In this document: one piece after another, positions 1 through 64,000 of the stretch
Layout: each line of letters begins with the position of its first letter
How positions within the stretch are numbered: position 1 is the stretch's first letter
DNA from: Gemmataceae bacterium
Lineage (GTDB): Bacteria > Planctomycetota > Planctomycetia > Gemmatales > Gemmataceae
DNA length: 64,000 bases
NCBI GenBank assembly: GCA_025055795.1
Contig: JANWVV010000012.1
Coordinates: 1-64,000 of the forward strand
Direction: 5' to 3'
Translations under genes and position numbers: made by a program
Notes under the pieces: generated by a model
Databases searched by the model: none
What the model was told of the DNA's origin: nothing
What the model saw: only the letters and a program-made list of their open reading frames with translations

Positions 1-63
1 GCGAAAGCAAGGAAAGGCAAATTGAAACGCAAGACAATGACAGCAAAAGACTTGCGCTCGTAA
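1..63 (+). CDS. possible 3' end of an upstream gene (partial)
   Basis: The first frame of the window is open from base 1 to a TAA at 61-63 and encodes 20 residues rich in Lys and Arg, ending in TAKDLRS. The composition looks like the basic C-terminal tail of a protein that begins outside the window. The piece is too short to assign a family, and a chance open frame of this length is also possible. Confidence 0.3.
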   Translation, partial: AKARKGKLKRKTMTAKDLRS

Positions 64-362
64 CCGCCTGGAATCCCGGGAGTTTAGAAAACCCGTCTGA
101 ACATCCGCCCAGAATGCACGCATCAGACACAACCAAACGCAAGTCATCTATCGTGGTTAATGGGCGGCGAAGTCATCTGCGTCGTATTGCTCCACAACAG
201 CAGTGGGACGGCAGTGCTAGTTCCAATAACGTAAACCAGGCAAGACGATCTGCACTTATTTAAGATGATTTATCCAGCTGCCGTGGCGGACCTGATGGCC
301 CGGGGTGAGATTGTTTTGATAATAGCGCTGAAAAGAACAAACGCTAGGGGAGCGGATAGCCG
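64..362. other. intergenic region before hom
   Basis: About 300 bases without a convincing gene. It ends with the ribosome-binding site GGGGAG about 10 bases before the hom start codon. I see no clear promoter, terminator or RNA gene. Confidence 0.5.
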
Positions 363-1688
363 ATGAGCGATGCTTTAGGGATTGCACTGGTGGGGTGTGG
401 GACAGTCGGTGGAGGCGTAGCCGAGGTCCTATTGCGTCATCGGGAGCGGCTGGCACAACGTGCCGGCCGTCCTCTGCAACTGCGTCATATCGTTGTGCGT
501 CATTTGCACAAGCCTCGGGAACCCTTCATCCCTCGCGAATTGCTCACAACCGATTTTTATGGTGTGGTTTTACAGGATCCCAACGTTCATGTGGTGGTAG
601 AACTGGTGGGCGGCACGACCGTTGCTCGCGAGTTTGTGCTTGCCGCCTTGGCAGCAGGCAAACATGTGGTAACGGCAAACAAAGCCCTGTTAGCTGAGGC
701 TGGTCCGGAAATCTTCGAAGCGGCCCGCCGTGCCGAACGGACTGTCTGCTTCGAGGCAGCAGTGGCCGGTGGTATTCCCATCATCCGAGCCTTGGGCGAA
801 AGCCTAGCAGCCAATCAGATCACCGCTATCCAAGGAATCCTCAACGGTACGAGTAATTACATTCTGACCGCCATGGCCGAACGGGGATTACCCTATGAGG
901 AGGCCTTGCGTGAGGCGCAACAGCACGGCTACGCCGAAGCTGACCCCACCTTGGACGTCGATGGCTCCGATGCTGCTCACAAACTGGCCATCCTGGCCCA
1001 AATTGCCTTCGGCGTCATTGCCCGGCCAGCAGACATCACGCGTCAGGGGATCGATCAGTTGCATCCGATGGACATCCGCTTTGCTCACGAGCTGGGATAC
1101 ACCATTAAGTTGCTCGCCGAGGCCTGGACCCGGAACACTACGCCTCCAGAAGGCCCTCGCGGAGTGGCCCTGCATGTTGCCCCTGTGTTACTTCGGCACA
1201 CTGATTTATTGGCTCAGGTCCGCGGTGCCCATAATGCAATCGCCGTCTATGGCGACATCGTTGGCGAAACCCTGTATCAAGGACCAGGTGCCGGACGTGG
1301 ACCCACGGCTAGTTCCGTGCTAGCTGATCTGATCGATTTGGCTGTCGGGAGGGCCCAACGTACCTTTGCGGTGGCCCGCCTCTGGTCTAATACCGATCGA
1401 GGGTTTGTCCTGGATCCACCCGAACAAGTGCACAGCCGCTTCTACCTGCGTTTACTTGTGGCCGATAAACCCGGTGTGCTGGCCGATATCGCTCGCATCC
1501 TGGCTCAGCATACGATCAGTATTTCCAGTGTCGTTCAGCATGAGGCCCCCGAAAACGGTGGCCAGCTTGTACCATTGGTAATTGTCACCCACTATGCAGC
1601 TACGGGCTATTTCCTGGACGCCGTAACCCAAATCAATCGCTTGTCCACGGTGGCAGCTCCCGCCGTCTACTACAGCATGGGAGACTAA
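363..1688 (+). CDS. hom: homoserine dehydrogenase with C-terminal ACT domain
   Basis: Reduces L-aspartate-4-semialdehyde to L-homoserine with NAD(P)H in the cytoplasm, the branch point toward threonine and methionine. The 441-residue length is normal for the ACT-containing bacterial form. Visible parts are the nucleotide-binding glycine loop GCGTVGGG at residues 11-18, the NKALLA segment, LNGTSNYIL in the catalytic core, and the signature EADPTLDVDGSDAAHKLAIL with the catalytic Lys. The last about 85 residues (FYLRLLVADKPGVLADIARI) form an ACT domain, which in this family usually gives feedback control by threonine. GGGGAG upstream supports the ATG. It stands alone on its strand; threonine synthase lies 11 kb away on the other strand. 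Confidence 0.95.
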   Translation: MSDALGIALVGCGTVGGGVAEVLLRHRERLAQRAGRPLQLRHIVVRHLHKPREPFIPRELLTTDFYGVVLQDPNVHVVVELVGGTTVAREFVLAALAAGKHVVTANKALLAEAGPEIFEAARRAERTVCFEAAVAGGIPIIRALGESLAANQITAIQGILNGTSNYILTAMAERGLPYEEALREAQQHGYAEADPTLDVDGSDAAHKLAILAQIAFGVIARPADITRQGIDQLHPMDIRFAHELGYTIKLLAEAWTRNTTPPEGPRGVALHVAPVLLRHTDLLAQVRGAHNAIAVYGDIVGETLYQGPGAGRGPTASSVLADLIDLAVGRAQRTFAVARLWSNTDRGFVLDPPEQVHSRFYLRLLVADKPGVLADIARILAQHTISISSVVQHEAPENGGQLVPLVIVTHYAATGYFLDAVTQINRLSTVAAPAVYYSMGD

Positions 1689-2058
1689 CGCCGCGTGTCA
1701 CTTGCGAAATTGGCACAAAAGGATTGGACACACATTGAATGGGCTTGACCACGATTGTCACGATTGTTTAGCCGCCTTGGTCACCGAATTATTATCCGAA
1801 AAGATACTCAATAGCTGAAGAATGCGATCAAACCCGGTCAGCCCTGGTTCACCCATGCCATTAGTTCATGGGCTAAGATCAGCAACTATCCTTGAGATGT
1901 GTATGACGCTTGCCTTACAATCACCAAACGTGTTTATTGTCGATAGCCATAGTAAGCCCACTAATCGGCAATACAAAGCCAGACAATCGCCTTGTCCAAG
2001 TAGTATTTTCGAATTGATATGTCTGCAAGGCGATAAATCCACGTGGAGATAAGTATCT
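1689..2058. other. intergenic region between hom and the MoxR-type gene
   Basis: 370 bases with no supported gene. A short inverted repeat (CCCATG, nine bases, CATGGG) lies near 1853-1873 but has no T-tract, so I do not call it a terminator. GTGGAG about 10 bases before 2059 serves as ribosome-binding site for the next gene. Confidence 0.4.
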
Positions 2059-3120
2059 ATGGATCGTTCGATTCCTCCCATTGTGACAAGTCCCATCAAA
2101 GATAGCGAGTTAGAGGAAAATTGGAGTTTTGACGAGCTTCAGGAACAGGCGGAAGACTTACGACAACGGATCAACCGCTTTCGCGAGTCACTGGGTCATT
2201 TTTTCATCCAGAAGCAAGAAATTATAGACTTAATGTGCATCGCGGCGATTGCCCAGGAACCGCTGTTACTGATCGGTCCCCCCGGTACGGCCAAATCGGA
2301 CCTGGTCATCAAGTTCAAGGATGCTCTGGGAGTCGCAGAAGCCGACTATTTCGAGTACATGCTGACCCGTTTCACGGAACCGAGCGAGATTCTCGGAGCG
2401 ATCGACATCCAGGAGTTACGCGCCGGCCGGTACATCCGTCGTAAGGAGGGTAAGTTGCCGACGGCCCGCATTGCCTTTCTCGACGAAATATTTAAATCTA
2501 ATTCTGCCATCTTGAACATACTGCTAACCATTCTCAACGAACGGAAATTTTATCAGGAAGGACGCCCGGAACGCGTTCCCCTGCGGATCCTGTTCGCTGC
2601 TACCAATGAAATTCCTGAGCACGGCGAACTGGCTGCCCTTAAAGACCGTTTTGTTCTCAAGGTAGAGAGCCGTTCAGTTCACGAAGAGCACTTTGCGGAA
2701 TTGATCGATTTGGGGCTACGCAACGAATCTCACCGGGAACTGAACCTCAAACCGTGGTGTCAGGGCCACGCCACCCTGGAAGACCTGCTTAAAGCGCATC
2801 GCTACTTCACCTACTTGTTCAGCGATTTCCGACGTGACCCCTTGAGCGGCGACTGGCAAAGCGACCGAACCCGCTATTTGCCGCATGAAGTGTTTGTCGA
2901 GTTTCGCCGCCTGATCAAGACCTTAGTACATGAGGACCGCATATTCATCAGTGACCGCAAGGTAGTTAAGCTCTATAAATTGTTGCGCATCCGTGCCTGG
3001 TTGTTCCATGGTGGTGTCATCTGCAAGGATGATCTGATTTTATTGACTTATCTGGGCGAAACTCCCCAGGAAATTCAACTGCTCCGCCGCAAAGTTCCCG
3101 AATACTTGGGTCTGATGTAG
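2059..3120 (+). CDS. MoxR/RavA-type AAA+ ATPase
   Basis: AAA+ ATPase of the MoxR superclass, a chaperone-like group that usually acts with von Willebrand factor A proteins on maturation or remodelling of complexes. Walker A GPPGTAKS is at residues 73-80, Walker B FLDEI at about 138-142 followed by FKSNSAILNILLTILNE, and sensor 1 AATNE at about 180. The C-terminal about 100 residues form a helical lid containing ISDRKVVKLYKLLRIRAWL, as in RavA-like proteins. Length 353 fits a single-domain MoxR. No VWA or DUF58 gene is adjacent; the nearest VWA gene is at 35.8-40.8 kb, so a partnership with it is only inference. No signal peptide, so cytoplasmic. Confidence 0.9.
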   Translation: MDRSIPPIVTSPIKDSELEENWSFDELQEQAEDLRQRINRFRESLGHFFIQKQEIIDLMCIAAIAQEPLLLIGPPGTAKSDLVIKFKDALGVAEADYFEYMLTRFTEPSEILGAIDIQELRAGRYIRRKEGKLPTARIAFLDEIFKSNSAILNILLTILNERKFYQEGRPERVPLRILFAATNEIPEHGELAALKDRFVLKVESRSVHEEHFAELIDLGLRNESHRELNLKPWCQGHATLEDLLKAHRYFTYLFSDFRRDPLSGDWQSDRTRYLPHEVFVEFRRLIKTLVHEDRIFISDRKVVKLYKLLRIRAWLFHGGVICKDDLILLTYLGETPQEIQLLRRKVPEYLGLM

Positions 3121-3177
3121 AGCGTGAGTCTCTCCAAACATCTAAGCGTCGCGAACTAACTAACTGAGCTTCAAATT

Positions 3178-3203
3178 AAAAAACGGTGGCGTTTTCCGCC
3201 ATT
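3178..3203 (-). terminator. possible rho-independent terminator of the TPR gene
   Basis: Read on the minus strand, TGGCG, loop GAAAA, CGCCA, CC, G and then six T. The stem is only 5 bp and it lies about 140 bases after the stop codon of the minus-strand TPR gene, so this is a weak call. Confidence 0.35.
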
Positions 3204-3343
3204 GCTGTGCTTTGTGACTTTCTATAGACCCTGTGGAGCGCAAAAAGGTGCAGCATGGATGGTCAGTCGGTGAGTACCAAAGATTATTCAATTGTTTACA
3301 TGTTAAAGGAATGTGGTTGGCGGTCAATCCGCGTGGGTTGTTA

Positions 3344-4738
3344 TCAGCGGCCGCCTTGGTGTAAAAGTTGCCGGTGCAGGTCTGCCCGAATCAGGTCACC
3401 GCGACGCTCGTACAACTGAGCCAAGGTTGCATGGGCTTCACGGTAATGAGGATCGAGGCTGATGGCTGTCTTGAGCCAGTTTTCGGCGGCGTCTTCCTGA
3501 CCATTTTGCAGGAGCAGAACGGCCATTTCGTAGTGCAGGGCGGGGTTGAGCGGTTGTTGAGGCAACCGGCGGGTTTGTAGTTCCGACAGGCGGGCCTGCC
3601 GTTCACGCAAAGCCTCGACAACGGCCAGTTGCTGTTTGGCGGCCTCTGTGTCCCCGGTCAGTTGCAGTGCTTGGAACAACAGTTGTTGGGCCAGGTAATC
3701 CGTATGGCGTTGGCGGACCACTTCACGTAGGGCAGCCACCGCGGTAGCTGCATCGGGTCCTTCAGCCTGACTTAGGGCCAACTGAGCTTTGGTTCTCAAG
3801 CAGAGTGGGTGATTTGGTTGACGATGCAACGCTTCCTCCAGCAATTGACGGGCTTCCGCGGTGCGACCCAGCATGTTGTAGCAGCGGGCTAGATGGGCGA
3901 GTAAAGTTGGGTCGTCGGGCCACCGCTGCCGCAGGATTTCCAGATGTCCGGCCGCGGCCTCATATGAACTAAGAGCGATGAGGGCCTCGGCCAGTTTCCA
4001 ACGGGTATGTTCCCGGTCGGGGGCTAGTTCCAAAACCCGCTTGAGGTCTTCGACGCCACGACTGACACCTTGCCCAGCTATGTATGTCTGGCCTCGGAGT
4101 TCCAAGGCGCGTACCTGATCGGGCTCACGCTTCAGCCAGTGTTCTAGTACACTCATCGCATCGGGCAATCGCGACAAGCGTAGATAGCCAACCGCCAAAG
4201 CTTCCCAGATCAGTGGTCGCCATTCGGGCCAGCGATCGGCCTGTTTTTGCAAGTAATCCTCAGTTTCAAAAACATTACCGGCACTGGCTTCCAGTAATGC
4301 CCAGTGCAGGGCAGTGAGGTCATCGGCCCCGCCACGCAAAGCCTGAGCGCGATGGAGATGCTGCCGAGCGGTCTCGCAGTCATCTTGTTGCCGGGCGGCT
4401 TGAGCATAAAGCAAATGGACGCTGCTAAGTCGCGACCAAGGCCATAACCGCAAGCACACTTGCAAAGCTTCGCGGGCGTTCCAGGGACGCCAGGCTGCTA
4501 ATTCCTGCTGGGCACGCTGCCACTGCCAGGCAGCCCAGCCCTGAGGGACTAGCAGCCCCGCCATCGGCACAATGCACAGCATCCATCTCAGCAGCCGCCG
4601 GCGTGAAAGCCGACTTGTTTGCCGCATAGTTGGCGTCGTCGACGAGGTTGTTGATGAAGTCGCCTGGTGGTCTATCATCAGATCTTGCAGCCTAGTTGAG
4701 GGATCACCAATGCCCTGTGACGATCCTGGCACGGTCAC
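3344..4738 (-). CDS. TPR repeat protein with N-terminal membrane anchor
   Basis: Function unknown. After a basic stretch (SRLSRRRLLRW) comes one hydrophobic segment at about residues 50-68, followed by a run of tetratricopeptide-type helix pairs to the C-terminus, for example AVLEHWLKREPDQVRALELRG, ARCYNMLGRTAEARQLLEEAL and AENWLKTAISLDPHYREAHA. This gives an N-in protein with a periplasmic TPR domain, typically a scaffold for protein-protein contacts. The longest frame begins with GTG at 4738 preceded by AGGTG; in-frame ATG codons at 4678 and 4627 are alternatives, the latter right before the membrane segment. The gene is divergent from the PPC-domain gene. Confidence 0.8.
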   Translation of the reverse strand: MTVPGSSQGIGDPSTRLQDLMIDHQATSSTTSSTTPTMRQTSRLSRRRLLRWMLCIVPMAGLLVPQGWAAWQWQRAQQELAAWRPWNAREALQVCLRLWPWSRLSSVHLLYAQAARQQDDCETARQHLHRAQALRGGADDLTALHWALLEASAGNVFETEDYLQKQADRWPEWRPLIWEALAVGYLRLSRLPDAMSVLEHWLKREPDQVRALELRGQTYIAGQGVSRGVEDLKRVLELAPDREHTRWKLAEALIALSSYEAAAGHLEILRQRWPDDPTLLAHLARCYNMLGRTAEARQLLEEALHRQPNHPLCLRTKAQLALSQAEGPDAATAVAALREVVRQRHTDYLAQQLLFQALQLTGDTEAAKQQLAVVEALRERQARLSELQTRRLPQQPLNPALHYEMAVLLLQNGQEDAAENWLKTAISLDPHYREAHATLAQLYERRGDLIRADLHRQLLHQGGR

Positions 4739-5354
4739 CTAGTTTTTCACTTCGTCAGGTGCCAGTCCTTTTGGTTTTCCCCAGGACGTACTTCCAGAGT
4801 TAATTCGCTTTTAACATTATAACGGGCGGGAATGTACTCTTGGGTGATTAGCACCATCCTCAACAAGCTAGTCATAGTAAGTCACAGTGCCTATAACCGT
4901 TGCGTACTCGCCCGCAGAGCATCCAACACAGGACGACCGTCGTTAGCAATCCCCGAGCACGAACAATCCTCCTCAAGCTAATCTTGCCCGCAATTGGGAG
5001 TAGCCACGGATGTGGCTTGTTTCGAAAAAGCATGTCCCTGCTTCAACACTATTGACAATCATTAATTCTGCGTAGGATAAGCACACCGCTTGATTACGAG
5101 TAACTTCTTCCTTGGTGTGGTACTTACTTGATATGATGTTCATTTGTCCTTACTAGAACCAAGAGTTGCAGTGTCGGCAAGTTGACTTTTGCGCATTTGC
5201 CTTTTAGGATGAATCTAGCCTACCTCGAAACAGTGTGCTGAATTGTGCCACTGTGTCGCTGAACACACCCCACAGGCAAGCAAGTAATCTTTTTTAATCT
5301 GATGCTTGTGTTGGAAGTTATCACAGGTGTTGCAGTTTAATGAGGGGCAGTCCC
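4739..5354. other. long divergent intergenic region
   Basis: About 600 bases between the divergent TPR and PPC-domain genes with no supported gene. A plus-strand TTGACA at 5052-5057 followed 15 bases later by TAGGAT is a weak sigma-70-like promoter candidate for the PPC gene. Nothing else stands out. Confidence 0.4.
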
Positions 5355-8003
5355 ATGCGTCGGCAATGGCTGGGCGTCGTGCTGCTCGGGATGTGTAGCG
5401 TCGTAGCAGGACAGCAACCGCCTCCTGGTTTGCCGATGCCTCGGATCATACAGGTGTTCCCAGCAGGCGTTTCCCTGCTGCCGCCGCCGCAGTTTCACGT
5501 TTTGGGCATGGATATGACCTTGCCCACGCTAGTTAAGGTCACCGGCAGCGATTTGGACGAGCCGTATGGCTTACTCTTTTCCCACCCAGGTCTGAAAGCG
5601 GAATATATCGAATCAGGTACAACGGACGTCAAAGTGAAAGGCAAGGCCCGTCAAAATGCCACGACGCACACTTTCCGTGTCACCGCCGCAGACGTTCCCA
5701 TCGGCATTTACGACGTGTGGCTATCCGGCCAATGGGGCCTGAGCAATCCACGGGCCTTTGTTGTAGGGCGACTGCCGGAAGTGGAGGAGCGCGAGCCGAA
5801 CAATGACGTGCCCGAGGCCCAACGCGTGCCGCTGGAGGTCACGGTCAATGGCGTACTGGCTGCCGGAACCGATGTGGATTACTATGTTTTCACGGCTCGC
5901 AAAGGTCAGCGAGTAATATTGGCTTGCCTGGCATCTTCCATCGACAGCCGGGCTGTACCGCTTGTGGAAGTGTTTGAATCAACAGGTCGGCGCTTGGCTG
6001 CCAACCGCAACTATCGGTACAACGATGTTGTCACTGACATAATAGCACCGGCCGATGGTGACTTTTTCGTACGTGTCACGCAGTTCACATACATTGGCGG
6101 TGGGACAGACCATTTCTATCGTTTGACAATTACGACGGGGCCATGGTTAGATGCCGTCGTACCACCGGTCATCGAGGCGGGTAAGCCGACTTCGGTGGTT
6201 CTTTACGGGAGAAATTTGCCCAATGGCCAGCCAGCGGACGGCTACACACTTGAGGGACGCCCGCTGGAAAAGCTGATGGTGACAGTTCAGCCCCCCTCGG
6301 ACCCAGCTGCGAAACAGCAATGGAACTTTACCGGTTATACGCCACCTGCCATGGGACTGATGGATGGTTTCGGTTATCTGTTCCAGGGACCCAATGGACA
6401 GGCCTTTCCTGTTCCCATCTTCCTTACAGATGTGACTGTAGTAAGCCGGGATACTAATCTCGGTAAGACACCGGACAAGCCTCAGCCGGTGGCTGTGCCT
6501 GGCGAGGTGGGCGGCTTCATCGCCCATAAGGGCGAAGCCGTTTGGCATCGCTTTGAAGGCAAGAAAGGACAACAACTGGTCATCGAATTGTTTGCCGAAC
6601 GTATAGGGAGCCCTGGCGATTTTTACTTCTCTGTCCGCGATGGTAAGGATCCCAATCGCGACCTGTCGGGCGAGCAGGATGACATCAACGACTCGTTGCA
6701 TCCCAGCAATTTTTTTACCCGCAGTCTGGATCCGCCCCCCTTCCGCTTTACGGTCCCGGAAGATGGAGCCTATTACGTAGTGGTGGGTTGTCGCCAGGCG
6801 GACATACTATACGGTCCGCGGCTGCTGTATCGCCTACGTGTAGCGCCACCACAACCGGATTTCCGCGCGGTGGCCTTGCCGTACAGTCGCCGCTATCAGT
6901 CGGGGTCTGCCGCCTGGCAAGGTGGACAGCAAGCGTATGACGTGTTTGTTGATCGACGTCATGGCTACGACGGCACAATCACCATCACCGCTGAGGGGCT
7001 GCCTGTCGGCGTAACGGCCCTGCCGTTGACCATCGGCCCCCAAGCACGCTGGGGAGTGCTTGTGCTTAAAGTGGCGCCGGATGCTCCACCCTTTACAGGG
7101 TTCATTCGCCTGAAAGCCACTGGTACACCGATCCAGCCCGGAGGACCGCCACTGGTCCGTGACGTCCGCTCAGCTACGATTACCTGGGGTTTCACTCAGG
7201 AAGTTAATGCGCCTGTAATCGCCCGGTTGAATAATGGATTGCCATTAGCCGTCAGGCCATTCAAAGCCCCGTTCCACCTCAAAGTGGACCTGACCAAAGT
7301 CAAAGTCAACGACAAACTGGAAGCAGCGCAAGGAACCATTCGGGTGGTGCCTAAGGACAAATTTGTTGTTCCTTGGCAGGTCGAATGGCTGAGCGGGGAC
7401 AAGCAAAACATCGCTTTGACCGTCGAGCCAACTACCCCGGGGAACAACCAGGAACCAATCATTGTCCAATTTGGTGCGCAACCGACGAAAGATAAACCCG
7501 AAGCCATCGCTAATTGCGAAGTAAAGGCAGGAGTTCCGCCTGGGACGTACACGTTGGTTGTTAAGGCCAGCGCCCAGGTTCCTTTTACTCACCCAATAAC
7601 CAAAAAAGGCGGTAACGTGCCGGTAAGTTTCCACGCGGAGCCGGTACTCGTTACGGTGCTGCCTAGCGCGGTGGCCAAACTGTCTGTAGTGGGCCCACCT
7701 AATAATCAACTGGCCTTGGGCACTACAGGTGAAATATTGGTACGTGTGGAACGCTTGCATCAGTATCAGGGGCCCTTTCAACTAACCGTTGATTTTCCGC
7801 CCAATACCAAAGGACTTTCCGCCCAAACCGAGGCCATAGCCGCTGGCCAGAACGAAGCCAAAGTCCGCCTGATCGCAGCAGCGGAAGCCAAAGAGGGACC
7901 GGTCAACGGTATCGTGCTGGTGGCCACGGCTCCGTACGACCCTAAGTACGCCGTCCGTCATGAATATAAATTCAACGTCACCTTGGTAAAACCAAAAAAG
8001 TAA
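5355..8003 (+). CDS. exported protein with pre-peptidase C-terminal (PPC)-like domains
   Basis: Large secreted protein of about 882 residues. An N-terminal signal peptide (MRRQWLGVVLLGMCSVVAG) is followed by beta-rich modules. Two stretches resemble PPC domains: around residues 150-250 (REPNNDVPEAQRV, DVDYYVFTARKGQRV, FFVRVTQF) and around 385-505 (HKGEAVWHRFEGKKGQQLVIEL, PEDGAYYVVV). The C-terminal half resembles Ig-like or cohesin-like beta domains. Such proteins are common and usually of unknown role in planctomycetes. I chose the ATG at 5355 because AGGGG lies 7 bases upstream and it starts right at the signal peptide; the in-frame ATG at 5340 is less likely. The cytochrome/WD40 gene follows 145 bases later on the same strand. 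Confidence 0.85.
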   Translation: MRRQWLGVVLLGMCSVVAGQQPPPGLPMPRIIQVFPAGVSLLPPPQFHVLGMDMTLPTLVKVTGSDLDEPYGLLFSHPGLKAEYIESGTTDVKVKGKARQNATTHTFRVTAADVPIGIYDVWLSGQWGLSNPRAFVVGRLPEVEEREPNNDVPEAQRVPLEVTVNGVLAAGTDVDYYVFTARKGQRVILACLASSIDSRAVPLVEVFESTGRRLAANRNYRYNDVVTDIIAPADGDFFVRVTQFTYIGGGTDHFYRLTITTGPWLDAVVPPVIEAGKPTSVVLYGRNLPNGQPADGYTLEGRPLEKLMVTVQPPSDPAAKQQWNFTGYTPPAMGLMDGFGYLFQGPNGQAFPVPIFLTDVTVVSRDTNLGKTPDKPQPVAVPGEVGGFIAHKGEAVWHRFEGKKGQQLVIELFAERIGSPGDFYFSVRDGKDPNRDLSGEQDDINDSLHPSNFFTRSLDPPPFRFTVPEDGAYYVVVGCRQADILYGPRLLYRLRVAPPQPDFRAVALPYSRRYQSGSAAWQGGQQAYDVFVDRRHGYDGTITITAEGLPVGVTALPLTIGPQARWGVLVLKVAPDAPPFTGFIRLKATGTPIQPGGPPLVRDVRSATITWGFTQEVNAPVIARLNNGLPLAVRPFKAPFHLKVDLTKVKVNDKLEAAQGTIRVVPKDKFVVPWQVEWLSGDKQNIALTVEPTTPGNNQEPIIVQFGAQPTKDKPEAIANCEVKAGVPPGTYTLVVKASAQVPFTHPITKKGGNVPVSFHAEPVLVTVLPSAVAKLSVVGPPNNQLALGTTGEILVRVERLHQYQGPFQLTVDFPPNTKGLSAQTEAIAAGQNEAKVRLIAAAEAKEGPVNGIVLVATAPYDPKYAVRHEYKFNVTLVKPKK

Positions 8004-8009
8004 TTCTAA

Positions 8010-8028
8010 TCATCGATGAAGTCGATGA
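8010..8028 (+). repeat. 7-bp hairpin just after the PPC gene
   Basis: TCATCGA, loop TGAAG, TCGATGA starts 7 bases past the stop codon. It has no T-tract, so it may stabilise the mRNA end or attenuate read-through rather than act as a classical terminator. Confidence 0.35.
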
Positions 8029-8148
8029 GCCGTCACAAATATGAGGCAAGTAACTTGGTACGTTGAAATTTAGGCTGTGATTACGATACACGTACATAAA
8101 AATAATATTCCATGATACATTGGCGGTGTATTTTATGAGGGAGATTCA

Positions 8149-9645
8149 ATGAAACTTGCTAATTGCAGTTTTAACGCAGCAAATCGAATAGTTGTCACGC
8201 TCGGGCTGCTCTTAGCAAGCTTGATACTCGTCTCGCACCTTCCCTTAAAAGCACAGGAGGGTAAAAAGGACGAGTTGCAACCAATCCCCGTGATTGATTT
8301 AAAGAGGACAACCCCGATTGAATACAACACGGATGTGGCTCCGATTCTGGAAAATAAATGCGTTGTTTGCCATTCGGGCAAAATTACTGAAGGGGACTTT
8401 GATGTTAGTAGTTACGAGAAAGTGATCAAGGGAGGTCGCAAACGCGGGGCTAAGGTGGTCGTACCAGGCAAACCGGAAGAGAGTTTCCTTTTCCTAGCCT
8501 GTGCCCGGCGGGTGCGTCCGATTATGCCTCCAAAGACGGAGCCGCCGCTGACACCCCAGGAACTAACCATACTGAAGCTGTGGATCGAGCAGGGTGCCAA
8601 GGCTCCCACCACTAGCCGAATCCGGACCCGCGTCGTGTTGCAATTGCCCCCTGCGTTGGTTAAGCCCGTACGGGCCTTGGTTGTGACGCCCGATGGTAAG
8701 CAGATCATTGCTAGCCGTGGCAACCAGCTGCACGTCTATGGGTTGCAAAAGATAGGGGACGCCAACAAAAAGGAAACTGTGGATTGGGTCCATCAACGAA
8801 GTTTGATTGATCCCGGCATCCAGCTACCAGACGGCAAAGTAGCCGGGGCAGCACATGTCTCGTTGGTCGAATCGCTGGCCCTTAGCCCGGACGGTAAAAC
8901 CTTAGCAAGTGGTAGTTTCCAGGAAGTGGTGCTATGGGATTTGGCCAACGGTCAGATTCGCCTGCGTCTTACGGGGCTGGCGGATCGCGTTACCGCATTA
9001 GCTTTCAGCCCTGACGGAAAATATCTGGCTGTGGGTGGTGGTCCGCCGTCCGAGGAGGGAGAACTCAAACTGTACGCTGTCCCCTCGGCCCAATTGCTCA
9101 CCGAAATCAAAAATGCCCATAGCGATACGGTCCTGGCCTTGGCTTTCAGTCCCGATGGTAAGTACTTAGCCTCCGGAGCGGCCGATAAGTTTGTTAAAGT
9201 TTTTGAGGTGCCGTCGGGTAAGTTTGTCAAAGCATTCGAAGGGCACACCCAGCATGTCTTAGGGGTAGGCTGGACACCGGATGGCAAACGCCTCGTTTCC
9301 GGCTCTGCAGACAACATCGTCAAAACATGGGACTTTGAAAAAGGGGAAAAGATTCGGGATATCCCCGGGCATCAGAAGCAGATTACTGCTCTGGTGATGG
9401 TAGGTCAAACCCCTCAGTTCATCACAGTGAGTGGAGACACTTCAGCCCGCTGGTGGAACGCTGACAATGGTGGCACCATCCGTATCTTCGGGGGTGCAGG
9501 GGATTTTTTGTATGCAGTAGGTGTCAGTAGCGACGCCAGCGTCGTGGCCACCGGTTGCGAGGATGGCCTGGTACGTATCTACAACGGTAAAACCGGTGCT
9601 TTGATCAAAGCGATTGCTCCGCCGGAAAATGCCATTTCGAAGTAA
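8149..9645 (+). CDS. exported planctomycete-type cytochrome c / WD40 repeat fusion
   Basis: A signal peptide (hydrophobic run VVTLGLLLASLILVSHLPL, cleavage near KAQ) leads into a planctomycete cytochrome c-like domain with one haem motif CVVCH at residues 71-75 and a RPIMPP segment that could supply the Met ligand. From about residue 165 to the end comes a WD40 beta-propeller with repeated units such as ALSPDGKTLASGS, AFSPDGKYLAVGG, AFSPDGKYLASGA and WTPDGKRLVSGS. The likely location is periplasmic. The fusion is common in planctomycetes but its substrate is not established. GGGAGATTCA before the ATG is a good ribosome-binding site. It probably shares regulation with the PPC gene just upstream. 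It converges on the cysteine desulfurase gene with 38 bases between. Confidence 0.9.
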   Translation: MKLANCSFNAANRIVVTLGLLLASLILVSHLPLKAQEGKKDELQPIPVIDLKRTTPIEYNTDVAPILENKCVVCHSGKITEGDFDVSSYEKVIKGGRKRGAKVVVPGKPEESFLFLACARRVRPIMPPKTEPPLTPQELTILKLWIEQGAKAPTTSRIRTRVVLQLPPALVKPVRALVVTPDGKQIIASRGNQLHVYGLQKIGDANKKETVDWVHQRSLIDPGIQLPDGKVAGAAHVSLVESLALSPDGKTLASGSFQEVVLWDLANGQIRLRLTGLADRVTALAFSPDGKYLAVGGGPPSEEGELKLYAVPSAQLLTEIKNAHSDTVLALAFSPDGKYLASGAADKFVKVFEVPSGKFVKAFEGHTQHVLGVGWTPDGKRLVSGSADNIVKTWDFEKGEKIRDIPGHQKQITALVMVGQTPQFITVSGDTSARWWNADNGGTIRIFGGAGDFLYAVGVSSDASVVATGCEDGLVRIYNGKTGALIKAIAPPENAISK

Positions 9646-9683
9646 TGCAGTCGGTGGTTATAGATTCAATACCCTGCATGGAT

Positions 9684-10835
9684 TCAGAGCCCGGTCGTTA
9701 TCTCCTGGAGGGCGGCCAGCAACCGGTCGATTTCGTTTTCCGATGTGAAGGGTCCAGGGCTGATGCGGACGGTTCCCTCAGGGTAGGTACCCAAGTGCCG
9801 ATGGATGTAAGGAGCGCAATGTAATCCCGGCCGGACTGCAATGTCGAAGGACTGGTCGAGAATGGCTGCCAGGTCACCCGCCGGCAGGCTATGATGCCGA
9901 AAACTGAGAGTACCGACCCGCTGAGCGGGATCCGCTGGACCAAAGACATCGAAGCCGGGCAGAGCCGACAGGGTGTGTCGTACCTTTTCGCACAGTGCGA
10001 TTTCGTGCTGGCGAAGCCGCTCCGGCCCTTGTGACTCGACAAAGTCCAAGCCAGCGATTAGTCCGGCAATTCCTAGAACGTTGGGTGTGCCGCCTTCCAG
10101 GTAGTAAGGCAGTTCGCGGGGCTGGGTAGGGCTGGAGGAGTCGCCCCCGGTTCCTCCTTCGCGCCAGGGCCGGATAATGGCCTCGGCACGCGGCCCGACA
10201 TACAAGGCCCCGGTCCCCGTAGGTCCGAGCAACCCCTTGTGTCCGGGAAAGGCTAGTAAATCAATACACATTGCTTGCACGTCAATGGAAACAACGCCGG
10301 CGGTTTGGGCAGCATCGACGAGGAACAGGGCATCACGGCTCCGGACCAATCGCCCAATCTCGGTAATCGGTTGGATGGTACCCACAACATTGCTGGCGTG
10401 CGTGACCACAACCAGACGGGTTCTTGAGGTCATCGCGGCTTCGATGGCCGCGGGATCCACCCAACCGACACCATCGGCACTTACTCGAGTCAGCGTGATT
10501 CTTCCTGCTTCCGCTAGGGCAACCAGCGGCCGGCTGACGCTGTTATGTTCCACATTTGTCGTCACGACATGATCGCCATCACGCAGTACACCTTTGATGG
10601 CAATGTTGAGAGCGTCCGTGCCGTTAAGAGTGAATATCCACCGTTCTGGGCTGCGTCCATTGAAAAATCGATTCAGACGATGACGGGCGTTATCAAGAGT
10701 ATGCTCAGCGGTCAGGGCCATTTTGTGCCCAGCGCGACCGGGGTTGGCCAGATGATGCCGGGCAAAATGATCCATCGCTTCGTAAACCGAGGACGGCTTG
10801 GGATAACTGGTAGCGGCGTTATCCAGATAAATCAT
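9684..10835 (-). CDS. cysteine desulfurase family aminotransferase class V
   Basis: PLP enzyme that would release sulfur from L-cysteine as a protein persulfide. It begins with IYLDNAATSYPKP, typical of the class V cysteine desulfurase group. PLP-binding Lys lies in AFPGHKGLLGPTGTG (about residue 198), the cofactor Asp in FLVDAAQTAG, and the persulfide-carrying Cys in RPGLHCAPYIH (about residue 339), close to the Arg that binds the carboxylate. The length of 383 fits the single-gene family rather than IscS inside an isc operon. It is the last gene of a four-gene minus-strand run behind the E1-like gene (27-base gap), so its sulfur is probably passed to the ThiF/MoaD pair; this is inferred from context. 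Confidence 0.9.
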   Translation of the reverse strand: MIYLDNAATSYPKPSSVYEAMDHFARHHLANPGRAGHKMALTAEHTLDNARHRLNRFFNGRSPERWIFTLNGTDALNIAIKGVLRDGDHVVTTNVEHNSVSRPLVALAEAGRITLTRVSADGVGWVDPAAIEAAMTSRTRLVVVTHASNVVGTIQPITEIGRLVRSRDALFLVDAAQTAGVVSIDVQAMCIDLLAFPGHKGLLGPTGTGALYVGPRAEAIIRPWREGGTGGDSSSPTQPRELPYYLEGGTPNVLGIAGLIAGLDFVESQGPERLRQHEIALCEKVRHTLSALPGFDVFGPADPAQRVGTLSFRHHSLPAGDLAAILDQSFDIAVRPGLHCAPYIHRHLGTYPEGTVRISPGPFTSENEIDRLLAALQEITTGL

Positions 10836-10862
10836 GGTCAGATCCGTAACAGCTTGCTTGGC

Positions 10863-11918
10863 CTAATAGCCGACGTAACGAGCATACAGTATGCGGGCCT
10901 TATCGGGTTCGCTTGTCCCTTTGATGATGGCCCGACCATCGGGAAAAACGGTGAATTCATAAAATTCGCCGTTTTCGTTGAGTTGGAACTTTAACAGGAA
11001 TTTGTTGTAAGTGACACTGCCAGAGGTACGTAGGGATTGGGCGAGTGTTTCGAAATCCAAGCGGCTGGAGCGTCGGTGACTAACCTGCACGGCATTGCGG
11101 CCGCAGAGTGTTGTTGTTTGAGTACCGTGTTCTCCTTCCAGCCATTCGAAGCGTCGCAAGGCACAGCAGGGACATTTGCCCTTGCGGCCCGCTAAGGGTG
11201 CTATCCGCACACGCCGGATGATATTGTCCCACAGGTTCAACACCAACAAGTCTCGATTAATCGCCGCCAGGTTTCCCGACAGTATTTTCAGGGCCTCAGC
11301 CGCCTGGAAATTGGCGATGACACCAACAGCGGGTCCTAGTACGCCGGCGGTCTCGCAAGTACCGGCCTCCCCTGGAGCCGGTGCCGCTTCGAACACACAA
11401 CGCAGACAGGGGGTTTGGCCGGGAACAATCGTCATGCTCATCCCTTCGCTGCCGACTGCTCCAGCGTACACCCACGGCTTGGATAACTTGATGGCCAAGT
11501 CATTGATCAGATAGCGTAATTCGAAATTGTCGCTACCATCTAGAATAAGATCGACGTCGTGACATAAATCTTCAATATTGCTGCGATTAATGTCTGCGAC
11601 AATGGGTTCTATCGTCACTGTCGAGTTGATCTGACGCAGTTTCCGAGCAGCGGCTTCCGCCTTGGGCAGGTTCTCCGCTATGTCCGTTTCATCGAATAAT
11701 ACCTGACGCTGCAAATTTGATGGTTCGACAAAATCACGGTCGACTATGCGGACAAATCCAACTCCGGCACGCACCAGGGCATTGGCCAAAACGGTCCCCA
11801 AGGCACCACAGCCACACAGCGTCACCCGGGAGGCCAACAGCCGTTCCTGACCCGCTTTACCGATGCCGGGAAGTCGCATCTGCCGCGAATATCGCTCCAA
11901 CGGATCGGTTGTCTGCAT
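10863..11918 (-). CDS. ThiF/MoeB/HesA-type E1 adenylyltransferase with C-terminal extension
   Basis: Activates the C-terminal glycine of a small sulfur carrier as an acyl-adenylate so that it can be turned into a thiocarboxylate. It has the nucleotide loop GCGALG (residues 36-41), the Arg/Asp-containing core (ILDGSDNFELRYLIND), a zinc site from CLRC and CPCC pairs, and a possible catalytic Cys in GTCETAGVLGP, equivalent to that of MoeB. After about residue 260 there is no rhodanese domain but an extension of about 90 residues ending in ARILYARYVGY. It lies between the carrier gene (85-base gap) and the cysteine desulfurase gene. Whether it serves molybdopterin, thiamine or amino acid sulfuration cannot be told from the sequence; no moa or thi genes are nearby. 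Confidence 0.88.
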   Translation of the reverse strand: MQTTDPLERYSRQMRLPGIGKAGQERLLASRVTLCGCGALGTVLANALVRAGVGFVRIVDRDFVEPSNLQRQVLFDETDIAENLPKAEAAARKLRQINSTVTIEPIVADINRSNIEDLCHDVDLILDGSDNFELRYLINDLAIKLSKPWVYAGAVGSEGMSMTIVPGQTPCLRCVFEAAPAPGEAGTCETAGVLGPAVGVIANFQAAEALKILSGNLAAINRDLLVLNLWDNIIRRVRIAPLAGRKGKCPCCALRRFEWLEGEHGTQTTTLCGRNAVQVSHRRSSRLDFETLAQSLRTSGSVTYNKFLLKFQLNENGEFYEFTVFPDGRAIIKGTSEPDKARILYARYVGY

Positions 11919-12003
11919 AGACGGTACTCTCGTTCAGTTCTTGGCTCCTGGTCAAGCTCGTCAATGGCATGAGCATTGACTGGAGAAACACGGTTGCTTT
12001 ATT

Positions 12004-12276
12004 CTAACCTCCAGCGACCGCAGGGATCAAAGCGATAGTTGTGCCGTCTTGGATGGGGGTTTGCAATTCCTCCAAGTAACGGATATCCTCGTCGTTGACA
12101 AAAACGTTGATATAGGGACGTAGTTGACCATTATCAAAAAGTTTGGTTCCTAGAGCTGGGTGTTGCCGGATCAGATCTGTCAAGGCTTCGCCAACGGTTG
12201 TGCCTGTAACCTGTATATGAACGTTGCCGCCGGCGGCTTCACGCAATGGGGGCGGAATTTCTACTAGTATAGCCAT
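12004..12276 (-). CDS. MoaD/ThiS-like sulfur carrier protein
   Basis: Ninety-residue ubiquitin-fold protein beginning with the beta strand MAILVEIPPPLREAAGG and ending exactly in AVAGG, the di-glycine tail that is adenylated and thiocarboxylated in sulfur carriers. Because the protein ends at GG no peptidase would be needed to expose the tail, which fits the absence of a JAMM protease gene here. It sits 78 bases behind threonine synthase and 85 before the E1 gene on the same strand. Threonine-synthase-associated carriers of this type are distinct from CysO but follow the same logic. MoaD for molybdopterin is an alternative; a molybdenum hydroxylase is encoded in this window 33 kb away. Confidence 0.88.
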   Translation of the reverse strand: MAILVEIPPPLREAAGGNVHIQVTGTTVGEALTDLIRQHPALGTKLFDNGQLRPYINVFVNDEDIRYLEELQTPIQDGTTIALIPAVAGG

Positions 12277-12354
12277 TCAATCACCCTCAATTTATCTACC
12301 AAATTCCCAAATTACGTTGCCTTGCATGAAAACATGTGTCTTTGTCGCATGGAC

Positions 12355-13626
12355 TCATGCAAGCGCTGGTGCCGGCTGGACGACTGATGAACGCAATCCG
12401 ACGAACTCCTCAAAGGCAGCGAGTGTCGGGGCGATCACCGGAGGGGATTCAAGTGCATCGAAAACAGCATCTTGGGTCTTCAAACCGTTTCCGGTGATGC
12501 ACAGGACAATTTCTTCGTTGCGGGGTATGCGGCCTTGTTCGATTAACTTGCGGGCCACGGCCACTGTTACACCGCCTGCCGTTTCGGCAAAAATCCCCTC
12601 CGTCCGGGCCAGCAGGAGCATGCCCTCGACAATTTCCTCATCGGTAGCGTCGTCGGCCCAGCCGCCTGTCTCGCGGATCAATTTAGCAGCGAAGTAGCCG
12701 TCGGCAGGGTCGCCAATCGCCAGGCTTTTACAGATGGTGTTGGGTTGCTTGACCGGTTTATGGCGTTCGCGACCAACTTTGACACAGGCACTGATGGGAT
12801 TGCATCCACTGGCCTGAGCTCCATACATGCGGGTGCTTAGGGGAGCGTCAACCAGGCCGAGGAGGTGCAGTTCACGGAACGCTTTGTAGATTTTGCCAAT
12901 CAGAGCCCCGCCTGCCATCGGGCAAACCACGTGCTGCGGGAAACGCCATCCCAGTTCTTCAGCGATCTCAAAGCCCATGGTTTTGGAACCTTCGGCGTAG
13001 AAAGGCCGCAGGTTGACGTTCACGAAACCCCAGCCATATTTCAGGGCAATCTGGGTACATACGCGGTTGACTTCGTCGTAGGTGCCCTTCAAGCCGATGA
13101 CTTTAGCGCCGTACACGGCGGTGCCGAAAATCTTGGTACGTTCCAGGTCAGCAGGCACGAGGATGAACGTTTCCAAACCAGCGGCGGCCGCCTGAGCCGC
13201 GACGCTATTGGCCAAATTTCCCGTGCTGGCACACCCGACCGTCGACATGCCAAACTCGCGGGCCTTAGACAGGGCCACAGCCACTACTCGGTCCTTGAAC
13301 GACAAGGTGGGGTAATTGACAGCATCGTTTTTGATCCACAGGCGACGGACTCCCAAGGCCTCAGCCAACCGGTCTGCTCGGATCAGGGGGGTGCCACCGA
13401 CGGCCAGACCCACTCGCGGCTCGTCCTCCAACGGGAGCAGCTCGCGGTAGCGCCACATGTTCCAGGCTCTGGTGGCGATGGTTTGGCGGGTCAGATCCCC
13501 CTGGAGCTTATCGTAATCGTAGTCTACCTCCAGCGGACCGAAATCCTCGGTACAAAAGTTAATGGGTGAGATGGGATACCGTTTACCACACACTCGGCAG
13601 AACATTCCGCGTACAAAATGCGACAC
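12355..13626 (-). CDS. thrC: threonine synthase (PLP fold type II)
   Basis: Would convert O-phospho-L-homoserine to L-threonine and phosphate. An N-terminal zinc-ribbon-like CRVCGKRYPISPINFC is followed by the PLP-binding Lys in NYPTLSFKDRVV and the phosphate loop around CASTGNLANSVAAQAA. The length of 423 matches the shorter bacterial/archaeal class. The start is GTG at 13626, preceded by GAGGGGG at 6-base spacing. It heads a run with a MoaD-like carrier, an E1 enzyme and a cysteine desulfurase. Relatives in fold type II include thiocarboxylate-using cysteine synthases (CysM type), so a side or changed role in sulfur amino acid synthesis is possible but unproven. Confidence 0.9.
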   Translation of the reverse strand: MSHFVRGMFCRVCGKRYPISPINFCTEDFGPLEVDYDYDKLQGDLTRQTIATRAWNMWRYRELLPLEDEPRVGLAVGGTPLIRADRLAEALGVRRLWIKNDAVNYPTLSFKDRVVAVALSKAREFGMSTVGCASTGNLANSVAAQAAAAGLETFILVPADLERTKIFGTAVYGAKVIGLKGTYDEVNRVCTQIALKYGWGFVNVNLRPFYAEGSKTMGFEIAEELGWRFPQHVVCPMAGGALIGKIYKAFRELHLLGLVDAPLSTRMYGAQASGCNPISACVKVGRERHKPVKQPNTICKSLAIGDPADGYFAAKLIRETGGWADDATDEEIVEGMLLLARTEGIFAETAGGVTVAVARKLIEQGRIPRNEEIVLCITGNGLKTQDAVFDALESPPVIAPTLAAFEEFVGLRSSVVQPAPALA

Positions 13627-14432
13627 GGCAACCCCCTCTTCTACAAGCCCACCATCCGCATTTGCACGGCGATTTAACGCCGAGGTCGGGAGGGTGGGTG
13701 GTCGAAGGACAAAGGGTGAGCCTTTCCAGTTTGCAGATGCCTGCGTTGATTAGTTCGTGCAGGCTAGATGAGATAAGAGGGATCGGCGAGTTGCCCCGCG
13801 CGAGCACATCTTATCTTTCCCGAGCCAGCGGTTCCTGAAGGATGTTTCGTTTGCCCTTAGCATCCAACATCTAGCTGTTGGAACCCGGAACCTCGGGTCG
13901 GGCAGGACTTAGCACCAGCACCGTGCGGTAAATCGGGCGATTTACTTGTGCACGGCCGGTTGCTGTGGCGTCATCGGGCCTGTCCCCTCGGCCACTCTGG
14001 ATAAGATGCTCACCTGCTCTACGTACCTGTTGTTCCGCAACAACAGGCTGCTCTAGCAGAATAGAGAAAATATTGCCGCATGGCAAGCGTTCTGACGCGA
14101 ATCCTGGGATTTTTCTTGTGTTTGCCGGCTGATTTAACTTTTGCCTCAACCCCGAAGTTGCTGCATCTGATATAGTTCACATCGCAATCATAATTTTTCG
14201 TCATATCGCTGTGGGGGATACAGGACGGTTTAGCCTGAAGGTCTAAGAAGTTTTACCGTACAGTGTGGAGTGTCACGCGCAGAAGTGGCAGTGTCTAACT
14301 GGTCGTTCGTAATTAGGCGAACGGGATCGTCCCGACCCTTCACTGGGATATGTCACACGACCAGAGCCGGACCGCGTTGTAAAAAAAGAGGATGGATTAA
14401 ATGTCGGGTGGGCCCAAGTCGAGCTTGTTTAC
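13627..14432. other. 800-base region with little recognisable content
   Basis: The longest gene-free stretch of the window. A minus-strand open frame at 13871-14149 (92 codons, TTG start, no good ribosome-binding site) reads partly protein-like, with EQQVRRAGEHLIQSGRG and PIYRTVLVLSPARPEVPG, and may be a small gene or a decayed fragment. The region also carries the perfect hairpin listed at 14026-14047. I see no tRNA and no riboswitch consensus upstream of thrC. Confidence 0.35.
14026..14047. repeat. perfect 9-bp inverted repeat with 4-base loop
   Basis: CCTGTTGTT, loop CCGC, AACAACAGG. The stem is uninterrupted. No T-tract follows on either strand, so it is not a typical terminator. It lies inside the doubtful open frame 13871-14149. 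Confidence 0.6.
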
Positions 14433-14891
14433 TTATTTATACTGAGCGATGTCAATGACCACGTCTTCACCGGGTTTGACCTCGATTTCGATTTTAGATC
14501 TTTCGCGACTGAAGCGTCCTTTGAGCATGTCCTCGCTCCCGAATGGGGCAAGGGTGATGACTACGCGATATTTGCCCGGTGGGATCCCTTTGCCATCTTT
14601 GCCGATCAACTCGAACGCGCCGTTGGCGGAGTCTGTGACTACAGCCTCGTACTCCGTACCTGCATCGACGCCGCCTAACTTTATAAAAGTAACTTGTAGG
14701 CCAGGATCACCAGGGGGCAGCTTGGACGTGTCGATTTTGATGGGCAATCCGTTTTCCAGAATACGGCCACGGGGTTTGGTGCGCCCCTCCCCAACGCCAC
14801 CACCCGACTTGTTAGAACACCCTAGGACCAATAGCAATCCCAAACTACAGCATAGAGCAAATAACCGATATTTGGGAATAAACCTGCACAT
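14433..14891 (-). CDS. putative lipoprotein, carboxypeptidase-regulatory-like
   Basis: Small exported protein of 152 residues. From the ATG at 14891 it starts MCRFIPKYRLFALCCSLGLL with a lipobox LVLGC, so it should be a lipoprotein. A Gly/Lys/Arg linker leads to a beta-rich domain (QVTFIKLGGVDAGTEYEAVV, IPPGKYRVVITL, EVKPGEDVVIDI) like the transthyretin or carboxypeptidase-regulatory-like domains that often accompany DUF1559 genes in planctomycetes. The longer open frame to 14957 would put 22 polar residues before the signal peptide and is less likely. It follows a DUF1559 gene on the same strand, separated by a terminator at 14994-15029. Function unknown. Confidence 0.75.
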   Translation of the reverse strand: MCRFIPKYRLFALCCSLGLLLVLGCSNKSGGGVGEGRTKPRGRILENGLPIKIDTSKLPPGDPGLQVTFIKLGGVDAGTEYEAVVTDSANGAFELIGKDGKGIPPGKYRVVITLAPFGSEDMLKGRFSRERSKIEIEVKPGEDVVIDIAQYK

Positions 14892-14993
14892 AACACAACT
14901 TTCTCCCTTATGTGTTACGCCCCTTATTTGCTCGTCGATGTTATTTAACGTCCTCACTATTAGAGTCAGGGTTGTTTAATGATTTAGATAACA

Positions 14994-15029
14994 TAAAACG
15001 GCTCGTAACTCGTTGAGTGGCGAGCCGTT
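14994..15029 (-). terminator. rho-independent terminator after the DUF1559 gene
   Basis: On the minus strand AACGGCTCG pairs perfectly with CGAGCCGTT; the 15-base loop can itself form a small ACTC/GAGT stem. The hairpin is followed by TTTTA. It starts 43 bases after the stop codon of the minus-strand DUF1559 gene, so that gene and the lipoprotein gene behind it may be partly uncoupled. Confidence 0.75.
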
Positions 15030-15071
15030 CGAGTTGGTGGCTGATGTCATGAATTAATGAACACAGGTAAA

Positions 15072-16064
15072 TTACCAGTCGTTGCCCAGTGGTAGACCAT
15101 CAGCACGATGTCCTAAACGCCAGAAAGTTGTTGTTGAATCACAGCAACTAATGTTGAAAGTGATAAAGCGGACTGAGCCATCACCGAGCAAGGCGTTGAA
15201 GCCACCTGGATGTAAACCACCAAAACGAAAGTTACCGTCTGTACCGTCATCGGGCATAGGTGCCAGATCGGTACGGCGAATGACGTCATGGTCCCAGCCT
15301 GATGAGTACCCTTCGTTATCGTCGCCTCGGAAGCCGCTGATGCCACGGAAAAGTTTCTTATCACCAGCCACCAAGGTTACCGATGTGCCATCAATGAAGT
15401 CCTGAATACGAATAGGCTGGCGACGTCGTGTTCCGGGAATGCTATGGCCTTTGTCATGATTAAAGGTTTGAACGATCGCGCCAAGGTCACTGCTGTTTGG
15501 ACCAATTGATCCGGCGTAGTCGGTTTGTCCATGAGTGCCGCAGAAGGGAAAACCTGTGGTGGGTTCATACCACGATGTGGCCTGTGTCCACGCAGTAGGC
15601 GCACGCCGCGAGGGACAGAAGTAGGTTCGTATAATTGCGGCACGAGCTTGGCTCATCTGACCGCCGATTGTAGGTTGTCCGCCACCGTTGTAAATGTTTT
15701 GTTGCTCGATGAAGGGTAGCAGTTGGAACAACCATCCTGCTCGTTGTTCAGTGACGCCTGCTGGTGGAGCAGCGGCTGCTGACAGATTGGGAGGTACGCC
15801 GACAACTGGGGTACCATATGTCGGTGCCATCGACCAGTGCTGACCGCCAGTGGGTAGGTAGCCGGTAGCGTCGTTGTGGTTGTGCATCGCCAAGCCGATT
15901 TGTTTGAGGTTGTTTTGGCAGCTCATGCGGGCGGCCGCTTCACGCACCTTCTGCACAGCAGGAAGCAGCAATCCAATCAAAATCGCAATAATCGCAATCA
16001 CCACCAACAACTCAATCAGCGTAAAACCACACGTGTTACGGGTACGGGTGTAGGAGCGAGTCAT
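15072..16064 (-). CDS. DUF1559 protein with prepilin-type N-terminus
   Basis: Pseudopilin-like protein of the family that is hugely expanded in planctomycetes. It starts with a short basic leader, then the prepilin peptidase site and helix ([20 protein letters not shown], with Glu at +5), then [20 protein letters not shown]. The C-terminal half is the DUF1559 beta-rich domain ending with an H-X9-DG type signature ([15 protein letters not shown]). Expected to be inserted in the inner membrane and exported; the family's role is unknown. I chose ATG 16064 because GAGAGGTG lies 5 bases upstream. A 136-bp stretch coding for the N-terminus is almost identical in the second DUF1559 gene. Confidence 0.92.
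15895..16030. repeat. 136-bp direct repeat, copy 1 (in DUF1559 gene A)
   Basis: Matches 17793-17928 at 135 of 136 positions; the single visible difference is T at 15972 versus A at 17870. It encodes the prepilin cleavage region, helix and following residues. Flanking DNA of the two genes has diverged. Confidence 0.9.
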
Positions 16065-16429
16065 AACGACACCTCTCAAGGAGAAACGGAAATGAAGAAA
16101 TCAGACGGATCACATGGGTCACTCACGACCATTCTTAATTTATCGTTATCCGTGCTTTCCTGCAAGACGCAAAATCATGAAAAAAAGACTAGTGGCGATG
16201 TGACAAATACTTGCCTTGTGCGAGTTTTTTAACCCAAAGCAATTCTCGGAAGTTTGGGAGTCACTGACGACCTCAATCCAGAGTACGACAGCGAGAGTTT
16301 CGCCAGATAGATACTTTATGAATGCTTTAGGTTGTGCAAGAGTACTACAAAGCTTCTCTAAGAGGGCATGTTTTTTCTACCCCGCAGTGGTGTGCAATCT
16401 TGCCAGGGAGGGCAGCCCCGCTAGATTGA
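16065..16429. other. intergenic region between lipoprotein and DUF1559 gene A
   Basis: 365 bases with no supported gene, lying upstream of the minus-strand DUF1559 gene A. It should hold that gene's promoter, but I cannot point to a convincing -35/-10 pair. No terminator for the preceding lipoprotein gene is obvious. Confidence 0.4.
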
Positions 16430-16909
16430 TTAGGGTTTCTTCTTGGTCTTGATATAAATTTCGAAATTGGCTTGGTCAGTACCACTGGAAGGCACTTCAA
16501 AAGTCAAAATAGTGTCCTGGTTGTATTGCGGTGGTATCAATTCTTTGCCTGCTAATGGGGCATCGTCAGGAGAACCAATACTTGGGTCGGTAGCGACGCC
16601 TTCGCCTGGCAATACAGTACCAATCCGCACCTTGTGTTTGCCGACTATCGCTCCATCACCTGAATATTGTTGGGAGGAAACCTTTAGCACAAAGCGTCCT
16701 TCAGCGTCCGTAATTCCAGCGGAACCGGGACCTGGGTCTTTGTTCTTGTCGGTTTGAATTGGCTGGAACGTGACCATTAAATTGGCGACCGGTTTGCCAT
16801 CCACTAGCACGCGCCCCGACACAGGTACAAACTTGGGCCTGGAATCAGAGCAACCAAGTAACGTAACGCCTATTAACAGGGCTGATCCACGCACAAAAAC
16901 ACTAGCCAT
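16430..16909 (-). CDS. putative lipoprotein with transthyretin-like domain
   Basis: 159 residues. The signal peptide ends in a lipobox (VTLLGC), followed by a single domain beginning VPVSGRVLVDGKPVANLMVTF and including GITDAEGRFVLKVSS and VGKHKVRIG, which is the usual pattern of planctomycete carboxypeptidase-regulatory-like lipoproteins. It follows 69 bases behind a DUF1559 gene, so the two are probably one transcript. A second pair of the same architecture lies directly downstream (14433-16064). Exact function unknown; a periplasmic or surface binding role is only a guess. Confidence 0.82.
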   Translation of the reverse strand: MASVFVRGSALLIGVTLLGCSDSRPKFVPVSGRVLVDGKPVANLMVTFQPIQTDKNKDPGPGSAGITDAEGRFVLKVSSQQYSGDGAIVGKHKVRIGTVLPGEGVATDPSIGSPDDAPLAGKELIPPQYNQDTILTFEVPSSGTDQANFEIYIKTKKKP

Positions 16910-16978
16910 GGCCGCTACTCCCCCTTGGTTAGGAGCCGTGCACGAGATCGTTGTAGCTTGGGAAGAAGATATGGTCAG

Positions 16979-17965
16979 TCAGTTAACGTCTGCCACTTCT
17001 CCCCCTGCCATGGTGGCCATGGCTGCTAGGAGGTTAATGTCAACGCTGTAGCTGACAAAACGAACGGAACCGTCGGCCATCAGGAAATTCAACCCATTGG
17101 TGTGATTGCTCCCAAAGCCGCGTTTGCATGGGTTGTCGCCCCCGTTTCCGGGACTGTTCCAGCAACGGTTGTAACTATTACCCAAGATACGGCTTTCGCT
17201 TGTCACCGACGATTGATTGTACGAGGTGTAACCGTAAGCCCAGAAGGTGGCACGTCGTGGCACATCAATGTTGGTGTACTCACCAACCAAAAGTGTGTTG
17301 GAAGTGCCATCGATAATGCTCGTTATACGTTCGGTGGTTCCCGTTGGGCATTGTCCTGCTACGGTAGCGTTAGGGGTACGAATGACAACATGCAAGACAC
17401 CTTTCCACAAAGGATTAAGTGTGCCTAAGTTGGGTTCGCAGGTATCCCAAAATACACGACCATTGCCCCCGCTACGGCCTGAAACGGCCCGATACGATCC
17501 AAATTGATATTGAACACCACCACCATTACCAGACGCTGGTCGCTCGGTTTGATTGTATAAAGTATCCGATGGACAAGAATAAACTTTAACGAATTGGGTA
17601 CGCAGAAAAGTGTTGTTGGTTGACCAGGTATTTTCGGAAGGCACCCATGTACGGAATAGAGCGTCCTGTTCCAGAAAGGGCAGGATGTCCACCGTCCAAG
17701 TGGTCATAACGTTCTGACCGCAGCAAACGTTGTCCGATGTGTTCCCCGCAGGAAAAGTGTTGTTAACGTCGTGATAATTGTGAAGGGCAATTCCGATTTG
17801 TTTGAGGTTGTTTTGGCAGCTCATGCGGGCGGCCGCTTCACGCACCTTCTGCACAGCAGGAAGCAGCAAACCAATCAAAATCGCAATAATCGCAATCACC
17901 ACCAACAACTCAATCAGCGTAAAACCACGGGCACAGCAGCGATGAATGACGTGAGAGCGAGACAT
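16979..17965 (-). CDS. DUF1559 protein with prepilin-type N-terminus
   Basis: Second DUF1559 pseudopilin-like protein, 328 residues from the ATG at 17965, which is preceded by GGAGGT at 6 bases. It has a basic leader ([13 protein letters not shown]), the [18 protein letters not shown] helix, and a C-terminal [16 protein letters not shown] signature. Gene A has the same plan but differs in most of the DUF1559 domain. The open frame continues upstream to 18079, but the ribosome-binding site and leader make 17965 the start. A lipoprotein gene follows 69 bases downstream. Probably in the inner membrane and exposed to the periplasm. Confidence 0.92.
17793..17928. repeat. 136-bp direct repeat, copy 2 (in DUF1559 gene B)
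   Basis: Partner of 15895-16030, one mismatch. Same orientation, 1898 bases apart. Confidence 0.9.
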
Positions 17966-18183
17966 AAAGTACCTCCGAAAGGCGATACCAAGTGAAAAGA
18001 AGCGTATCAGAAAATGAGCAGTAACGCCGTAAAGACCTTGCTCGTATCTAACAATAACTCGGCCAAACGTACATTGCAATAGGCAAATTTCTTATCTTTC
18101 CACACCACAGATTGGACGACAAACTCGCCCGCCCAGAGTTGATGAAGTGACTATTGGCTATTTCTGCGAATTTTTAATGTGCT

Positions 18184-19194
18184 TCAGTTACAACGGGGCT
18201 TGCGAGCGGTGACTTTAACACTAGCCGCAAAATCATTCAGATTGTAGCACTGCAACAACTGAGCTAAAGCACGATGGACGGGACTAGTTATGTCCCTCGA
18301 GCTTGTGGGGACAGTGGGAACTTCGGCGGATGTGGTATCACAACAGCCAGGGGCATCACCACGATTGTCGTTCTCAGTGAGGCACAAATTGATGACAGGT
18401 GCCACCTCAATCGAGTGATTTGGGTGAGAAGCGGTTTTTTCTACCGACTCCGCAGCGGAGCGTTCGGCCATGGCAGGGGAACAACAAGCGAGTTGGCCCT
18501 CAATGAGGGCATAGGCGTGCAGGTCGGCCCCGCTGTCGGTGATCACCACATCGCAGAAACCAGCGTTTAACAACTGCGACGCATATTGTTCCATGCTAAG
18601 GGCACCGGCAATACAGCCCACTATGGCTGCAATGTGGTTGGCCAATTCTGCAGGCAACGGTTGTTTCAAGGCGATGTCGGAGATGGCTACGCGGCCGCCG
18701 GGCTTGAGCACGCGATACATTTCTCGGAAAACAGCCGCTTTGTCTTCAACAAGGTTGATGACACAGTTCGAGATTAGGCAATCTACCGTGGCATCGGCCA
18801 AGGGCAAAGCGGCGAGGTCGGCCTGATAAAACTCGACATTAGTCTGGCCGGTTTGTACAGCATTGAGGCGGGCTCGCTCGATCATTTCCGGCGTCCGATC
18901 AATGCCAATCGCTTTGCCGGATGGACCTACTCGGCGAGCGGCCAGAAGCACGTCGATTCCTGCACCACAGCCCAAGTCGACAACTACCTCTCCTGGCTGT
19001 AGCCCTGCCATGGCCGTCGGGTTACCACAGCCCAAACCCAGATTGGCTGCTGCGGGCAGTTGCGATAATTCGTCAGCACTGTATCCGAATGCTTCGGCTA
19101 CCGCTTTTACCCCAGGGGTGTCCTGACTGATGTTACTGCGAGCCACGGCAGCATAGTGGGCCTGAATAGTTTCCGTTATGGAAGGACGGGACAT
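18184..19194 (-). CDS. arsM: arsenite S-adenosylmethionine methyltransferase
   Basis: Methylates As(III) to methylated arsenicals using S-adenosylmethionine in the cytoplasm. The SAM motif [20 protein letters not shown] and the ArsM features [28 protein letters not shown] and VGCIAGALS are present. The Cys in these three places (about 56, 143 and 193) correspond to the three arsenic-binding cysteines of the family. The C-terminal part has further Cys pairs (ACCSPA, GCCDTT) and a tail of about 95 residues ending in KPRCN. The ATG at 19194 fits the family start ([13 protein letters not shown]); the frame extends upstream to 19410 without family-like sequence. No arsR, arsB or arsC gene is adjacent. 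Confidence 0.9.
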
Positions 19195-19471
19195 CCTTAT
19201 GCCCCCACTATCTCGTAGATGTTCGGAAGCAATTTCGCTAACAAAAATTACAGCGTTTATTTTATGGACTTGGAGCTTTGTTGAAGCTGTATTGCTCCAG
19301 CAAACACAACTACAGGTAATCTTAAGTCGGAGAGCACTAATTTTGTTGTATTTTGCCGGAATCTGGTCGCTAGTATGAAAGTCACTCAGGATGCCTGCAG
19401 CCGAGAGCAATTAGAGCTTGGCGACTAATGCCAGTCAACAAGGCTTCTGCGGAGAATTTGCGTGTGAGTTG

Positions 19472-22400
19472 TCAGAAGGCCTGCTGCACGCCGAACCAGA
19501 TTTGCCAAGGGGTGGCGGCATTGAGGGTTTTGGCTACGTCCAGACGCAACACCGCGCGTTCGATGAAGCTGAAAACGGCTACGTCCAGACGTAAGCCGAC
19601 TCCCAAAGCGTGAGCGACGTCGCCGATGCGTCGACCATTAGCATAAATAGCCCCGACGTCATAGAAAGTAGCCAGCCAGAGGTTACGACCGCCGAAAAGA
19701 TGATCCAGGATGTCCCATTCCACTTCGCGACATAGAGGCCAGCGTAATTCGAGGTTGGCCACCCACAGGGCATTGCCCTGACGTTCGGCTAGATCGAAGC
19801 CTCGGAACAGTGTGCCGCCCCCTAAAGCGAAAAAGCGACCATCGTCGGGTAAGGCCCCTTGCAGGACCACACGTGCCGCCAGACGTGTCTGGCCGAGCAG
19901 TCCTAGGCGTTGGCTGCCCAGAGGGCGCACGGCCGCCAGTTCCAGGCGTCCTTGGGCCATGCCTTGCCAGTTCTGAACGTCGGCCATGCCACCCCCTGCT
20001 ACCACATCGATCCAGAAACCAGTTTCGGGATCCCAATAGGGGGTATACATGTTCCAGCGATAATGGTAACCGCCCATGAGCAGATGGTTCCAACGGATAC
20101 CGGCACCAGAACGAGAAAAGGGCAGGAAATTGTCCTGATACGTCGCAAATACTTCCTGGTACATCGTGGGGGGTAGATACAGGCTGGAGGTAGGAAGTAG
20201 CACCTGCCGTCCGTAGAGTACTGCTCGTTGGGGGCCGCCGGCGCCGGGGAGACGGTCCCACGGGGTGACAACGCGATCCCGCAGTCGCCCCCACGGCCCA
20301 GCCACGCGCCACTCCCAATTGCCCCCCGCCTCCCAATGGTCCCCCAGCACGACCGCGTCCGCCCCGAAAACCAGATCCTGGAAGTCACTACGATAGGCCA
20401 GATAGGTTCCCGCTTGATAACGTTGCGGACGATTCACACCAGCCCGCAATCCGGCCATGGTGGTTCGGGTATACCACGGGTCGTTGTACGACGGCCCCCA
20501 CACCCATGGACCCACGATGACGTTGAGACGGTCAAAATCAAGGGTAAGATTAGTTTCATCCAGCATGGTGTACAAAGGAGTACTGCGAATCCGCGGCTTG
20601 GCACGCCACACATTATTGCCAGGATCGGCGTCGAGAAGGACACGATCAGGATCGATCGTAATCTGCAAGGGGGGAGGTGTCGACAGATCCACCTGCCATC
20701 GCTTGTCCCCCAAGTAGGTAACAGCCGCACCGCTTTCAGGCCAATAGACGGGTTCCGTGGTAAAACCGACAGGAATACGGTGGCGGACACCGTCTTGCAG
20801 CGTGATCTCCAGGATGGTCGGTTCCGTCAGTTCGCGGCATTGCCGGACAACAACTCGCAAGGGTTGCGGGCCGAGCAGCCGTGGACGGAAGATGCGGGGG
20901 AGCTCTGGACTAAACCCATCATACACCGCTTCAATTTCCCAGTCAGTGAGGTCCCTGCCATAAACCCAGCGTCGGAAAAACTCGCCCCAATCCCGACCAG
21001 TATATTGCTCCAACTCCTGACGCAACTCTTTAGCTTGCAGAATTCGCCACCGGTAGCGGGTCATCAAGTGACGGATAAAGTCCAAAAAGGCGGCCTCTCC
21101 CAGCTGAGCTTCGATCATACTGAAGACTTTCGAGCCCCGGTCGTAGGCACCGGTGAAAAGCCCAAAGAGATTTCCATATGCAGGCAGGTTTTGGGCAGCG
21201 GGATGCATTTCGTTATTGCGGATTGAGTAATACACCCCGCTATAACGATAGTTTTCCCGGTAGATATTGGGCAACCAGCGAAACCCGGGGGGCCACTCCA
21301 GCATGGGATTGTTGCGACCGTGCTTCAAGTCCAGCAGTCGATGGGTGAAATGGACGGCCGCCCCTTCATCAATAAATGGCTCGGCGTAGCCATTGGTGCC
21401 CACTAGATTGTACCACCACTGATGGCAGGTCTCGTGTGACACCAGGTACTCGACATAGCCGCGGGCTAGATGAGGCATACCGAAGACCCGCTCATCAATC
21501 ATGATCAGTCCAGCACATTCATTTCCGTTCCAGCCGAAGTAGGATTCCACAATGGTGAATTGGTCATAGGGATAGTCGCCGAACCAGCGCGAGAAAGCGG
21601 GGATTGCCTCAGCAGTGATACGCAGGATTTCACGGGCAAAGAATTCGTGTTCGGGGAAGGCATAACACCGCAGGCGCACTGCACGACCAGAGGGCAGGGT
21701 AGTTGTCGCAGTAAATGTCTGGTAGCGGCGGGAGCACAAAATGGCAAAATCCCGACCTACAAACGGTGCACAATGGCAACGCTGTCGCCCATCGGGCAGG
21801 ATTTCCTGCCGCTGGATAGTGGCGGGCACGACCAGGACCTCGCCGGCAGGAAGGGTAATCGTAGCCTCGAAAATTCCCGCTTCGTTAAACCACGGCTGAT
21901 GCCAGGGTACAAACGGGACCGGCTTCCAGCCTTCAGCATCACAATAGGCCAATAGGGGCAGAGCGTTAGTCAGATAGGTGACACCTTTCCAGTAACCTAG
22001 TCGTCCTTGGATGTTGGGCAGGTAGTAAGTGCACCGTAACTCCAACTGGACGACTTCTCCCGGGTTCAATGGGCGAGGAAGGTACACGCGTAGGGCCGTT
22101 GTGTTGTCGGCATCGAAGCGGAAGGCAACAGCCTGGTCATATGACTGCTGGCCCAATTGACAAAGGCGGACCGATTCCACCACACCAAAACGGCCACAGC
22201 GATCAATCCCCAGAGACGGCTGAAGCCGGAGCAGTTCGAGAGTTTTGGCCAGGTGTATGTAGTCGCCTTGCGGAACGCGATAATGTGGATAAAAACTGAA
22301 GACGCACTGATCTAACGGCAGCGGTGTGGGGTTTCTCCAGGTCACTTGTAGCTTCAATTGGGCGGTGTGCTGAGCAGTGTCGAGGGTTAAATCCAAGTGA

Positions 22401-22624
22401 TAACGCGGCAGGTGAGTTGGAAATTCCTCGGAGTGGGATGAAGGGCTCGGCTCATCCGACGAAGGCCTGGAAGACCGCATTTTACCTTTCAGTTGGCCCG
22501 GTGCTGTTAGGAAAAGACATGCAACGAGTATAACGCAAGCAATAGCCGCGATGCGGCGATTGTAGCGAAGTCTGCAGCCACGCGACGAGCAAGACGCAAC
22601 CGGAGTTGTTACGTGCCGAAGCAT
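19472..22624 (-). CDS. M1-like zinc peptidase fused to an Omp85-like outer-membrane barrel
   Basis: 1050 residues. A signal peptide (IAAIACVILVACLFLTAPG) is followed by an M1-type N-terminal beta domain (YHLDLTLDTAQHTAQLKLQV) and a gluzincin domain with zinc motif HETCH at 397-401 and the third ligand Glu 420 (HExxH-x18-E). The GAMEN exopeptidase loop is changed to NGNECAG. From about residue 700 the sequence becomes alternating beta strands and ends in RLDVAKTLNAATPWQIWFGVQQAF-like barrel strands with a terminal Phe, the outer-membrane insertion signal. GGGTLFRGF at about 935-943 matches the conserved RGF loop of Omp85/surface-antigen barrels. Predicted: a peptidase on the periplasmic side or surface, tethered by its own barrel. 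Substrate unknown. It lies behind a Trm112-like gene on the same strand. Confidence 0.82.
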   Translation of the reverse strand: MLRHVTTPVASCSSRGCRLRYNRRIAAIACVILVACLFLTAPGQLKGKMRSSRPSSDEPSPSSHSEEFPTHLPRYHLDLTLDTAQHTAQLKLQVTWRNPTPLPLDQCVFSFYPHYRVPQGDYIHLAKTLELLRLQPSLGIDRCGRFGVVESVRLCQLGQQSYDQAVAFRFDADNTTALRVYLPRPLNPGEVVQLELRCTYYLPNIQGRLGYWKGVTYLTNALPLLAYCDAEGWKPVPFVPWHQPWFNEAGIFEATITLPAGEVLVVPATIQRQEILPDGRQRCHCAPFVGRDFAILCSRRYQTFTATTTLPSGRAVRLRCYAFPEHEFFAREILRITAEAIPAFSRWFGDYPYDQFTIVESYFGWNGNECAGLIMIDERVFGMPHLARGYVEYLVSHETCHQWWYNLVGTNGYAEPFIDEGAAVHFTHRLLDLKHGRNNPMLEWPPGFRWLPNIYRENYRYSGVYYSIRNNEMHPAAQNLPAYGNLFGLFTGAYDRGSKVFSMIEAQLGEAAFLDFIRHLMTRYRWRILQAKELRQELEQYTGRDWGEFFRRWVYGRDLTDWEIEAVYDGFSPELPRIFRPRLLGPQPLRVVVRQCRELTEPTILEITLQDGVRHRIPVGFTTEPVYWPESGAAVTYLGDKRWQVDLSTPPPLQITIDPDRVLLDADPGNNVWRAKPRIRSTPLYTMLDETNLTLDFDRLNVIVGPWVWGPSYNDPWYTRTTMAGLRAGVNRPQRYQAGTYLAYRSDFQDLVFGADAVVLGDHWEAGGNWEWRVAGPWGRLRDRVVTPWDRLPGAGGPQRAVLYGRQVLLPTSSLYLPPTMYQEVFATYQDNFLPFSRSGAGIRWNHLLMGGYHYRWNMYTPYWDPETGFWIDVVAGGGMADVQNWQGMAQGRLELAAVRPLGSQRLGLLGQTRLAARVVLQGALPDDGRFFALGGGTLFRGFDLAERQGNALWVANLELRWPLCREVEWDILDHLFGGRNLWLATFYDVGAIYANGRRIGDVAHALGVGLRLDVAVFSFIERAVLRLDVAKTLNAATPWQIWFGVQQAF

Positions 22625-22828
22625 GAGCAGCCCCGCAGAGAGAGTGCCGGTCGATAGTTATGCGACTATTGGCAGTGCCCGCACTTATACCGCACCAAGA
22701 CCGACTCCTACCCGTGGCACATAACACAGGCAAGGTTCTGCTGCCAGAGCAACCACGCAGCAAGGAGCCTCTATTCAGGGGACTCAATAAGGCAGGCCGC
22801 ACGAGTTTTAGGCCTATCGAGTGAACGT

Positions 22829-23071
22829 CTACCAGCGCGGGTTGGTGTCGGAGAGAGCTGGGGGTGAGGAGTGTCGTGCTGCTAGTTGAGCGTGGTGACG
22901 GATGCCCACGGGCAGGATCGCGTCCTGAGGAACGAGTACGGGGATGCCATTGCGGATGCGGAATCGGGCCGAGCACGCCGGGCATTGCAAAGCATCATCG
23001 CTACGGAGCAGGGGGGTGCGACGATGCGGATCGAAGGGGCAACGGAGATACGGTAGTAGCTGGTCTAGCAT
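22829..23071 (-). CDS. Trm112-like (UPF0434 type) small zinc protein
   Basis: 80 residues from the ATG at 23071 (MLDQLLPYLRCPFDPHRRTPL). It has two Cys sites, LRCPFD and LQCPACSARF, then RIRNGIPVLVPQDA, the usual plan of the Trm112/UPF0434 family, in which zinc-binding small proteins activate methyltransferases or have unknown roles. The second site is a full CPAC pair, while the first has only one Cys, so zinc binding may be incomplete. The open frame upstream to 23203 runs through the 16S terminator and is not coding. The gene follows the 16S rRNA gene and precedes the M1/barrel gene on the same strand. Confidence 0.75.
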   Translation of the reverse strand: MLDQLLPYLRCPFDPHRRTPLLRSDDALQCPACSARFRIRNGIPVLVPQDAILPVGIRHHAQLAARHSSPPALSDTNPRW

Positions 23072-23103
23072 AGGCGATGAAGACGTTAGGCAGAAGCAAA
23101 AGT

Positions 23104-23134
23104 AAAAAACCCCCGAAGTGGTGGCTTCGGGGGG
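23104..23134 (-). terminator. rho-independent terminator of the 16S rRNA gene
   Basis: On the minus strand CCCCCGAAG, loop CCACCA, CTTCGGGGG and six T: a perfect 9-bp stem with a strong U-tract, about 75 bases after the 16S 3' end. It shows that transcription of the rRNA stops here instead of running into a 23S gene. Confidence 0.9.
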
Positions 23135-23208
23135 GTGTATCTTTGCAAGTGGGGTGAGGCGCCTGATCGAGAGTGGGTGACATGTTTTTGTGTGGGTCAA
23201 CATCCTTA

Positions 23209-24720
<1,512 letters not shown>

Positions 24721-24981
24721 TTTTTTCGCTCCGTCTTGCGACGGAATACTTTTGAGAGCTTGAGCCGCTTCGGCTTGACGCAACCGTTTGGCTGCTTGCC
24801 TCCGTTATTGAGACTAATGTCTTCAACTACACGAAGGCATACGAGGGCCGAGGGTTGGGTCTTGCCGACTCGGCAGATAACCCACCCTCTTGTTCAGGCG
24901 TCCTCACCTACTTGTCAAAGATCTCGTGATGAACCGTCTATTTCGGCTCCCTGTCGCAACCACTTCGTGATTGCGTCAGGT
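24721..24981 (-). promoter_or_regulatory. 16S rRNA leader
   Basis: About 260 bases between the predicted transcription start and the mature 5' end. It contains a perfect hairpin TCCGTC, TTGC, GACGGA at 24730-24745 nested inside a CAAAAGT/ACTTTTG repeat (24715-24721 with 24748-24754) that overlaps the mature end, and a second small hairpin AGCCG/CGGCT further upstream. These are likely processing or antitermination elements; no match in the 3' flank forming a long RNase III stem was evident. Confidence 0.55.
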
Positions 24982-24987
24982 GAAGGA

Positions 24988-25016
24988 ATATTAATCACGC
25001 CAAGTTGTCTCGTCAA
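24988..25016 (-). promoter_or_regulatory. sigma-70-type promoter of the 16S rRNA gene
   Basis: On the minus strand TTGACG (25016-25011), a 17-base spacer and TAATAT (24993-24988): a near-consensus vegetative promoter with optimal spacing. An A/T-rich stretch (AAAAATTTTG) lies 10-20 bases upstream of the -35 box as a possible UP element. Transcription would begin near 24981. Confidence 0.75.
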
Positions 25017-25396
25017 CTGTTGCCCACAAAATTTTTCGGCTTCTCGACACAATTTCTTGAAAAATAAGTGGTTGCAGTAAGAAAAAATCGCGAAACACAC
25101 TTCACGGCCTTTGCATCACGCTAATAGTACGGTGTGTTTGCAGCTAAAATTGCTGAGGGAAGTCGAACCGCATGAATTTGGTCCTAGTGAAGCAACAAGT
25201 TAAGGCGTCCCCATCAAGAACCTGCAGTTGCTACTAATAGTCCACGATAGGCTAGCTTGTGAGGCGAGGAGTATCTAGGGCAAAATTGCCATCGCACTTG
25301 CGTAAACGCAAATCCAAGAAATATGTCGGTCGTGCGATCGCCCCATTCAAGTACAATGATCCTGATTTCAAGCTACAGCAGACGGGGAATAACAGC
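25017..25396. other. divergent region between rrs promoter and purQ
   Basis: About 380 bases. The open frame of purQ extends back to 25259, but the first 46 codons (RRGVSRAKLPSHLRKRKSKK) do not match PurQ. No clear promoter or purine riboswitch for purQ could be recognised. Confidence 0.4.
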
Positions 25397-26173
25397 ATGG
25401 CACAGCCAAGGGCACTAATCCTGCGAGCTCCGGGCACCAACTGCGATAGCGAAGTTCAGACGGCTTTCGAACTGTTGGGAGTGCGGGCCGATCGGGTGCA
25501 CATCAACACCCTCTGTGAGCAACCGCGACTCCTGCGGCGATATCAGATTTTGGTCCTACCAGGTGGATTTTCGTATGGCGACGACATTGCAGCCGGCAAG
25601 GTGCAAGCATTATATCTGCAACACTACCTCAGCGATGCTCTGCGGCAATTCCGTGACGAAGAAAAGCTTATTCTGGGCATATGCAACGGTTTTCAGGTTC
25701 TTCTGAAGGCTGGACTATTGATACCCGCCGATGAAGACGGCCCGTTAGCGACCCTAACCCTGAACGATTCCGGCCGCTATGAGGACCGGTGGGTACATCT
25801 CCAGGTCACTTCCCAGAAATCACCTTTTCTGAGTGGCATCGAACGGTTGTACGTGCCGGTGGGGCATGCCGAAGGGAAGTTTGTCTGCCGTCAACCTTGG
25901 ATCGCCCAAGGTTTGGCGCAGGCAGGACAGGTAGTACTGAGGTACGTCGATGCAGCGGGGCAACGCAACGGGTACCCTGTCAATCCGAATGGCTCGCAGG
26001 ACGACATCGCGGGCATCTGCGACGCTACGGGGAGGGCGTTGGGAATGATGCCCCACCCGGATCGACATCTGTTTGGCACCCAACATCCTCAATGGACGCG
26101 ACGCGGGCTATCCAATGAGGGAGAAGGCTTGCAAATCTTCCGCAACGCTGTCCGTTTCTTCCAACAAGATTAG
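25397..26173 (+). CDS. purQ: phosphoribosylformylglycinamidine synthase, glutaminase subunit
   Basis: Supplies ammonia from glutamine to PurL for the fourth step of purine synthesis. Class I glutamine amidotransferase features are visible: ALILRAPGTNCDSEVQTAFELLG at the N-terminus, LPGGFSYGDDIAAGK for the oxyanion strand, the nucleophile Cys in ILGICNGFQVLLKAGLL (about residue 96), and the His/Glu region at the end (GMMPHPDRH). The length of 258 is slightly longer than the usual about 230, as in variants with an extended C-terminus. The ATG at 25397 follows GGGGA at about 9 bases. purL and purS are not in the window. Confidence 0.93.
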   Translation: MAQPRALILRAPGTNCDSEVQTAFELLGVRADRVHINTLCEQPRLLRRYQILVLPGGFSYGDDIAAGKVQALYLQHYLSDALRQFRDEEKLILGICNGFQVLLKAGLLIPADEDGPLATLTLNDSGRYEDRWVHLQVTSQKSPFLSGIERLYVPVGHAEGKFVCRQPWIAQGLAQAGQVVLRYVDAAGQRNGYPVNPNGSQDDIAGICDATGRALGMMPHPDRHLFGTQHPQWTRRGLSNEGEGLQIFRNAVRFFQQD

Positions 26174-26425
26174 GGCACGGAGGTGTAATGGTTTTGGTTT
26201 TCGGGCTGGTGGTACAGCAGGTACGTCCCCTTGTTTCCAAGCTATAAAGTTAGGCACTGACGCAGTTGCTCGCGTGTAGCACAACCAGCATCTGAGATGC
26301 CAACATCAGCTCGACGGACCGAGTGTAGCGGATTTCCCTTGGTAGGCCGGCATCACACCGCATGTCCTTCATGGATTTGGCTAATGCCAAATGTTTGATG
26401 TAACATGGCATCCTGTAGGCTGCAA

Positions 26426-26887
26426 TCAAGGCAGTTTGATTGAGGAAGGTGATGGATTGGAGCTTGGTTGGGCTGTCTTAGTATCCACGGTTGAAGGCGA
26501 AGGGGGTGAGGAGGGCGGTATTTGACGAAGATGTTGCAAAATTGGGGGTTGACCTGCTTCACTGTGACGCAGAACGTCGCCAGCCGGCCAGCCACTGGAG
26601 GAGCCATGGGGCGTAATGGTTGCCGTGTCTGAGGATGGGCCTATCAACAACCAACCGCAAACGAACAGTACAGCGACTGACGCCGCCAAAGCGTACCGAG
26701 ACTGACGCAAGCTGTCTTTTATGGGCACAACTGAGCGACCAGATTTGTAGTGCGAGGGCGTGGTGTCGAGTCGCTCAACCGGTAGTGGCGGAGGTGGCCA
26801 GTGCTGCGGTAGTTGCGCCCGGAAATAATCTCGCAATAACTGATCCACTTCGTCCTCTAGTAACGGTTGGGGAGGGGAGTCCAGCAT
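26426..26887 (-). CDS. small single-span membrane protein next to the ECF sigma factor
   Basis: Hypothetical protein of 153 residues. A cytoplasmic N-terminal part of about 65 residues (LLEDEVDQLLRDYFRAQLPQ) precedes one membrane segment (YALAASVAVLFVCGWLLIG) and a Pro/Ser/Thr-rich extracytoplasmic tail. This topology and the position 153 bases behind a sigma factor gene suggest an anti-sigma factor, but no HxxxCxxC zinc motif of the ZAS family is present. The ATG at 26887 is favoured over the in-frame TTG at 26893. Family not recognised beyond this. Confidence 0.65.
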   Translation of the reverse strand: MLDSPPQPLLEDEVDQLLRDYFRAQLPQHWPPPPLPVERLDTTPSHYKSGRSVVPIKDSLRQSRYALAASVAVLFVCGWLLIGPSSDTATITPHGSSSGWPAGDVLRHSEAGQPPILQHLRQIPPSSPPSPSTVDTKTAQPSSNPSPSSIKLP

Positions 26888-27040
26888 GGTCAAATACCTA
26901 TTTTTATGGGGGCCACAGTGTTTAAATCTTCATTCATGGTTATGGACATTATTCTTGATTAATTGCTATTCAGGGTAATCGACTCCTTGGTTGGTTATCA
27001 TCGAAGGCTATCAACTGAAATCCATATGGTTGCGACGGAT

Positions 27041-27649
27041 CTAGTGATCTTTTGTGCTTTGCAAAGGCACATTGGTTGGCGTAGGCGTTGGAGACGCTTC
27101 CCGGTGTTGTTCCCGTTTAAGCAAGGCTGCCAGGCGTTGTCGGGCCCGGCTTAAGCGCATGTGTACAGCGGCCACAGCGATGTTGAGATATTCGGCAATT
27201 TGCGGGGTGTCATAGTCCCAAGCATAGCGAAGCGTAAGGATTTCTCGATCGGTCGGGGACAACTCCAACAATAGTTGGCGTAGTCGGGCCTGTTGCTCCA
27301 AGCGCTCAACTCCATCGAAGGGAGCAGGTTGCTGGGCTGCGACACCGTTGAGGACCTCATTGCTGTGGGTGCCATGGCGTCGAAAGGCGCTTTTGGCGGC
27401 ATCCTCGGCCAGATTCCGTGCAACACGCAATAGCCAAGCCCGCGGATTGTCGATGACCTCTCCCGCTTCCCATTGCCGCCACAGACGCAAAAACGTTTCT
27501 TGCATGATGTCGAATGCCAAGTGGTTATCCATCCAGCGAGCATAGGCAACTGCCCAGATCTCGCGGCTGTGCTGTGCATACAACCGCTCGAACTCCTCAC
27601 GTCGGGCGGAGTCCTCCCGTGCGGTCGGCAGCGATTTCTCACCATCCAT
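27041..27649 (-). CDS. ECF-type RNA polymerase sigma-70 factor
   Basis: 202 residues with sigma region 2 (EEFERLYAQHSREIWAVAYARW, DIMQETFLRLWRQWEAGE, NPRAWLLRVARNLAEDAAKS) and region 4 (LSPTDREILTLRYAWDYDTP, QIAEYLNIAVAAVHMRLSRA), joined by a short linker as in ECF factors. It directs RNA polymerase to a small regulon. The following gene encodes a membrane protein that could hold it in check. The ATG at 27649 is used; the ribosome-binding site is poor, so an alternative nearby start is possible. No promoter typical of autoregulation was identified. Confidence 0.92.
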   Translation of the reverse strand: MDGEKSLPTAREDSARREEFERLYAQHSREIWAVAYARWMDNHLAFDIMQETFLRLWRQWEAGEVIDNPRAWLLRVARNLAEDAAKSAFRRHGTHSNEVLNGVAAQQPAPFDGVERLEQQARLRQLLLELSPTDREILTLRYAWDYDTPQIAEYLNIAVAAVHMRLSRARQRLAALLKREQHREASPTPTPTNVPLQSTKDH

Positions 27650-27725
27650 CCGTTAGCTACGCTCACCCAGCAAGGGAGCGTTCCGCGAACCTTCACATGA
27701 GTACGACGAAAAGCCTGCTTTTAGC

Positions 27726-28862
27726 CTAACAGATAATGACCAGATTGTCACGGTGCACTAATTCAGCATAAGGCAGTAGACCGAACCGCTCGCGGATTTG
27801 TGTACTACTCAGACCACAGAGCCGTTGGGCCTCGATAGCGGAATAATTGCACAAGCCGCGGGCAATCTCTCGACCACCAGGGCCGCATATGGCTACTAGG
27901 TCCCCCTTGCTGAAGTTGCCTTCTACCCGGACGACGCCAACCGGTAGCAGACTCTTACGCTGATCGATGAGGGCACGTTCGGCACCAGCATCGATGTGTA
28001 ACGTGCCTTTGGGCCGGACGCTAAACCCCAGCCAGCGCTTCCAGGCGGGCAGGTCCTCACCGTGGGGGAGAAATAGCGTACCGACCGGTTCAGCGGCAAA
28101 AAGGCGGTCGAGGATCCGCTCCTGACGACCGTTAGCAATCACAACGGCTTCACCTGCTGCAGTGACTTGACGGGCAGCCCGCAATTTGCTTTTCATTCCC
28201 CCTGTCCCCAAGCTGCTCCGCGTTGCTGCTGCCATCGACGTTATGGTTCCGTCGATCCGCTCTACTGTCGTTAGCAAACGCGCCGAGGGACTAACCCGTG
28301 GATCTTCAGAGTATAGCCCATCAACGCTGGTTAGCAGAATCAGTAACGGTGCCTGGAGTAGATTGGTTACCAATGCGGCTAAGTGATCGTTATCACCAAA
28401 GCGGATCTCTGCTACGGAAACCGTGTCATTTTCGTTAATAATAGGCATGGCACCATATTCGAACAGCGCATGAATGGTATTACGAACATTCAGATACCGC
28501 ACCCGGTGTTCGAAGTCACCAGCGGTGAGCAATATTTGGGCTACGGGGCGTTTATAAGGCGCGAAACATTGCTGATACGTTTGCATCAAGCGTGATTGGC
28601 CAACGGCCGCGCATGCTTGTAACTGGGGTAACTCACTGGGACGTTGACTTAAACCGAGCTGTTTCATTCCGGCCCCGATTGCCCCGGAACTGACCAGCAC
28701 CACTCGACGGCCATCCTGATGCAAACGCTCCAGTTGATCCACCAAGGCCTGTACCTGCTGGTGGTCTAGTTGTCCATCATTGTCGGTTAGAACGTTAGTA
28801 CCGACCTTAACAACCACCAAACGCGCTGAACTTACTAGTTGCTTGCGGAGTAAATCACCCAT
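27726..28862 (-). CDS. proB: glutamate 5-kinase with PUA domain
   Basis: Phosphorylates L-glutamate to glutamyl-5-phosphate, the first step of proline synthesis. The amino acid kinase fold is shown by RLVVVKVGTNVLTDNDGQ, VLVSSGAIGAGMKQLGL, INENDTVSVAEIRFGDND and GTGGMKSKLRAARQVTAAGEAVVIANG. The last about 100 residues form a PUA domain (GTLHIDAGAERALIDQRKSLLPVGV). Length of about 378 is usual. In-frame ATG codons also occur at 28874 and 28880; 28862 fits the family start best. proA is not in the window. Confidence 0.95.
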   Translation of the reverse strand: MGDLLRKQLVSSARLVVVKVGTNVLTDNDGQLDHQQVQALVDQLERLHQDGRRVVLVSSGAIGAGMKQLGLSQRPSELPQLQACAAVGQSRLMQTYQQCFAPYKRPVAQILLTAGDFEHRVRYLNVRNTIHALFEYGAMPIINENDTVSVAEIRFGDNDHLAALVTNLLQAPLLILLTSVDGLYSEDPRVSPSARLLTTVERIDGTITSMAAATRSSLGTGGMKSKLRAARQVTAAGEAVVIANGRQERILDRLFAAEPVGTLFLPHGEDLPAWKRWLGFSVRPKGTLHIDAGAERALIDQRKSLLPVGVVRVEGNFSKGDLVAICGPGGREIARGLCNYSAIEAQRLCGLSSTQIRERFGLLPYAELVHRDNLVIIC

Positions 28863-29194
28863 CAGTTGACCCATCCACACCTTGTATTCTTCGATGGAGG
28901 GTGGTTGCTACCACTCTTGGTGCCAGAGGTATGATACGCCGATTGGCTTAACCCCCTAAATCATTAGTCTTTCATTAAAAAGCAGGCGATGCCCTACATT
29001 GTAGGCATGCTTCCTCGCCCGGCTGGGTGGGGGCTGACTCCATCTGGTATTGTCCGTGCCTGATAGCAAATATAGGGTTGAGTAGCAACCAATGTTTGGC
29101 CAAATGGTCGATGTAAATAGCTGAGGCTAGAAGGTTAGCTTGATGCAGAGGAGCCGGCCGTTTTTCTCGAATGACCACGATTTGACAGGGTGGA
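28863..29194. other. intergenic region between prenyltransferase-like gene and proB
   Basis: About 330 bases with no supported gene. A short GTGGT/ACCAC hairpin occurs near 28905-28918. Nothing else is recognisable. Confidence 0.4.
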
Positions 29195-30334
29195 TTAACG
29201 CTGCAGAATGGGCAGGTAATTGTTGGGTAGTTGTAAGATGATGAGTGCCATGGCCGTTGCATATACGGCCCCGTGGTAAGGATCGAGCCATAGGCCGCCG
29301 CTATTACGCGACTTGTGTAAAAGTTCATCGCGAATGGCAGGAAACCAGATCCGCCAATATTGATCCCGTGCGGTCCACATAGCCAAAGCCGCGTAATAAT
29401 GACCATACCAATAGTGTTGTGGTGGAATATCCCTGAGAGATAGGGGGCGTCCGGGGACAAATTGCAGCAGGTATTTCAAGCCGCGTTCAATTTCGCGTCC
29501 CTCGTATATTCCCGCACTAAACAATCCAACAAGAGCTGCCGCGGAACGGGCAAACGCCGAGTGGCCTTGTCCCTTCCAGTAACTAAAGCCACCATCGGGA
29601 AGTTGGCAGGCTTTAATGTATTGGACTCCTGCATCGATGACGGATTTGCGGATGAACAGGCCGGCATTTTTGGCAGCCCGCAAGGCCATCATTTGAGCTA
29701 CGGTGACCGATACATCAGCGAAGGGGGCCCGTGGCTCGTAACGCCACCCCCCTTCCTTGTTCTGAGCGGAAATGGTGAAAGCTACGGCTTTTTCCAACGC
29801 GGCACGTACCGCCTGATCCTGAACAGCGGTGGGCATCATACCACACACTTCAGCCAGAAAAAGCGTAGCGAAACCATGACTGTACATCGGGCTGGGTTGA
29901 GTGGCTAGTCTACCGCTTGCTTGGCTTTCCGGCGTGGTTAAAAAGCCGGGGTAAAGCCCATCGGCCATGGCGGTTACATATTCCGCTGCGCGGAGTACTT
30001 CACGGCCATAGCGCCCGCGACCCGGTTGATGACCGCCTGCCATCAAGGCTAATGCGGCCAAAGCAGTGACCCCGACAGCCGCTCCGCTACGATGATCCAC
30101 GAACGAGCCATCGGCATTTTGATTGCGGGCTATGTAGTCAAGACCTCGCTCAATAGCTGCCTGGGTCTCGGCATTCAAAAAATCGGAGCTTTCCTGCCCG
30201 TTTTCGTCAGCAGATCCACGCCCTGTTGCACCACCAGCAGGACGACCATGCTGGGCCTGCGTTAAACCTGCCACTAGGGCTGCTGCTGCCGATCCTACCG
30301 CCGTCCGGCACCATTGTCGTCGAGTCAATAACAT
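29195..30334 (-). CDS. exported squalene-cyclase/prenyltransferase-repeat protein
   Basis: 379 residues. The N-terminus TRRQWCRTAVGSAAAALVAG looks like a twin-arginine signal. The mature part has alpha/alpha-barrel repeats of the prenyltransferase and squalene oxidase type: RGLDYIARNQNADGSFVDHR, TISAQNKEGGWRYEP and YIKACQLPDGGFSYWKGQG, each with a Q-x-x-x-G-G/S-F/W core. The DXDD catalytic motif of squalene-hopene cyclase is not seen, and the Tat signal argues against a cytoplasmic isoprenoid cyclase, so it is probably a structural or binding homologue. Planctomycetes carry many of these. It lies 168 bases behind the 1704-residue gene on the same strand. Confidence 0.85.
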   Translation of the reverse strand: MLLTRRQWCRTAVGSAAAALVAGLTQAQHGRPAGGATGRGSADENGQESSDFLNAETQAAIERGLDYIARNQNADGSFVDHRSGAAVGVTALAALALMAGGHQPGRGRYGREVLRAAEYVTAMADGLYPGFLTTPESQASGRLATQPSPMYSHGFATLFLAEVCGMMPTAVQDQAVRAALEKAVAFTISAQNKEGGWRYEPRAPFADVSVTVAQMMALRAAKNAGLFIRKSVIDAGVQYIKACQLPDGGFSYWKGQGHSAFARSAAALVGLFSAGIYEGREIERGLKYLLQFVPGRPLSLRDIPPQHYWYGHYYAALAMWTARDQYWRIWFPAIRDELLHKSRNSGGLWLDPYHGAVYATAMALIILQLPNNYLPILQR

Positions 30335-30502
30335 TCGCCATTCCTACCTGGCCAATGTGATCAAGTGGCATAGTTCATTGTAATGCTTCCAAACCCCGGT
30401 TGCTTCAACGCAAGACTTCATAAATTCCTAAAAAGATTAAGCGGACCACGACGTCTAACTTTTACAGTTGTGATGCTACTGGTGCTTAACTTGATACGGC
30501 GA

Positions 30503-33500
30503 TCACTTCTTGAGTGACCGCGAGGAGTAATACTTTTCCAACAGCTTGGAATAGCGGGATATCAATTCCTGCTGGTAGTATTCGCTGGCCTGTCGACGCA
30601 ATGTATCGGGCAGGTGACCCCAGACGTTGCGCATCCAGTCATCCTGTAAAAGCAGTGTAGGGGTGCGATTGATTGGGACCTTTTTCTTGTTTGGGTCGGG
30701 GTGGCCTGAGGCCGGCGTCCGCGGGTCTGTCGCGGGTTGTGTCGACGCCTGCTGAGAGGCATGCGTAGTAGCAGGCCCAGTGGGGGTTGACTGGTTGGTT
30801 TGTATCTCTGACATTGGGCCAGAGGGGGGATGCGGCAAAGATGCTCGACGCGGTCGCCGCGCCGCAGGAGGCGATACGCTATCTCCTTTTGCAGTAGCGG
30901 AGTTGCTTTCGGAAGGTTTTTTGCCCGCTGGTGGGGGCGGGATAGTGTCCATCCCTCCTGGAGGGGGCTTAACGGTGTCCGTGGATTTGTCTTGTTTCTG
31001 CGGTGTTTGAGGCATCGGCTGAGAAGCCTCATCCTTTTTAGGTTGAGGTTCCGACTGGGGCGGCTGTTTGTCATCCTTCGGAGTAGGAGGAGGGGGAGGG
31101 CGTAATAACATATCAATGTCACGCAGGATAGTTCGTTGAGTCTGCTGGGTCGGTGGTCCAGTCTCAGCTTGGGCCAATTGTTGCGACGCTTGGCGAGCAT
31201 TCCGAATGATGCGCTCAACGATCTGGCGGACATCCTCGGGTCCATTAGCGGGTGATCCAACAGGCACTTGTCCATCCGAAGATGCCGGACGCGGGGGCGG
31301 AGCCACGGCCACATCTTCGTCAGAAACGTCTCGCCACAGCCCAACAGGCAAGTGCCACTGATGATTTGCCGAACCAGCGCGTAGCAGGAACCGCACACTC
31401 GAACCTCTCTGTGGCCATCCGACCTCTTGCACATCAAGTGTGCCATCAACGGAAGAGTACGAAAAAGAGGTTAACAACCAGCCGGTGGTGCAAGGACAAG
31501 GAAGTGGCCACTGTTGGGACCGCTCCTGAGCGGGGGCAGGGGCCGGATCAGCGGGACGGGGCGGCGGTGCCACAGGGAGTTCGTTGCCATCGGGAGGGGA
31601 AGGATTGAGTTCTGTAACAGAAGGGCCTTTAGCAAACAAGGGAGCTAGCTTTTCGAATAGCAACCCAATGGTACGCTGAGCCGATTCCAGTTCCTTCAAC
31701 TCTTCCTGATCTTCCGGAGATAGCTTTGTCGGATCCACGTGATTTCGGGCAAACTCGGCGGTGCGTTGCATGATTTCAGCCTGCCAGGCCCGCAACGCTT
31801 TCAATTGTGCCAAAGGTGAGACAAGCTCGCTGGACGAAGTTGAGGACGCATGAGTACGGGCAGAAGCGGGGCGTTTTTCGGATGCAGATGGTGACGGGGT
31901 CTCTGCATCCGGCTGCAAGGCAGCCAGGATCTGCTCCAGACGGCGAACCGGAATTGTCATGAACTGCACCAGGCGTTGGTGACGGGCAGTCTCGGCTGTT
32001 TCGTCAAAGGGCAAATCGGGATCCAGCTCTTGCAAATGGTCACCGATACGGGTGGCAGTACGCTCCAGGCTAGCGATAGCATCGGCCAGCAGGTGGTCCA
32101 ATACGGGCAGGGGTCGTAACAAGTCGGTTAACGAGCGGAGTTCTTCCGCCAGTTGCCGTTCGTCATCAGCCAGGGCAGCAAAACTGTGTTGCAGACTGCG
32201 TGACCAGCGTTTCTGGTTCACGAGCCGTTCGTAGAGGCGTTGGGCTTCCGTCACACGGCTGCGTTGACGTTCAAGTAAGGTCCGCAGCCGGTCAGCGAGT
32301 TGACGACGCTGTTCTTCCGCAAGTCGTTCGGCTGGCAGGTTGGTTGCAGCAGCCGCGTCGATCAGGTCGCGAGCCTCATCGAGGCGTTGCAGGGCCTGAC
32401 TTTGGTGGTGGATGGCCGGTTGACCACGCTGGAGAGCATCCTGAGCAGCTGCCAGATGGTCAATAGCCTGACGTAACGTATCTACCGCTTGTGCTGGTGG
32501 ATCGTTACGTTGAAGGCGTTGCAACAGTTCCTGGGCCTGTTGGAGCAGTTGGGCCTGTTGCTGGGCCAATTGCTGTTGAGTGGCACTTCGTTGGGGTGAG
32601 GGAGGCATTTGTGTGGCTTGCACAGTGCGTTGCAGCAGTATTTCCTGGGCGGTTCCCAGGGCATCGATGGCTTCGGCAGCGGCTTGCAAGCGGGCCAATT
32701 CTGGCACTGTATCATCTGCGGGTTCGCGTAGAGCGCTAACAAGCCGTGCCAACCGTTCGCTGGCACGCTGGATCAAGCTGGTCGCCTGTTGCGGTTGGTT
32801 GTGGCGCAAGGCTGTGGCTGCTTGCTGCACCTCCTGAGTGGCTGTCTGGCCCTGAGCAGCCTGAACGGCCCCTTGCAATGCTTCTGCTTCTGCCGCCGCA
32901 TGCTCCGCAGCCCGACGCTGTTGTTCGGCCTGCAGTCTGTGTTGCCAGGCTTCGGCCTGAAGTATGGCCCGCTGGAAGGAATCAACGGGCAAAGACTGCG
33001 CTTGCTCTTGTAATTGGGTACTCCGTTGGCTGGCCGCTTCGGCCTCTTTGCGGGCCTGATCTGCTTGGGCTCGCCGCATCTCCGCCAGACGGGCCGCACG
33101 CTGCAATAGGGCCGTGATCTGTTCCGCCGTAGTTTCCAGACGATTGGCCTCTTTGTTCAATTCTGCTTTCTGAGTGGTGTCGAGCATTTCCCAGGGACGG
33201 CCCGCCGGCAAAATTTCACCGAGTTTCTGCACTTCCCCCGCTTGTTGTATCAAGCGCTGGTGCAGGAGCTGGGCCTCGCTCCGGATGTCAGCGGCACCAC
33301 TCCACTCAGCTAGTAGCTCTACAAGGGCTTGCAACTGCTGTCGGACACGATGTTGCTGGCGTTCCAACGCGCTGAGCCGATCCTGAAGGTTCTGACCGAA
33401 CGTCGCCGGTTTGTCTGTTTGGCTTGCCTCTCGCAATTCCCATAAGCGATTGTCCAGAGCGGGAAGTTCCTGTTCTGCCAGACGACCGAGCAGATCGCTC

Positions 33501-35617
33501 ACTGCCTGTAGCCGACGAGTTACGGTGGATGGGGGGAGAGTGTTGGTCTGTGCCAAAGTATGTAAACGCTGGACGCGAGCAACCAGGCCATCGCGGTGAT
33601 CCTCGACTCGATGGCGCAGTTGCCGTTGCAACTGCTCTGTACGGAGCAGCCGTTCCCTTTGCGTGATGGAAGCGGGATTATCCGCAGGCGAGGAATATTG
33701 TCGAAGTTGTTCGATGGCTTCCAAGTGTAAATCGCGTAGTCGCATGCTCTCGGGTAAAAGAGCAGCCAGTTCCTTCTGGATCAGGGCCAACAGGGTTTCT
33801 TGCGTTACGATGGTCAGCGTAAAATCCCAGTTCTTGGTGCGTGACGTATCAGCGGAAGGAGTTTCAGTATTATCGCGTAGCACGGCGGCATAACCGGCAG
33901 GTTTGCACGGGCTGATCGTATCATTGTCCCAAGCGGCTAGCCGCACATGCAGGACGTCGCCCGGTCGAGGGGGGCGACCATCGAAGTGCCGCAGTTCTTG
34001 TAAGTTGACATTCCCTTGACTGCGAAAACGTTTGACAGGGAGCGTGGTTGCCGGACACCCCAATACCGCTGCAGCAGCAGGTTGCCAGTTCTCGCAGTGG
34101 AAAATGTCCCGGACCAAAATCACGTTTTCTCCTTCCCAGCAATACTCCAGACTGATACGTCGCAGGCCATAGCGCTGGTCCGTGACGCCAAAGTGCACAG
34201 CCAGTTGGGCTGTAGGGAGGTACCATGGAGGATCTTGGCCTTGTATGGGCCGATGGAGAACGACCTGGGGCACCGGATCCGGGGTTAATCGGATCTCCAG
34301 CAAGCGAGTGCTGGTTAATCCTGTTTTGTCTGTCAGTTTCCAGGCATAAGTGCCGGCAAATGGTGGTTGGAATCGTCCACGGATGCATGTGTCTTCGGCG
34401 TACAATTCCAGCGGTATGTCCACGTCAAACGCCTGATGCAATGTTAGCAACGGGGGAAGCAGGGCGGGGCTGGAGACGCTTAAGGCTCCTATGGGGCTGA
34501 GAATTGGCAGCGGCGGTATCGGGCCGACGTAGACTAAGCGAGCCTCCCGGAGGGGAGTATCGCAGCGGGCGTCCACCTGCAGGATAGAGCCCATTGGGAT
34601 CTCAATGACGGCGGCGGCGTCGGGTAAGTCCGCTACAGGCAAACCCGTATAGGGTGGCGGGTAAACACGAAACTGAGGCGATGGACGCCCGCGCCAGGCG
34701 AGAAACTGCGGTGGCGGAACTACAGTCACCGTATGCCAGGGAGTCGTCGCATCATTAGCGCGAAGGCGGAATTGGTAAGAGCCGGTGAAGCGTTGTCCCT
34801 CCCAACGGACAACTACGGGGGCTGCGTTTCCTTCAACGGGGTTCCGCGTCAGAGGGTAGGCGTCACTCCATTGCTGACCATCGGCCAGCAGAATGTCTAC
34901 GTAAGCCTGATCCGGCAGAACGCCACTAACGACAAAAACTAACGCCCAGGACTCGCCACGGGCCAGGCGTTCGGGCAAAACCGACGGTTCCACGATGTGT
35001 ATGTGCGTTCGTGTCGGCCAGGGATGGGAGCCATAGGGATCAGCCAGCCGGAGCAAGGCCACGGCCGCCCGTTGACGGTCCAGCAGTGCAAATATCCCAG
35101 CCAGAAGTGACAGGGCCACGGCCAGCCCAATCGCCCGCCAGACAGGACCGCTCGGAACCTCGACGGAGAACTCGGCACGCTCCTGCAAACGCCGTGCGGC
35201 ACGAATCACGGCGGCCTCAAATGAGGCGGACGGGTGAGGATCGTGTGTACACCTTTGCCCTTGTTGCCTCAGAAACGAAACGGCCGAGGCCAGGGTGTCG
35301 TGCCACTGAGGGTGCTGGTTTTCCAACTCCAGGGCCACCTGCAGGGGGTCTGTACGTAATCGCCACAACGGCAACCAGTACCAGCGGAACAATCCGAGAG
35401 TGACAGTCAAGATAAAGACCAGTTCCCCTGCACGGAACCAGCCGGGTAACGATACCAGAACATCACACATACTGCTCGACAGCACTAGCAGGAGCACAAA
35501 AGTCCAAAGGTAGGCCGTGGCACGGACCAGCAGGTGTAGTCGACGCGTGCGACCGAGAACCGCCAGGTTGTCTATCAGGGATTCGCGTAATTCGGGCGGT
35601 CGTAAAACAAGGCTCAT
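30503..35617 (-). CDS. DUF4175-like giant membrane protein with coiled coil
   Basis: 1704 residues. Two N-terminal membrane segments (about 30-50 and 62-85) with a DPLQVALELENQHPQWHDTLASAV stretch between them and a third segment (about 165-185), then a beta-rich extracytoplasmic region to about 600 (e.g. PPQFLAWRGRPSPQFRVYPPPYTG). From about 620 to 1300 there is a long Gln/Ala/Leu-rich coiled coil, followed by a Pro-rich low-complexity region (about 1340-1645) and a short conserved end (LLQDDWMRNVWGHLP). The N-terminal plan resembles DUF4175/TIGR02302-type proteins. It follows the BatA/VWA gene by 196 bases and probably works with it at the envelope. Biochemical function unknown. Confidence 0.75.
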   Translation of the reverse strand: MSLVLRPPELRESLIDNLAVLGRTRRLHLLVRATAYLWTFVLLLVLSSSMCDVLVSLPGWFRAGELVFILTVTLGLFRWYWLPLWRLRTDPLQVALELENQHPQWHDTLASAVSFLRQQGQRCTHDPHPSASFEAAVIRAARRLQERAEFSVEVPSGPVWRAIGLAVALSLLAGIFALLDRQRAAVALLRLADPYGSHPWPTRTHIHIVEPSVLPERLARGESWALVFVVSGVLPDQAYVDILLADGQQWSDAYPLTRNPVEGNAAPVVVRWEGQRFTGSYQFRLRANDATTPWHTVTVVPPPQFLAWRGRPSPQFRVYPPPYTGLPVADLPDAAAVIEIPMGSILQVDARCDTPLREARLVYVGPIPPLPILSPIGALSVSSPALLPPLLTLHQAFDVDIPLELYAEDTCIRGRFQPPFAGTYAWKLTDKTGLTSTRLLEIRLTPDPVPQVVLHRPIQGQDPPWYLPTAQLAVHFGVTDQRYGLRRISLEYCWEGENVILVRDIFHCENWQPAAAAVLGCPATTLPVKRFRSQGNVNLQELRHFDGRPPRPGDVLHVRLAAWDNDTISPCKPAGYAAVLRDNTETPSADTSRTKNWDFTLTIVTQETLLALIQKELAALLPESMRLRDLHLEAIEQLRQYSSPADNPASITQRERLLRTEQLQRQLRHRVEDHRDGLVARVQRLHTLAQTNTLPPSTVTRRLQAVSDLLGRLAEQELPALDNRLWELREASQTDKPATFGQNLQDRLSALERQQHRVRQQLQALVELLAEWSGAADIRSEAQLLHQRLIQQAGEVQKLGEILPAGRPWEMLDTTQKAELNKEANRLETTAEQITALLQRAARLAEMRRAQADQARKEAEAASQRSTQLQEQAQSLPVDSFQRAILQAEAWQHRLQAEQQRRAAEHAAAEAEALQGAVQAAQGQTATQEVQQAATALRHNQPQQATSLIQRASERLARLVSALREPADDTVPELARLQAAAEAIDALGTAQEILLQRTVQATQMPPSPQRSATQQQLAQQQAQLLQQAQELLQRLQRNDPPAQAVDTLRQAIDHLAAAQDALQRGQPAIHHQSQALQRLDEARDLIDAAAATNLPAERLAEEQRRQLADRLRTLLERQRSRVTEAQRLYERLVNQKRWSRSLQHSFAALADDERQLAEELRSLTDLLRPLPVLDHLLADAIASLERTATRIGDHLQELDPDLPFDETAETARHQRLVQFMTIPVRRLEQILAALQPDAETPSPSASEKRPASARTHASSTSSSELVSPLAQLKALRAWQAEIMQRTAEFARNHVDPTKLSPEDQEELKELESAQRTIGLLFEKLAPLFAKGPSVTELNPSPPDGNELPVAPPPRPADPAPAPAQERSQQWPLPCPCTTGWLLTSFSYSSVDGTLDVQEVGWPQRGSSVRFLLRAGSANHQWHLPVGLWRDVSDEDVAVAPPPRPASSDGQVPVGSPANGPEDVRQIVERIIRNARQASQQLAQAETGPPTQQTQRTILRDIDMLLRPPPPPTPKDDKQPPQSEPQPKKDEASQPMPQTPQKQDKSTDTVKPPPGGMDTIPPPPAGKKPSESNSATAKGDSVSPPAARRPRRASLPHPPSGPMSEIQTNQSTPTGPATTHASQQASTQPATDPRTPASGHPDPNKKKVPINRTPTLLLQDDWMRNVWGHLPDTLRRQASEYYQQELISRYSKLLEKYYSSRSLKK

Positions 35618-35813
35618 GGCTGTGTTCCGCTAACAGGCGTCCCCTTGGTATCCCCGCACGTCATTGTTTTGCACTAGTGTCCCTAAGCAAATGCGGTTTG
35701 CGGGTGTGTTAGGTCGTTTTCTCTGGACCTTGGCAGCCCTATTTCTCCTTGCCGGACATCGACTGTAGTCGACGTGCAAAAAGCCAGGGTGTTTACGCTA
35801 TTTCCCCTTCCCA

Positions 35814-38800
35814 TCATAACAAGCGGACCGATTTACGCAAAAGCCACTCGCTGGTCAGCAATACAAGTACTAGTGCGTAGATCACGGGCAGATTCCACAG
35901 CGGGAATGGCGGCTCGGACTGATGTAACGGGATGCGGGGGAAGGGGGGCAGGTCACTCCAGAGGTTTTTGACGTCTACCAGGGTGAAGAAGCGTCCTTGG
36001 CTGCGGGCGGCGGCCTCCTGCAACTCCTGTCGATTCAACTCCAAGCGGTCGAGTTCGGTCCAGGGGGGAAGCACGCGGACCGTTGCGGCGGGTGGCGGCT
36101 GGCCGGGGGGTGATTCCGGTTCGCTCAGTGTGAAGTGGTACTCGCCTTCAGGCGTGCGTGTCAGGAGATATTCATACTGCGGTAGCGGGCCAGGAACGCG
36201 GGTCAAGGTTAACGTCTGGACTTCACCGCCTATGGTTTGGGAAGTAGCGGAGCCATCGCTTGAGTGCAACGGACGACGCAGCAGAGTAACTCGGACCGTT
36301 TGGTTGGTGTCGGGAGGGGAGGTTTCGACGGGGAAACGCACCACCACTTTCATGGTTTCGTCACGTCGGAACTCCGCTTTAGGCACCACTTTCAATTCCG
36401 GTCGACGCACGCGGGCACGGCCGAGAAAACGAATCGTCTGCAGCCAGAAGCGGTCGAAATGTTCCTCATACTGACGCCAGCGCCACCGCCAGGTGTCATC
36501 GAAACCTAAAAACAGCACGGTTCCCGCTCCCGCGAATGTCTGCAGGATAAGCGGCTGCTGGTCTGCTTCTGAGCGGCCGGGGACTGCGGCCGTGGCCAGG
36601 ACAATCGCGTGGGGTTTACGTTGATAGCCGCTCGCATGCCAGTACAGCAGCGGCAATTGTTGCCACAGCCGGAGCGAGTCGGCGGGGTCTGGAGCCAGCC
36701 GCAAGCAGGGATGCTGCTGTCCCAGCTCTGTCAGATGCAGGCGGAATCCCTCGGTAGCCACGGGGGACGACGCTTCGGCAACGCCTGATCGCAGGGTTAT
36801 CGGCAGGACGTCGGCCAGTGGTGTATCTGCCCAACTAGCAGGCGTGAAGTGAGCCCCGGATAACAGAAGCAAGCCACCGCCTCGTTGTGTCACAAACTCG
36901 GCCAGGTCCTGCAGCGTGCGCGACGTGTGAGGCAGTTGACGGGGATCAATATCCCCCAGCACGACCACATCGTAGGCAAACAACTGCTCGCGGGTAGGGA
37001 AGTCACCACGGAAGGCGGAACGATCCGTGTTGGCCCAACCTTGAGAAGCGTTCAAAAGTACCGTCTCTACCTCCATGCTCCGTCCACCGAGTGAATGTTC
37101 CGATTCACGCTCCAGCAGAACCTTGAGAAACCTGAAGTCGTAACGTGGCCGTCCCTCAACAAGTAAAACACGCAACCGGCGAGCTTCTGTAACCCAGACG
37201 GTACGCTCTAGACGGTTATTGCTGACATAGCTTTCGCCTGGTAGGGGGGGTACTTGCAGTACGAAGATTTTTTCACCCGGCGTCTGGGGAGAATACGTGA
37301 GGGTAACCGGTGTAGGAACCCCGCTCCCCCGGGGCAGGACATCCACACGGGCACGCTCGATAAGCTGGCCCGTGGATCGGTCCTTTTCGTACAAAATTAC
37401 CGGTACGGGAGTTGTAACAATGGTGCTGCGGAGACTGAGACGCGCGTCGAAGACCAGACGATCGCCGATCGTTACCGTGTCCTCGCTCTGAAGGTCGGAT
37501 AGAATCAGATCCGGAGCCTCCCAAGTATCTCCTATGCCGATCAGGTAAAGGGGAACACCCGCTTGGGCGGCCTGTTGAGCTACGGCGGCCCAATCCTCCC
37601 CCGCGGTGATAATCCCGTCTGTAAATAGGACGACGCCGCTCAGCGGTGCACCGCGGAATGCCTTCAGGATGGTTTGAACTCCGTCCCCCAGCCGTGAGGC
37701 GTTACCCTCTGCCTGTAAAGTGTTCAACACCTCGCGAGCATTTTCCAGGCTAGTTTCATCTTCAACAATCGATAACGGGCGTAGCGTGCCTTCCAGGCTA
37801 AACAAATGGAGCCGCACCTGGTATTGCCGTAAAAGTTGAGCCAATCCATCGTAGCGAGGGTCGGTCAGTAGTTTCTGCACCAACTGCAACCGGCTCAGTG
37901 AGGCAGAGCCATTCCCCTGAGCTAGTTCCTCCACCACGGCTCGTACGGCAGGATCCTTGAAATCGTCCGTGTGACTCATACTGCGACTGACGTCGATCAC
38001 AACAACCAGATCGGGCCAGCCTTGACGATCAAAGACCACCTGCCATTGCAACAAAATTACCAGTAACACAACGGCGCAAGCGAGGAAGCGGAATATGGCC
38101 GGCAGACCAAGCCTGAGCCAACTGGTCGCGTGACGTTCCCGACGATAAATGACAATAATTCCTGCCAGAAGTGCAACAAGGGCTCCAAGCAGGGCCCAGC
38201 GATCCCATCCTGGTTGACGAAACAGCAAGGGGGACCGCTCCAGGCGTATCGCGGCGTTTTCCCCTGGAACAGGAGCTGGTGTCTTGACCACTTGTTCCAG
38301 GCGTTCCCTCCAGGCAGCAGGCAGCCAGTCCAAGGATCCTTGATGACGGAAATCCTGAACAATCAACAATAGCAGAAGAACAAAAACGGTACTGGCCACT
38401 AGTACAAGGGGCATCTGCCAGAGCAACCGTCCTGGGGAAGGAGCAGAAGTTGGAGGTGAGGTTGATATGGTGGATGGGCGTGCCGTCCATCCAGCAGCGG
38501 GCCCCCACCGCCAGGCGAGATACACCTCTAGCAGAAGGATCAGTAAGGCGGCAATGGCCAGTCCCCGTGCCAGGCGTGGTCCCCGTGGACGGGGTGCTAC
38601 TGTGATTGTTGCCCCGCTGTGCGTGCTGGGCACAATTTCGGTCACCGATGTGACCACTTGCGCGGGTTGCAACAGAGCCGTCTCAGCTCGATTGAGTCGT
38701 TTCAAATCGGCTTCAGCTAGCTGATCGGCGACTGCTGCAGGCGGATTAACCCAGAAAATACTCGTTTTGCCCTGATCTGCATGCAAAAGGTGTGCACCCA

Positions 38801-40808
38801 ATTGGGTTATTGGGGCTATACGCACAACGGCCATTTGATCTTCGGCCAGCAGCCTGAAGCGACGGCCATCCCCCTCGGGGGGTTGCCAGCGTACCGTTAG
38901 TCCTACGGATGATAGGGGGTAGTATTCCTCTAGAGGATCGCCTACCGTGAGAGTGTGACGATCGGGGGGGATGGCAGCGTAGCGCAATAATTCCTGGTGG
39001 AAAGGGAGATAGGTAGGCAGGACGGGCCAATCATTCCAATCCTCGTTGAACGAGCTTGTGAACAGGAAGACCCGGCCACGTTGCCATCGCCATTCCAGCA
39101 GGGCGGGATCGGATTGGGCGGGGCCTTTGTCGCGTTGGCCGGGGACGAAATCCATCCAGCGATACACTCCGCTTTGAGGCGTTGGACGTACACGGATGTA
39201 TCGGCGAAACGGCACGCTGATCAATCCCCCTCTTACCCGCTCGTCCCGGAACAGGGCCAGCAGGGGTTGTCGGAAGGCCTCTTCAGAAGCGGCCAGTCGA
39301 AAACTTTCCTCCGCTTTGTCAGGAACAGGGGCAGACCCCACAACTTCTTCGAGCGGAAATGGGAGGAGTCCCTTACCCCCTTGGTGCAAAATGCGATTGT
39401 ACTCCTGGAGGTGAGCAGCGGTATTAGGGCCAAGACCCCAAATGATGGTTCCCCCTCGGCGGGAAAAAGCTTCAAGGCGAGCGAGCCACTCCGGGCTGGG
39501 CACGGGAAGGTCACACAGATAAACGGCATCGACGTCCTCGAGGCTGCCCAGGGCGGGGTCGGAAAACTCGGCTACGGTCAGCACCCGTGGACGGGCCGGC
39601 GTCCATTCGCCGGCCTCTGGATCGGGCAGCAAGGCCCGTTGCAGGTCTACCGCGGTCCGCCTCTGGGCTTGGGCTTCTGGCCGGCCCTCAACCAGGGCCA
39701 CCGGGATAGTTCCCCGCACGGGGACTACCAGGCCACGACGATCGTCCTGGGCAAGGGCATCACGGTTAGTGACCTGTACTACTACCAGATGTTGACCAAT
39801 TTCGCTGAAACGAATTGGCGTTTGCTGTCCGAAAGTGACAGTGGTTCGTCCACCAGGAGGCAGACTTTTTATGACCACCTGCTCACTGGCCACCGGATGA
39901 GTGTAGTCACCCCCCGGGCGGGCTATGAGTAGTTGCACAGGGAGGTCCTGACATTCCTGCAGGCCAAAATTGACAATAACGGCGGAGACTGAAACGGCAC
40001 TGTTTACCAGCGGGGCAGGATCGGAAATGCGTACCTCAGCCACGCAGAGATTGTCCGTGTCGTGCCGGGCCACGTCGACAATCGCTACGTCAGCCCGCTT
40101 CGTCAGACGCTGCCAAGCATCGGAGGTTTTGTCCTGCTCCTCGCTTTTCAGGAGTCCTTGCCAGGCAGCCCGCTGCAGATCGGTCAGAAAGGTCACTTGC
40201 TTGCGGGGATAAGACGGGGGCGAACGGGCGAGAATATCTTCGATGAGCGGCAGTGCTGTGGCCAGCGGTGTGGCACCGGGCACAGGATGCATCAGGTCAA
40301 TTTCCCGGCCGACACGCTCGGTATCGATAGTCGGTCCTGGAACCGGTATTTCCACACCCTCCCCGACAAGGACGACGCTGAAAGCATCCCCGCTGTTGGC
40401 TTGCTCTAACAGTTGTCGTGCTTGGCGTTGTATTTCTTCCCAACGACTGTCGCCCGAATCGAGCCGAGCCAGACTGCTAAGGGTACCATCCAAAACCAGA
40501 ATGTGATGGGTACGCGGCGTGCGGATCACCGTTTCCAGACTACCCGGCCATAGATACTGCCAGAAACGTTCCGCCCAGCTAGTAGCAGCGACCATAGCTG
40601 CAAGCGGAAGGGTCAAGACCATAATCCGCACAAGCAGCAGTATCCACTGTTCAAGACGACGGTGATGTCGTCGCTCCGCCACCAACAAAAAACGGATGGC
40701 GGCCCAGGAGACGATCCGATAACGGCGACGAAATAGTAAATGGATTGCTAGGGGAACGCCCACGGCGGCAATCATTCCCACTATAGCCATCGCGGGCGTA
40801 AAGATCAT
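35814..40808 (-). CDS. giant BatA / von Willebrand factor A membrane protein
   Basis: 1664 residues. It starts with a BatA-type aerotolerance domain (TPAMAIVGMIAAVGVPLAIH, RRRYRIVSWAAIRFLL) and a second membrane helix, then a degenerate VWA-like region (LDGTLSSLARLDSGD), CARDB-like beta domains and a class I amidotransferase-like region at about 400-480. Four membrane helices lie between about 745 and 925. Then comes a real VWA domain with the MIDAS motif DVSRS (PDLVVVIDVSRSMSHTDD, about 932-1110), another amidotransferase-like domain at about 1265-1400 (YDVVVLGDIDPRQL, RGGGLLLLSG), and a C-terminal membrane helix. It looks like two proteins that are separate genes in many planctomycetes, joined in one frame. 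Expected partner: a MoxR ATPase. The start is uncertain because the ribosome-binding site is weak. Confidence 0.8.
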   Translation of the reverse strand: MIFTPAMAIVGMIAAVGVPLAIHLLFRRRYRIVSWAAIRFLLVAERRHHRRLEQWILLLVRIMVLTLPLAAMVAATSWAERFWQYLWPGSLETVIRTPRTHHILVLDGTLSSLARLDSGDSRWEEIQRQARQLLEQANSGDAFSVVLVGEGVEIPVPGPTIDTERVGREIDLMHPVPGATPLATALPLIEDILARSPPSYPRKQVTFLTDLQRAAWQGLLKSEEQDKTSDAWQRLTKRADVAIVDVARHDTDNLCVAEVRISDPAPLVNSAVSVSAVIVNFGLQECQDLPVQLLIARPGGDYTHPVASEQVVIKSLPPGGRTTVTFGQQTPIRFSEIGQHLVVVQVTNRDALAQDDRRGLVVPVRGTIPVALVEGRPEAQAQRRTAVDLQRALLPDPEAGEWTPARPRVLTVAEFSDPALGSLEDVDAVYLCDLPVPSPEWLARLEAFSRRGGTIIWGLGPNTAAHLQEYNRILHQGGKGLLPFPLEEVVGSAPVPDKAEESFRLAASEEAFRQPLLALFRDERVRGGLISVPFRRYIRVRPTPQSGVYRWMDFVPGQRDKGPAQSDPALLEWRWQRGRVFLFTSSFNEDWNDWPVLPTYLPFHQELLRYAAIPPDRHTLTVGDPLEEYYPLSSVGLTVRWQPPEGDGRRFRLLAEDQMAVVRIAPITQLGAHLLHADQGKTSIFWVNPPAAVADQLAEADLKRLNRAETALLQPAQVVTSVTEIVPSTHSGATITVAPRPRGPRLARGLAIAALLILLLEVYLAWRWGPAAGWTARPSTISTSPPTSAPSPGRLLWQMPLVLVASTVFVLLLLLIVQDFRHQGSLDWLPAAWRERLEQVVKTPAPVPGENAAIRLERSPLLFRQPGWDRWALLGALVALLAGIIVIYRRERHATSWLRLGLPAIFRFLACAVVLLVILLQWQVVFDRQGWPDLVVVIDVSRSMSHTDDFKDPAVRAVVEELAQGNGSASLSRLQLVQKLLTDPRYDGLAQLLRQYQVRLHLFSLEGTLRPLSIVEDETSLENAREVLNTLQAEGNASRLGDGVQTILKAFRGAPLSGVVLFTDGIITAGEDWAAVAQQAAQAGVPLYLIGIGDTWEAPDLILSDLQSEDTVTIGDRLVFDARLSLRSTIVTTPVPVILYEKDRSTGQLIERARVDVLPRGSGVPTPVTLTYSPQTPGEKIFVLQVPPLPGESYVSNNRLERTVWVTEARRLRVLLVEGRPRYDFRFLKVLLERESEHSLGGRSMEVETVLLNASQGWANTDRSAFRGDFPTREQLFAYDVVVLGDIDPRQLPHTSRTLQDLAEFVTQRGGGLLLLSGAHFTPASWADTPLADVLPITLRSGVAEASSPVATEGFRLHLTELGQQHPCLRLAPDPADSLRLWQQLPLLYWHASGYQRKPHAIVLATAAVPGRSEADQQPLILQTFAGAGTVLFLGFDDTWRWRWRQYEEHFDRFWLQTIRFLGRARVRRPELKVVPKAEFRRDETMKVVVRFPVETSPPDTNQTVRVTLLRRPLHSSDGSATSQTIGGEVQTLTLTRVPGPLPQYEYLLTRTPEGEYHFTLSEPESPPGQPPPAATVRVLPPWTELDRLELNRQELQEAAARSQGRFFTLVDVKNLWSDLPPFPRIPLHQSEPPFPLWNLPVIYALVLVLLTSEWLLRKSVRLL

Positions 40809-41058
40809 GGCTGCAACTCGATATAACCCGGATACGCTGGAAACGTAGCTTTAGCCCGATTCCCTCGTTGTATATTCTATGAAGATGCACGACAGGCCTA
40901 GTGGAATCCCCCAGGTCGAACCAAAACAAAAACGAAACTTGTTATCATTAGTAACTTGTAGCCAGGTTGTCGTATGGTCAAAGACCACACCTTGACCGTG
41001 TAGTTATTATTTTGGCAATCCCTCATGTTGTTACGGCTACTTTTTGGCGGAGTCCATC

Positions 41059-42516
41059 TCATTCCTGCTTGTTATGACGATGCAAGTGCTTATGCAAAAA
41101 TCCCAAGAATTGATCCAGAAGCGTGGTAGGATCCCCCGGGCGACCGGTAATGGTGGCGCTGAGGGTCGTAAGCCAAACACGGCCGGCAAAACCGGTTAGC
41201 GTTATTTCGGCACTGGTGCCCTCGCTGTCGATATGTATTCTCGATCCCGGTAAAGTTTCTGCCTCGAAGCGATCGACGAAAGCCGACACATCCAGCGGTT
41301 TAACAAATTCAAAGACCAGACGGTCCACTTTGTCGCCAAACACAGCTTGGAACGCCGCTTGGCGGACGATATCCACACTGGTCCATTGCCCAACCTCACG
41401 CTTCCAGATCACTTGGGTGGGATTGTTGATGTCCACATCTAACCAGACGGAATATTCGAAGTCGGGTGTTCGGATCACACCGAAGCCGGGTTCGTCGCAG
41501 TTCGTCTCAATGTCTTTGCGTTTATAGCCAAAATGTTCGCGGATGCGCTCGTAGACGTTGTCGAGATCAATTTTCAGATCGGCCGCGCCGATGCGGTGCA
41601 CAAAACGCCGAGCCCAATCATTAGCACGTTCCGGTACACTATGGCTCTTCCGGAAGCCGGATAGCTCTTTGACTCGCGCCACTTGTTCCGAGCGAAAGAC
41701 AACCCGCTTGAGACGTGCGGGATCAAACCAGTCAAACGAAGGATGGGAGTGCGGGGCAAATTCCGCCAAAATGACGTCGGTTCCCCGCGGTGCATCCGGC
41801 GATGAGAGGCCGAAACAAAGTGGTGTCTGCTGAGGACGGCCTTCATGGGTTTTCCGCAACGTTCGAGGAACGGCCTGAGCCATGTATTGATGCAAGCCGT
41901 GTGCCGTTAGGCGTCCCTTCGCGTCCAAGGCCTCACGACTATGACCCCGTAATGCCTCCAGAAGGTGGTACCGCCACAGTCCGTGTTGTAGGGATGCAGA
42001 GGTCAGGGATTCTTCCTGTCCGGCCGCCGCAGTCATTATGATGCGTTTGGGTGTCGCGGCAGCCGCTAGTTCTGCTTCATTCCAGCCCGGTGAACAGTCG
42101 GCGGAGTCAAGTGGCAAAGGACTGAAATCGCATAGCCACACGGTGGTAGCCGCCGGAGCAATTTTGTCGATCCAGGAGGCCACTTCGGCCCAAGGGAGGG
42201 CCGTGCCAATGGGGTCGTCCCGCAGAGTATCCGTACAGGCCAGCCAGGTTCGTCCCTGATGAGTAAATACCCGGTCGATCCACAGGATCAGCAGTTGCGT
42301 CACGTCGTGCCATTGGGGCGTCAGGCGTCGCATCTGGGACATAAGGGCGGCCCAAGTGGTCCGGTGACCTGACCACACCAGACATTGATCCGGCATGTAC
42401 CCCTGCTGAAGCAAAATTTTCTGGAATGCATGGGCATCCGCTGTCGCCCATTGCAGAGGTGGACCCGCCTCGTGAAAAGTTTCGATCGCCACGACCAACG
42501 CTGCTCGTTTCCCCAC
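41059..42516 (-). CDS. caspase-fold (C14-like) protein lacking the catalytic dyad
   Basis: 485 residues. The first about 250 follow the caspase/metacaspase p20-p10 plan: KRAALVVAIETF, LQWATADAHAFQKILLQQGY, LLILWIDRVFTHQGRTWLAC, TVWLCDFSPL, RIIMTAAAGQEES, HGLWRYHLLEALRGHSREA, and QQTPLCFG. In the GHG position there is IDR (Asp 81 for His), and in the DxCHSG position CDFSP (Asp 130 for Cys), so it should be inactive as a protease. The C-terminal about 230 residues are a separate alpha/beta domain I cannot assign. The start is GTG at 42516 with GAGGA 7 bases upstream. No signal peptide. It may be a pseudoenzyme sensor or scaffold. Confidence 0.72.
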   Translation of the reverse strand: MGKRAALVVAIETFHEAGPPLQWATADAHAFQKILLQQGYMPDQCLVWSGHRTTWAALMSQMRRLTPQWHDVTQLLILWIDRVFTHQGRTWLACTDTLRDDPIGTALPWAEVASWIDKIAPAATTVWLCDFSPLPLDSADCSPGWNEAELAAAATPKRIIMTAAAGQEESLTSASLQHGLWRYHLLEALRGHSREALDAKGRLTAHGLHQYMAQAVPRTLRKTHEGRPQQTPLCFGLSSPDAPRGTDVILAEFAPHSHPSFDWFDPARLKRVVFRSEQVARVKELSGFRKSHSVPERANDWARRFVHRIGAADLKIDLDNVYERIREHFGYKRKDIETNCDEPGFGVIRTPDFEYSVWLDVDINNPTQVIWKREVGQWTSVDIVRQAAFQAVFGDKVDRLVFEFVKPLDVSAFVDRFEAETLPGSRIHIDSEGTSAEITLTGFAGRVWLTTLSATITGRPGDPTTLLDQFLGFLHKHLHRHNKQE

Positions 42517-42919
42517 GACATGTCCTCGTTTTACACGTTTAAGAATTATTCCTCTTCTGAGAATGGTTATTACTGTCGCTTCCGGCTTGTTGCCACAGTC
42601 ATGAATGAGAAATGAATCCTCCGGTCATCCCCATGTGCTTGGATTCATCTTGAGGTCGATTGTTATAAGATATTATCCATTTGATCTAGCGTTTTGATGA
42701 GCTACGGGGTTCGTGGTGCCCGAGGAAAGTAGCTGTGCAATGCATACACCTTCAGTGATTTCCAACGGTTTCTCGACAAGCGTTCCGCCTCTTATAGTAC
42801 TAAGGTCGTGCCAAGTAACATGTATGGAAAATCAAACTTCTCATGCAATCTTATGGCCGTGGGGCGGTTTCCCCATAGGGTATTTTGCAGCACTGAAAGG
42901 GACGGGAAGCGAGGTGCGG
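42517..42919. other. divergent region before the nucleoside phosphorylase gene
   Basis: About 400 bases between divergent genes. The frame of the phosphorylase stays open back to 42713 but without family-like sequence. A weak promoter-like pair (TTGAGG at 42650, TATTAT at 42671, 15-base spacing) is present for the plus strand. Confidence 0.35.
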
Positions 42920-44248
42920 ATGTCGATACCATTACGGGCAGTGGATGTTATTCGTCGGAAGCGTGATGGCGGCGTTCTTTCTGCTCAAGAGATCGATTTT
43001 TTCGTCCAAGGTGCTTCCAGCGGAACTGGATGGACCGACTACCAGTTGTCGGCCCTGTTGATGGCAATTTTTCTGCGTGGCATGTCTGAGGAGGAGACAA
43101 TACGTCTGACCCAGGCAATGGCCGCCTCCGGTACCCGCTTGGAGTGGTCGGATCTCCCCGGTCCTGTGGTCGATAAGCATAGCACCGGAGGAGTTGGGGA
43201 TAAAACATCACTAATTTTAGCTCCCTTAGCGGCCGCCTGCGGCGTGTACGTTCCCATGATGTCCGGCCGGGGCTTAGGACATACCGGAGGCACCCTTGAC
43301 AAGCTCGAGTCGATACCGGGATTTCAAGTTTGCTGGGAAATCGATGCTATCCGACAATTAGTGCGTAACAATCGTTTAGCAATGGTGGGTCCAACGCCGG
43401 CGATGGTCCCTGCGGATCGGACCTTATATGCACTACGAGACGTTACCGCCACGGTGGAAAGCCTGCCGTTGATCACTGCCTCCATATTAAGCAAAAAACT
43501 AGCGGAAGGAATACAAGGGTTGGTGCTGGACGTGAAGTGTGGTCAAGGTGCATTTATGAAAACACGCGTGGAGGCAGAAGCACTGGCCCGCAGCTTGCGT
43601 GACGTTGGTACCGCGGCGGGCCTACGCCTGGCCGTTTTACTAACAGCTATGGATGCCCCTTTGGGACGATGCATAGGTAACGCTTTGGAAGTCCGGGAGG
43701 CCATTGCTACGTTGCGGGGTGAGGGGCCTGAGGACATAACTGAGTTATCCTTACACTTGGCCGCTTGGATGCTGGTGTTGGGGGGCATAACTGCGTCTGT
43801 GGACGCGGCACGGCACTGGGTCGAGCGTGCCCTGAGGAGCGGAGAAGGCTTGGAGGTGTTCCGACGGTGCGTGGCCGCTCAGGGGGGTGATCCACGGGTG
43901 GTTGACGATCCGTCCCACCTGCCGCAAGCACCTCACATAACGACGTTACAAGCAGATCGCCCAGGCATCGTGGCTGCCCTGGACGCCGAACTGATTGGCC
44001 TAGCGACAATGCGTCTGGGAGCTGGAAGGGCTCATAAGGACGAAGCAATCGACCACGCCGTAGGAGTAGTCTGTCGAGTGCATCCCGGCGAGAAGGTGAC
44101 ACCTGGTCAGGCATTGCTTGAAGTTCACTACCGGGATGCGAATCGGTTGTACGCCGCCTGGCCGTTACTGCAACAAGCGGTTGTGCTTAGTGAATACCCA
44201 CCACCCTCACTCCCCAACCAGCCTCTACTGCTAGCAACCTGGTCATAA
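42920..44248 (+). CDS. deoA: thymidine / pyrimidine-nucleoside phosphorylase
   Basis: Phosphorolysis of thymidine or other pyrimidine nucleosides in salvage and catabolism. Conserved segments are present: VDVIRRKRDGGVLSAQEI at the start, DKHSTGGVGDKTSLILAPL (phosphate binding), MSGRGLGHTGGTLDKLES, and the Lys-containing VLDVKCGQGAFM. The length of 442 is right for DeoA/Pdp. The ATG at 42920 is preceded by GAGGTG at 4 bases and matches the family start; the upstream in-frame region would add 69 unrelated residues. Substrate preference (thymidine only or also uridine) cannot be decided from the sequence. Confidence 0.93.
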   Translation: MSIPLRAVDVIRRKRDGGVLSAQEIDFFVQGASSGTGWTDYQLSALLMAIFLRGMSEEETIRLTQAMAASGTRLEWSDLPGPVVDKHSTGGVGDKTSLILAPLAAACGVYVPMMSGRGLGHTGGTLDKLESIPGFQVCWEIDAIRQLVRNNRLAMVGPTPAMVPADRTLYALRDVTATVESLPLITASILSKKLAEGIQGLVLDVKCGQGAFMKTRVEAEALARSLRDVGTAAGLRLAVLLTAMDAPLGRCIGNALEVREAIATLRGEGPEDITELSLHLAAWMLVLGGITASVDAARHWVERALRSGEGLEVFRRCVAAQGGDPRVVDDPSHLPQAPHITTLQADRPGIVAALDAELIGLATMRLGAGRAHKDEAIDHAVGVVCRVHPGEKVTPGQALLEVHYRDANRLYAAWPLLQQAVVLSEYPPPSLPNQPLLLATWS

Positions 44249-44567
44249 GCTGTCTAAATTTCCTGCCATTTCCAATCGCCGCAACGGCACAGCGAGTAAC
44301 CATTAGCTGGCATGTGAAAGTCAGCACTACTGGTGTGCTTGAACGATCAAGGATACAGGGGTGTTATATGTACATCCCCGTGGGGGTGAGACCGAGAAGT
44401 GAACAAGTTTAATTATATCTTAAAGTTGAAGATATTTATTAAAGCACAAGGGGATGCTGAAATACAACCGATTCGGACAATTTAATTCCTTACATATGGA
44501 TCATAATTGCTCTCTGCAAGTAGCGATATGGCTAATCTGAACATATCACATAAATAGCCTATCAAAA
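44249..44567. other. A/T-rich convergent intergenic region
   Basis: About 320 bases between convergent genes, visibly richer in A/T than its surroundings. A short CCCC/GGGG hairpin near 44374-44386 is the only structure seen; it lacks a T-tract. Confidence 0.4.
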
Positions 44568-44804
44568 TTAATATTCCTCATAGCAACTCCGGTTGGGATC
44601 GGAGCACCACTCGGGGCCTAGGGGACCAAGGTCGGGGCCGATACCCCGTGCGGATTTGACGCACCAATAGTCGGTCAGACCGTCCTGATAGTCCGGATCG
44701 GCGGCAAACCCTTCGCCATGAACAGCCATTGCTTTTGACTGCAAATGCATGCAGCGAGGAGCTAGTACAGGAAGGGGAGCTACAGCAGAGTTCGGCTCGG
44801 GCAT
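44568..44804 (-). CDS. small conserved-looking cysteine-containing protein
   Basis: 78 residues, no signal peptide or membrane segment. The C-terminal part DYWCVKSARGIGPDLGPLGP, EWCSDPNRSCYEEY has three Cys spaced as W-C ... W-C-x6-C, reminiscent of short planctomycete proteins ending in an RSCY motif that may bind metal. The ribosome-binding site GGAGG at 7 bases from the ATG supports a real gene. Function unknown. The bases before the start (GAGGACATGTC) are the same as those before the caspase-like gene. Confidence 0.65.
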   Translation of the reverse strand: MPEPNSAVAPLPVLAPRCMHLQSKAMAVHGEGFAADPDYQDGLTDYWCVKSARGIGPDLGPLGPEWCSDPNRSCYEEY

Positions 44805-45063
44805 GACATGTCCTCCGCACGAATTTCCTACTTAAGGTGCGTACTGGCGTATTTGGCGATAAATGTGTCTGCAAAAACCAAGCTGCCCATCTATTCTCAG
44901 TTACCACGGAACGACAAACGATATTAACGGTTGTCGAGAGCTTATTAGACCCGCCTAAGGAATCCTGACAGAGAAATCTCCACACGGGCCTTGCGTTAAT
45001 GGATTGTCCATTATAGGGGCGGCCGGCGGCGACAGTGGATGTCTGTTAGTTCCGTTCGTGGAG

Positions 45064-46092
45064 TTACTCCCAGTCGGGCTTAAAACCGGCAGCTAATAAT
45101 ATGGCCCGCTTGACGGCCGCTTTGAGCATGGGAACTTTGTAACCGTTTTGGCTGAGGGGTCGTGCTCCCTGGATAGCAGCCGCTGCTGCCGTCGCTGCGG
45201 TGGCCTCCGTGACCACCTTGCCTTCCAGTTCCTGGGCAGCTTCTGGACTCAACAGCGGTGTCGGAGCAACATGGCCAAGAACAATGCGAACATTACGGGC
45301 CCGTTGGCTGCCGGGTTCGATGGCAAAAGCGACTGCTGCCTGGACTAAGGGCCAATCAGATGTAACTTTCTGCTTCACCTCATAGCTGGCGTTAGCCAAG
45401 CGGGTGCCCGGAGGCAGATTCGGGGCGACTGTCACGCTCAGCAGGATTTCATCGGGCGCCAGGGTATGTTCACGCTGATCCGGTTTGCTTGGGGCCTGGA
45501 ACATTTTTTCCAGGGGTAGTTCACGGTTGCCTCTTGGACTTACGATTTGCGCGGTGGCACCCAAGGCTATTAAGGGCGGTGCTAACGTTGACGGATGAAC
45601 TATCACGCACGGGTGGCCTTGGGTAAAAATGGCGTGGAACTGGTTTTCTCCTTCGTGGGCATAGCATTTACGACCGCCTTTGAGCAAGCACTGGATGTGT
45701 GTATCGCGGAAATACCAACAGCGGTTACGCTGGCACAAACTGCCACCAAGGGTGCCCATGTTGCGGATTTGTGGTCCGGCGATTTGGGCCGCAGCGGTTG
45801 TCAGGGCTGGATAAGGGGCTAGCAGTTTACTTTCGGCAATGTCGACCAGGCGAACACCTGCGCCAATTGTTACCTTTGGTGGTTGACCTGCCTGTGGAAT
45901 GGCACTGATTTCGCGAAAAGGACCTTCAATGGCCGTTAAGCTGACGATCCGTTCCGGAGTGGAGACGTACTCCTTGAGGCGATCCAGCAGATCAGTACCA
46001 CCGGCCAGTAATTCGACTCGGCCCCAACGATTCTCGAGCAAAGGAAGGGCTTGTGCAACGCTCTGCGGCTGATAATAGGTAAAATTATTCAT
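45064..46092 (-). CDS. molybdenum hydroxylase FAD-binding subunit
   Basis: Middle subunit of a xanthine-dehydrogenase-family enzyme, passing electrons from Fe-S clusters to FAD. FAD motifs are LLAGGTDLLDRLKEY and the TLGGSLCQRNRC region. A Cys-rich insert (LCQRNRCWYFR, QCLLKGGRKCYA, then GENQFHAIF) is typical of members carrying an extra [4Fe-4S] cluster, as in E. coli PaoB and 4-hydroxybenzoyl-CoA reductase beta. Start ATG at 46092 has GGAGGG upstream and overlaps the stop codon of the large subunit gene (ATGA), indicating translational coupling. 342 residues. Confidence 0.9.
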   Translation of the reverse strand: MNNFTYYQPQSVAQALPLLENRWGRVELLAGGTDLLDRLKEYVSTPERIVSLTAIEGPFREISAIPQAGQPPKVTIGAGVRLVDIAESKLLAPYPALTTAAAQIAGPQIRNMGTLGGSLCQRNRCWYFRDTHIQCLLKGGRKCYAHEGENQFHAIFTQGHPCVIVHPSTLAPPLIALGATAQIVSPRGNRELPLEKMFQAPSKPDQREHTLAPDEILLSVTVAPNLPPGTRLANASYEVKQKVTSDWPLVQAAVAFAIEPGSQRARNVRIVLGHVAPTPLLSPEAAQELEGKVVTEATAATAAAAAIQGARPLSQNGYKVPMLKAAVKRAILLAAGFKPDWE

Positions 46093-48497
46093 GAGACCTT
46101 CCCTCCTTGCGCGAGTGCCTGCAGAACCCGCCACGGGGTCAGGGGTAAAAAGGGAACGCGCACACCCAAGGCGTTGAAGACCGCGTTACCCACGGCCGCC
46201 GCAGTCGAGATAACAGGGGGTTCACCCACTCCAATAACACCGCGTTCCGGCATGTCCTGAAGATGCACCGTGATTTTCGGCATGTCACCCAGGCCACCGA
46301 GCTTGTAAAACTCCATGTCCGCGTTGAGTTGTCGTCCTGTAGCCCGATCGCGGATGCATTCTTCGAACAGGGCGTAATTAAGTCCCATGATCACACCACC
46401 GGCGACTTGGGATTCACAGGTCAAGCGGTTGACCACCAGGCCGCAGTCCTGTACGGCAACAAGGTGCTGGACACGCACTAGACCGGTTTCCACGTCGACG
46501 GTCACTTCGGCTACCTGAACTCCTCCTACCTGGCCACTGGAGATATTTTCGTTGCCGGGCTCGTTAGCAATCCCTAAACTCCACTCACCGCGGCCGCGGG
46601 CCTCTTCCATTCCCAAACGAGCACAAAACTCCTTCCACGTCCAACTGCGGCCTGACTTACGGTCGACCACCTTGCCCGCTTCAATAGCCAGATCTTTTGG
46701 ATCCGCTTGAACCTTGGGTGCCACTTTCTTGAACAGATCATCACGAGCGGCTTGGGCCGCACGCAATGCTGCCGGGGCTTGTGACGGACAGGTTGTACTA
46801 CCCCCACTCCCTGATGATAAGCCAAAGCGGCTCTCACCAATTTCGGTGATGATACTGGCCGGATTCTGACCGAGAACCTCGGCGACGACAACCGCCGTGA
46901 CCGTCCGTTGGCCGGTGCCCAGATCCTGGGTCGAGGTACGAGCGATGATGCTGCCATCGCGACCGATGATGACGTAGCACTCGTTAGGTTGCGCTGCAGC
47001 AAAACCGCCCCAGGTGTGCAAGGCCATACCGATCCCGTGGCGAAGTGGCCCTTGAGCATTGCCTTTGCCAGGGGGGTGCCATTTCTCCTTCCAGCGGGAT
47101 AGCTGCAATGCGATATCGATTTGCTCGTTGTAAATGGTGTTGCGGCGGGCCGCCCAAGAATTAGGCGGGGCCTTGGGGTTATTGGGGGGCAGGTTTTTGC
47201 GGCGGATGATAACCGGGTCGATGTTCAAGCGGGCGGCCAGGTCATCAATTGCAAACTCAGTCAGAACGCAGTTCTGTGGGTGACCCGGGGCCCGCATGGC
47301 CCGTGCAGCACCCGCGTTGACATAAACCACTGCATGCGACCGCTTCCAGTTGGCAATGGCGTCGCTGTAAACGTAGGGCAACAGGTTGAGATTGACCGTG
47401 GCCCCCCCAGTGTAACCCGGCGTGCCATAGCAATCCACAGCGTAGGCGGTGATAGTTCCATCTTTTTTGCCGGCAATTTTCACAGTACCGATGGCACTAG
47501 GGCGGTTGCCGGCCGCCACAATTTCACCTTCACGGTCCAACATGATTTTAACCGGAGCCCCCGCCCGTAACGCCAATTCCGCAGCGGCGAAACCTTGGAC
47601 GTCCGGTCCGAACTTACTGCCAAATCCGCCACCCATGTAGTGAGTGATGCAATTAACCTTGGCTGCAGGCAGACCGAACCGAGCGGCCAATTGCTGGGCG
47701 GTCGATACCGTGGCCTGCGTGGAGGCCCAGACCGTCAATCCCCCTTCGGCGGTCCATTCCGCCACCAGACCGTGCGCTTCAAGGCATTGGTGGGAAATGA
47801 CCGGTACGCCGTAAGTGGCCTCGACCACGGCGTCGGCCTCGCGGAAACCGGCTTCTACGTCGCCTTGCGTTGCTCCTTTTGCTTCCGTGAAATTGCTGGG
47901 AGCTGGTACCGTCCGTTTCTTGCGATCTTTGAGTACCTCGTCTTCGCTGACGACGTGTTCCAGCACTTCGTAATCGATCCGCAAGGCCCGAGCGGCATCG
48001 CGGGCATGCTCTTCAGTGTCGGCAGCTATAGCGGCCACTTCGTCACCGGCGTAAAACAACTCCCGACCGATGACCCACTGCTCCGCTTCGATGGTTACCC
48101 GATCCCCAGGCTGAATGTCACGCAGCGTAACTACCTTCAGGTTTTTAATGAGAGTGACGCCCTCACCGACCTCAATGCTAATGCGTTCATCCGGAGCTTT
48201 CTTTTTGCCGGCAGGTGTGCAGGTTAGTTTGTTGCCATCGATGGCTGTGATCACGACGTCCCGGCTGGCACCGATGAGGGTCAGCGCCCGGAATCCCGGT
48301 GTTTTGCGGGTCGCGGTAGTGTCAATCGCTTTGATGCGAGCGTGGGCATGTGGACAGCGGACCATGACGCCGTGAAGCATGCCCGGCCGGTTAATGTCGT
48401 AGGTATAACGGGCTCGCCCCGTGGCTTTGGCAGCACCGTCCAGCCTTGGCACCTTGCTTCCTAGCACTTGCCGCTGTTTTGGCCAGCCTTCCGCCAT
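46089..48497 (-). CDS. molybdenum hydroxylase large (molybdopterin) subunit
   Basis: 802 residues of the xanthine dehydrogenase/aldehyde oxidase family, holding the molybdenum cofactor and the substrate site. An N-terminal a/b-hammerhead domain (PRLDGAAKATGRARYTYDI) carries an insertion rich in Lys/Asp (residues about 65-110). Cofactor-binding segments are YMGGGFGSKFGPDVQGFAA, GAARAMRAPGHPQN, and the catalytic Glu in IGVGEPPVISTAAAVGNAV near the end. The substrate cannot be told; the Tat-exported partner suggests a periplasmic aldehyde- or heterocycle-oxidising enzyme. It is flanked by the small subunit (3 bases upstream) and the FAD subunit (overlapping stop). Confidence 0.92.
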   Translation of the reverse strand: MAEGWPKQRQVLGSKVPRLDGAAKATGRARYTYDINRPGMLHGVMVRCPHAHARIKAIDTTATRKTPGFRALTLIGASRDVVITAIDGNKLTCTPAGKKKAPDERISIEVGEGVTLIKNLKVVTLRDIQPGDRVTIEAEQWVIGRELFYAGDEVAAIAADTEEHARDAARALRIDYEVLEHVVSEDEVLKDRKKRTVPAPSNFTEAKGATQGDVEAGFREADAVVEATYGVPVISHQCLEAHGLVAEWTAEGGLTVWASTQATVSTAQQLAARFGLPAAKVNCITHYMGGGFGSKFGPDVQGFAAAELALRAGAPVKIMLDREGEIVAAGNRPSAIGTVKIAGKKDGTITAYAVDCYGTPGYTGGATVNLNLLPYVYSDAIANWKRSHAVVYVNAGAARAMRAPGHPQNCVLTEFAIDDLAARLNIDPVIIRRKNLPPNNPKAPPNSWAARRNTIYNEQIDIALQLSRWKEKWHPPGKGNAQGPLRHGIGMALHTWGGFAAAQPNECYVIIGRDGSIIARTSTQDLGTGQRTVTAVVVAEVLGQNPASIITEIGESRFGLSSGSGGSTTCPSQAPAALRAAQAARDDLFKKVAPKVQADPKDLAIEAGKVVDRKSGRSWTWKEFCARLGMEEARGRGEWSLGIANEPGNENISSGQVGGVQVAEVTVDVETGLVRVQHLVAVQDCGLVVNRLTCESQVAGGVIMGLNYALFEECIRDRATGRQLNADMEFYKLGGLGDMPKITVHLQDMPERGVIGVGEPPVISTAAAVGNAVFNALGVRVPFLPLTPWRVLQALAQGGKVS

Positions 48498-48500
48498 GGT

Positions 48501-49124
48501 TCAGCCCTCCTTCCGCACCAATTGAGCGATGGCTTGTCGCATCTGCTCATAAGTACCGCAGCGGCAGATGTTGCCAGCCACCGCCTGTTCCAGTTCTGCC
48601 ACTGTCGCCCGGGGGTTTTTGTCCAAGGCTGCTCGCAGAGCCATCACAAAGCCTGGAGTGCAAAAGCCGCATTGTTGCGCATCGCAACGGACAAAGGCCG
48701 CGGGTACGGCGTCCAGAGTGTCGCCCTGCGCAAGATTTTCAGCCGTACGAATGTCCTTGCCCCGGGCTTCAATCGCCAGCAGAGTGCAGGCGTATACGGC
48801 CCGCCCATCGACTTGTACGGTGCACGCCCCACATGTCCCGCGATCGCACACCCGCTTGCACCCCGTTACATCCAAATAGTTGCGCAGTGCGTCGAGCAGC
48901 GTTACCCGCGGCTCAACCTGAACCTGGACGGGACGTCCGTTGACCGTGAAGGCCAGCCGCACTGGTGCGGGACCAAAAGCGATTGGCGTTGCCGCAGAAG
49001 AGGGGTCTAATGCCGCTGGAGCCGTGCTCGACAAAGTGCCGACGGTTGCAGCGGCCAGGCCGCTTCCGGTTAAAAAGCCCCGCCGGGTTATTCCGTCACG
49101 ACCGGTTTGCTTGGGCTGGCTCAT
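48501..49124 (-). CDS. molybdenum hydroxylase [2Fe-2S] subunit with Tat signal
   Basis: 207 residues. An N-terminal Tat signal (TRRGFLTGSGLAAATVGTLS) precedes a plant-type ferredoxin domain (CKRVCDRGTCGACTVQVDG, ACTLLA) and a second helical [2Fe-2S] domain (CGFCTPGFVMAL, GNICRCGTYEQM). It shuttles electrons from the Mo site to FAD. The Tat signal on this subunit alone implies that the three subunits fold in the cytoplasm and are exported together, as in PaoABC. ATG at 49124 is preferred; a GTG lies 9 bases upstream. It is the first gene of the operon (small, large, FAD). Confidence 0.93.
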   Translation of the reverse strand: MSQPKQTGRDGITRRGFLTGSGLAAATVGTLSSTAPAALDPSSAATPIAFGPAPVRLAFTVNGRPVQVQVEPRVTLLDALRNYLDVTGCKRVCDRGTCGACTVQVDGRAVYACTLLAIEARGKDIRTAENLAQGDTLDAVPAAFVRCDAQQCGFCTPGFVMALRAALDKNPRATVAELEQAVAGNICRCGTYEQMRQAIAQLVRKEG

Positions 49125-49620
49125 GATCGTCACCTCGCTGGCTTCGTTCCCCGGACGTGCCGAGTTACTATCTCCGACAACTGCCGATTCTAAACCGAGC
49201 CGGGGCGGTTCGCAAGAAGCTACCCCGAAAAAAGCTCACCCTTCTGCTCCCATGAGAAAGAAATGATAAGTCCCCAAAATGATCAGTCCCAACAGGTAGG
49301 AAAACCTTGTGACCTGCTGGCGTGGCACAAACGCAACAACGTAGCCCGTTGTCGTGTAAGTTTCCTCTACTCGTGAGGTCGATCAGACGGTGAGAATGGT
49401 TAAGTAGGCCGGTTGCGAAACGCTCAACACACACACTCGACGGGTGTCAACTTCTTGCTCCCATCAACCACGCGACGATCCCGCCGGTCTTTTACCAGGT
49501 CCTCCATGTGGGTTTGCCATCGGTACTTTGCCATTGGGAGCATCAAATCATTTTCGGCCGTTTGCTCCAATCCAAAAAATAAGGGGGAGGGATTGTGACT
49601 TTTTTGTGAGGGGGACGTAG
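49125..49620. other. intergenic region upstream of the molybdenum hydroxylase operon
   Basis: About 500 bases, presumably holding the operon promoter and the 3' flank of gene 49621-50757. I recognise neither a clear promoter nor a molybdenum cofactor riboswitch. Confidence 0.4.
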
Positions 49621-50757
49621 TTACTTTTTGTTTTTCTGACCGGCCAGGAAGTAAGCAACCAGAGCACGATGCAACGCGAGATAGGCCGGCTCACCCCCCA
49701 TGGGAGCAGGGGCCAAGGTCAGTTGATGCTTGAGGAGATGTTGCGCTAGCTCCGCCACATTGGTCCCTTGTGTATTCCAATTAGGGTTCCATAGGCCCCC
49801 CAGAGTCTCGCTTTTGAGAGTCCGCAAGGCGCTGTGCAACTGATTGAGAAAGCGTCGGACAGAGAGTGCTTCATCGAATGTAACACTTCGGACAATTGGT
49901 GTAGCGGCTTGTTCCAGGCGGGCGAGGGTATTTTCCAGTTGAGCGATAGCCGCCCGCTCCGGAGATTTCCCCGCAAGCAGGGGTAGCGCCACGGCGGCCA
50001 AGTCACGTTCCAACGCTTCGCGGATCGGCCGCAGCGATTCCTGATTCAACACTTCGGGAAATGGGAGCCGCTTGGCCTGACGAGCCAGATTAAGCAGTTC
50101 TCCTTTGGGGGTAGCAAAGCGCAATTCTTGTAAAAGCTGGGGCGGTAGGAATGCAGCGGCCGGTTGAGCAGCACGCAGATCAATCGTTCGCACTGCCTGG
50201 ATCAGCAGATTCAGGGCCTGCCCGGAAATAATATCCCCTTCATCGGGTGGACTGAGGGCTTTTACCAAGGCTTCGGCAGCTGGCGGCGACGGCAAGCCCG
50301 GACGGGAGGGGACAACAGCCGCTTTCTCATATTCCGCCTGTGCAGTGATCACCCGTTGGGCGGCATCGGGATTGTTAAGCAGCCGTGCAGCGGCCGCCTG
50401 CGCGGTTTGGAACGCCCGCTGGGTGGCGAGCTGGGCCGCGGTAGTGGTGGAGCCGCTGATATAGCTAGCCGAGCCCAAGGATTGTGGAGTGATTCCCCAG
50501 TATATGTAAGGAGCAGGGATGCCCATGTTGGGAGAAAATAGTTGCGGCGCCCGCGTGTAGGGCACCGTGATCCCTATAAACGTTCGCCCATAAACCGTTG
50601 GTACTGATGTTCCAAGATAAAATTGATAACGATAGGCTGGATGCTGATAGAGAGGATTCGGTGGGATGATAGCGGGCGTCGGGTACTGTGCTTCTAATCG
50701 AGGGAGACGCACCGCGACAAGAAAAATCGCACAAGCTAGTCCCAGACTGCGGGTCAT
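49621..50757 (-). CDS. exported protein of unknown function
   Basis: 378 residues from the ATG at 50757 (GGGGAG upstream). A signal peptide (MTRSLGLACAIFLVAVRLPRLEA) is followed by a Pro/Tyr-rich region (YPTPAIIPPNPLYQHPAYRY) and then mostly Ala/Leu-rich helices, for example AFQTAQAAAARLLNNPDAAQ and IAQLENTLARLEQAATPIV. No family recognised. It lies 59 bases behind another exported unknown protein on the same strand, and the two may form an operon. Confidence 0.7.
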   Translation of the reverse strand: MTRSLGLACAIFLVAVRLPRLEAQYPTPAIIPPNPLYQHPAYRYQFYLGTSVPTVYGRTFIGITVPYTRAPQLFSPNMGIPAPYIYWGITPQSLGSASYISGSTTTAAQLATQRAFQTAQAAAARLLNNPDAAQRVITAQAEYEKAAVVPSRPGLPSPPAAEALVKALSPPDEGDIISGQALNLLIQAVRTIDLRAAQPAAAFLPPQLLQELRFATPKGELLNLARQAKRLPFPEVLNQESLRPIREALERDLAAVALPLLAGKSPERAAIAQLENTLARLEQAATPIVRSVTFDEALSVRRFLNQLHSALRTLKSETLGGLWNPNWNTQGTNVAELAQHLLKHQLTLAPAPMGGEPAYLALHRALVAYFLAGQKNKK

Positions 50758-50815
50758 GGCGTGGTCTCCCCGGGGTATGAAGGCAATCATGAAGAAAACG
50801 TTTATTAACTTTATT

Positions 50816-52156
50816 CTATTTGTCGTTCGGTGATGACGGAAGGGAATCCGGCGGCAAAAGCTGTCGCCATTGCTGCTGGGTGCGTAAGGCGTCCTGTTGG
50901 GTACCGTCGGGCTTGTACGGAAAACGTTGGGTAGCAGGCACTAACCGCACGAGGTGCCAGGCGGCCAGGTTCCGGATGGTGGACCTTTCGTGACCTAGAT
51001 AATCGAGAAGAACCTGGTACGTTTCAGGCAGACGCAAATCTTCCTCTGAAAAACCCAGCAGCAGTTGCACGACAATCCGGGCTTCCGCGTCAGAGTAATG
51101 GATGCGTTGGGTCAAGATCAGATAAAGGTCCTGGTCGTGGTGAGGGTGTCGTGCCAGCCAATGGCGGAGCAATGCAACAAGCAGATCCCACTCCGCGCGA
51201 CTACGGGGAGCTTGTAAATGGCGTTCCAGTAACTCCAAATTGTCGAAAGCTAAGGCCATTAGCCAAGCAGCTGACCGCTCCGCGTTATTATCGGACTGAG
51301 CGAATTGGGTAAGAGCTCGTTCGGGATTATGGACGAATGCGGTGCGTAAGCGATCGAGAGCAGCCGCCAGGTCTTGTCCTTGTTTACTTAAGGGTCGGGC
51401 TAACTCGGCCCACGCGGGAAGTTGTTCGAGTTTGCGAGGTTGGCGGGGGGGACCTTGTAGACTGTCCCAACGTAGTTCGGCTGGCCCCGGTGGTGCCGAC
51501 AACGCCACGGCCACACCACCAACGTCAACACTCACGTTCCCTTTTACGACTAGCAACACGGCCGAAGCAAGCGGGCTGGCCCGCTCGGATTTGTCGCCTT
51601 CTTGACGCGGCCGAAAGCGAGTGCCCGCCGGCCAACGGCTGGTCACATCGAACAGCACCTGAGCCTCGGGATTTTCCAACGCAATGGTCCAATTCTGCTT
51701 CCAGAAGCGCAAACGGAGCACCACGGCGCCGACGCCCGCACTGTTACGCACAAGCACGCGGCCTGTTTCTAGCGTTAAGTCCAGCGATACGTCCTCGGAC
51801 GCGTGCAATGTGCCAGCCGTGTCAAAAACCGGCCACGGTGTGCGGCCATCCAGATCGGCCGGAAAGTCCACCGTTACCTTCCCATCTTTGCTCACCAGTC
51901 GGGCACTAGGAAAGGCAACAAACCGGTCTGTTGACAGTAACTCGCCATCCGCTTCCAGAGGACGATAACTGGTGCCGGCCGCAGGTCGGACAGCCAGGCT
52001 TCCAGCTGCACTAGCCAAACGGGCCACAGCGATCCGCCGGGGAGATGCTGAAGACTCCTGCTCCTCACATCCAGCCTTTGACTGTTGATCAAACAGAGCT
52101 GAGATAATCACCAGGCAGGTGAAAACCATCGTTGCCCAATTCGCAGAGTTGGCCAT
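50816..52156 (-). CDS. exported protein of unknown function
   Basis: 446 residues from the ATG at 52156; the open frame continues to 52249 but the signal peptide (WATMVFTCLVIISALFDQQSKAG) begins at the later ATG. The central part resembles a FecR-like beta region (LVSKDGKVTVDFPADL, LDLTLETGRVLVRNSAG), as in planctomycete proteins with FecR or similar domains, and the C-terminal part is helical (ALDRLRTAFVHNPERALTQF, LLDYLGHERSTIRNLAAWHLV) like HEAT-type repeats. A periplasmic location is predicted. I cannot assign a function. Confidence 0.7.
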   Translation of the reverse strand: MANSANWATMVFTCLVIISALFDQQSKAGCEEQESSASPRRIAVARLASAAGSLAVRPAAGTSYRPLEADGELLSTDRFVAFPSARLVSKDGKVTVDFPADLDGRTPWPVFDTAGTLHASEDVSLDLTLETGRVLVRNSAGVGAVVLRLRFWKQNWTIALENPEAQVLFDVTSRWPAGTRFRPRQEGDKSERASPLASAVLLVVKGNVSVDVGGVAVALSAPPGPAELRWDSLQGPPRQPRKLEQLPAWAELARPLSKQGQDLAAALDRLRTAFVHNPERALTQFAQSDNNAERSAAWLMALAFDNLELLERHLQAPRSRAEWDLLVALLRHWLARHPHHDQDLYLILTQRIHYSDAEARIVVQLLLGFSEEDLRLPETYQVLLDYLGHERSTIRNLAAWHLVRLVPATQRFPYKPDGTQQDALRTQQQWRQLLPPDSLPSSPNDK

Positions 52157-52373
52157 GTGATCTTTCCGCAAGCTCGTAATTCTGGTTTTCCAAAGATTAT
52201 TTTGGATGTTTCGACCTATCAAAATCAAAGAAGTAACTCTATCGCACAATGCATGAGTCTGGGTAACTTAGGTTTTGGTTCGGGTGTCCGCAAAACGACC
52301 TGCATGACGGTAACGAATACTCAAACTTGTCGAGGAGTTCAGTGCTGTAGAGAGCTGAGTAATCGTATGCAGG

Positions 52374-53378
52374 CTATTCGTTTATATATATGACGATTTT
52401 GCCTGTAAGCGTTCCGCTTTTGCCAAGCGTGTTTTCTTCTTGGAGGCGGTGAGCGGCTGCTGTCTGGCTTAGGGGGAAACGTCGACCGACGATGGCTTTG
52501 AGTTGGCCATTTATGAACCACCGGTTCATGTCTTCAGCACATACCCGTTGCTCGTCAGGCGTCATGTTGAACATGGCAAAGCCGTAAAGAGTCAAGTTTT
52601 TGACATAGAAAGGCCCGTTGGGCAAAACGGGTCGGGCTTGCCGACCAGCCATGACAATAATACGGCCCCGTTGGGCCGTCAGTTCGACAGTTTGGTCCAG
52701 ATTGCTTGGAGGTTGTGTTTCGTACCACACGTGGACTCCTTGACCGCTGGTCGCTTCGCGAATGACTGCTGCCACGTTGTCCGTTTTGTAATTAGCAACC
52801 ACCTCGGCCCCCAGTTCGCGGGCCAAAGTTGCTTTTTCTGCACTGCCGACGGTGGTAATCACGCGAGCGCCCACTGCTTTGGCCATTTGTACGACCATCG
52901 ATCCGACGCCCCCGGTACCTCCGTTAACGAAGACCCATTCGCCGGCCTGTAAACGAGCCCGGTGGAACAAACCTAGATGAGCGGTGATCCCCACCAGGGC
53001 AGCCGCTGCCGCTTGCTCCTCACTCACACCCTCCGGGATAGGATAGGCCCAATCCTGATCCACACAGACGTATTCAGCACATGTGCCCTGCCGACCTAAC
53101 AACCCTTGATTAGAACCCCATACCCGATCACCGACCCGAAAGCGGCTCACCCCCGGTCCAACAGCCTCAACTACTCCAGCAAAGTCCGTGCCTGTGATCG
53201 CTACTGGTTGCGGTAATGGCATCGGAGCTGTGCCCCGCCGGATGTATGTATCAATGGGATTAATCGCTGCCACTTTCACTCGTACTAGAATCTGCCCACT
53301 TTGGGGCTGTGGCGTAGCAACCTCTCCTACTTCGATCACTTCTGGTTCACCTGTTTGCCGGAAGTATGCTGCACGCAT
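52374..53378 (-). CDS. qor: NADPH:quinone oxidoreductase, zinc-independent MDR family
   Basis: 334 residues. The N-terminal GroES-like domain (VRVKVAAINPIDTYIRRGTA) and a Rossmann domain with GGTGGVGSMVVQMAKAVGA (about residues 147-165) place it in the medium-chain quinone oxidoreductase group; the zinc-binding Cys/His set of alcohol dehydrogenases is missing. It would reduce quinones or other enone-like compounds with NADPH in the cytoplasm. GGGAGG lies 8 bases before the ATG. Neighbouring genes give no hint of the substrate. Confidence 0.85.
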   Translation of the reverse strand: MRAAYFRQTGEPEVIEVGEVATPQPQSGQILVRVKVAAINPIDTYIRRGTAPMPLPQPVAITGTDFAGVVEAVGPGVSRFRVGDRVWGSNQGLLGRQGTCAEYVCVDQDWAYPIPEGVSEEQAAAAALVGITAHLGLFHRARLQAGEWVFVNGGTGGVGSMVVQMAKAVGARVITTVGSAEKATLARELGAEVVANYKTDNVAAVIREATSGQGVHVWYETQPPSNLDQTVELTAQRGRIIVMAGRQARPVLPNGPFYVKNLTLYGFAMFNMTPDEQRVCAEDMNRWFINGQLKAIVGRRFPLSQTAAAHRLQEENTLGKSGTLTGKIVIYINE

Positions 53379-53723
53379 CCGCTTTGCCTCCCTTCGGAAA
53401 AGTGTCCTTTCAGGCAGATCTGGTCTGATTCATTGATCATTGGCGTTAGTATCACCAGCTATCCTAGAGAATTTCAAATAACACGTGAGATTGTAACCCC
53501 GCATGCACCTCGCTTCAGTCGGACGTTACATAGAGATTTCAGCGGACACATTCAACAAGCACATTCCTCTTACGAGCGGTAGAGAAAGCAATCGTTCTAA
53601 CTTTCTTTTCTGTAGTCGGTGTTGGCAAGGTACCTTGTTACAATTGCTCCGCTGAACATTCCAGAGGAGAAAGAGGTAAAATAGCTTGTGAGGACGAGCA
53701 CGTCATTGATGGAGGTCACTTCC
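53379..53723. other. divergent region before phhA
   Basis: 345 bases between divergent qor and phhA, expected to carry promoters of both. No confident -35/-10 pair could be placed. GGAGGTCACTTCC immediately precedes the phhA ATG. Confidence 0.45.
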
Positions 53724-54650
53724 ATGCAAGCGGGTGCCACTCTCATTGAATACGGTCAGCCGATTGATCCGGAGTTGATGGTCAAGCCGCCCGACCAGGC
53801 GGAATTCGCGTTGGACCCCGGCCACCCGGGTGAGCACGACGCGGCCTATGTGGCTCGCCGCCGGGAACTGTTCTACCTATGCCGCAAGCATCGTTTGGAG
53901 AATTTGGGGCCCCCGATCATTGAATACAACGCCGAAGAAACCAGGATCTGGCGGGAGGTAGCTCCCAAGCTGGATGAGCTCCACCGCAAATATGCCTGCT
54001 CGATCTACTTGAAGGCCAAGGATGCGCTGGCCATCACTCAGGAGGAAGTGCCCCAACTACGGACCATCAGTGCTCGGCTGGAGCAGGAAACACAGATGCA
54101 TCTGGTACCCGCTGAGGGGGCACTCCCCTATCGGACTTTCTACGAGTACATTGCCCGTCGGGGCTTTCCTGTCACTCAATTCATCCGGCACGGCTCGCAT
54201 CCCGAGTTCACCCCTGAACCCGACATGATCCACGATTGTTTAGGTCATGTACCACCGTTGATGAATCGGGACTATGCGGAATTATTGGTCCTTATCGGTC
54301 GTGCTGCCGCCGCTGCGCAAAAGGGGGAGCACGTTCTAGCTCTCAAACGTTTCAGTTGGTTCAGCATTGAATTCGGCCTGATCGAGGAATGCGGAGAAAC
54401 CAAGATATTTGGAGCGGGTATCCTGTCCAGCTTCGGGGAGATTCCGCATGCCATGTTTTCCAAGGACGTCACCCGCCGCCCCTTTGTGACCGACGTAGTC
54501 ATTAATACCGATTACGACCCAACCCAGATGCAGAAAGACTTTTTCATCGCCCCCTCATTCCCCTTTTTGCGTGAAGAATTGACACAATTGATACGGCGAT
54601 TGAATATCCCTGTACTTCCAGCCGTTCCAACGGGGAACATCGCGGGCTGA
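53724..54650 (+). CDS. phhA: phenylalanine-4-hydroxylase
   Basis: Non-haem iron, pterin-dependent hydroxylase converting phenylalanine to tyrosine. 308 residues. Iron ligands are the two His of DMIHDCLGHVPPLM (about 170 and 175) and the Glu of FGLIEECGET (about 222), the facial triad of aromatic amino acid hydroxylases. Also visible: EYIARRGFPVTQFIRHGSHPEFTPEPD. It lacks the N-terminal regulatory ACT domain of the animal enzyme, as usual in bacteria. The ATG at 53724 has GGAGGT at 7 bases; an upstream GTG at 53688 is unlikely. First gene of the tyrosine-degradation cluster. Confidence 0.95.
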   Translation: MQAGATLIEYGQPIDPELMVKPPDQAEFALDPGHPGEHDAAYVARRRELFYLCRKHRLENLGPPIIEYNAEETRIWREVAPKLDELHRKYACSIYLKAKDALAITQEEVPQLRTISARLEQETQMHLVPAEGALPYRTFYEYIARRGFPVTQFIRHGSHPEFTPEPDMIHDCLGHVPPLMNRDYAELLVLIGRAAAAAQKGEHVLALKRFSWFSIEFGLIEECGETKIFGAGILSSFGEIPHAMFSKDVTRRPFVTDVVINTDYDPTQMQKDFFIAPSFPFLREELTQLIRRLNIPVLPAVPTGNIAG

Positions 54651-54945
54651 TTTGCCACCTTAAAAGTAGTATCGCCTAGAAGTTGTGAAAGAGGAAGCTA
54701 CAAATGAATAGACCAACTCCAGGCATTTTACATTACCGCTCAGGCCTGCATTATGTTGTCTGAAGTTTGTTATAGGCTTAGAAACTAAGCCGGTATCCCT
54801 TCATACAAAACGCTATTCCATATATGGCAGGTGATCGACTTTCAAAGAACAGGCCCCAATTGTCGGAGCGACAGATTGACTATCCGTCTAAAAAGCACAT
54901 ACAGGATGGTGGTGTTGGGCCTTTACATCCGGCGAGGGAGACAAC
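54651..54945. other. intergenic region between phhA and hppD
   Basis: 295 bases, no supported gene. GGCGAGGGAG occurs about 10 bases before the hppD ATG as ribosome-binding site. The size of the gap leaves room for a separate hppD promoter. Confidence 0.4.
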
Positions 54946-56046
54946 ATGGGTGACATCATCTTACGCAAGATTGATCACGTGCGTTTTTTTGTAGGAAACG
55001 CTCGGCAATCGGCATTTTTTTACCGCAATGCCTTCGGGTTTGACGTGGTGGCCTACGCTGGGCTGGAAACGAAGGTACGGCATGAAGCCGGCTATGTGCT
55101 GAAGCAAGGCGACATCACCTTCGTTTTGACGTCGCCATTGTCAGCTCAGCATCCGGAAAGTTACCGGTTGATCCAGCATGGCGACGGCGTTATGGACATC
55201 GCTTTTGAGGTGCCGGATGTCCGTCAGGCCTTCGAGGAGGCTGTGCGGCGGGGAGCCAAGGCCGTTCAGCCACCCCAGGCATTGGAAGACGAGTTCGGCG
55301 TGCTGGAGGTGGCCACCATAGCCACTTATGGAGACACCCGGCACAGCTTCATCAATCGCGACCGTTATGCGGGTGTTTTTGCCCCGGGATTTCGACCCAT
55401 CGATCCGGAACGGTATCAACCTTCTACACGTCGTCCAACCGGACTTGTGGCTATTGACCACATCGTGGGCAACGTCGAAGAAGGCAAGATGAATGAGTGG
55501 GTTGCCTGGTATCGTGACGTGCTTGGTTTCACACAACTGATTTCATTTGATGACAAAGACATTTCGACCGAATACTCGGCCCTGATGTCGAAGGTGATGC
55601 AAAATGGCAGCGGCCGCATCAAGTTTCCTATCAATGAGCCGGCTCCTGGCAAACGACGGAGTCAAATTGAGGAGTATTTGCAGTTTTACGGCGGCCCGGG
55701 AGTACAGCACATCGCTCTGCTCACCGGTGATATTATTCAGACGGTCCGGGCCATGCGGGCTAACGACGTCTCCTTCCTGCGAGTTCCCAAAACCTATTAT
55801 GAGGTACTGCCCCAGAGGGTGGGACCCATTCAGGAGAACATTGCCGAACTAGCCGAACTGGGGATCCTGGTAGACCGGGATGATGAAGGTTACATGCTAC
55901 AAATCTTTACCAAGCCGGTGTGCGACCGACCGACGCTGTTTTTTGAGGTGATTCAGCGTCGCGGTGCGCGGAGCTTCGGCAAGGGGAATTTCAAGGCCCT
56001 TTTTGAGGCCATCGAGCGGGAGCAGGCGTTGCGAGGAACCTTGTAG
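54946..56046 (+). CDS. hppD: 4-hydroxyphenylpyruvate dioxygenase
   Basis: Turns 4-hydroxyphenylpyruvate into homogentisate with O2 and Fe(II). 366 residues in two vicinal-oxygen-chelate halves. The iron ligands lie in AIDHIVGNV (about 171), GVQHIALLT (about 254) and LFFEVIQRRG (about 333). The start DHVRFFVGNARQSAFFYRNA is typical. Cytoplasmic. It is followed by the FAH-family gene after 175 bases and belongs with hmgA to the homogentisate pathway. Confidence 0.96.
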   Translation: MGDIILRKIDHVRFFVGNARQSAFFYRNAFGFDVVAYAGLETKVRHEAGYVLKQGDITFVLTSPLSAQHPESYRLIQHGDGVMDIAFEVPDVRQAFEEAVRRGAKAVQPPQALEDEFGVLEVATIATYGDTRHSFINRDRYAGVFAPGFRPIDPERYQPSTRRPTGLVAIDHIVGNVEEGKMNEWVAWYRDVLGFTQLISFDDKDISTEYSALMSKVMQNGSGRIKFPINEPAPGKRRSQIEEYLQFYGGPGVQHIALLTGDIIQTVRAMRANDVSFLRVPKTYYEVLPQRVGPIQENIAELAELGILVDRDDEGYMLQIFTKPVCDRPTLFFEVIQRRGARSFGKGNFKALFEAIEREQALRGTL

Positions 56047-56221
56047 CAGAATTGCTGGATAGAGGCATAGCGGCCCTGAAGGCAAACTTCATCAGCAACC
56101 ATCAAGCCGTCAAGGTTTCAGAGGGTTATAGTATCCCGCGGAAGAAGCAGCCCCAGAGCAAACCAGGGACAGTATTGCAAAGCGGAGGCCGGATTTTGCG
56201 CTATCTGTGCAGGAGGAGCGA

Positions 56222-56932
56222 GTGCCCGTACCATTTGCCGTGACCTCGATTCGGGATTTTTACGCTTTTGAGGAGCATGTGCGTACCTGTCGGGCCCATC
56301 GCGGGTTGGCCATGGTGCCTCAGTGGTACCAGGTGCCAGTTTTCTACTTTTCGAATCCAGCCGCGGTAATTGGTGACGGTGATCCGGTGTGGGCTCCCCG
56401 TGGGTGCCAAGAGCTGGACTACGAATTGGAGCTGGCCGCTGTGGTGGCCCGACCCGCCCGCGACCTGCCCGCGGATGACTCGGCTCTGGAATGCCTGGCC
56501 GGCTTCACCATCATGAACGACTGGAGTGCTCGGGATCTGCAACGCGTCGAGATGGCTGTTGGTTTGGGTCCGAGCAAAAGTAAAGATTTTGCCACCAGTC
56601 TGGGTCCGAGTATTGTGCCGTTGGATCAGCTCCGAGACCGTTACCACGATGGTCGGCTCCATCTGGAGATGACCGCGTGGGTCAATGGCCGCTTGTATTC
56701 GCGAGGTAACGCAGGGACCATGTATTGGACCTGGCCTCAGATTCTGGCCCATGCCAGCCGGGATACCGAGCTGCGACCCGGCGACGTCATCGGCTCGGGG
56801 ACGGTCGGCAGCGGCTGCATTCTCGAACTGACCCCCCAGGCTGTAGGCGGTTGGCTGCAGCCGGGTGATATCGTTGAGCTCCGGATCGAACGGCTGGGCT
56901 GTTTAAGCAACCGGGTCATACCGCATCCATGA
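56222..56932 (+). CDS. fumarylacetoacetate hydrolase family protein
   Basis: 236 residues from the GTG at 56222, which has GGAGG at 5 bases; the frame extends to a GTG at 56207. Metal-binding acidic residues are in ELDYELELAAV and NDWSARDLQ, and SKSKDFATSLGP matches the active-site loop of the FAH superfamily. In this cluster it most likely cleaves fumarylacetoacetate to fumarate and acetoacetate. It is shorter than eukaryotic FAH (about 420) because the N-terminal SH3-like domain is missing, so a related acylpyruvase activity is also possible. Confidence 0.85.
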   Translation: MPVPFAVTSIRDFYAFEEHVRTCRAHRGLAMVPQWYQVPVFYFSNPAAVIGDGDPVWAPRGCQELDYELELAAVVARPARDLPADDSALECLAGFTIMNDWSARDLQRVEMAVGLGPSKSKDFATSLGPSIVPLDQLRDRYHDGRLHLEMTAWVNGRLYSRGNAGTMYWTWPQILAHASRDTELRPGDVIGSGTVGSGCILELTPQAVGGWLQPGDIVELRIERLGCLSNRVIPHP

Positions 56933-57010
56933 TCCCGCAGGCCTGGAACTGGTACACCACACTGACCTGACGTTCCTCTGCCCCCTCTGCCTCTGTGGGA
57001 GATCAAAGCC

Positions 57011-58189
57011 ATGCCATATTACCGCACTTTAGGCAGCATTCCTCGTAAGCGACACATTGCCCATCGGACGCAGCCCGGTTTCCGTAATGAGGGTTTGTAT
57101 TACGAAGAAGTCTGGACACGGGCGGGGTTCAGCCGGGCATATACCATCATGTATCATCGACGTCCCCCTACACGGGTACGCAAGGTGGAGTCGGCTGGCC
57201 GCTGGACTGTCGAACGGGTCCCGCAAGCAGTGCTTCGGCACCATCATATACGGACCGCAGGATTGCCCCGCCAGGGCGATTCGATTTCCGGTCGCGTGCC
57301 GTTGCTAACCAACGATGATGTAACGCTGTGGCGTTGTCGTCCGGCCACCGCACAGGTGGAATGGTTTCGGAATGCCGCTGCCGACGAAATCCTATTTGTG
57401 CACAAGGGCCAGGGAACAGTTCTTTCTCCCTTGGGCCGGCTTCCCTTCCGTCCTTATGACTATATCGTCATCCCGCGTGGTCTTCTCTGGCGGCTGGAGA
57501 CTCCTGCCGATACGACGTTGGATCTGGTGATTATCGAAGCACGCGGCCTGGTCGATTTTCCCAACCGCTATCGCAATCCAGATGGTCAGTTTAAACTCGG
57601 TGCCCCTTTTTGCGAACGGGATCTGCACGGCCCGAGCGAACTACTGGATCATGGGGAAGACGGCAGCGGACGTGAAACCGTTGTGTTGATCAAAGATGGC
57701 GATCGCCTCAGCCGGTATACTTTAGCGGATGATCCGTGCGACGTAGTTGGCTGGGACGGATACGTTTATCCCTTCACCTTCAATGCCGACGACTTCGAGC
57801 CGATTACAGGCACTGTTCATCAGCCGCCGCCCATCCATCAGACCTTCGAAGCCGATGGGTTTGTCGTATGCACGTTTGCTCCGCGTATGCTTGACACCCA
57901 CCCGGAGGCCATCAAGGTGCCCTACGCCCACAGCAACGTCGAGAGTGACGAAGTACTTTACTACGTACGCGGGCGTTTCAGTAGTCGCCGTGGAGTCGAG
58001 GAGGCCTCGATCACCCTCCATCCCCATGGTATTCCCCACGGACCGCACCCTGGTACCATTGCCGCCAGCTTCAGCCACCAGCGGACAGACGAACTGGCTG
58101 TGATGATCGATACGTTCCGTCCTCTCTACCTTACCCCCCAGGCTCTTCACTACGACGATCCCCAATATCCGTATTCGTGGCTTGACTGA
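57011..58189 (+). CDS. hmgA: homogentisate 1,2-dioxygenase
   Basis: Cleaves homogentisate to maleylacetoacetate. 392 residues, the shorter bacterial class. Typical start YYRTLGSIPRKRHIAHRT and GLYYEEVWTRAGFSRAYTIM; the iron-binding cupin has His/Glu in PYAHSNVESDEVLYYVRG and His in LHPHGIPHGPHPG. It is 78 bases behind the FAH-family gene. Its last 59 bases overlap the 3' end of lspA on the other strand. Confidence 0.95.
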   Translation: MPYYRTLGSIPRKRHIAHRTQPGFRNEGLYYEEVWTRAGFSRAYTIMYHRRPPTRVRKVESAGRWTVERVPQAVLRHHHIRTAGLPRQGDSISGRVPLLTNDDVTLWRCRPATAQVEWFRNAAADEILFVHKGQGTVLSPLGRLPFRPYDYIVIPRGLLWRLETPADTTLDLVIIEARGLVDFPNRYRNPDGQFKLGAPFCERDLHGPSELLDHGEDGSGRETVVLIKDGDRLSRYTLADDPCDVVGWDGYVYPFTFNADDFEPITGTVHQPPPIHQTFEADGFVVCTFAPRMLDTHPEAIKVPYAHSNVESDEVLYYVRGRFSSRRGVEEASITLHPHGIPHGPHPGTIAASFSHQRTDELAVMIDTFRPLYLTPQALHYDDPQYPYSWLD

Positions 58190-59021
58190 CGCCATCCCTC
58201 GCATGGCAATTCGCAGGCGAAGCCGATGCAGGACCGGCTACTGAAGCGTCAGAGTTTGCCGGGGTGAGCGACGTCGTTGCTGGCTGGCCATCAGGGCTGT
58301 GAGAAATTGATGCAACAGGGGGGGCAGAAACCGCAGGGATCGACTTGTCGGGGCCGCATACGGCTGGAGTCGCAGGCATGCTCGATTGGTTCATCGTCAA
58401 GTCTTCAGCAGGTTTGATAGGCAGAAAAAAGGCGTGAAAAAATAATAGCGTGGCTCCGCAAACCAGACAGCAATCGGCGACGTTGAACACCGGCCAATCG
58501 ATCTTATAGAAATAGAGGAAGTCCCGTACGCCGAAAAAAACCAGGCGATCATAGAGATTGCCAAGCGTACCGCCCAGAATCAGACCCAAGGCCATACTGA
58601 GCCACAGATCCCGGGCAGTGGCACACCGCCACCCCCACAACACAATCACAACCGCAGCTAGACCGCTGACGACTGCGAAAACCGTATTTGCCCGCAAGCG
58701 ATGGGATTGGCCCATGCCAAAGAGGGCTCCATGGTTGACCCGCGGCATCACCGGTGCATTCAGCCGCTGGAGGGGGCCTCGCCAGTCCTCGCTGAGCGGA
58801 GTACTCAAATCGTATTGGGCTACCAACTTGAACCAGCCTGGGAGCACGTCATAGCTGTTGCCGTGACCGTCGCTCCAGTAACCCTCCCTATACAACCATC
58901 CAAAAACCGCATACTTGCTCACTTGGTCGGCGACCAGACCTATGCAAGCCAAACTGATAAACAACCATCGATAAGTCGTCCATACCATTGGGGGCAACGT
59001 CTCCACCCAGCAAGCCGTCAT
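58131..59021 (-). CDS. lspA: signal peptidase II with long C-terminal tail
   Basis: Aspartyl membrane protease that removes signal peptides from prolipoproteins. Catalytic Asp residues are in GTLGNLYDRLVFFGVRDFLY (about 156) and FNVADCCLVCGATLLFF (about 180), with four membrane helices. Between helices 1 and 2 there is an enlarged periplasmic loop (about residues 50-105). After about residue 210 comes an unusual tail of about 85 residues rich in Pro, Ala and Ser. An alternative ATG at 58988 removes 11 residues before the first helix. The end overlaps hmgA antiparallel by 59 bases. The window encodes several lipoproteins that would be its substrates. Confidence 0.9.
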   Translation of the reverse strand: MTACWVETLPPMVWTTYRWLFISLACIGLVADQVSKYAVFGWLYREGYWSDGHGNSYDVLPGWFKLVAQYDLSTPLSEDWRGPLQRLNAPVMPRVNHGALFGMGQSHRLRANTVFAVVSGLAAVVIVLWGWRCATARDLWLSMALGLILGGTLGNLYDRLVFFGVRDFLYFYKIDWPVFNVADCCLVCGATLLFFHAFFLPIKPAEDLTMNQSSMPATPAVCGPDKSIPAVSAPPVASISHSPDGQPATTSLTPANSDASVAGPASASPANCHARDGVSQATNTDIGDRRSEEPGG

Positions 59022-59503
59022 TCTCCGGCTCGTTGATTTCTTCTATTTACCGGTACCACCTCAGGTGATGATGCGTGTTAAATATTTTCTTTCCGGGGTG
59101 CCTAACTGAGAGAAGGTATTCGCACCATCAAGGATGAATCCTTCGTCACGTTAGACATTATTACCTTTCTAGTCAAGCAAAACTAGCAGTACGCTTTCGT
59201 TCGTAAACATATCAAAACGGCATTTATCCTTGACGCTTGCGGATCCGTATCCAGTTCAGATAGCTACGTTGAGTTGATTCAAAATGCATCAAAATGGGCA
59301 AGTTTGCAGCTCCACTACATTCGGACACTGGATAACAGTTAGTAGGAACACCTAAAGCCCTCCGAGCTTGATGAGGATGATCAATAGACCGAGACTGTAC
59401 AAAAGAAAAAATCTTACGGTTGCCGGTAAAGGGCAGCCGATGTGGTAAAGGAGGGAAAAAACGTGCTTTCCGGATTGCAGGGCCCAGGGAGCGCGTGGAG
59501 CAC
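59022..59503. other. divergent region between lspA and the BBP7-like gene
   Basis: About 480 bases without a supported gene. The open frame upstream of the next gene reaches 59420, but the sequence before 59504 is not signal-peptide-like. No clear promoter recognised. Confidence 0.4.
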
Positions 59504-61534
59504 ATGGGCAAACGGGATATCATTGCGGGCTGCTCAAGGGGTTGCCGGCGTTGGTGTTGGATAGCAGTTCTAGGGTGCGTTGGCACGTTGTACCCTGCCA
59601 GAGGTGTTGGTCAAGGAGCCGACGAGACGTTATGGCGGCCTGCTGCTAGCCAAGCTCCGCAATCCCGCCCTGCAACTACCTCCGCACAAGGTTCTTCACC
59701 ATCAGCAGTATTCCAGCGATCGATTCCCGTAGGGACTGTGTCTCTGCCGACGCCTACCCACGATGCTAGTTCAGAAAGACCTGCCCAACCAACCCCTGAA
59801 GCGGATGGAACTTCTGTATGGCAACCCCCTTCGCGGGTGGCTATTCCATCCTCCGCTCCTGCGTTTTTGCCACCAGCCACTCCTGCTCGCGAAGATGCCG
59901 GAATCTGGCGACCGGCCCCACCGCGAGCTGCGTTCGGTTTACCCAATCCGGTTGCCCAAGACGGAGCTCGATTAAGCGAAAAACCTCCGTCAGGCGGTAA
60001 AACCGACGGTGGTCCCTTGCCGGGCACGTCCGCTTCCGATGCTAAATCAGCAGCTCCCCAACAGCCCGGGACTGTCGAGCCGGGGGCCATTCCTCCGACA
60101 TTGCCCGGAAAAGGTGCAGCACCTGCAACCATCCCGCCGATCCCACCGCGGATTCCACCAGCGGACGGTCCCGCCGAACCGGCGACACCCAATACAGTCC
60201 CTGCTCCATTACCCTTACCCCGCCGCATGGCCGATGAAGCTACTACTCATTCGGTCTTGCCGCCCGCCCCACCGGAATTGCTAACACCAGCTTATCTGCC
60301 GGTAGCGGGCCATACCTTCGGCTCGCCCGCTTTAAATCTGTCGCGTGACTATCCGTCCTTGGCCGAATTGTGTAGTGGCTGGTTAGCTGATCGGCTGTGG
60401 CTTCCCTGGAGTCGGAGAGCAATTAACGACGTCGACTGGCCCTATGCTTACGTCCAAAACGAGTATTTATTATGGTGGATGTCGCCGCTACGAATACCGA
60501 TCCTGGCGACTACCAATCCCGACCCGAACCGTTTTGGTTATTTGAATGAGCCAGGTACTGTACCCATTGTGGGCCCCGGAAACTTGATTGGTTCGACGCG
60601 GAGTGGCTTCCGGATCCGTGCCGGATTATGGGATGCCGATCGTAGTTGTGCTTGGGACGGGAGCTTTTTCTTCCTGGGTCGGCAAACGGCTTCCGTTATC
60701 ATCGATTCACAACATTTTCCCTTAATTACACGTCCCGTTTTCAGTCCCAACCCGGTGCCAAATGGTGGTGGAGTGATCGGTGAAACCGGCGAGGCGGTTG
60801 CTGTCCCGGGTATTCTACGAGGGCAGTTGCGGGTCGATGCCTCGAGCCTGTTATGGGGAGCAGATACCAACCTGCGGTGCTGCCTGAAAACAACCGATAC
60901 CGGACAGGTTACGGGTTTGATTGGTTACCGCTATCTCAATCTCAGTGAGTCTTTGGAAATCCTGGAGAATATCCTGGTGATAGGTCCAGGCGGTACGCGA
61001 CTGTTCGTTCCCGATCCACCGGGAACCGTTGTGTTTGTGCGTGACCGGTTTGCGACAGAGAACCGATTCCACGGTGGTCAGATCGGCCTGACCTGGGAGC
61101 GTCGCTGGGGACGCTGGACCGTTTGGGGGCGGGCTACCATCGCCTTTGGTATTACCGAACAGGAATTGGAAATTTACGGGATTCAAACTCGTATCCGGCC
61201 GGGGCAAGCCCCCGTTTCTTATCCAGGAGGATTGTTGGCAGCTGCTTCCAATTTGGGAACTTTCCACTTGGACCGCTTCAGCGTTGTCCCAGAAGTCACT
61301 ATGCAAGTGGGATATCGCTTAACGCCCAACTGGCAGCTCTATGTTGGCTATAACTTTCTCTACTGGACGAATGTTATGCGGCCGGGCGATCAGATTGATC
61401 GAGTCGTTGACCTGACTCAAGTACCTAATGCTCCGCCGGTACCTTTTTCCGGTCAATTCCGGCCACGACCGCCCTTCCGGCAAAGCGATCTGCTGGTTAG
61501 CGGATTGCAATTCGGAGTCGAATGGCGTTGGTAA
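59504..61534 (+). CDS. BBP7-like outer-membrane beta-barrel protein
   Basis: 676 residues from the ATG at 59504 (GGAG just upstream). A signal peptide (CRRWCWIAVLGCVGTLYPARGVG) leads into about 250 residues of Pro/Ala/Ser-rich sequence with APPELLTPAYLPVAGH near its end, then a beta-barrel-like C-terminal half with YAYVQNEYLLWWMSPLRIP at its start, a GSTRSGFRIRAGLWDAD segment, LIGYRYLNLSESLEI, FHGGQIGLTWERRWGRW and VGYNFLYWTNVMRPGDQIDR; it ends VSGLQFGVEWRW with an aromatic residue. This is the plan of the BBP7 outer-membrane family expanded in planctomycetes, whose function is not known. The next gene starts 336 bases later. Confidence 0.85.
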   Translation: MGKRDIIAGCSRGCRRWCWIAVLGCVGTLYPARGVGQGADETLWRPAASQAPQSRPATTSAQGSSPSAVFQRSIPVGTVSLPTPTHDASSERPAQPTPEADGTSVWQPPSRVAIPSSAPAFLPPATPAREDAGIWRPAPPRAAFGLPNPVAQDGARLSEKPPSGGKTDGGPLPGTSASDAKSAAPQQPGTVEPGAIPPTLPGKGAAPATIPPIPPRIPPADGPAEPATPNTVPAPLPLPRRMADEATTHSVLPPAPPELLTPAYLPVAGHTFGSPALNLSRDYPSLAELCSGWLADRLWLPWSRRAINDVDWPYAYVQNEYLLWWMSPLRIPILATTNPDPNRFGYLNEPGTVPIVGPGNLIGSTRSGFRIRAGLWDADRSCAWDGSFFFLGRQTASVIIDSQHFPLITRPVFSPNPVPNGGGVIGETGEAVAVPGILRGQLRVDASSLLWGADTNLRCCLKTTDTGQVTGLIGYRYLNLSESLEILENILVIGPGGTRLFVPDPPGTVVFVRDRFATENRFHGGQIGLTWERRWGRWTVWGRATIAFGITEQELEIYGIQTRIRPGQAPVSYPGGLLAAASNLGTFHLDRFSVVPEVTMQVGYRLTPNWQLYVGYNFLYWTNVMRPGDQIDRVVDLTQVPNAPPVPFSGQFRPRPPFRQSDLLVSGLQFGVEWRW

Positions 61535-61617
61535 AGCATTCAGCCTGGGCAACTATCAAAACAATTATCAACTTTATTACCGTTTGCATGTGACTAATCT
61601 ATGGATTGCTCGATTGC

Positions 61618-61637
61618 TGTACAATTAGTGTACAATT
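61618..61637. repeat. direct repeat TGTACAATT x2
   Basis: TGTACAATT at 61618-61626 and again at 61629-61637, 11 bases apart start to start, one helical turn. It may be a regulator site or chance. Confidence 0.5.
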
Positions 61638-61748
61638 CTGGCCACACAGATTTTGGCAGACTGACTTGCCTAGCAATAACCACACTTTTACGAATAATGT
61701 TTTTCGACTGCAGCAATATGGAGTCGCATGCATAGCACATCATTTCCG

Positions 61749-61792
61749 TTTCGGTATTCACTTAAGCAAATTTCGGTAATCACTTAAGCAAA
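61749..61792. repeat. tandem 22-bp repeat upstream of the YXWGXW-type gene
   Basis: Two abutting 22-base units (TTTCGGTATTCACTTAAGCAAA-type) with one difference (T at 61757/A at 61779 by position in the unit). The unit length equals two helical turns, and each unit contains the palindrome CTTAAG. It ends 78 bases before the start codon of the next gene, so it could be an operator. Confidence 0.65.
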
Positions 61793-61870
61793 TAGCGCAA
61801 GGGCCGTTGCTGTTGGCGTTCTGTTCATGATAAAAGCATCTAGCGATAAACATCCCGTGAGGATCAAGCC

Positions 61871-64000
61871 ATGTCCGGCTGGCAGTTCCGGTGGTTGAGT
61901 TGGTTAGGTTTTTGCGCTGGCTCAGCAGCTCTGTGCGGTATTGATCCTGATCCGGCAGGTGGAGATAGCAGGGCGGTAGCGGCTGCGGTGTTTTATCAGC
62001 AGGAGGAGCAGGACTTACCTGAAGGACTGGAGGTGCGTGCTAAGGGACCGGTGCACGAGGCATACGCCACACCTGCCGTGGACAGCCGACCGACGCCGAT
62101 TGTGCCTGTGCAGCCCCCGGAACCGATAGAGGAACTCCCCCCGGAGCAGAGGCCTGAGGGGGACAATGTAGTGTGGATACCCGGTTACTGGCACTGGGAC
62201 GAGGAAGAAAGACAATACGTTTGGGTGAGTGGTTTCTGGCGTGTGGTACCACCCGGACAGGTTTGGGTACCAGGCTGGTGGCGGGCGGTCGAGGGAGGTT
62301 GGCAGTGGGTACCGGGATTCTGGCAATCTCTGCCAGCGAACGAAGCCGGGGGGGGACCCGCTCCCGCTGACATTCAGTATCTTCCCGAACCACCGGCGGA
62401 CATCGAAGTTGGTCCGAGTATCCCGGCACCCACGGCCACGTCGTTTTATGTGCCCGGCTGCTGGGTGTGGCGAGGTCGCTACGTCTGGCGACCAGGGTTT
62501 TGGTGGGAATTCCGCCCCGGCTGGGTTTGGGTTCCGGCCCATTATCGCTGGACGCCTCTGGGTTGGGTTTTTGTACCGGGGTTTTGGGACTATCCTCTGG
62601 CAGCACGCGGCATCTTGTTCGCCCCAGTGGTTATACAGCCGGTTCTGTGGCGGCGGCCCGCCTTTGTGTACACCCCCACCTATGTGATCAGCGAACCGGC
62701 CTTGTTTGGTGCCCTGTTTGTTCGCCGGGGTTGGAGTTGCTACTTCTTCGGTGATTATTTTGGCCCACGCTATCTGGATTGGGGCTTTTCCGCCTGGTGT
62801 GGACGATTTGGACCACGGGGAGGCTTTACCATCGGATTTGGTACGGGGGTTGCCTGGGGCTATGACCCTCTGTGGAGCTATTACTCTCTGGCCTTCCGTC
62901 AGCAGCCCGCCTGGTTCAATGGTTTGAACACGCTCTATCTAGGCCGCTTCCGCGGTGATCTGCCCCGACCACCTGTTAACCTGGCACAGCAAAACATTGT
63001 CATTAACAACATTACGCAAACTAATATCCGTAACGTGACCAATAACATCGCAGTAGTAAACCGCAGCGTAGTGGTGAATAAAACCGACGTGACCGCCGTC
63101 GCATTACTAGCTCCGCTGAAAGCGGCAGGCCAGTTGCAGCCGGAGGTTGGCTTGCGTCCTGCCCCGCCTGACATTCGGCAGCGTGAGGCTCAACAGGCCA
63201 AGCAATTGCGGGAGATGGCTTTACAACGTGCCAAGGTCGAGGCAGCGGCCAAAGCCCCCCAGGGTAAGCAGCCGTTGCCGGTTGCCGGTGCAGTACGCAA
63301 CCTGCAACTGCAAGTGCCCGCCGAAGTTGCCCGCCGTGCATTGCCGCCAGGTCCCAACCGGCAGCCACCGCCCTCTCCTGGCAGTACGCCCGCCCCGAAG
63401 CGACCACTGCCCCCCGAGCCCAAAAACAAAGCAGAAACTCCAAAGGGGGAACCCAAACCGCAGCCCAAAGGCAAGATTGAGCCGAAATCCGACCCCAAAG
63501 GACCATTTGTACCCCCTCAGGATCCGAAACCGAAACCGCCCGTCGATCCGTCCATCAAACCGGACCCAAAAGGTCAGGGGAACACACCTTTCGTCCCGAA
63601 AATTGATCCAAAGGCGGATCCAAAAGGCAAAGTGACTCCTAAGGAGTTGCCCATCCTCCCAGGCCCGACAGTACCCAAGGACAAGACCGAAGTTAAGGTA
63701 GACCCCAAGGGTACTCCGAAGGGGAAAGCAGAGCCCCAGGCACCGCTTGTAGGCAAAGGTGTGAAGTCGGGCGAAGTTCCCCCGCCCCTTCCGACGACTC
63801 CCCTTGACAAACGACAACCATCGGCGGAACCCAAGGTCCTACCTAAGGGAGGCGCCGAGAAGGTAGTGCCGCCAATGTCCCCTCCGCCCCGGGATTATCC
63901 TCCGCCATCTAAGGAATCCCTTCCCCCGCCAGCCAAGGGTTACTCTGGTAAAGGAGCTGATAATCCCACAGTGCGGCCGAGTCGTCCCATTCCAACAGTT
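61871..64000 (+). CDS. YXWGXW-type aromatic repeat protein, 3' end outside the window
   Basis: Open to the window end (710 codons, no stop). A signal-like start (FRWLSWLGFCAGSAALCG) is followed by a Trp/Tyr/Gly-rich region with repeated VPGYWHW, YVWVSGFWR, VWVPGWWR, WQWVPGFWQ, YVPGCWVW, RPGFWWEF and VFVPGFWDY units at about residues 100-240, matching YXWGXW-repeat proteins. An Asn-rich stretch (NIVINNITQTNIRNVTNN) at about 375-395 comes next. From about 420 on the sequence is Pro/Lys-rich with repeats such as PKSDPKGPF, KPDPKGQG and KADPKGKV. A secreted or cell-surface protein is likely; function unknown. Confidence 0.8.
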   Translation, partial: MSGWQFRWLSWLGFCAGSAALCGIDPDPAGGDSRAVAAAVFYQQEEQDLPEGLEVRAKGPVHEAYATPAVDSRPTPIVPVQPPEPIEELPPEQRPEGDNVVWIPGYWHWDEEERQYVWVSGFWRVVPPGQVWVPGWWRAVEGGWQWVPGFWQSLPANEAGGGPAPADIQYLPEPPADIEVGPSIPAPTATSFYVPGCWVWRGRYVWRPGFWWEFRPGWVWVPAHYRWTPLGWVFVPGFWDYPLAARGILFAPVVIQPVLWRRPAFVYTPTYVISEPALFGALFVRRGWSCYFFGDYFGPRYLDWGFSAWCGRFGPRGGFTIGFGTGVAWGYDPLWSYYSLAFRQQPAWFNGLNTLYLGRFRGDLPRPPVNLAQQNIVINNITQTNIRNVTNNIAVVNRSVVVNKTDVTAVALLAPLKAAGQLQPEVGLRPAPPDIRQREAQQAKQLREMALQRAKVEAAAKAPQGKQPLPVAGAVRNLQLQVPAEVARRALPPGPNRQPPPSPGSTPAPKRPLPPEPKNKAETPKGEPKPQPKGKIEPKSDPKGPFVPPQDPKPKPPVDPSIKPDPKGQGNTPFVPKIDPKADPKGKVTPKELPILPGPTVPKDKTEVKVDPKGTPKGKAEPQAPLVGKGVKSGEVPPPLPTTPLDKRQPSAEPKVLPKGGAEKVVPPMSPPPRDYPPPSKESLPPPAKGYSGKGADNPTVRPSRPIPTV

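Follow-up and report, generated by a model that had tools for sequence, protein, structure and literature searches.

Can one bacterial gene encode both a zinc peptidase and an outer-membrane barrel of the Omp85 type, and if it does, what would the product do in the cell envelope? The question arises from a single gene in the window, by which we mean the whole stretch of 64,000 nucleotides from a Gemmataceae bacterium that was analysed here. Comparison of sequences and computed models indicate that this planctomycete protein is an M1 (aminopeptidase N family) zinc peptidase joined to a predicted 16-stranded outer-membrane barrel of the BamA/TamA type. Its anatomy, that is, the fusion itself, the M1 site, the 16 strands, the Omp85 motifs, the absence of POTRA domains and the conservation of these features, was derived by sequence comparison or from computed models and can be regarded as nearly certain. 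How the protein is placed in the envelope and what it does there are questions for which we offer answers of lower and graded confidence.

The reading frame and its peptidase part

The gene occupies positions 19472 to 22624 as a single open frame on the minus strand, to which the coordinates of all features of the protein given below refer, with the ATG at 22624, the stop at 19472 and 1050 amino acids plus the stop encoded in between; the plus strand of the same interval contains 23 stops. The preliminary description of this locus had already proposed one 1050-residue frame joining an M1 peptidase to a barrel, without naming the strand, and had placed HETCH at residues 397-401, a glutamate at 420, GGGTLFRGF at 935-943 and a C-terminal Phe at 1050; both the frame and these positions proved to be correct. 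Full-length homologues without inner stops, 32-78% identical to the window protein, are present in dozens of genomes, complete chromosomes included, which rules out a chance or frameshift fusion. The short frames seen in G266, G275, G281, G025 and G055 are due to contig ends, and that in G246 is an interrupted copy, with a match that is continuous in one tblastn piece. Distances between homologues calculated for the M1 part and for the barrel correlate with r=0.91 (73 homologues), as would be expected if both had travelled together since one fusion, although much of this correlation is explicable by shared descent alone. An artefact, whether from two genes taken for one or from a fortuitous resemblance, is hardly conceivable in view of single frames, about 1000 residues long, from dozens of genomes and of the structure and motif tests described below, the only point in its favour being a borderline score with the Omp85 profile.

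Residues 1-65 (22430..22624) form an N-terminal signal region with a low-complexity linker, in which a hydrophobic stretch at 24-45 includes a helix predicted by AlphaFold2 at 24-35, pLDDT being below 50 for the whole of 1-65. The signal peptide of the window protein is not clear-cut, as a clean AxA site is absent near the hydrophobic stretch. Among 83 homologues, AxA is found just ahead of the mature domain in 40 and a lipobox-like motif in one.

Judged from its sequence, the following part of the protein (residues 72-560) is an M1 metallopeptidase with a catalytic site that looks intact. It consists of an N-terminal beta domain (residues 72-319; 21668..22411), recognised by its conservation and by VIA-align matches to M1 peptidases that begin at residue 71, and of the catalytic domain (residues 320-560; 20945..21667), which contains a Pfam match to Peptidase_M1 (PF01433) at 336-553 (E=4.9e-15, 56.2 bits, cut-off 27.7). 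When a sequence profile was compared with solved structures, the top matches were M1 aminopeptidases (glutamyl aminopeptidase, ERAP2 and the puromycin-sensitive enzyme) with E-values down to 1e-15, and the model was aligned by VIA-align with ERAP1 (6ryf_A; Z 36.0, 494 residues aligned, rmsd 3.4) and with a two-domain M1 peptidase of Deinococcus (6iff_A; Z 32.2, 391 residues aligned, rmsd 3.2). Conservation was counted in 73 non-redundant full-length homologues from the identity range given above. In the zinc and catalytic motif HETCH (397-401; 21422..21436), H397 and E398 are present in 72 and H401 in all 73 of them; the third zinc ligand Glu420 (21365..21367), which completes the HExxH-18-E arrangement, and the M1 catalytic tyrosine Tyr494 within AYDRG (21143..21145) are both kept throughout. 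WNGNE (365-369; 21518..21532) is a variant of the exopeptidase motif GxMEN, and its E369, found in 71 of the 73, is aligned to the Glu of GAMEN in a phmmer alignment with PDB sequences. The invariant residues W241, Q243 and P244 occupy the place of the usual M1 PC.DEP region. Overall, conservation within the protein is highest in the catalytic domain (entropy 1.43 vs 1.79 for the barrel).

Since the zinc site is intact and the N-terminus-binding glutamate E369 is conserved, the enzyme is most likely of the aminopeptidase type; M1 enzymes are mostly exopeptidases. With ERAP1, tricorn factor F3, E. coli PepN and the Deinococcus enzymes (6a8z, 6iff) it shares the order of an N-terminal beta domain followed by a thermolysin-like domain, HExxH-18-E and the tyrosine, with structural Z-scores of 32-36, but it differs from them by having WNGNE instead of GxMEN and an outer-membrane barrel as its C-terminal part.

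In four genomes of one genus (G017, G262, G263 and G264) two full-length copies of the gene are found, one with the active site (L188-L191) and a second one (L185, L186, L184 and L187, respectively) in which HETCH is changed to QATCH in all four cases. The QATCH copy has thereby lost the first zinc ligand and the catalytic Glu, while the third zinc ligand, the tyrosine and the NE of WNGNE (here WNSNE) are kept. Between species, dN of the QATCH copies amounts to about a tenth of dS or less, also in the catalytic region, and these substitution rates indicate that a full-length protein without a peptidase site is under purifying selection. Peptidase activity is thus not the only selected property, and some independent role should fall to the barrel, or else to the M1 fold acting as a partner or a binding module.

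The barrel and the domain that links it

AlphaFold2 predicted 16 strands within residues 701-1048 (19481..20524) when the full chain was modelled from a 27-row alignment (pLDDT 84.8, pTM 0.83), and again 16 strands when the barrel alone was modelled from a different, 32-row alignment (pTM 0.83). The barrel was folded and searched alone because the Foldseek matches listed for the whole model were M1 structures only. For the barrel-alone model, all 50 VIA-align matches listed were Omp85 barrels (TamA, BamA, Sam50 and FhaC), with which Foldseek agrees; TamA (4n74) was aligned over 271 residues with Z 22.6 and rmsd 3.4. Closure of the predicted barrel was judged from the strand count and the structural alignment. 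The Omp85-like barrel of the preliminary description is thus supported, and neither an open barrel nor a soluble beta domain as best match, the two outcomes named there as speaking against it, was seen: both models have 16 strands, and the structural matches listed all belong to Omp85. The match to the Omp85 profile PF01103 (residues 892-1016; cut-off 24) is borderline, with 21.2 bits (E=2.3e-4) for the whole protein, 24.1 bits (E=3e-5) for the barrel alone and 24.8 bits in the genome scan, and 18 of 32 relatives are matched at E<=0.1, the best of them at 8.1e-12.

Three motifs which we take to be hallmarks of Omp85 proteins, namely RGF or RGY in loop 6, FxDxG in strand 13 and GxGxR in strand 14, are all present in the model at these places. 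RGF (941-943; 19796..19804) is located by AlphaFold2 in loop 6, which connects strands 11 and 12, R941 being found in 73 and G942 in 61 of the 73 homologues; FYDVG (987-991; 19652..19666) in strand 13 has F987, D989 and G991 conserved in all, and GVGLR (1008-1012; 19589..19603) in strand 14 has G1008 in all and G1010 and R1012 in 70. The last residue, Phe1050 (19475..19477), is as in the outer-membrane beta-signal and is Phe in every homologue. Because of the 16 strands, the structural matches to Omp85 barrels, the three motifs in the right elements and the terminal Phe in all 73, we conclude that the predicted barrel is of Omp85 descent. It shares with TamA, BamA, Sam50 and FhaC the fold, the strand number and these motifs, but those proteins carry POTRA domains and no enzyme, and their sequence identity to it in structural alignments is only about 12-18%.

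The most conserved turn of the barrel is periplasmic turn 4 with PYWDPE (862-867; 20024..20041; entropy 0.91 for 859-867), which is aligned to NPTSG of Fusobacterium BamA. Periplasmic turns T4 and T7 are conserved and the extracellular loops L4, L5, L7 and L8 are short or variable, as if the protein made its contacts on the inner side. Between peptidase and barrel the secondary structure predicted by AlphaFold2 contains an all-beta domain of about 120 residues (562-681; 20582..20941) that is not a POTRA domain: no POTRA match was obtained with Pfam at E<=5 in the window protein, while the BamA of the same genome yields five POTRA stretches. According to the strict definition, Omp85 proteins have a 16-strand barrel and at least one POTRA domain (PMC11116518); lacking the latter, the window protein is not a canonical Omp85 protein. 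A POTRA-less group, 'noNterm', was listed in the 2014 survey of the superfamily (PMC4104836).

Position in the envelope and candidate roles

The best explanation for these features, which we consider probable, is an outer-membrane-anchored metallopeptidase whose M1 domain lies in the periplasm and trims peptides. The fusion protein would be exported by Sec, and the ordinary BamA of the genome would presumably insert the C-terminal barrel into the outer membrane, while the M1 domain would remain beneath the membrane on the periplasmic side, connected to the beginning of strand 1 through the all-beta domain instead of POTRA domains. As the number of strands is even, both ends of the barrel should be on the periplasmic side, and this, the N-terminal position of the M1 domain and the precedent of PlpD, long the prototype of 'type Vd secretion' until its enzyme domain was demonstrated to lie in the periplasm (PMC11116518), place the M1 domain there as well. 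We therefore hold export and the periplasmic side of the M1 domain to be quite likely. Once there, it might act as an aminopeptidase that shortens peptides close to the outer membrane; the most plausible of these are breakdown products of proteins that enter the large planctomycete periplasm or are turned over within it. Uptake of GFP and dextran into the periplasm is known from Gemmata (PMC5394234), so that a periplasmic peptidase could trim the products of imported protein. Catalytic activity, substrates and role are proposed more tentatively, as plausible rather than probable.

The main rival is a quality-control protease of outer-membrane assembly, in which the barrel would lie near BAM or mimic it and the M1 part would remove stalled or damaged outer-membrane proteins in the manner of BepA. 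The Omp85 barrel retains its hallmark motifs, and a gene present almost universally and in single copy in the order would suit a housekeeping role, but the predominance of exopeptidases among M1 enzymes together with the conserved E369, the lack of POTRA domains to hold substrates and the lack of a conserved neighbour from the assembly machinery make this reading somewhat unlikely. Its precedent, BepA, is a periplasmic metallopeptidase that acts on LptD at BAM in E. coli (PMC8423444) and is thus found at the outer membrane beside an Omp85 barrel, as proposed here for the M1 fusion, but it belongs to another peptidase family (M48), is soluble and is not fused. It is likewise unlikely, if conceivable, that the Omp85 barrel has remained active as a machine for assembly or conduction, with an M1 domain acting on whatever goes through it or alongside it; this would be a POTRA-free coupling of outer-membrane assembly or peptide traffic to proteolysis, in which the dead paralogue of one genus would pair with the active one or serve as a peptidase-free version.

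More doubtful is a main function in the barrel, as a pore, an assembly aid or a scaffold for lipids or proteins, with an M1 fold that is mainly regulatory or substrate-binding and whose catalysis, though retained in most lineages, is dispensable. The full-length QATCH paralogue with its low dN/dS would fit such a protein; however, the four genomes concerned retain an active-site copy, the full site is kept in 72 of the 73 non-redundant homologues, and the catalytic domain is better conserved than the barrel. Finally, export of the M1 domain by its own barrel to the cell surface or the medium, similar to type Vd autotransport, would recall PlpD, which was first described as secreting its enzyme domain (PMC4104836), but the 2024 data on PlpD (PMC11116518), the absence of POTRA domains, the need to unfold an enzyme of about 600 residues for passage and the periplasmic starting point of an N-terminal passenger of an even-stranded barrel render it very improbable. 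Of the self-anchored or self-exporting peptidase envisaged in the preliminary description, the self-anchored form is thus supported, while the self-exporting form is at odds with PlpD, with the missing POTRA domains and with a strand number that leaves both termini periplasmic.

The patatin-Omp85 proteins, put forward in the preliminary description as a precedent for enzyme-barrel fusions, are indeed known fusions with, in PlpD, a periplasmic enzyme domain (PMC11116518). PlpD of Pseudomonas, which is a dimer, and FplA of Fusobacterium have an N-terminal enzyme and a C-terminal 16-strand Omp85 barrel in common with the M1 fusion, which would also share the periplasmic side of the enzyme shown for PlpD. 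They differ in that a patatin phospholipase is followed by POTRA, whereas in the window protein an M1 metallopeptidase is followed by the all-beta domain, and Pfam found neither patatin nor POTRA there. The window protein is not a PlpD, but by analogy it may work in a similar way. Another metal-dependent enzyme domain found N-terminal to Omp85 barrels is PF00149, by its Pfam name Metallophos, which we take to be a phosphoesterase and which is unrelated to M1. This domain is the basis of the 'Metallo' or 'Omp85-metalloprotease' subfamily in the 2014 survey by Heinz and Lithgow, where it is called a metalloprotease (PMC4104836); despite the similar layout, that subfamily is probably a phosphoesterase fusion.

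The open-access papers that could be searched yielded no earlier account of an M1 peptidase fused to an Omp85 barrel, which is weak evidence of absence. The protein adds a peptidase, and one without POTRA domains, to the small set of enzymes fused to Omp85 barrels, and the arrangement is nearly universal in an order whose periplasm is unusual, being enlarged and able to take up whole macromolecules. The gene, well defined and mostly present as a single copy, thereby offers a way of asking where Gemmata-like cells digest the protein they import, and the naturally dead copy offers a handle for separating the job of the barrel from that of the peptidase.

Occurrence and genomic neighbourhood

A survey for the same architecture in other planctomycetes, as suggested in the preliminary description, showed that it is widespread in related members of the phylum. 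With a profile of the barrel, the protein was detected in 68 of the 73 genomes that represent the window's order at 90% completeness; class-wide, it was detected in 73 of 198 genomes, comprising nearly all of this order and a scattered remainder, with frequent occurrence in family f3, two genomes of f5 and a few of f4. Nearly every match lies within a frame of about 980 residues or more, and no clear stand-alone barrel gene was seen among the class genomes scanned with the profile. One locus (L112; G013:C254:2736-3188), on a contig of 5.2 kb, encodes no more of the barrel than its final 130 or so residues. The gene is complete in sister genomes, and this locus is either a remnant or an assembly fault.

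In a scan of a collection of 84,980 species, made with close motifs that distant fusions would escape, the loci were planctomycete by title except for untyped bacteria and one metagenome-assembled genome labelled Bacteroidales, a label that is probably wrong, its contig of 19,563 bases having the same length as that of a genome of the window's family (G020). Among the named carriers are Zavarzinella formosa, Limnoglobus roseus, Singulisphaera acidiphila and Aquisphaera insulae. Outside the class no fusion was seen, the listed matches from other classes ending before the barrel (at profile position 594 of 980 at most), and three of the longest M1 frames from there (G106, G130 and G160) end soon after a segment resembling M1 domain III, with no barrel in the sequence fetched. 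Two of these M1 relatives (L120 and L122, in G106 and G130) have frames of about 1170 residues that end soon after the domain-III-like segment (VDP...NNN) and an N-terminus that looks membrane-embedded; they are perhaps an inner-membrane version of the same enzyme. Among plasmid records, 14 contain M1 parts only and none covers the barrel, and PADLOC gave no match.

Besides the fusion, no M1 gene was found in its genome, and the one further Omp85 gene there encodes an ordinary BamA with five POTRA stretches and the Omp85 barrel. Across the homologue loci the neighbourhood gives no hint of a role: no operon emerged, and nothing is conserved apart from an upstream Trm112-like gene that a subset of Gemmataceae share. 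In the window, this small protein (PF03966, E=5.1e-5) is encoded at 22829-23128 on the minus strand, about 200 bases upstream of the fusion and on the same strand, and a similar upstream gene is present in several other Gemmataceae loci. Directly downstream, at 18184-19200 on the minus strand, lies a methyltransferase gene (PF13847, E=1.1e-35), whose product has cysteine pairs towards its C-terminus that recall arsenite methyltransferases. Two further genes on the minus strand (15072-16079 and 16979-18079) encode proteins with a pseudopilin-like N-terminus common in planctomycetes, each of them followed by a small lipoprotein-like gene.
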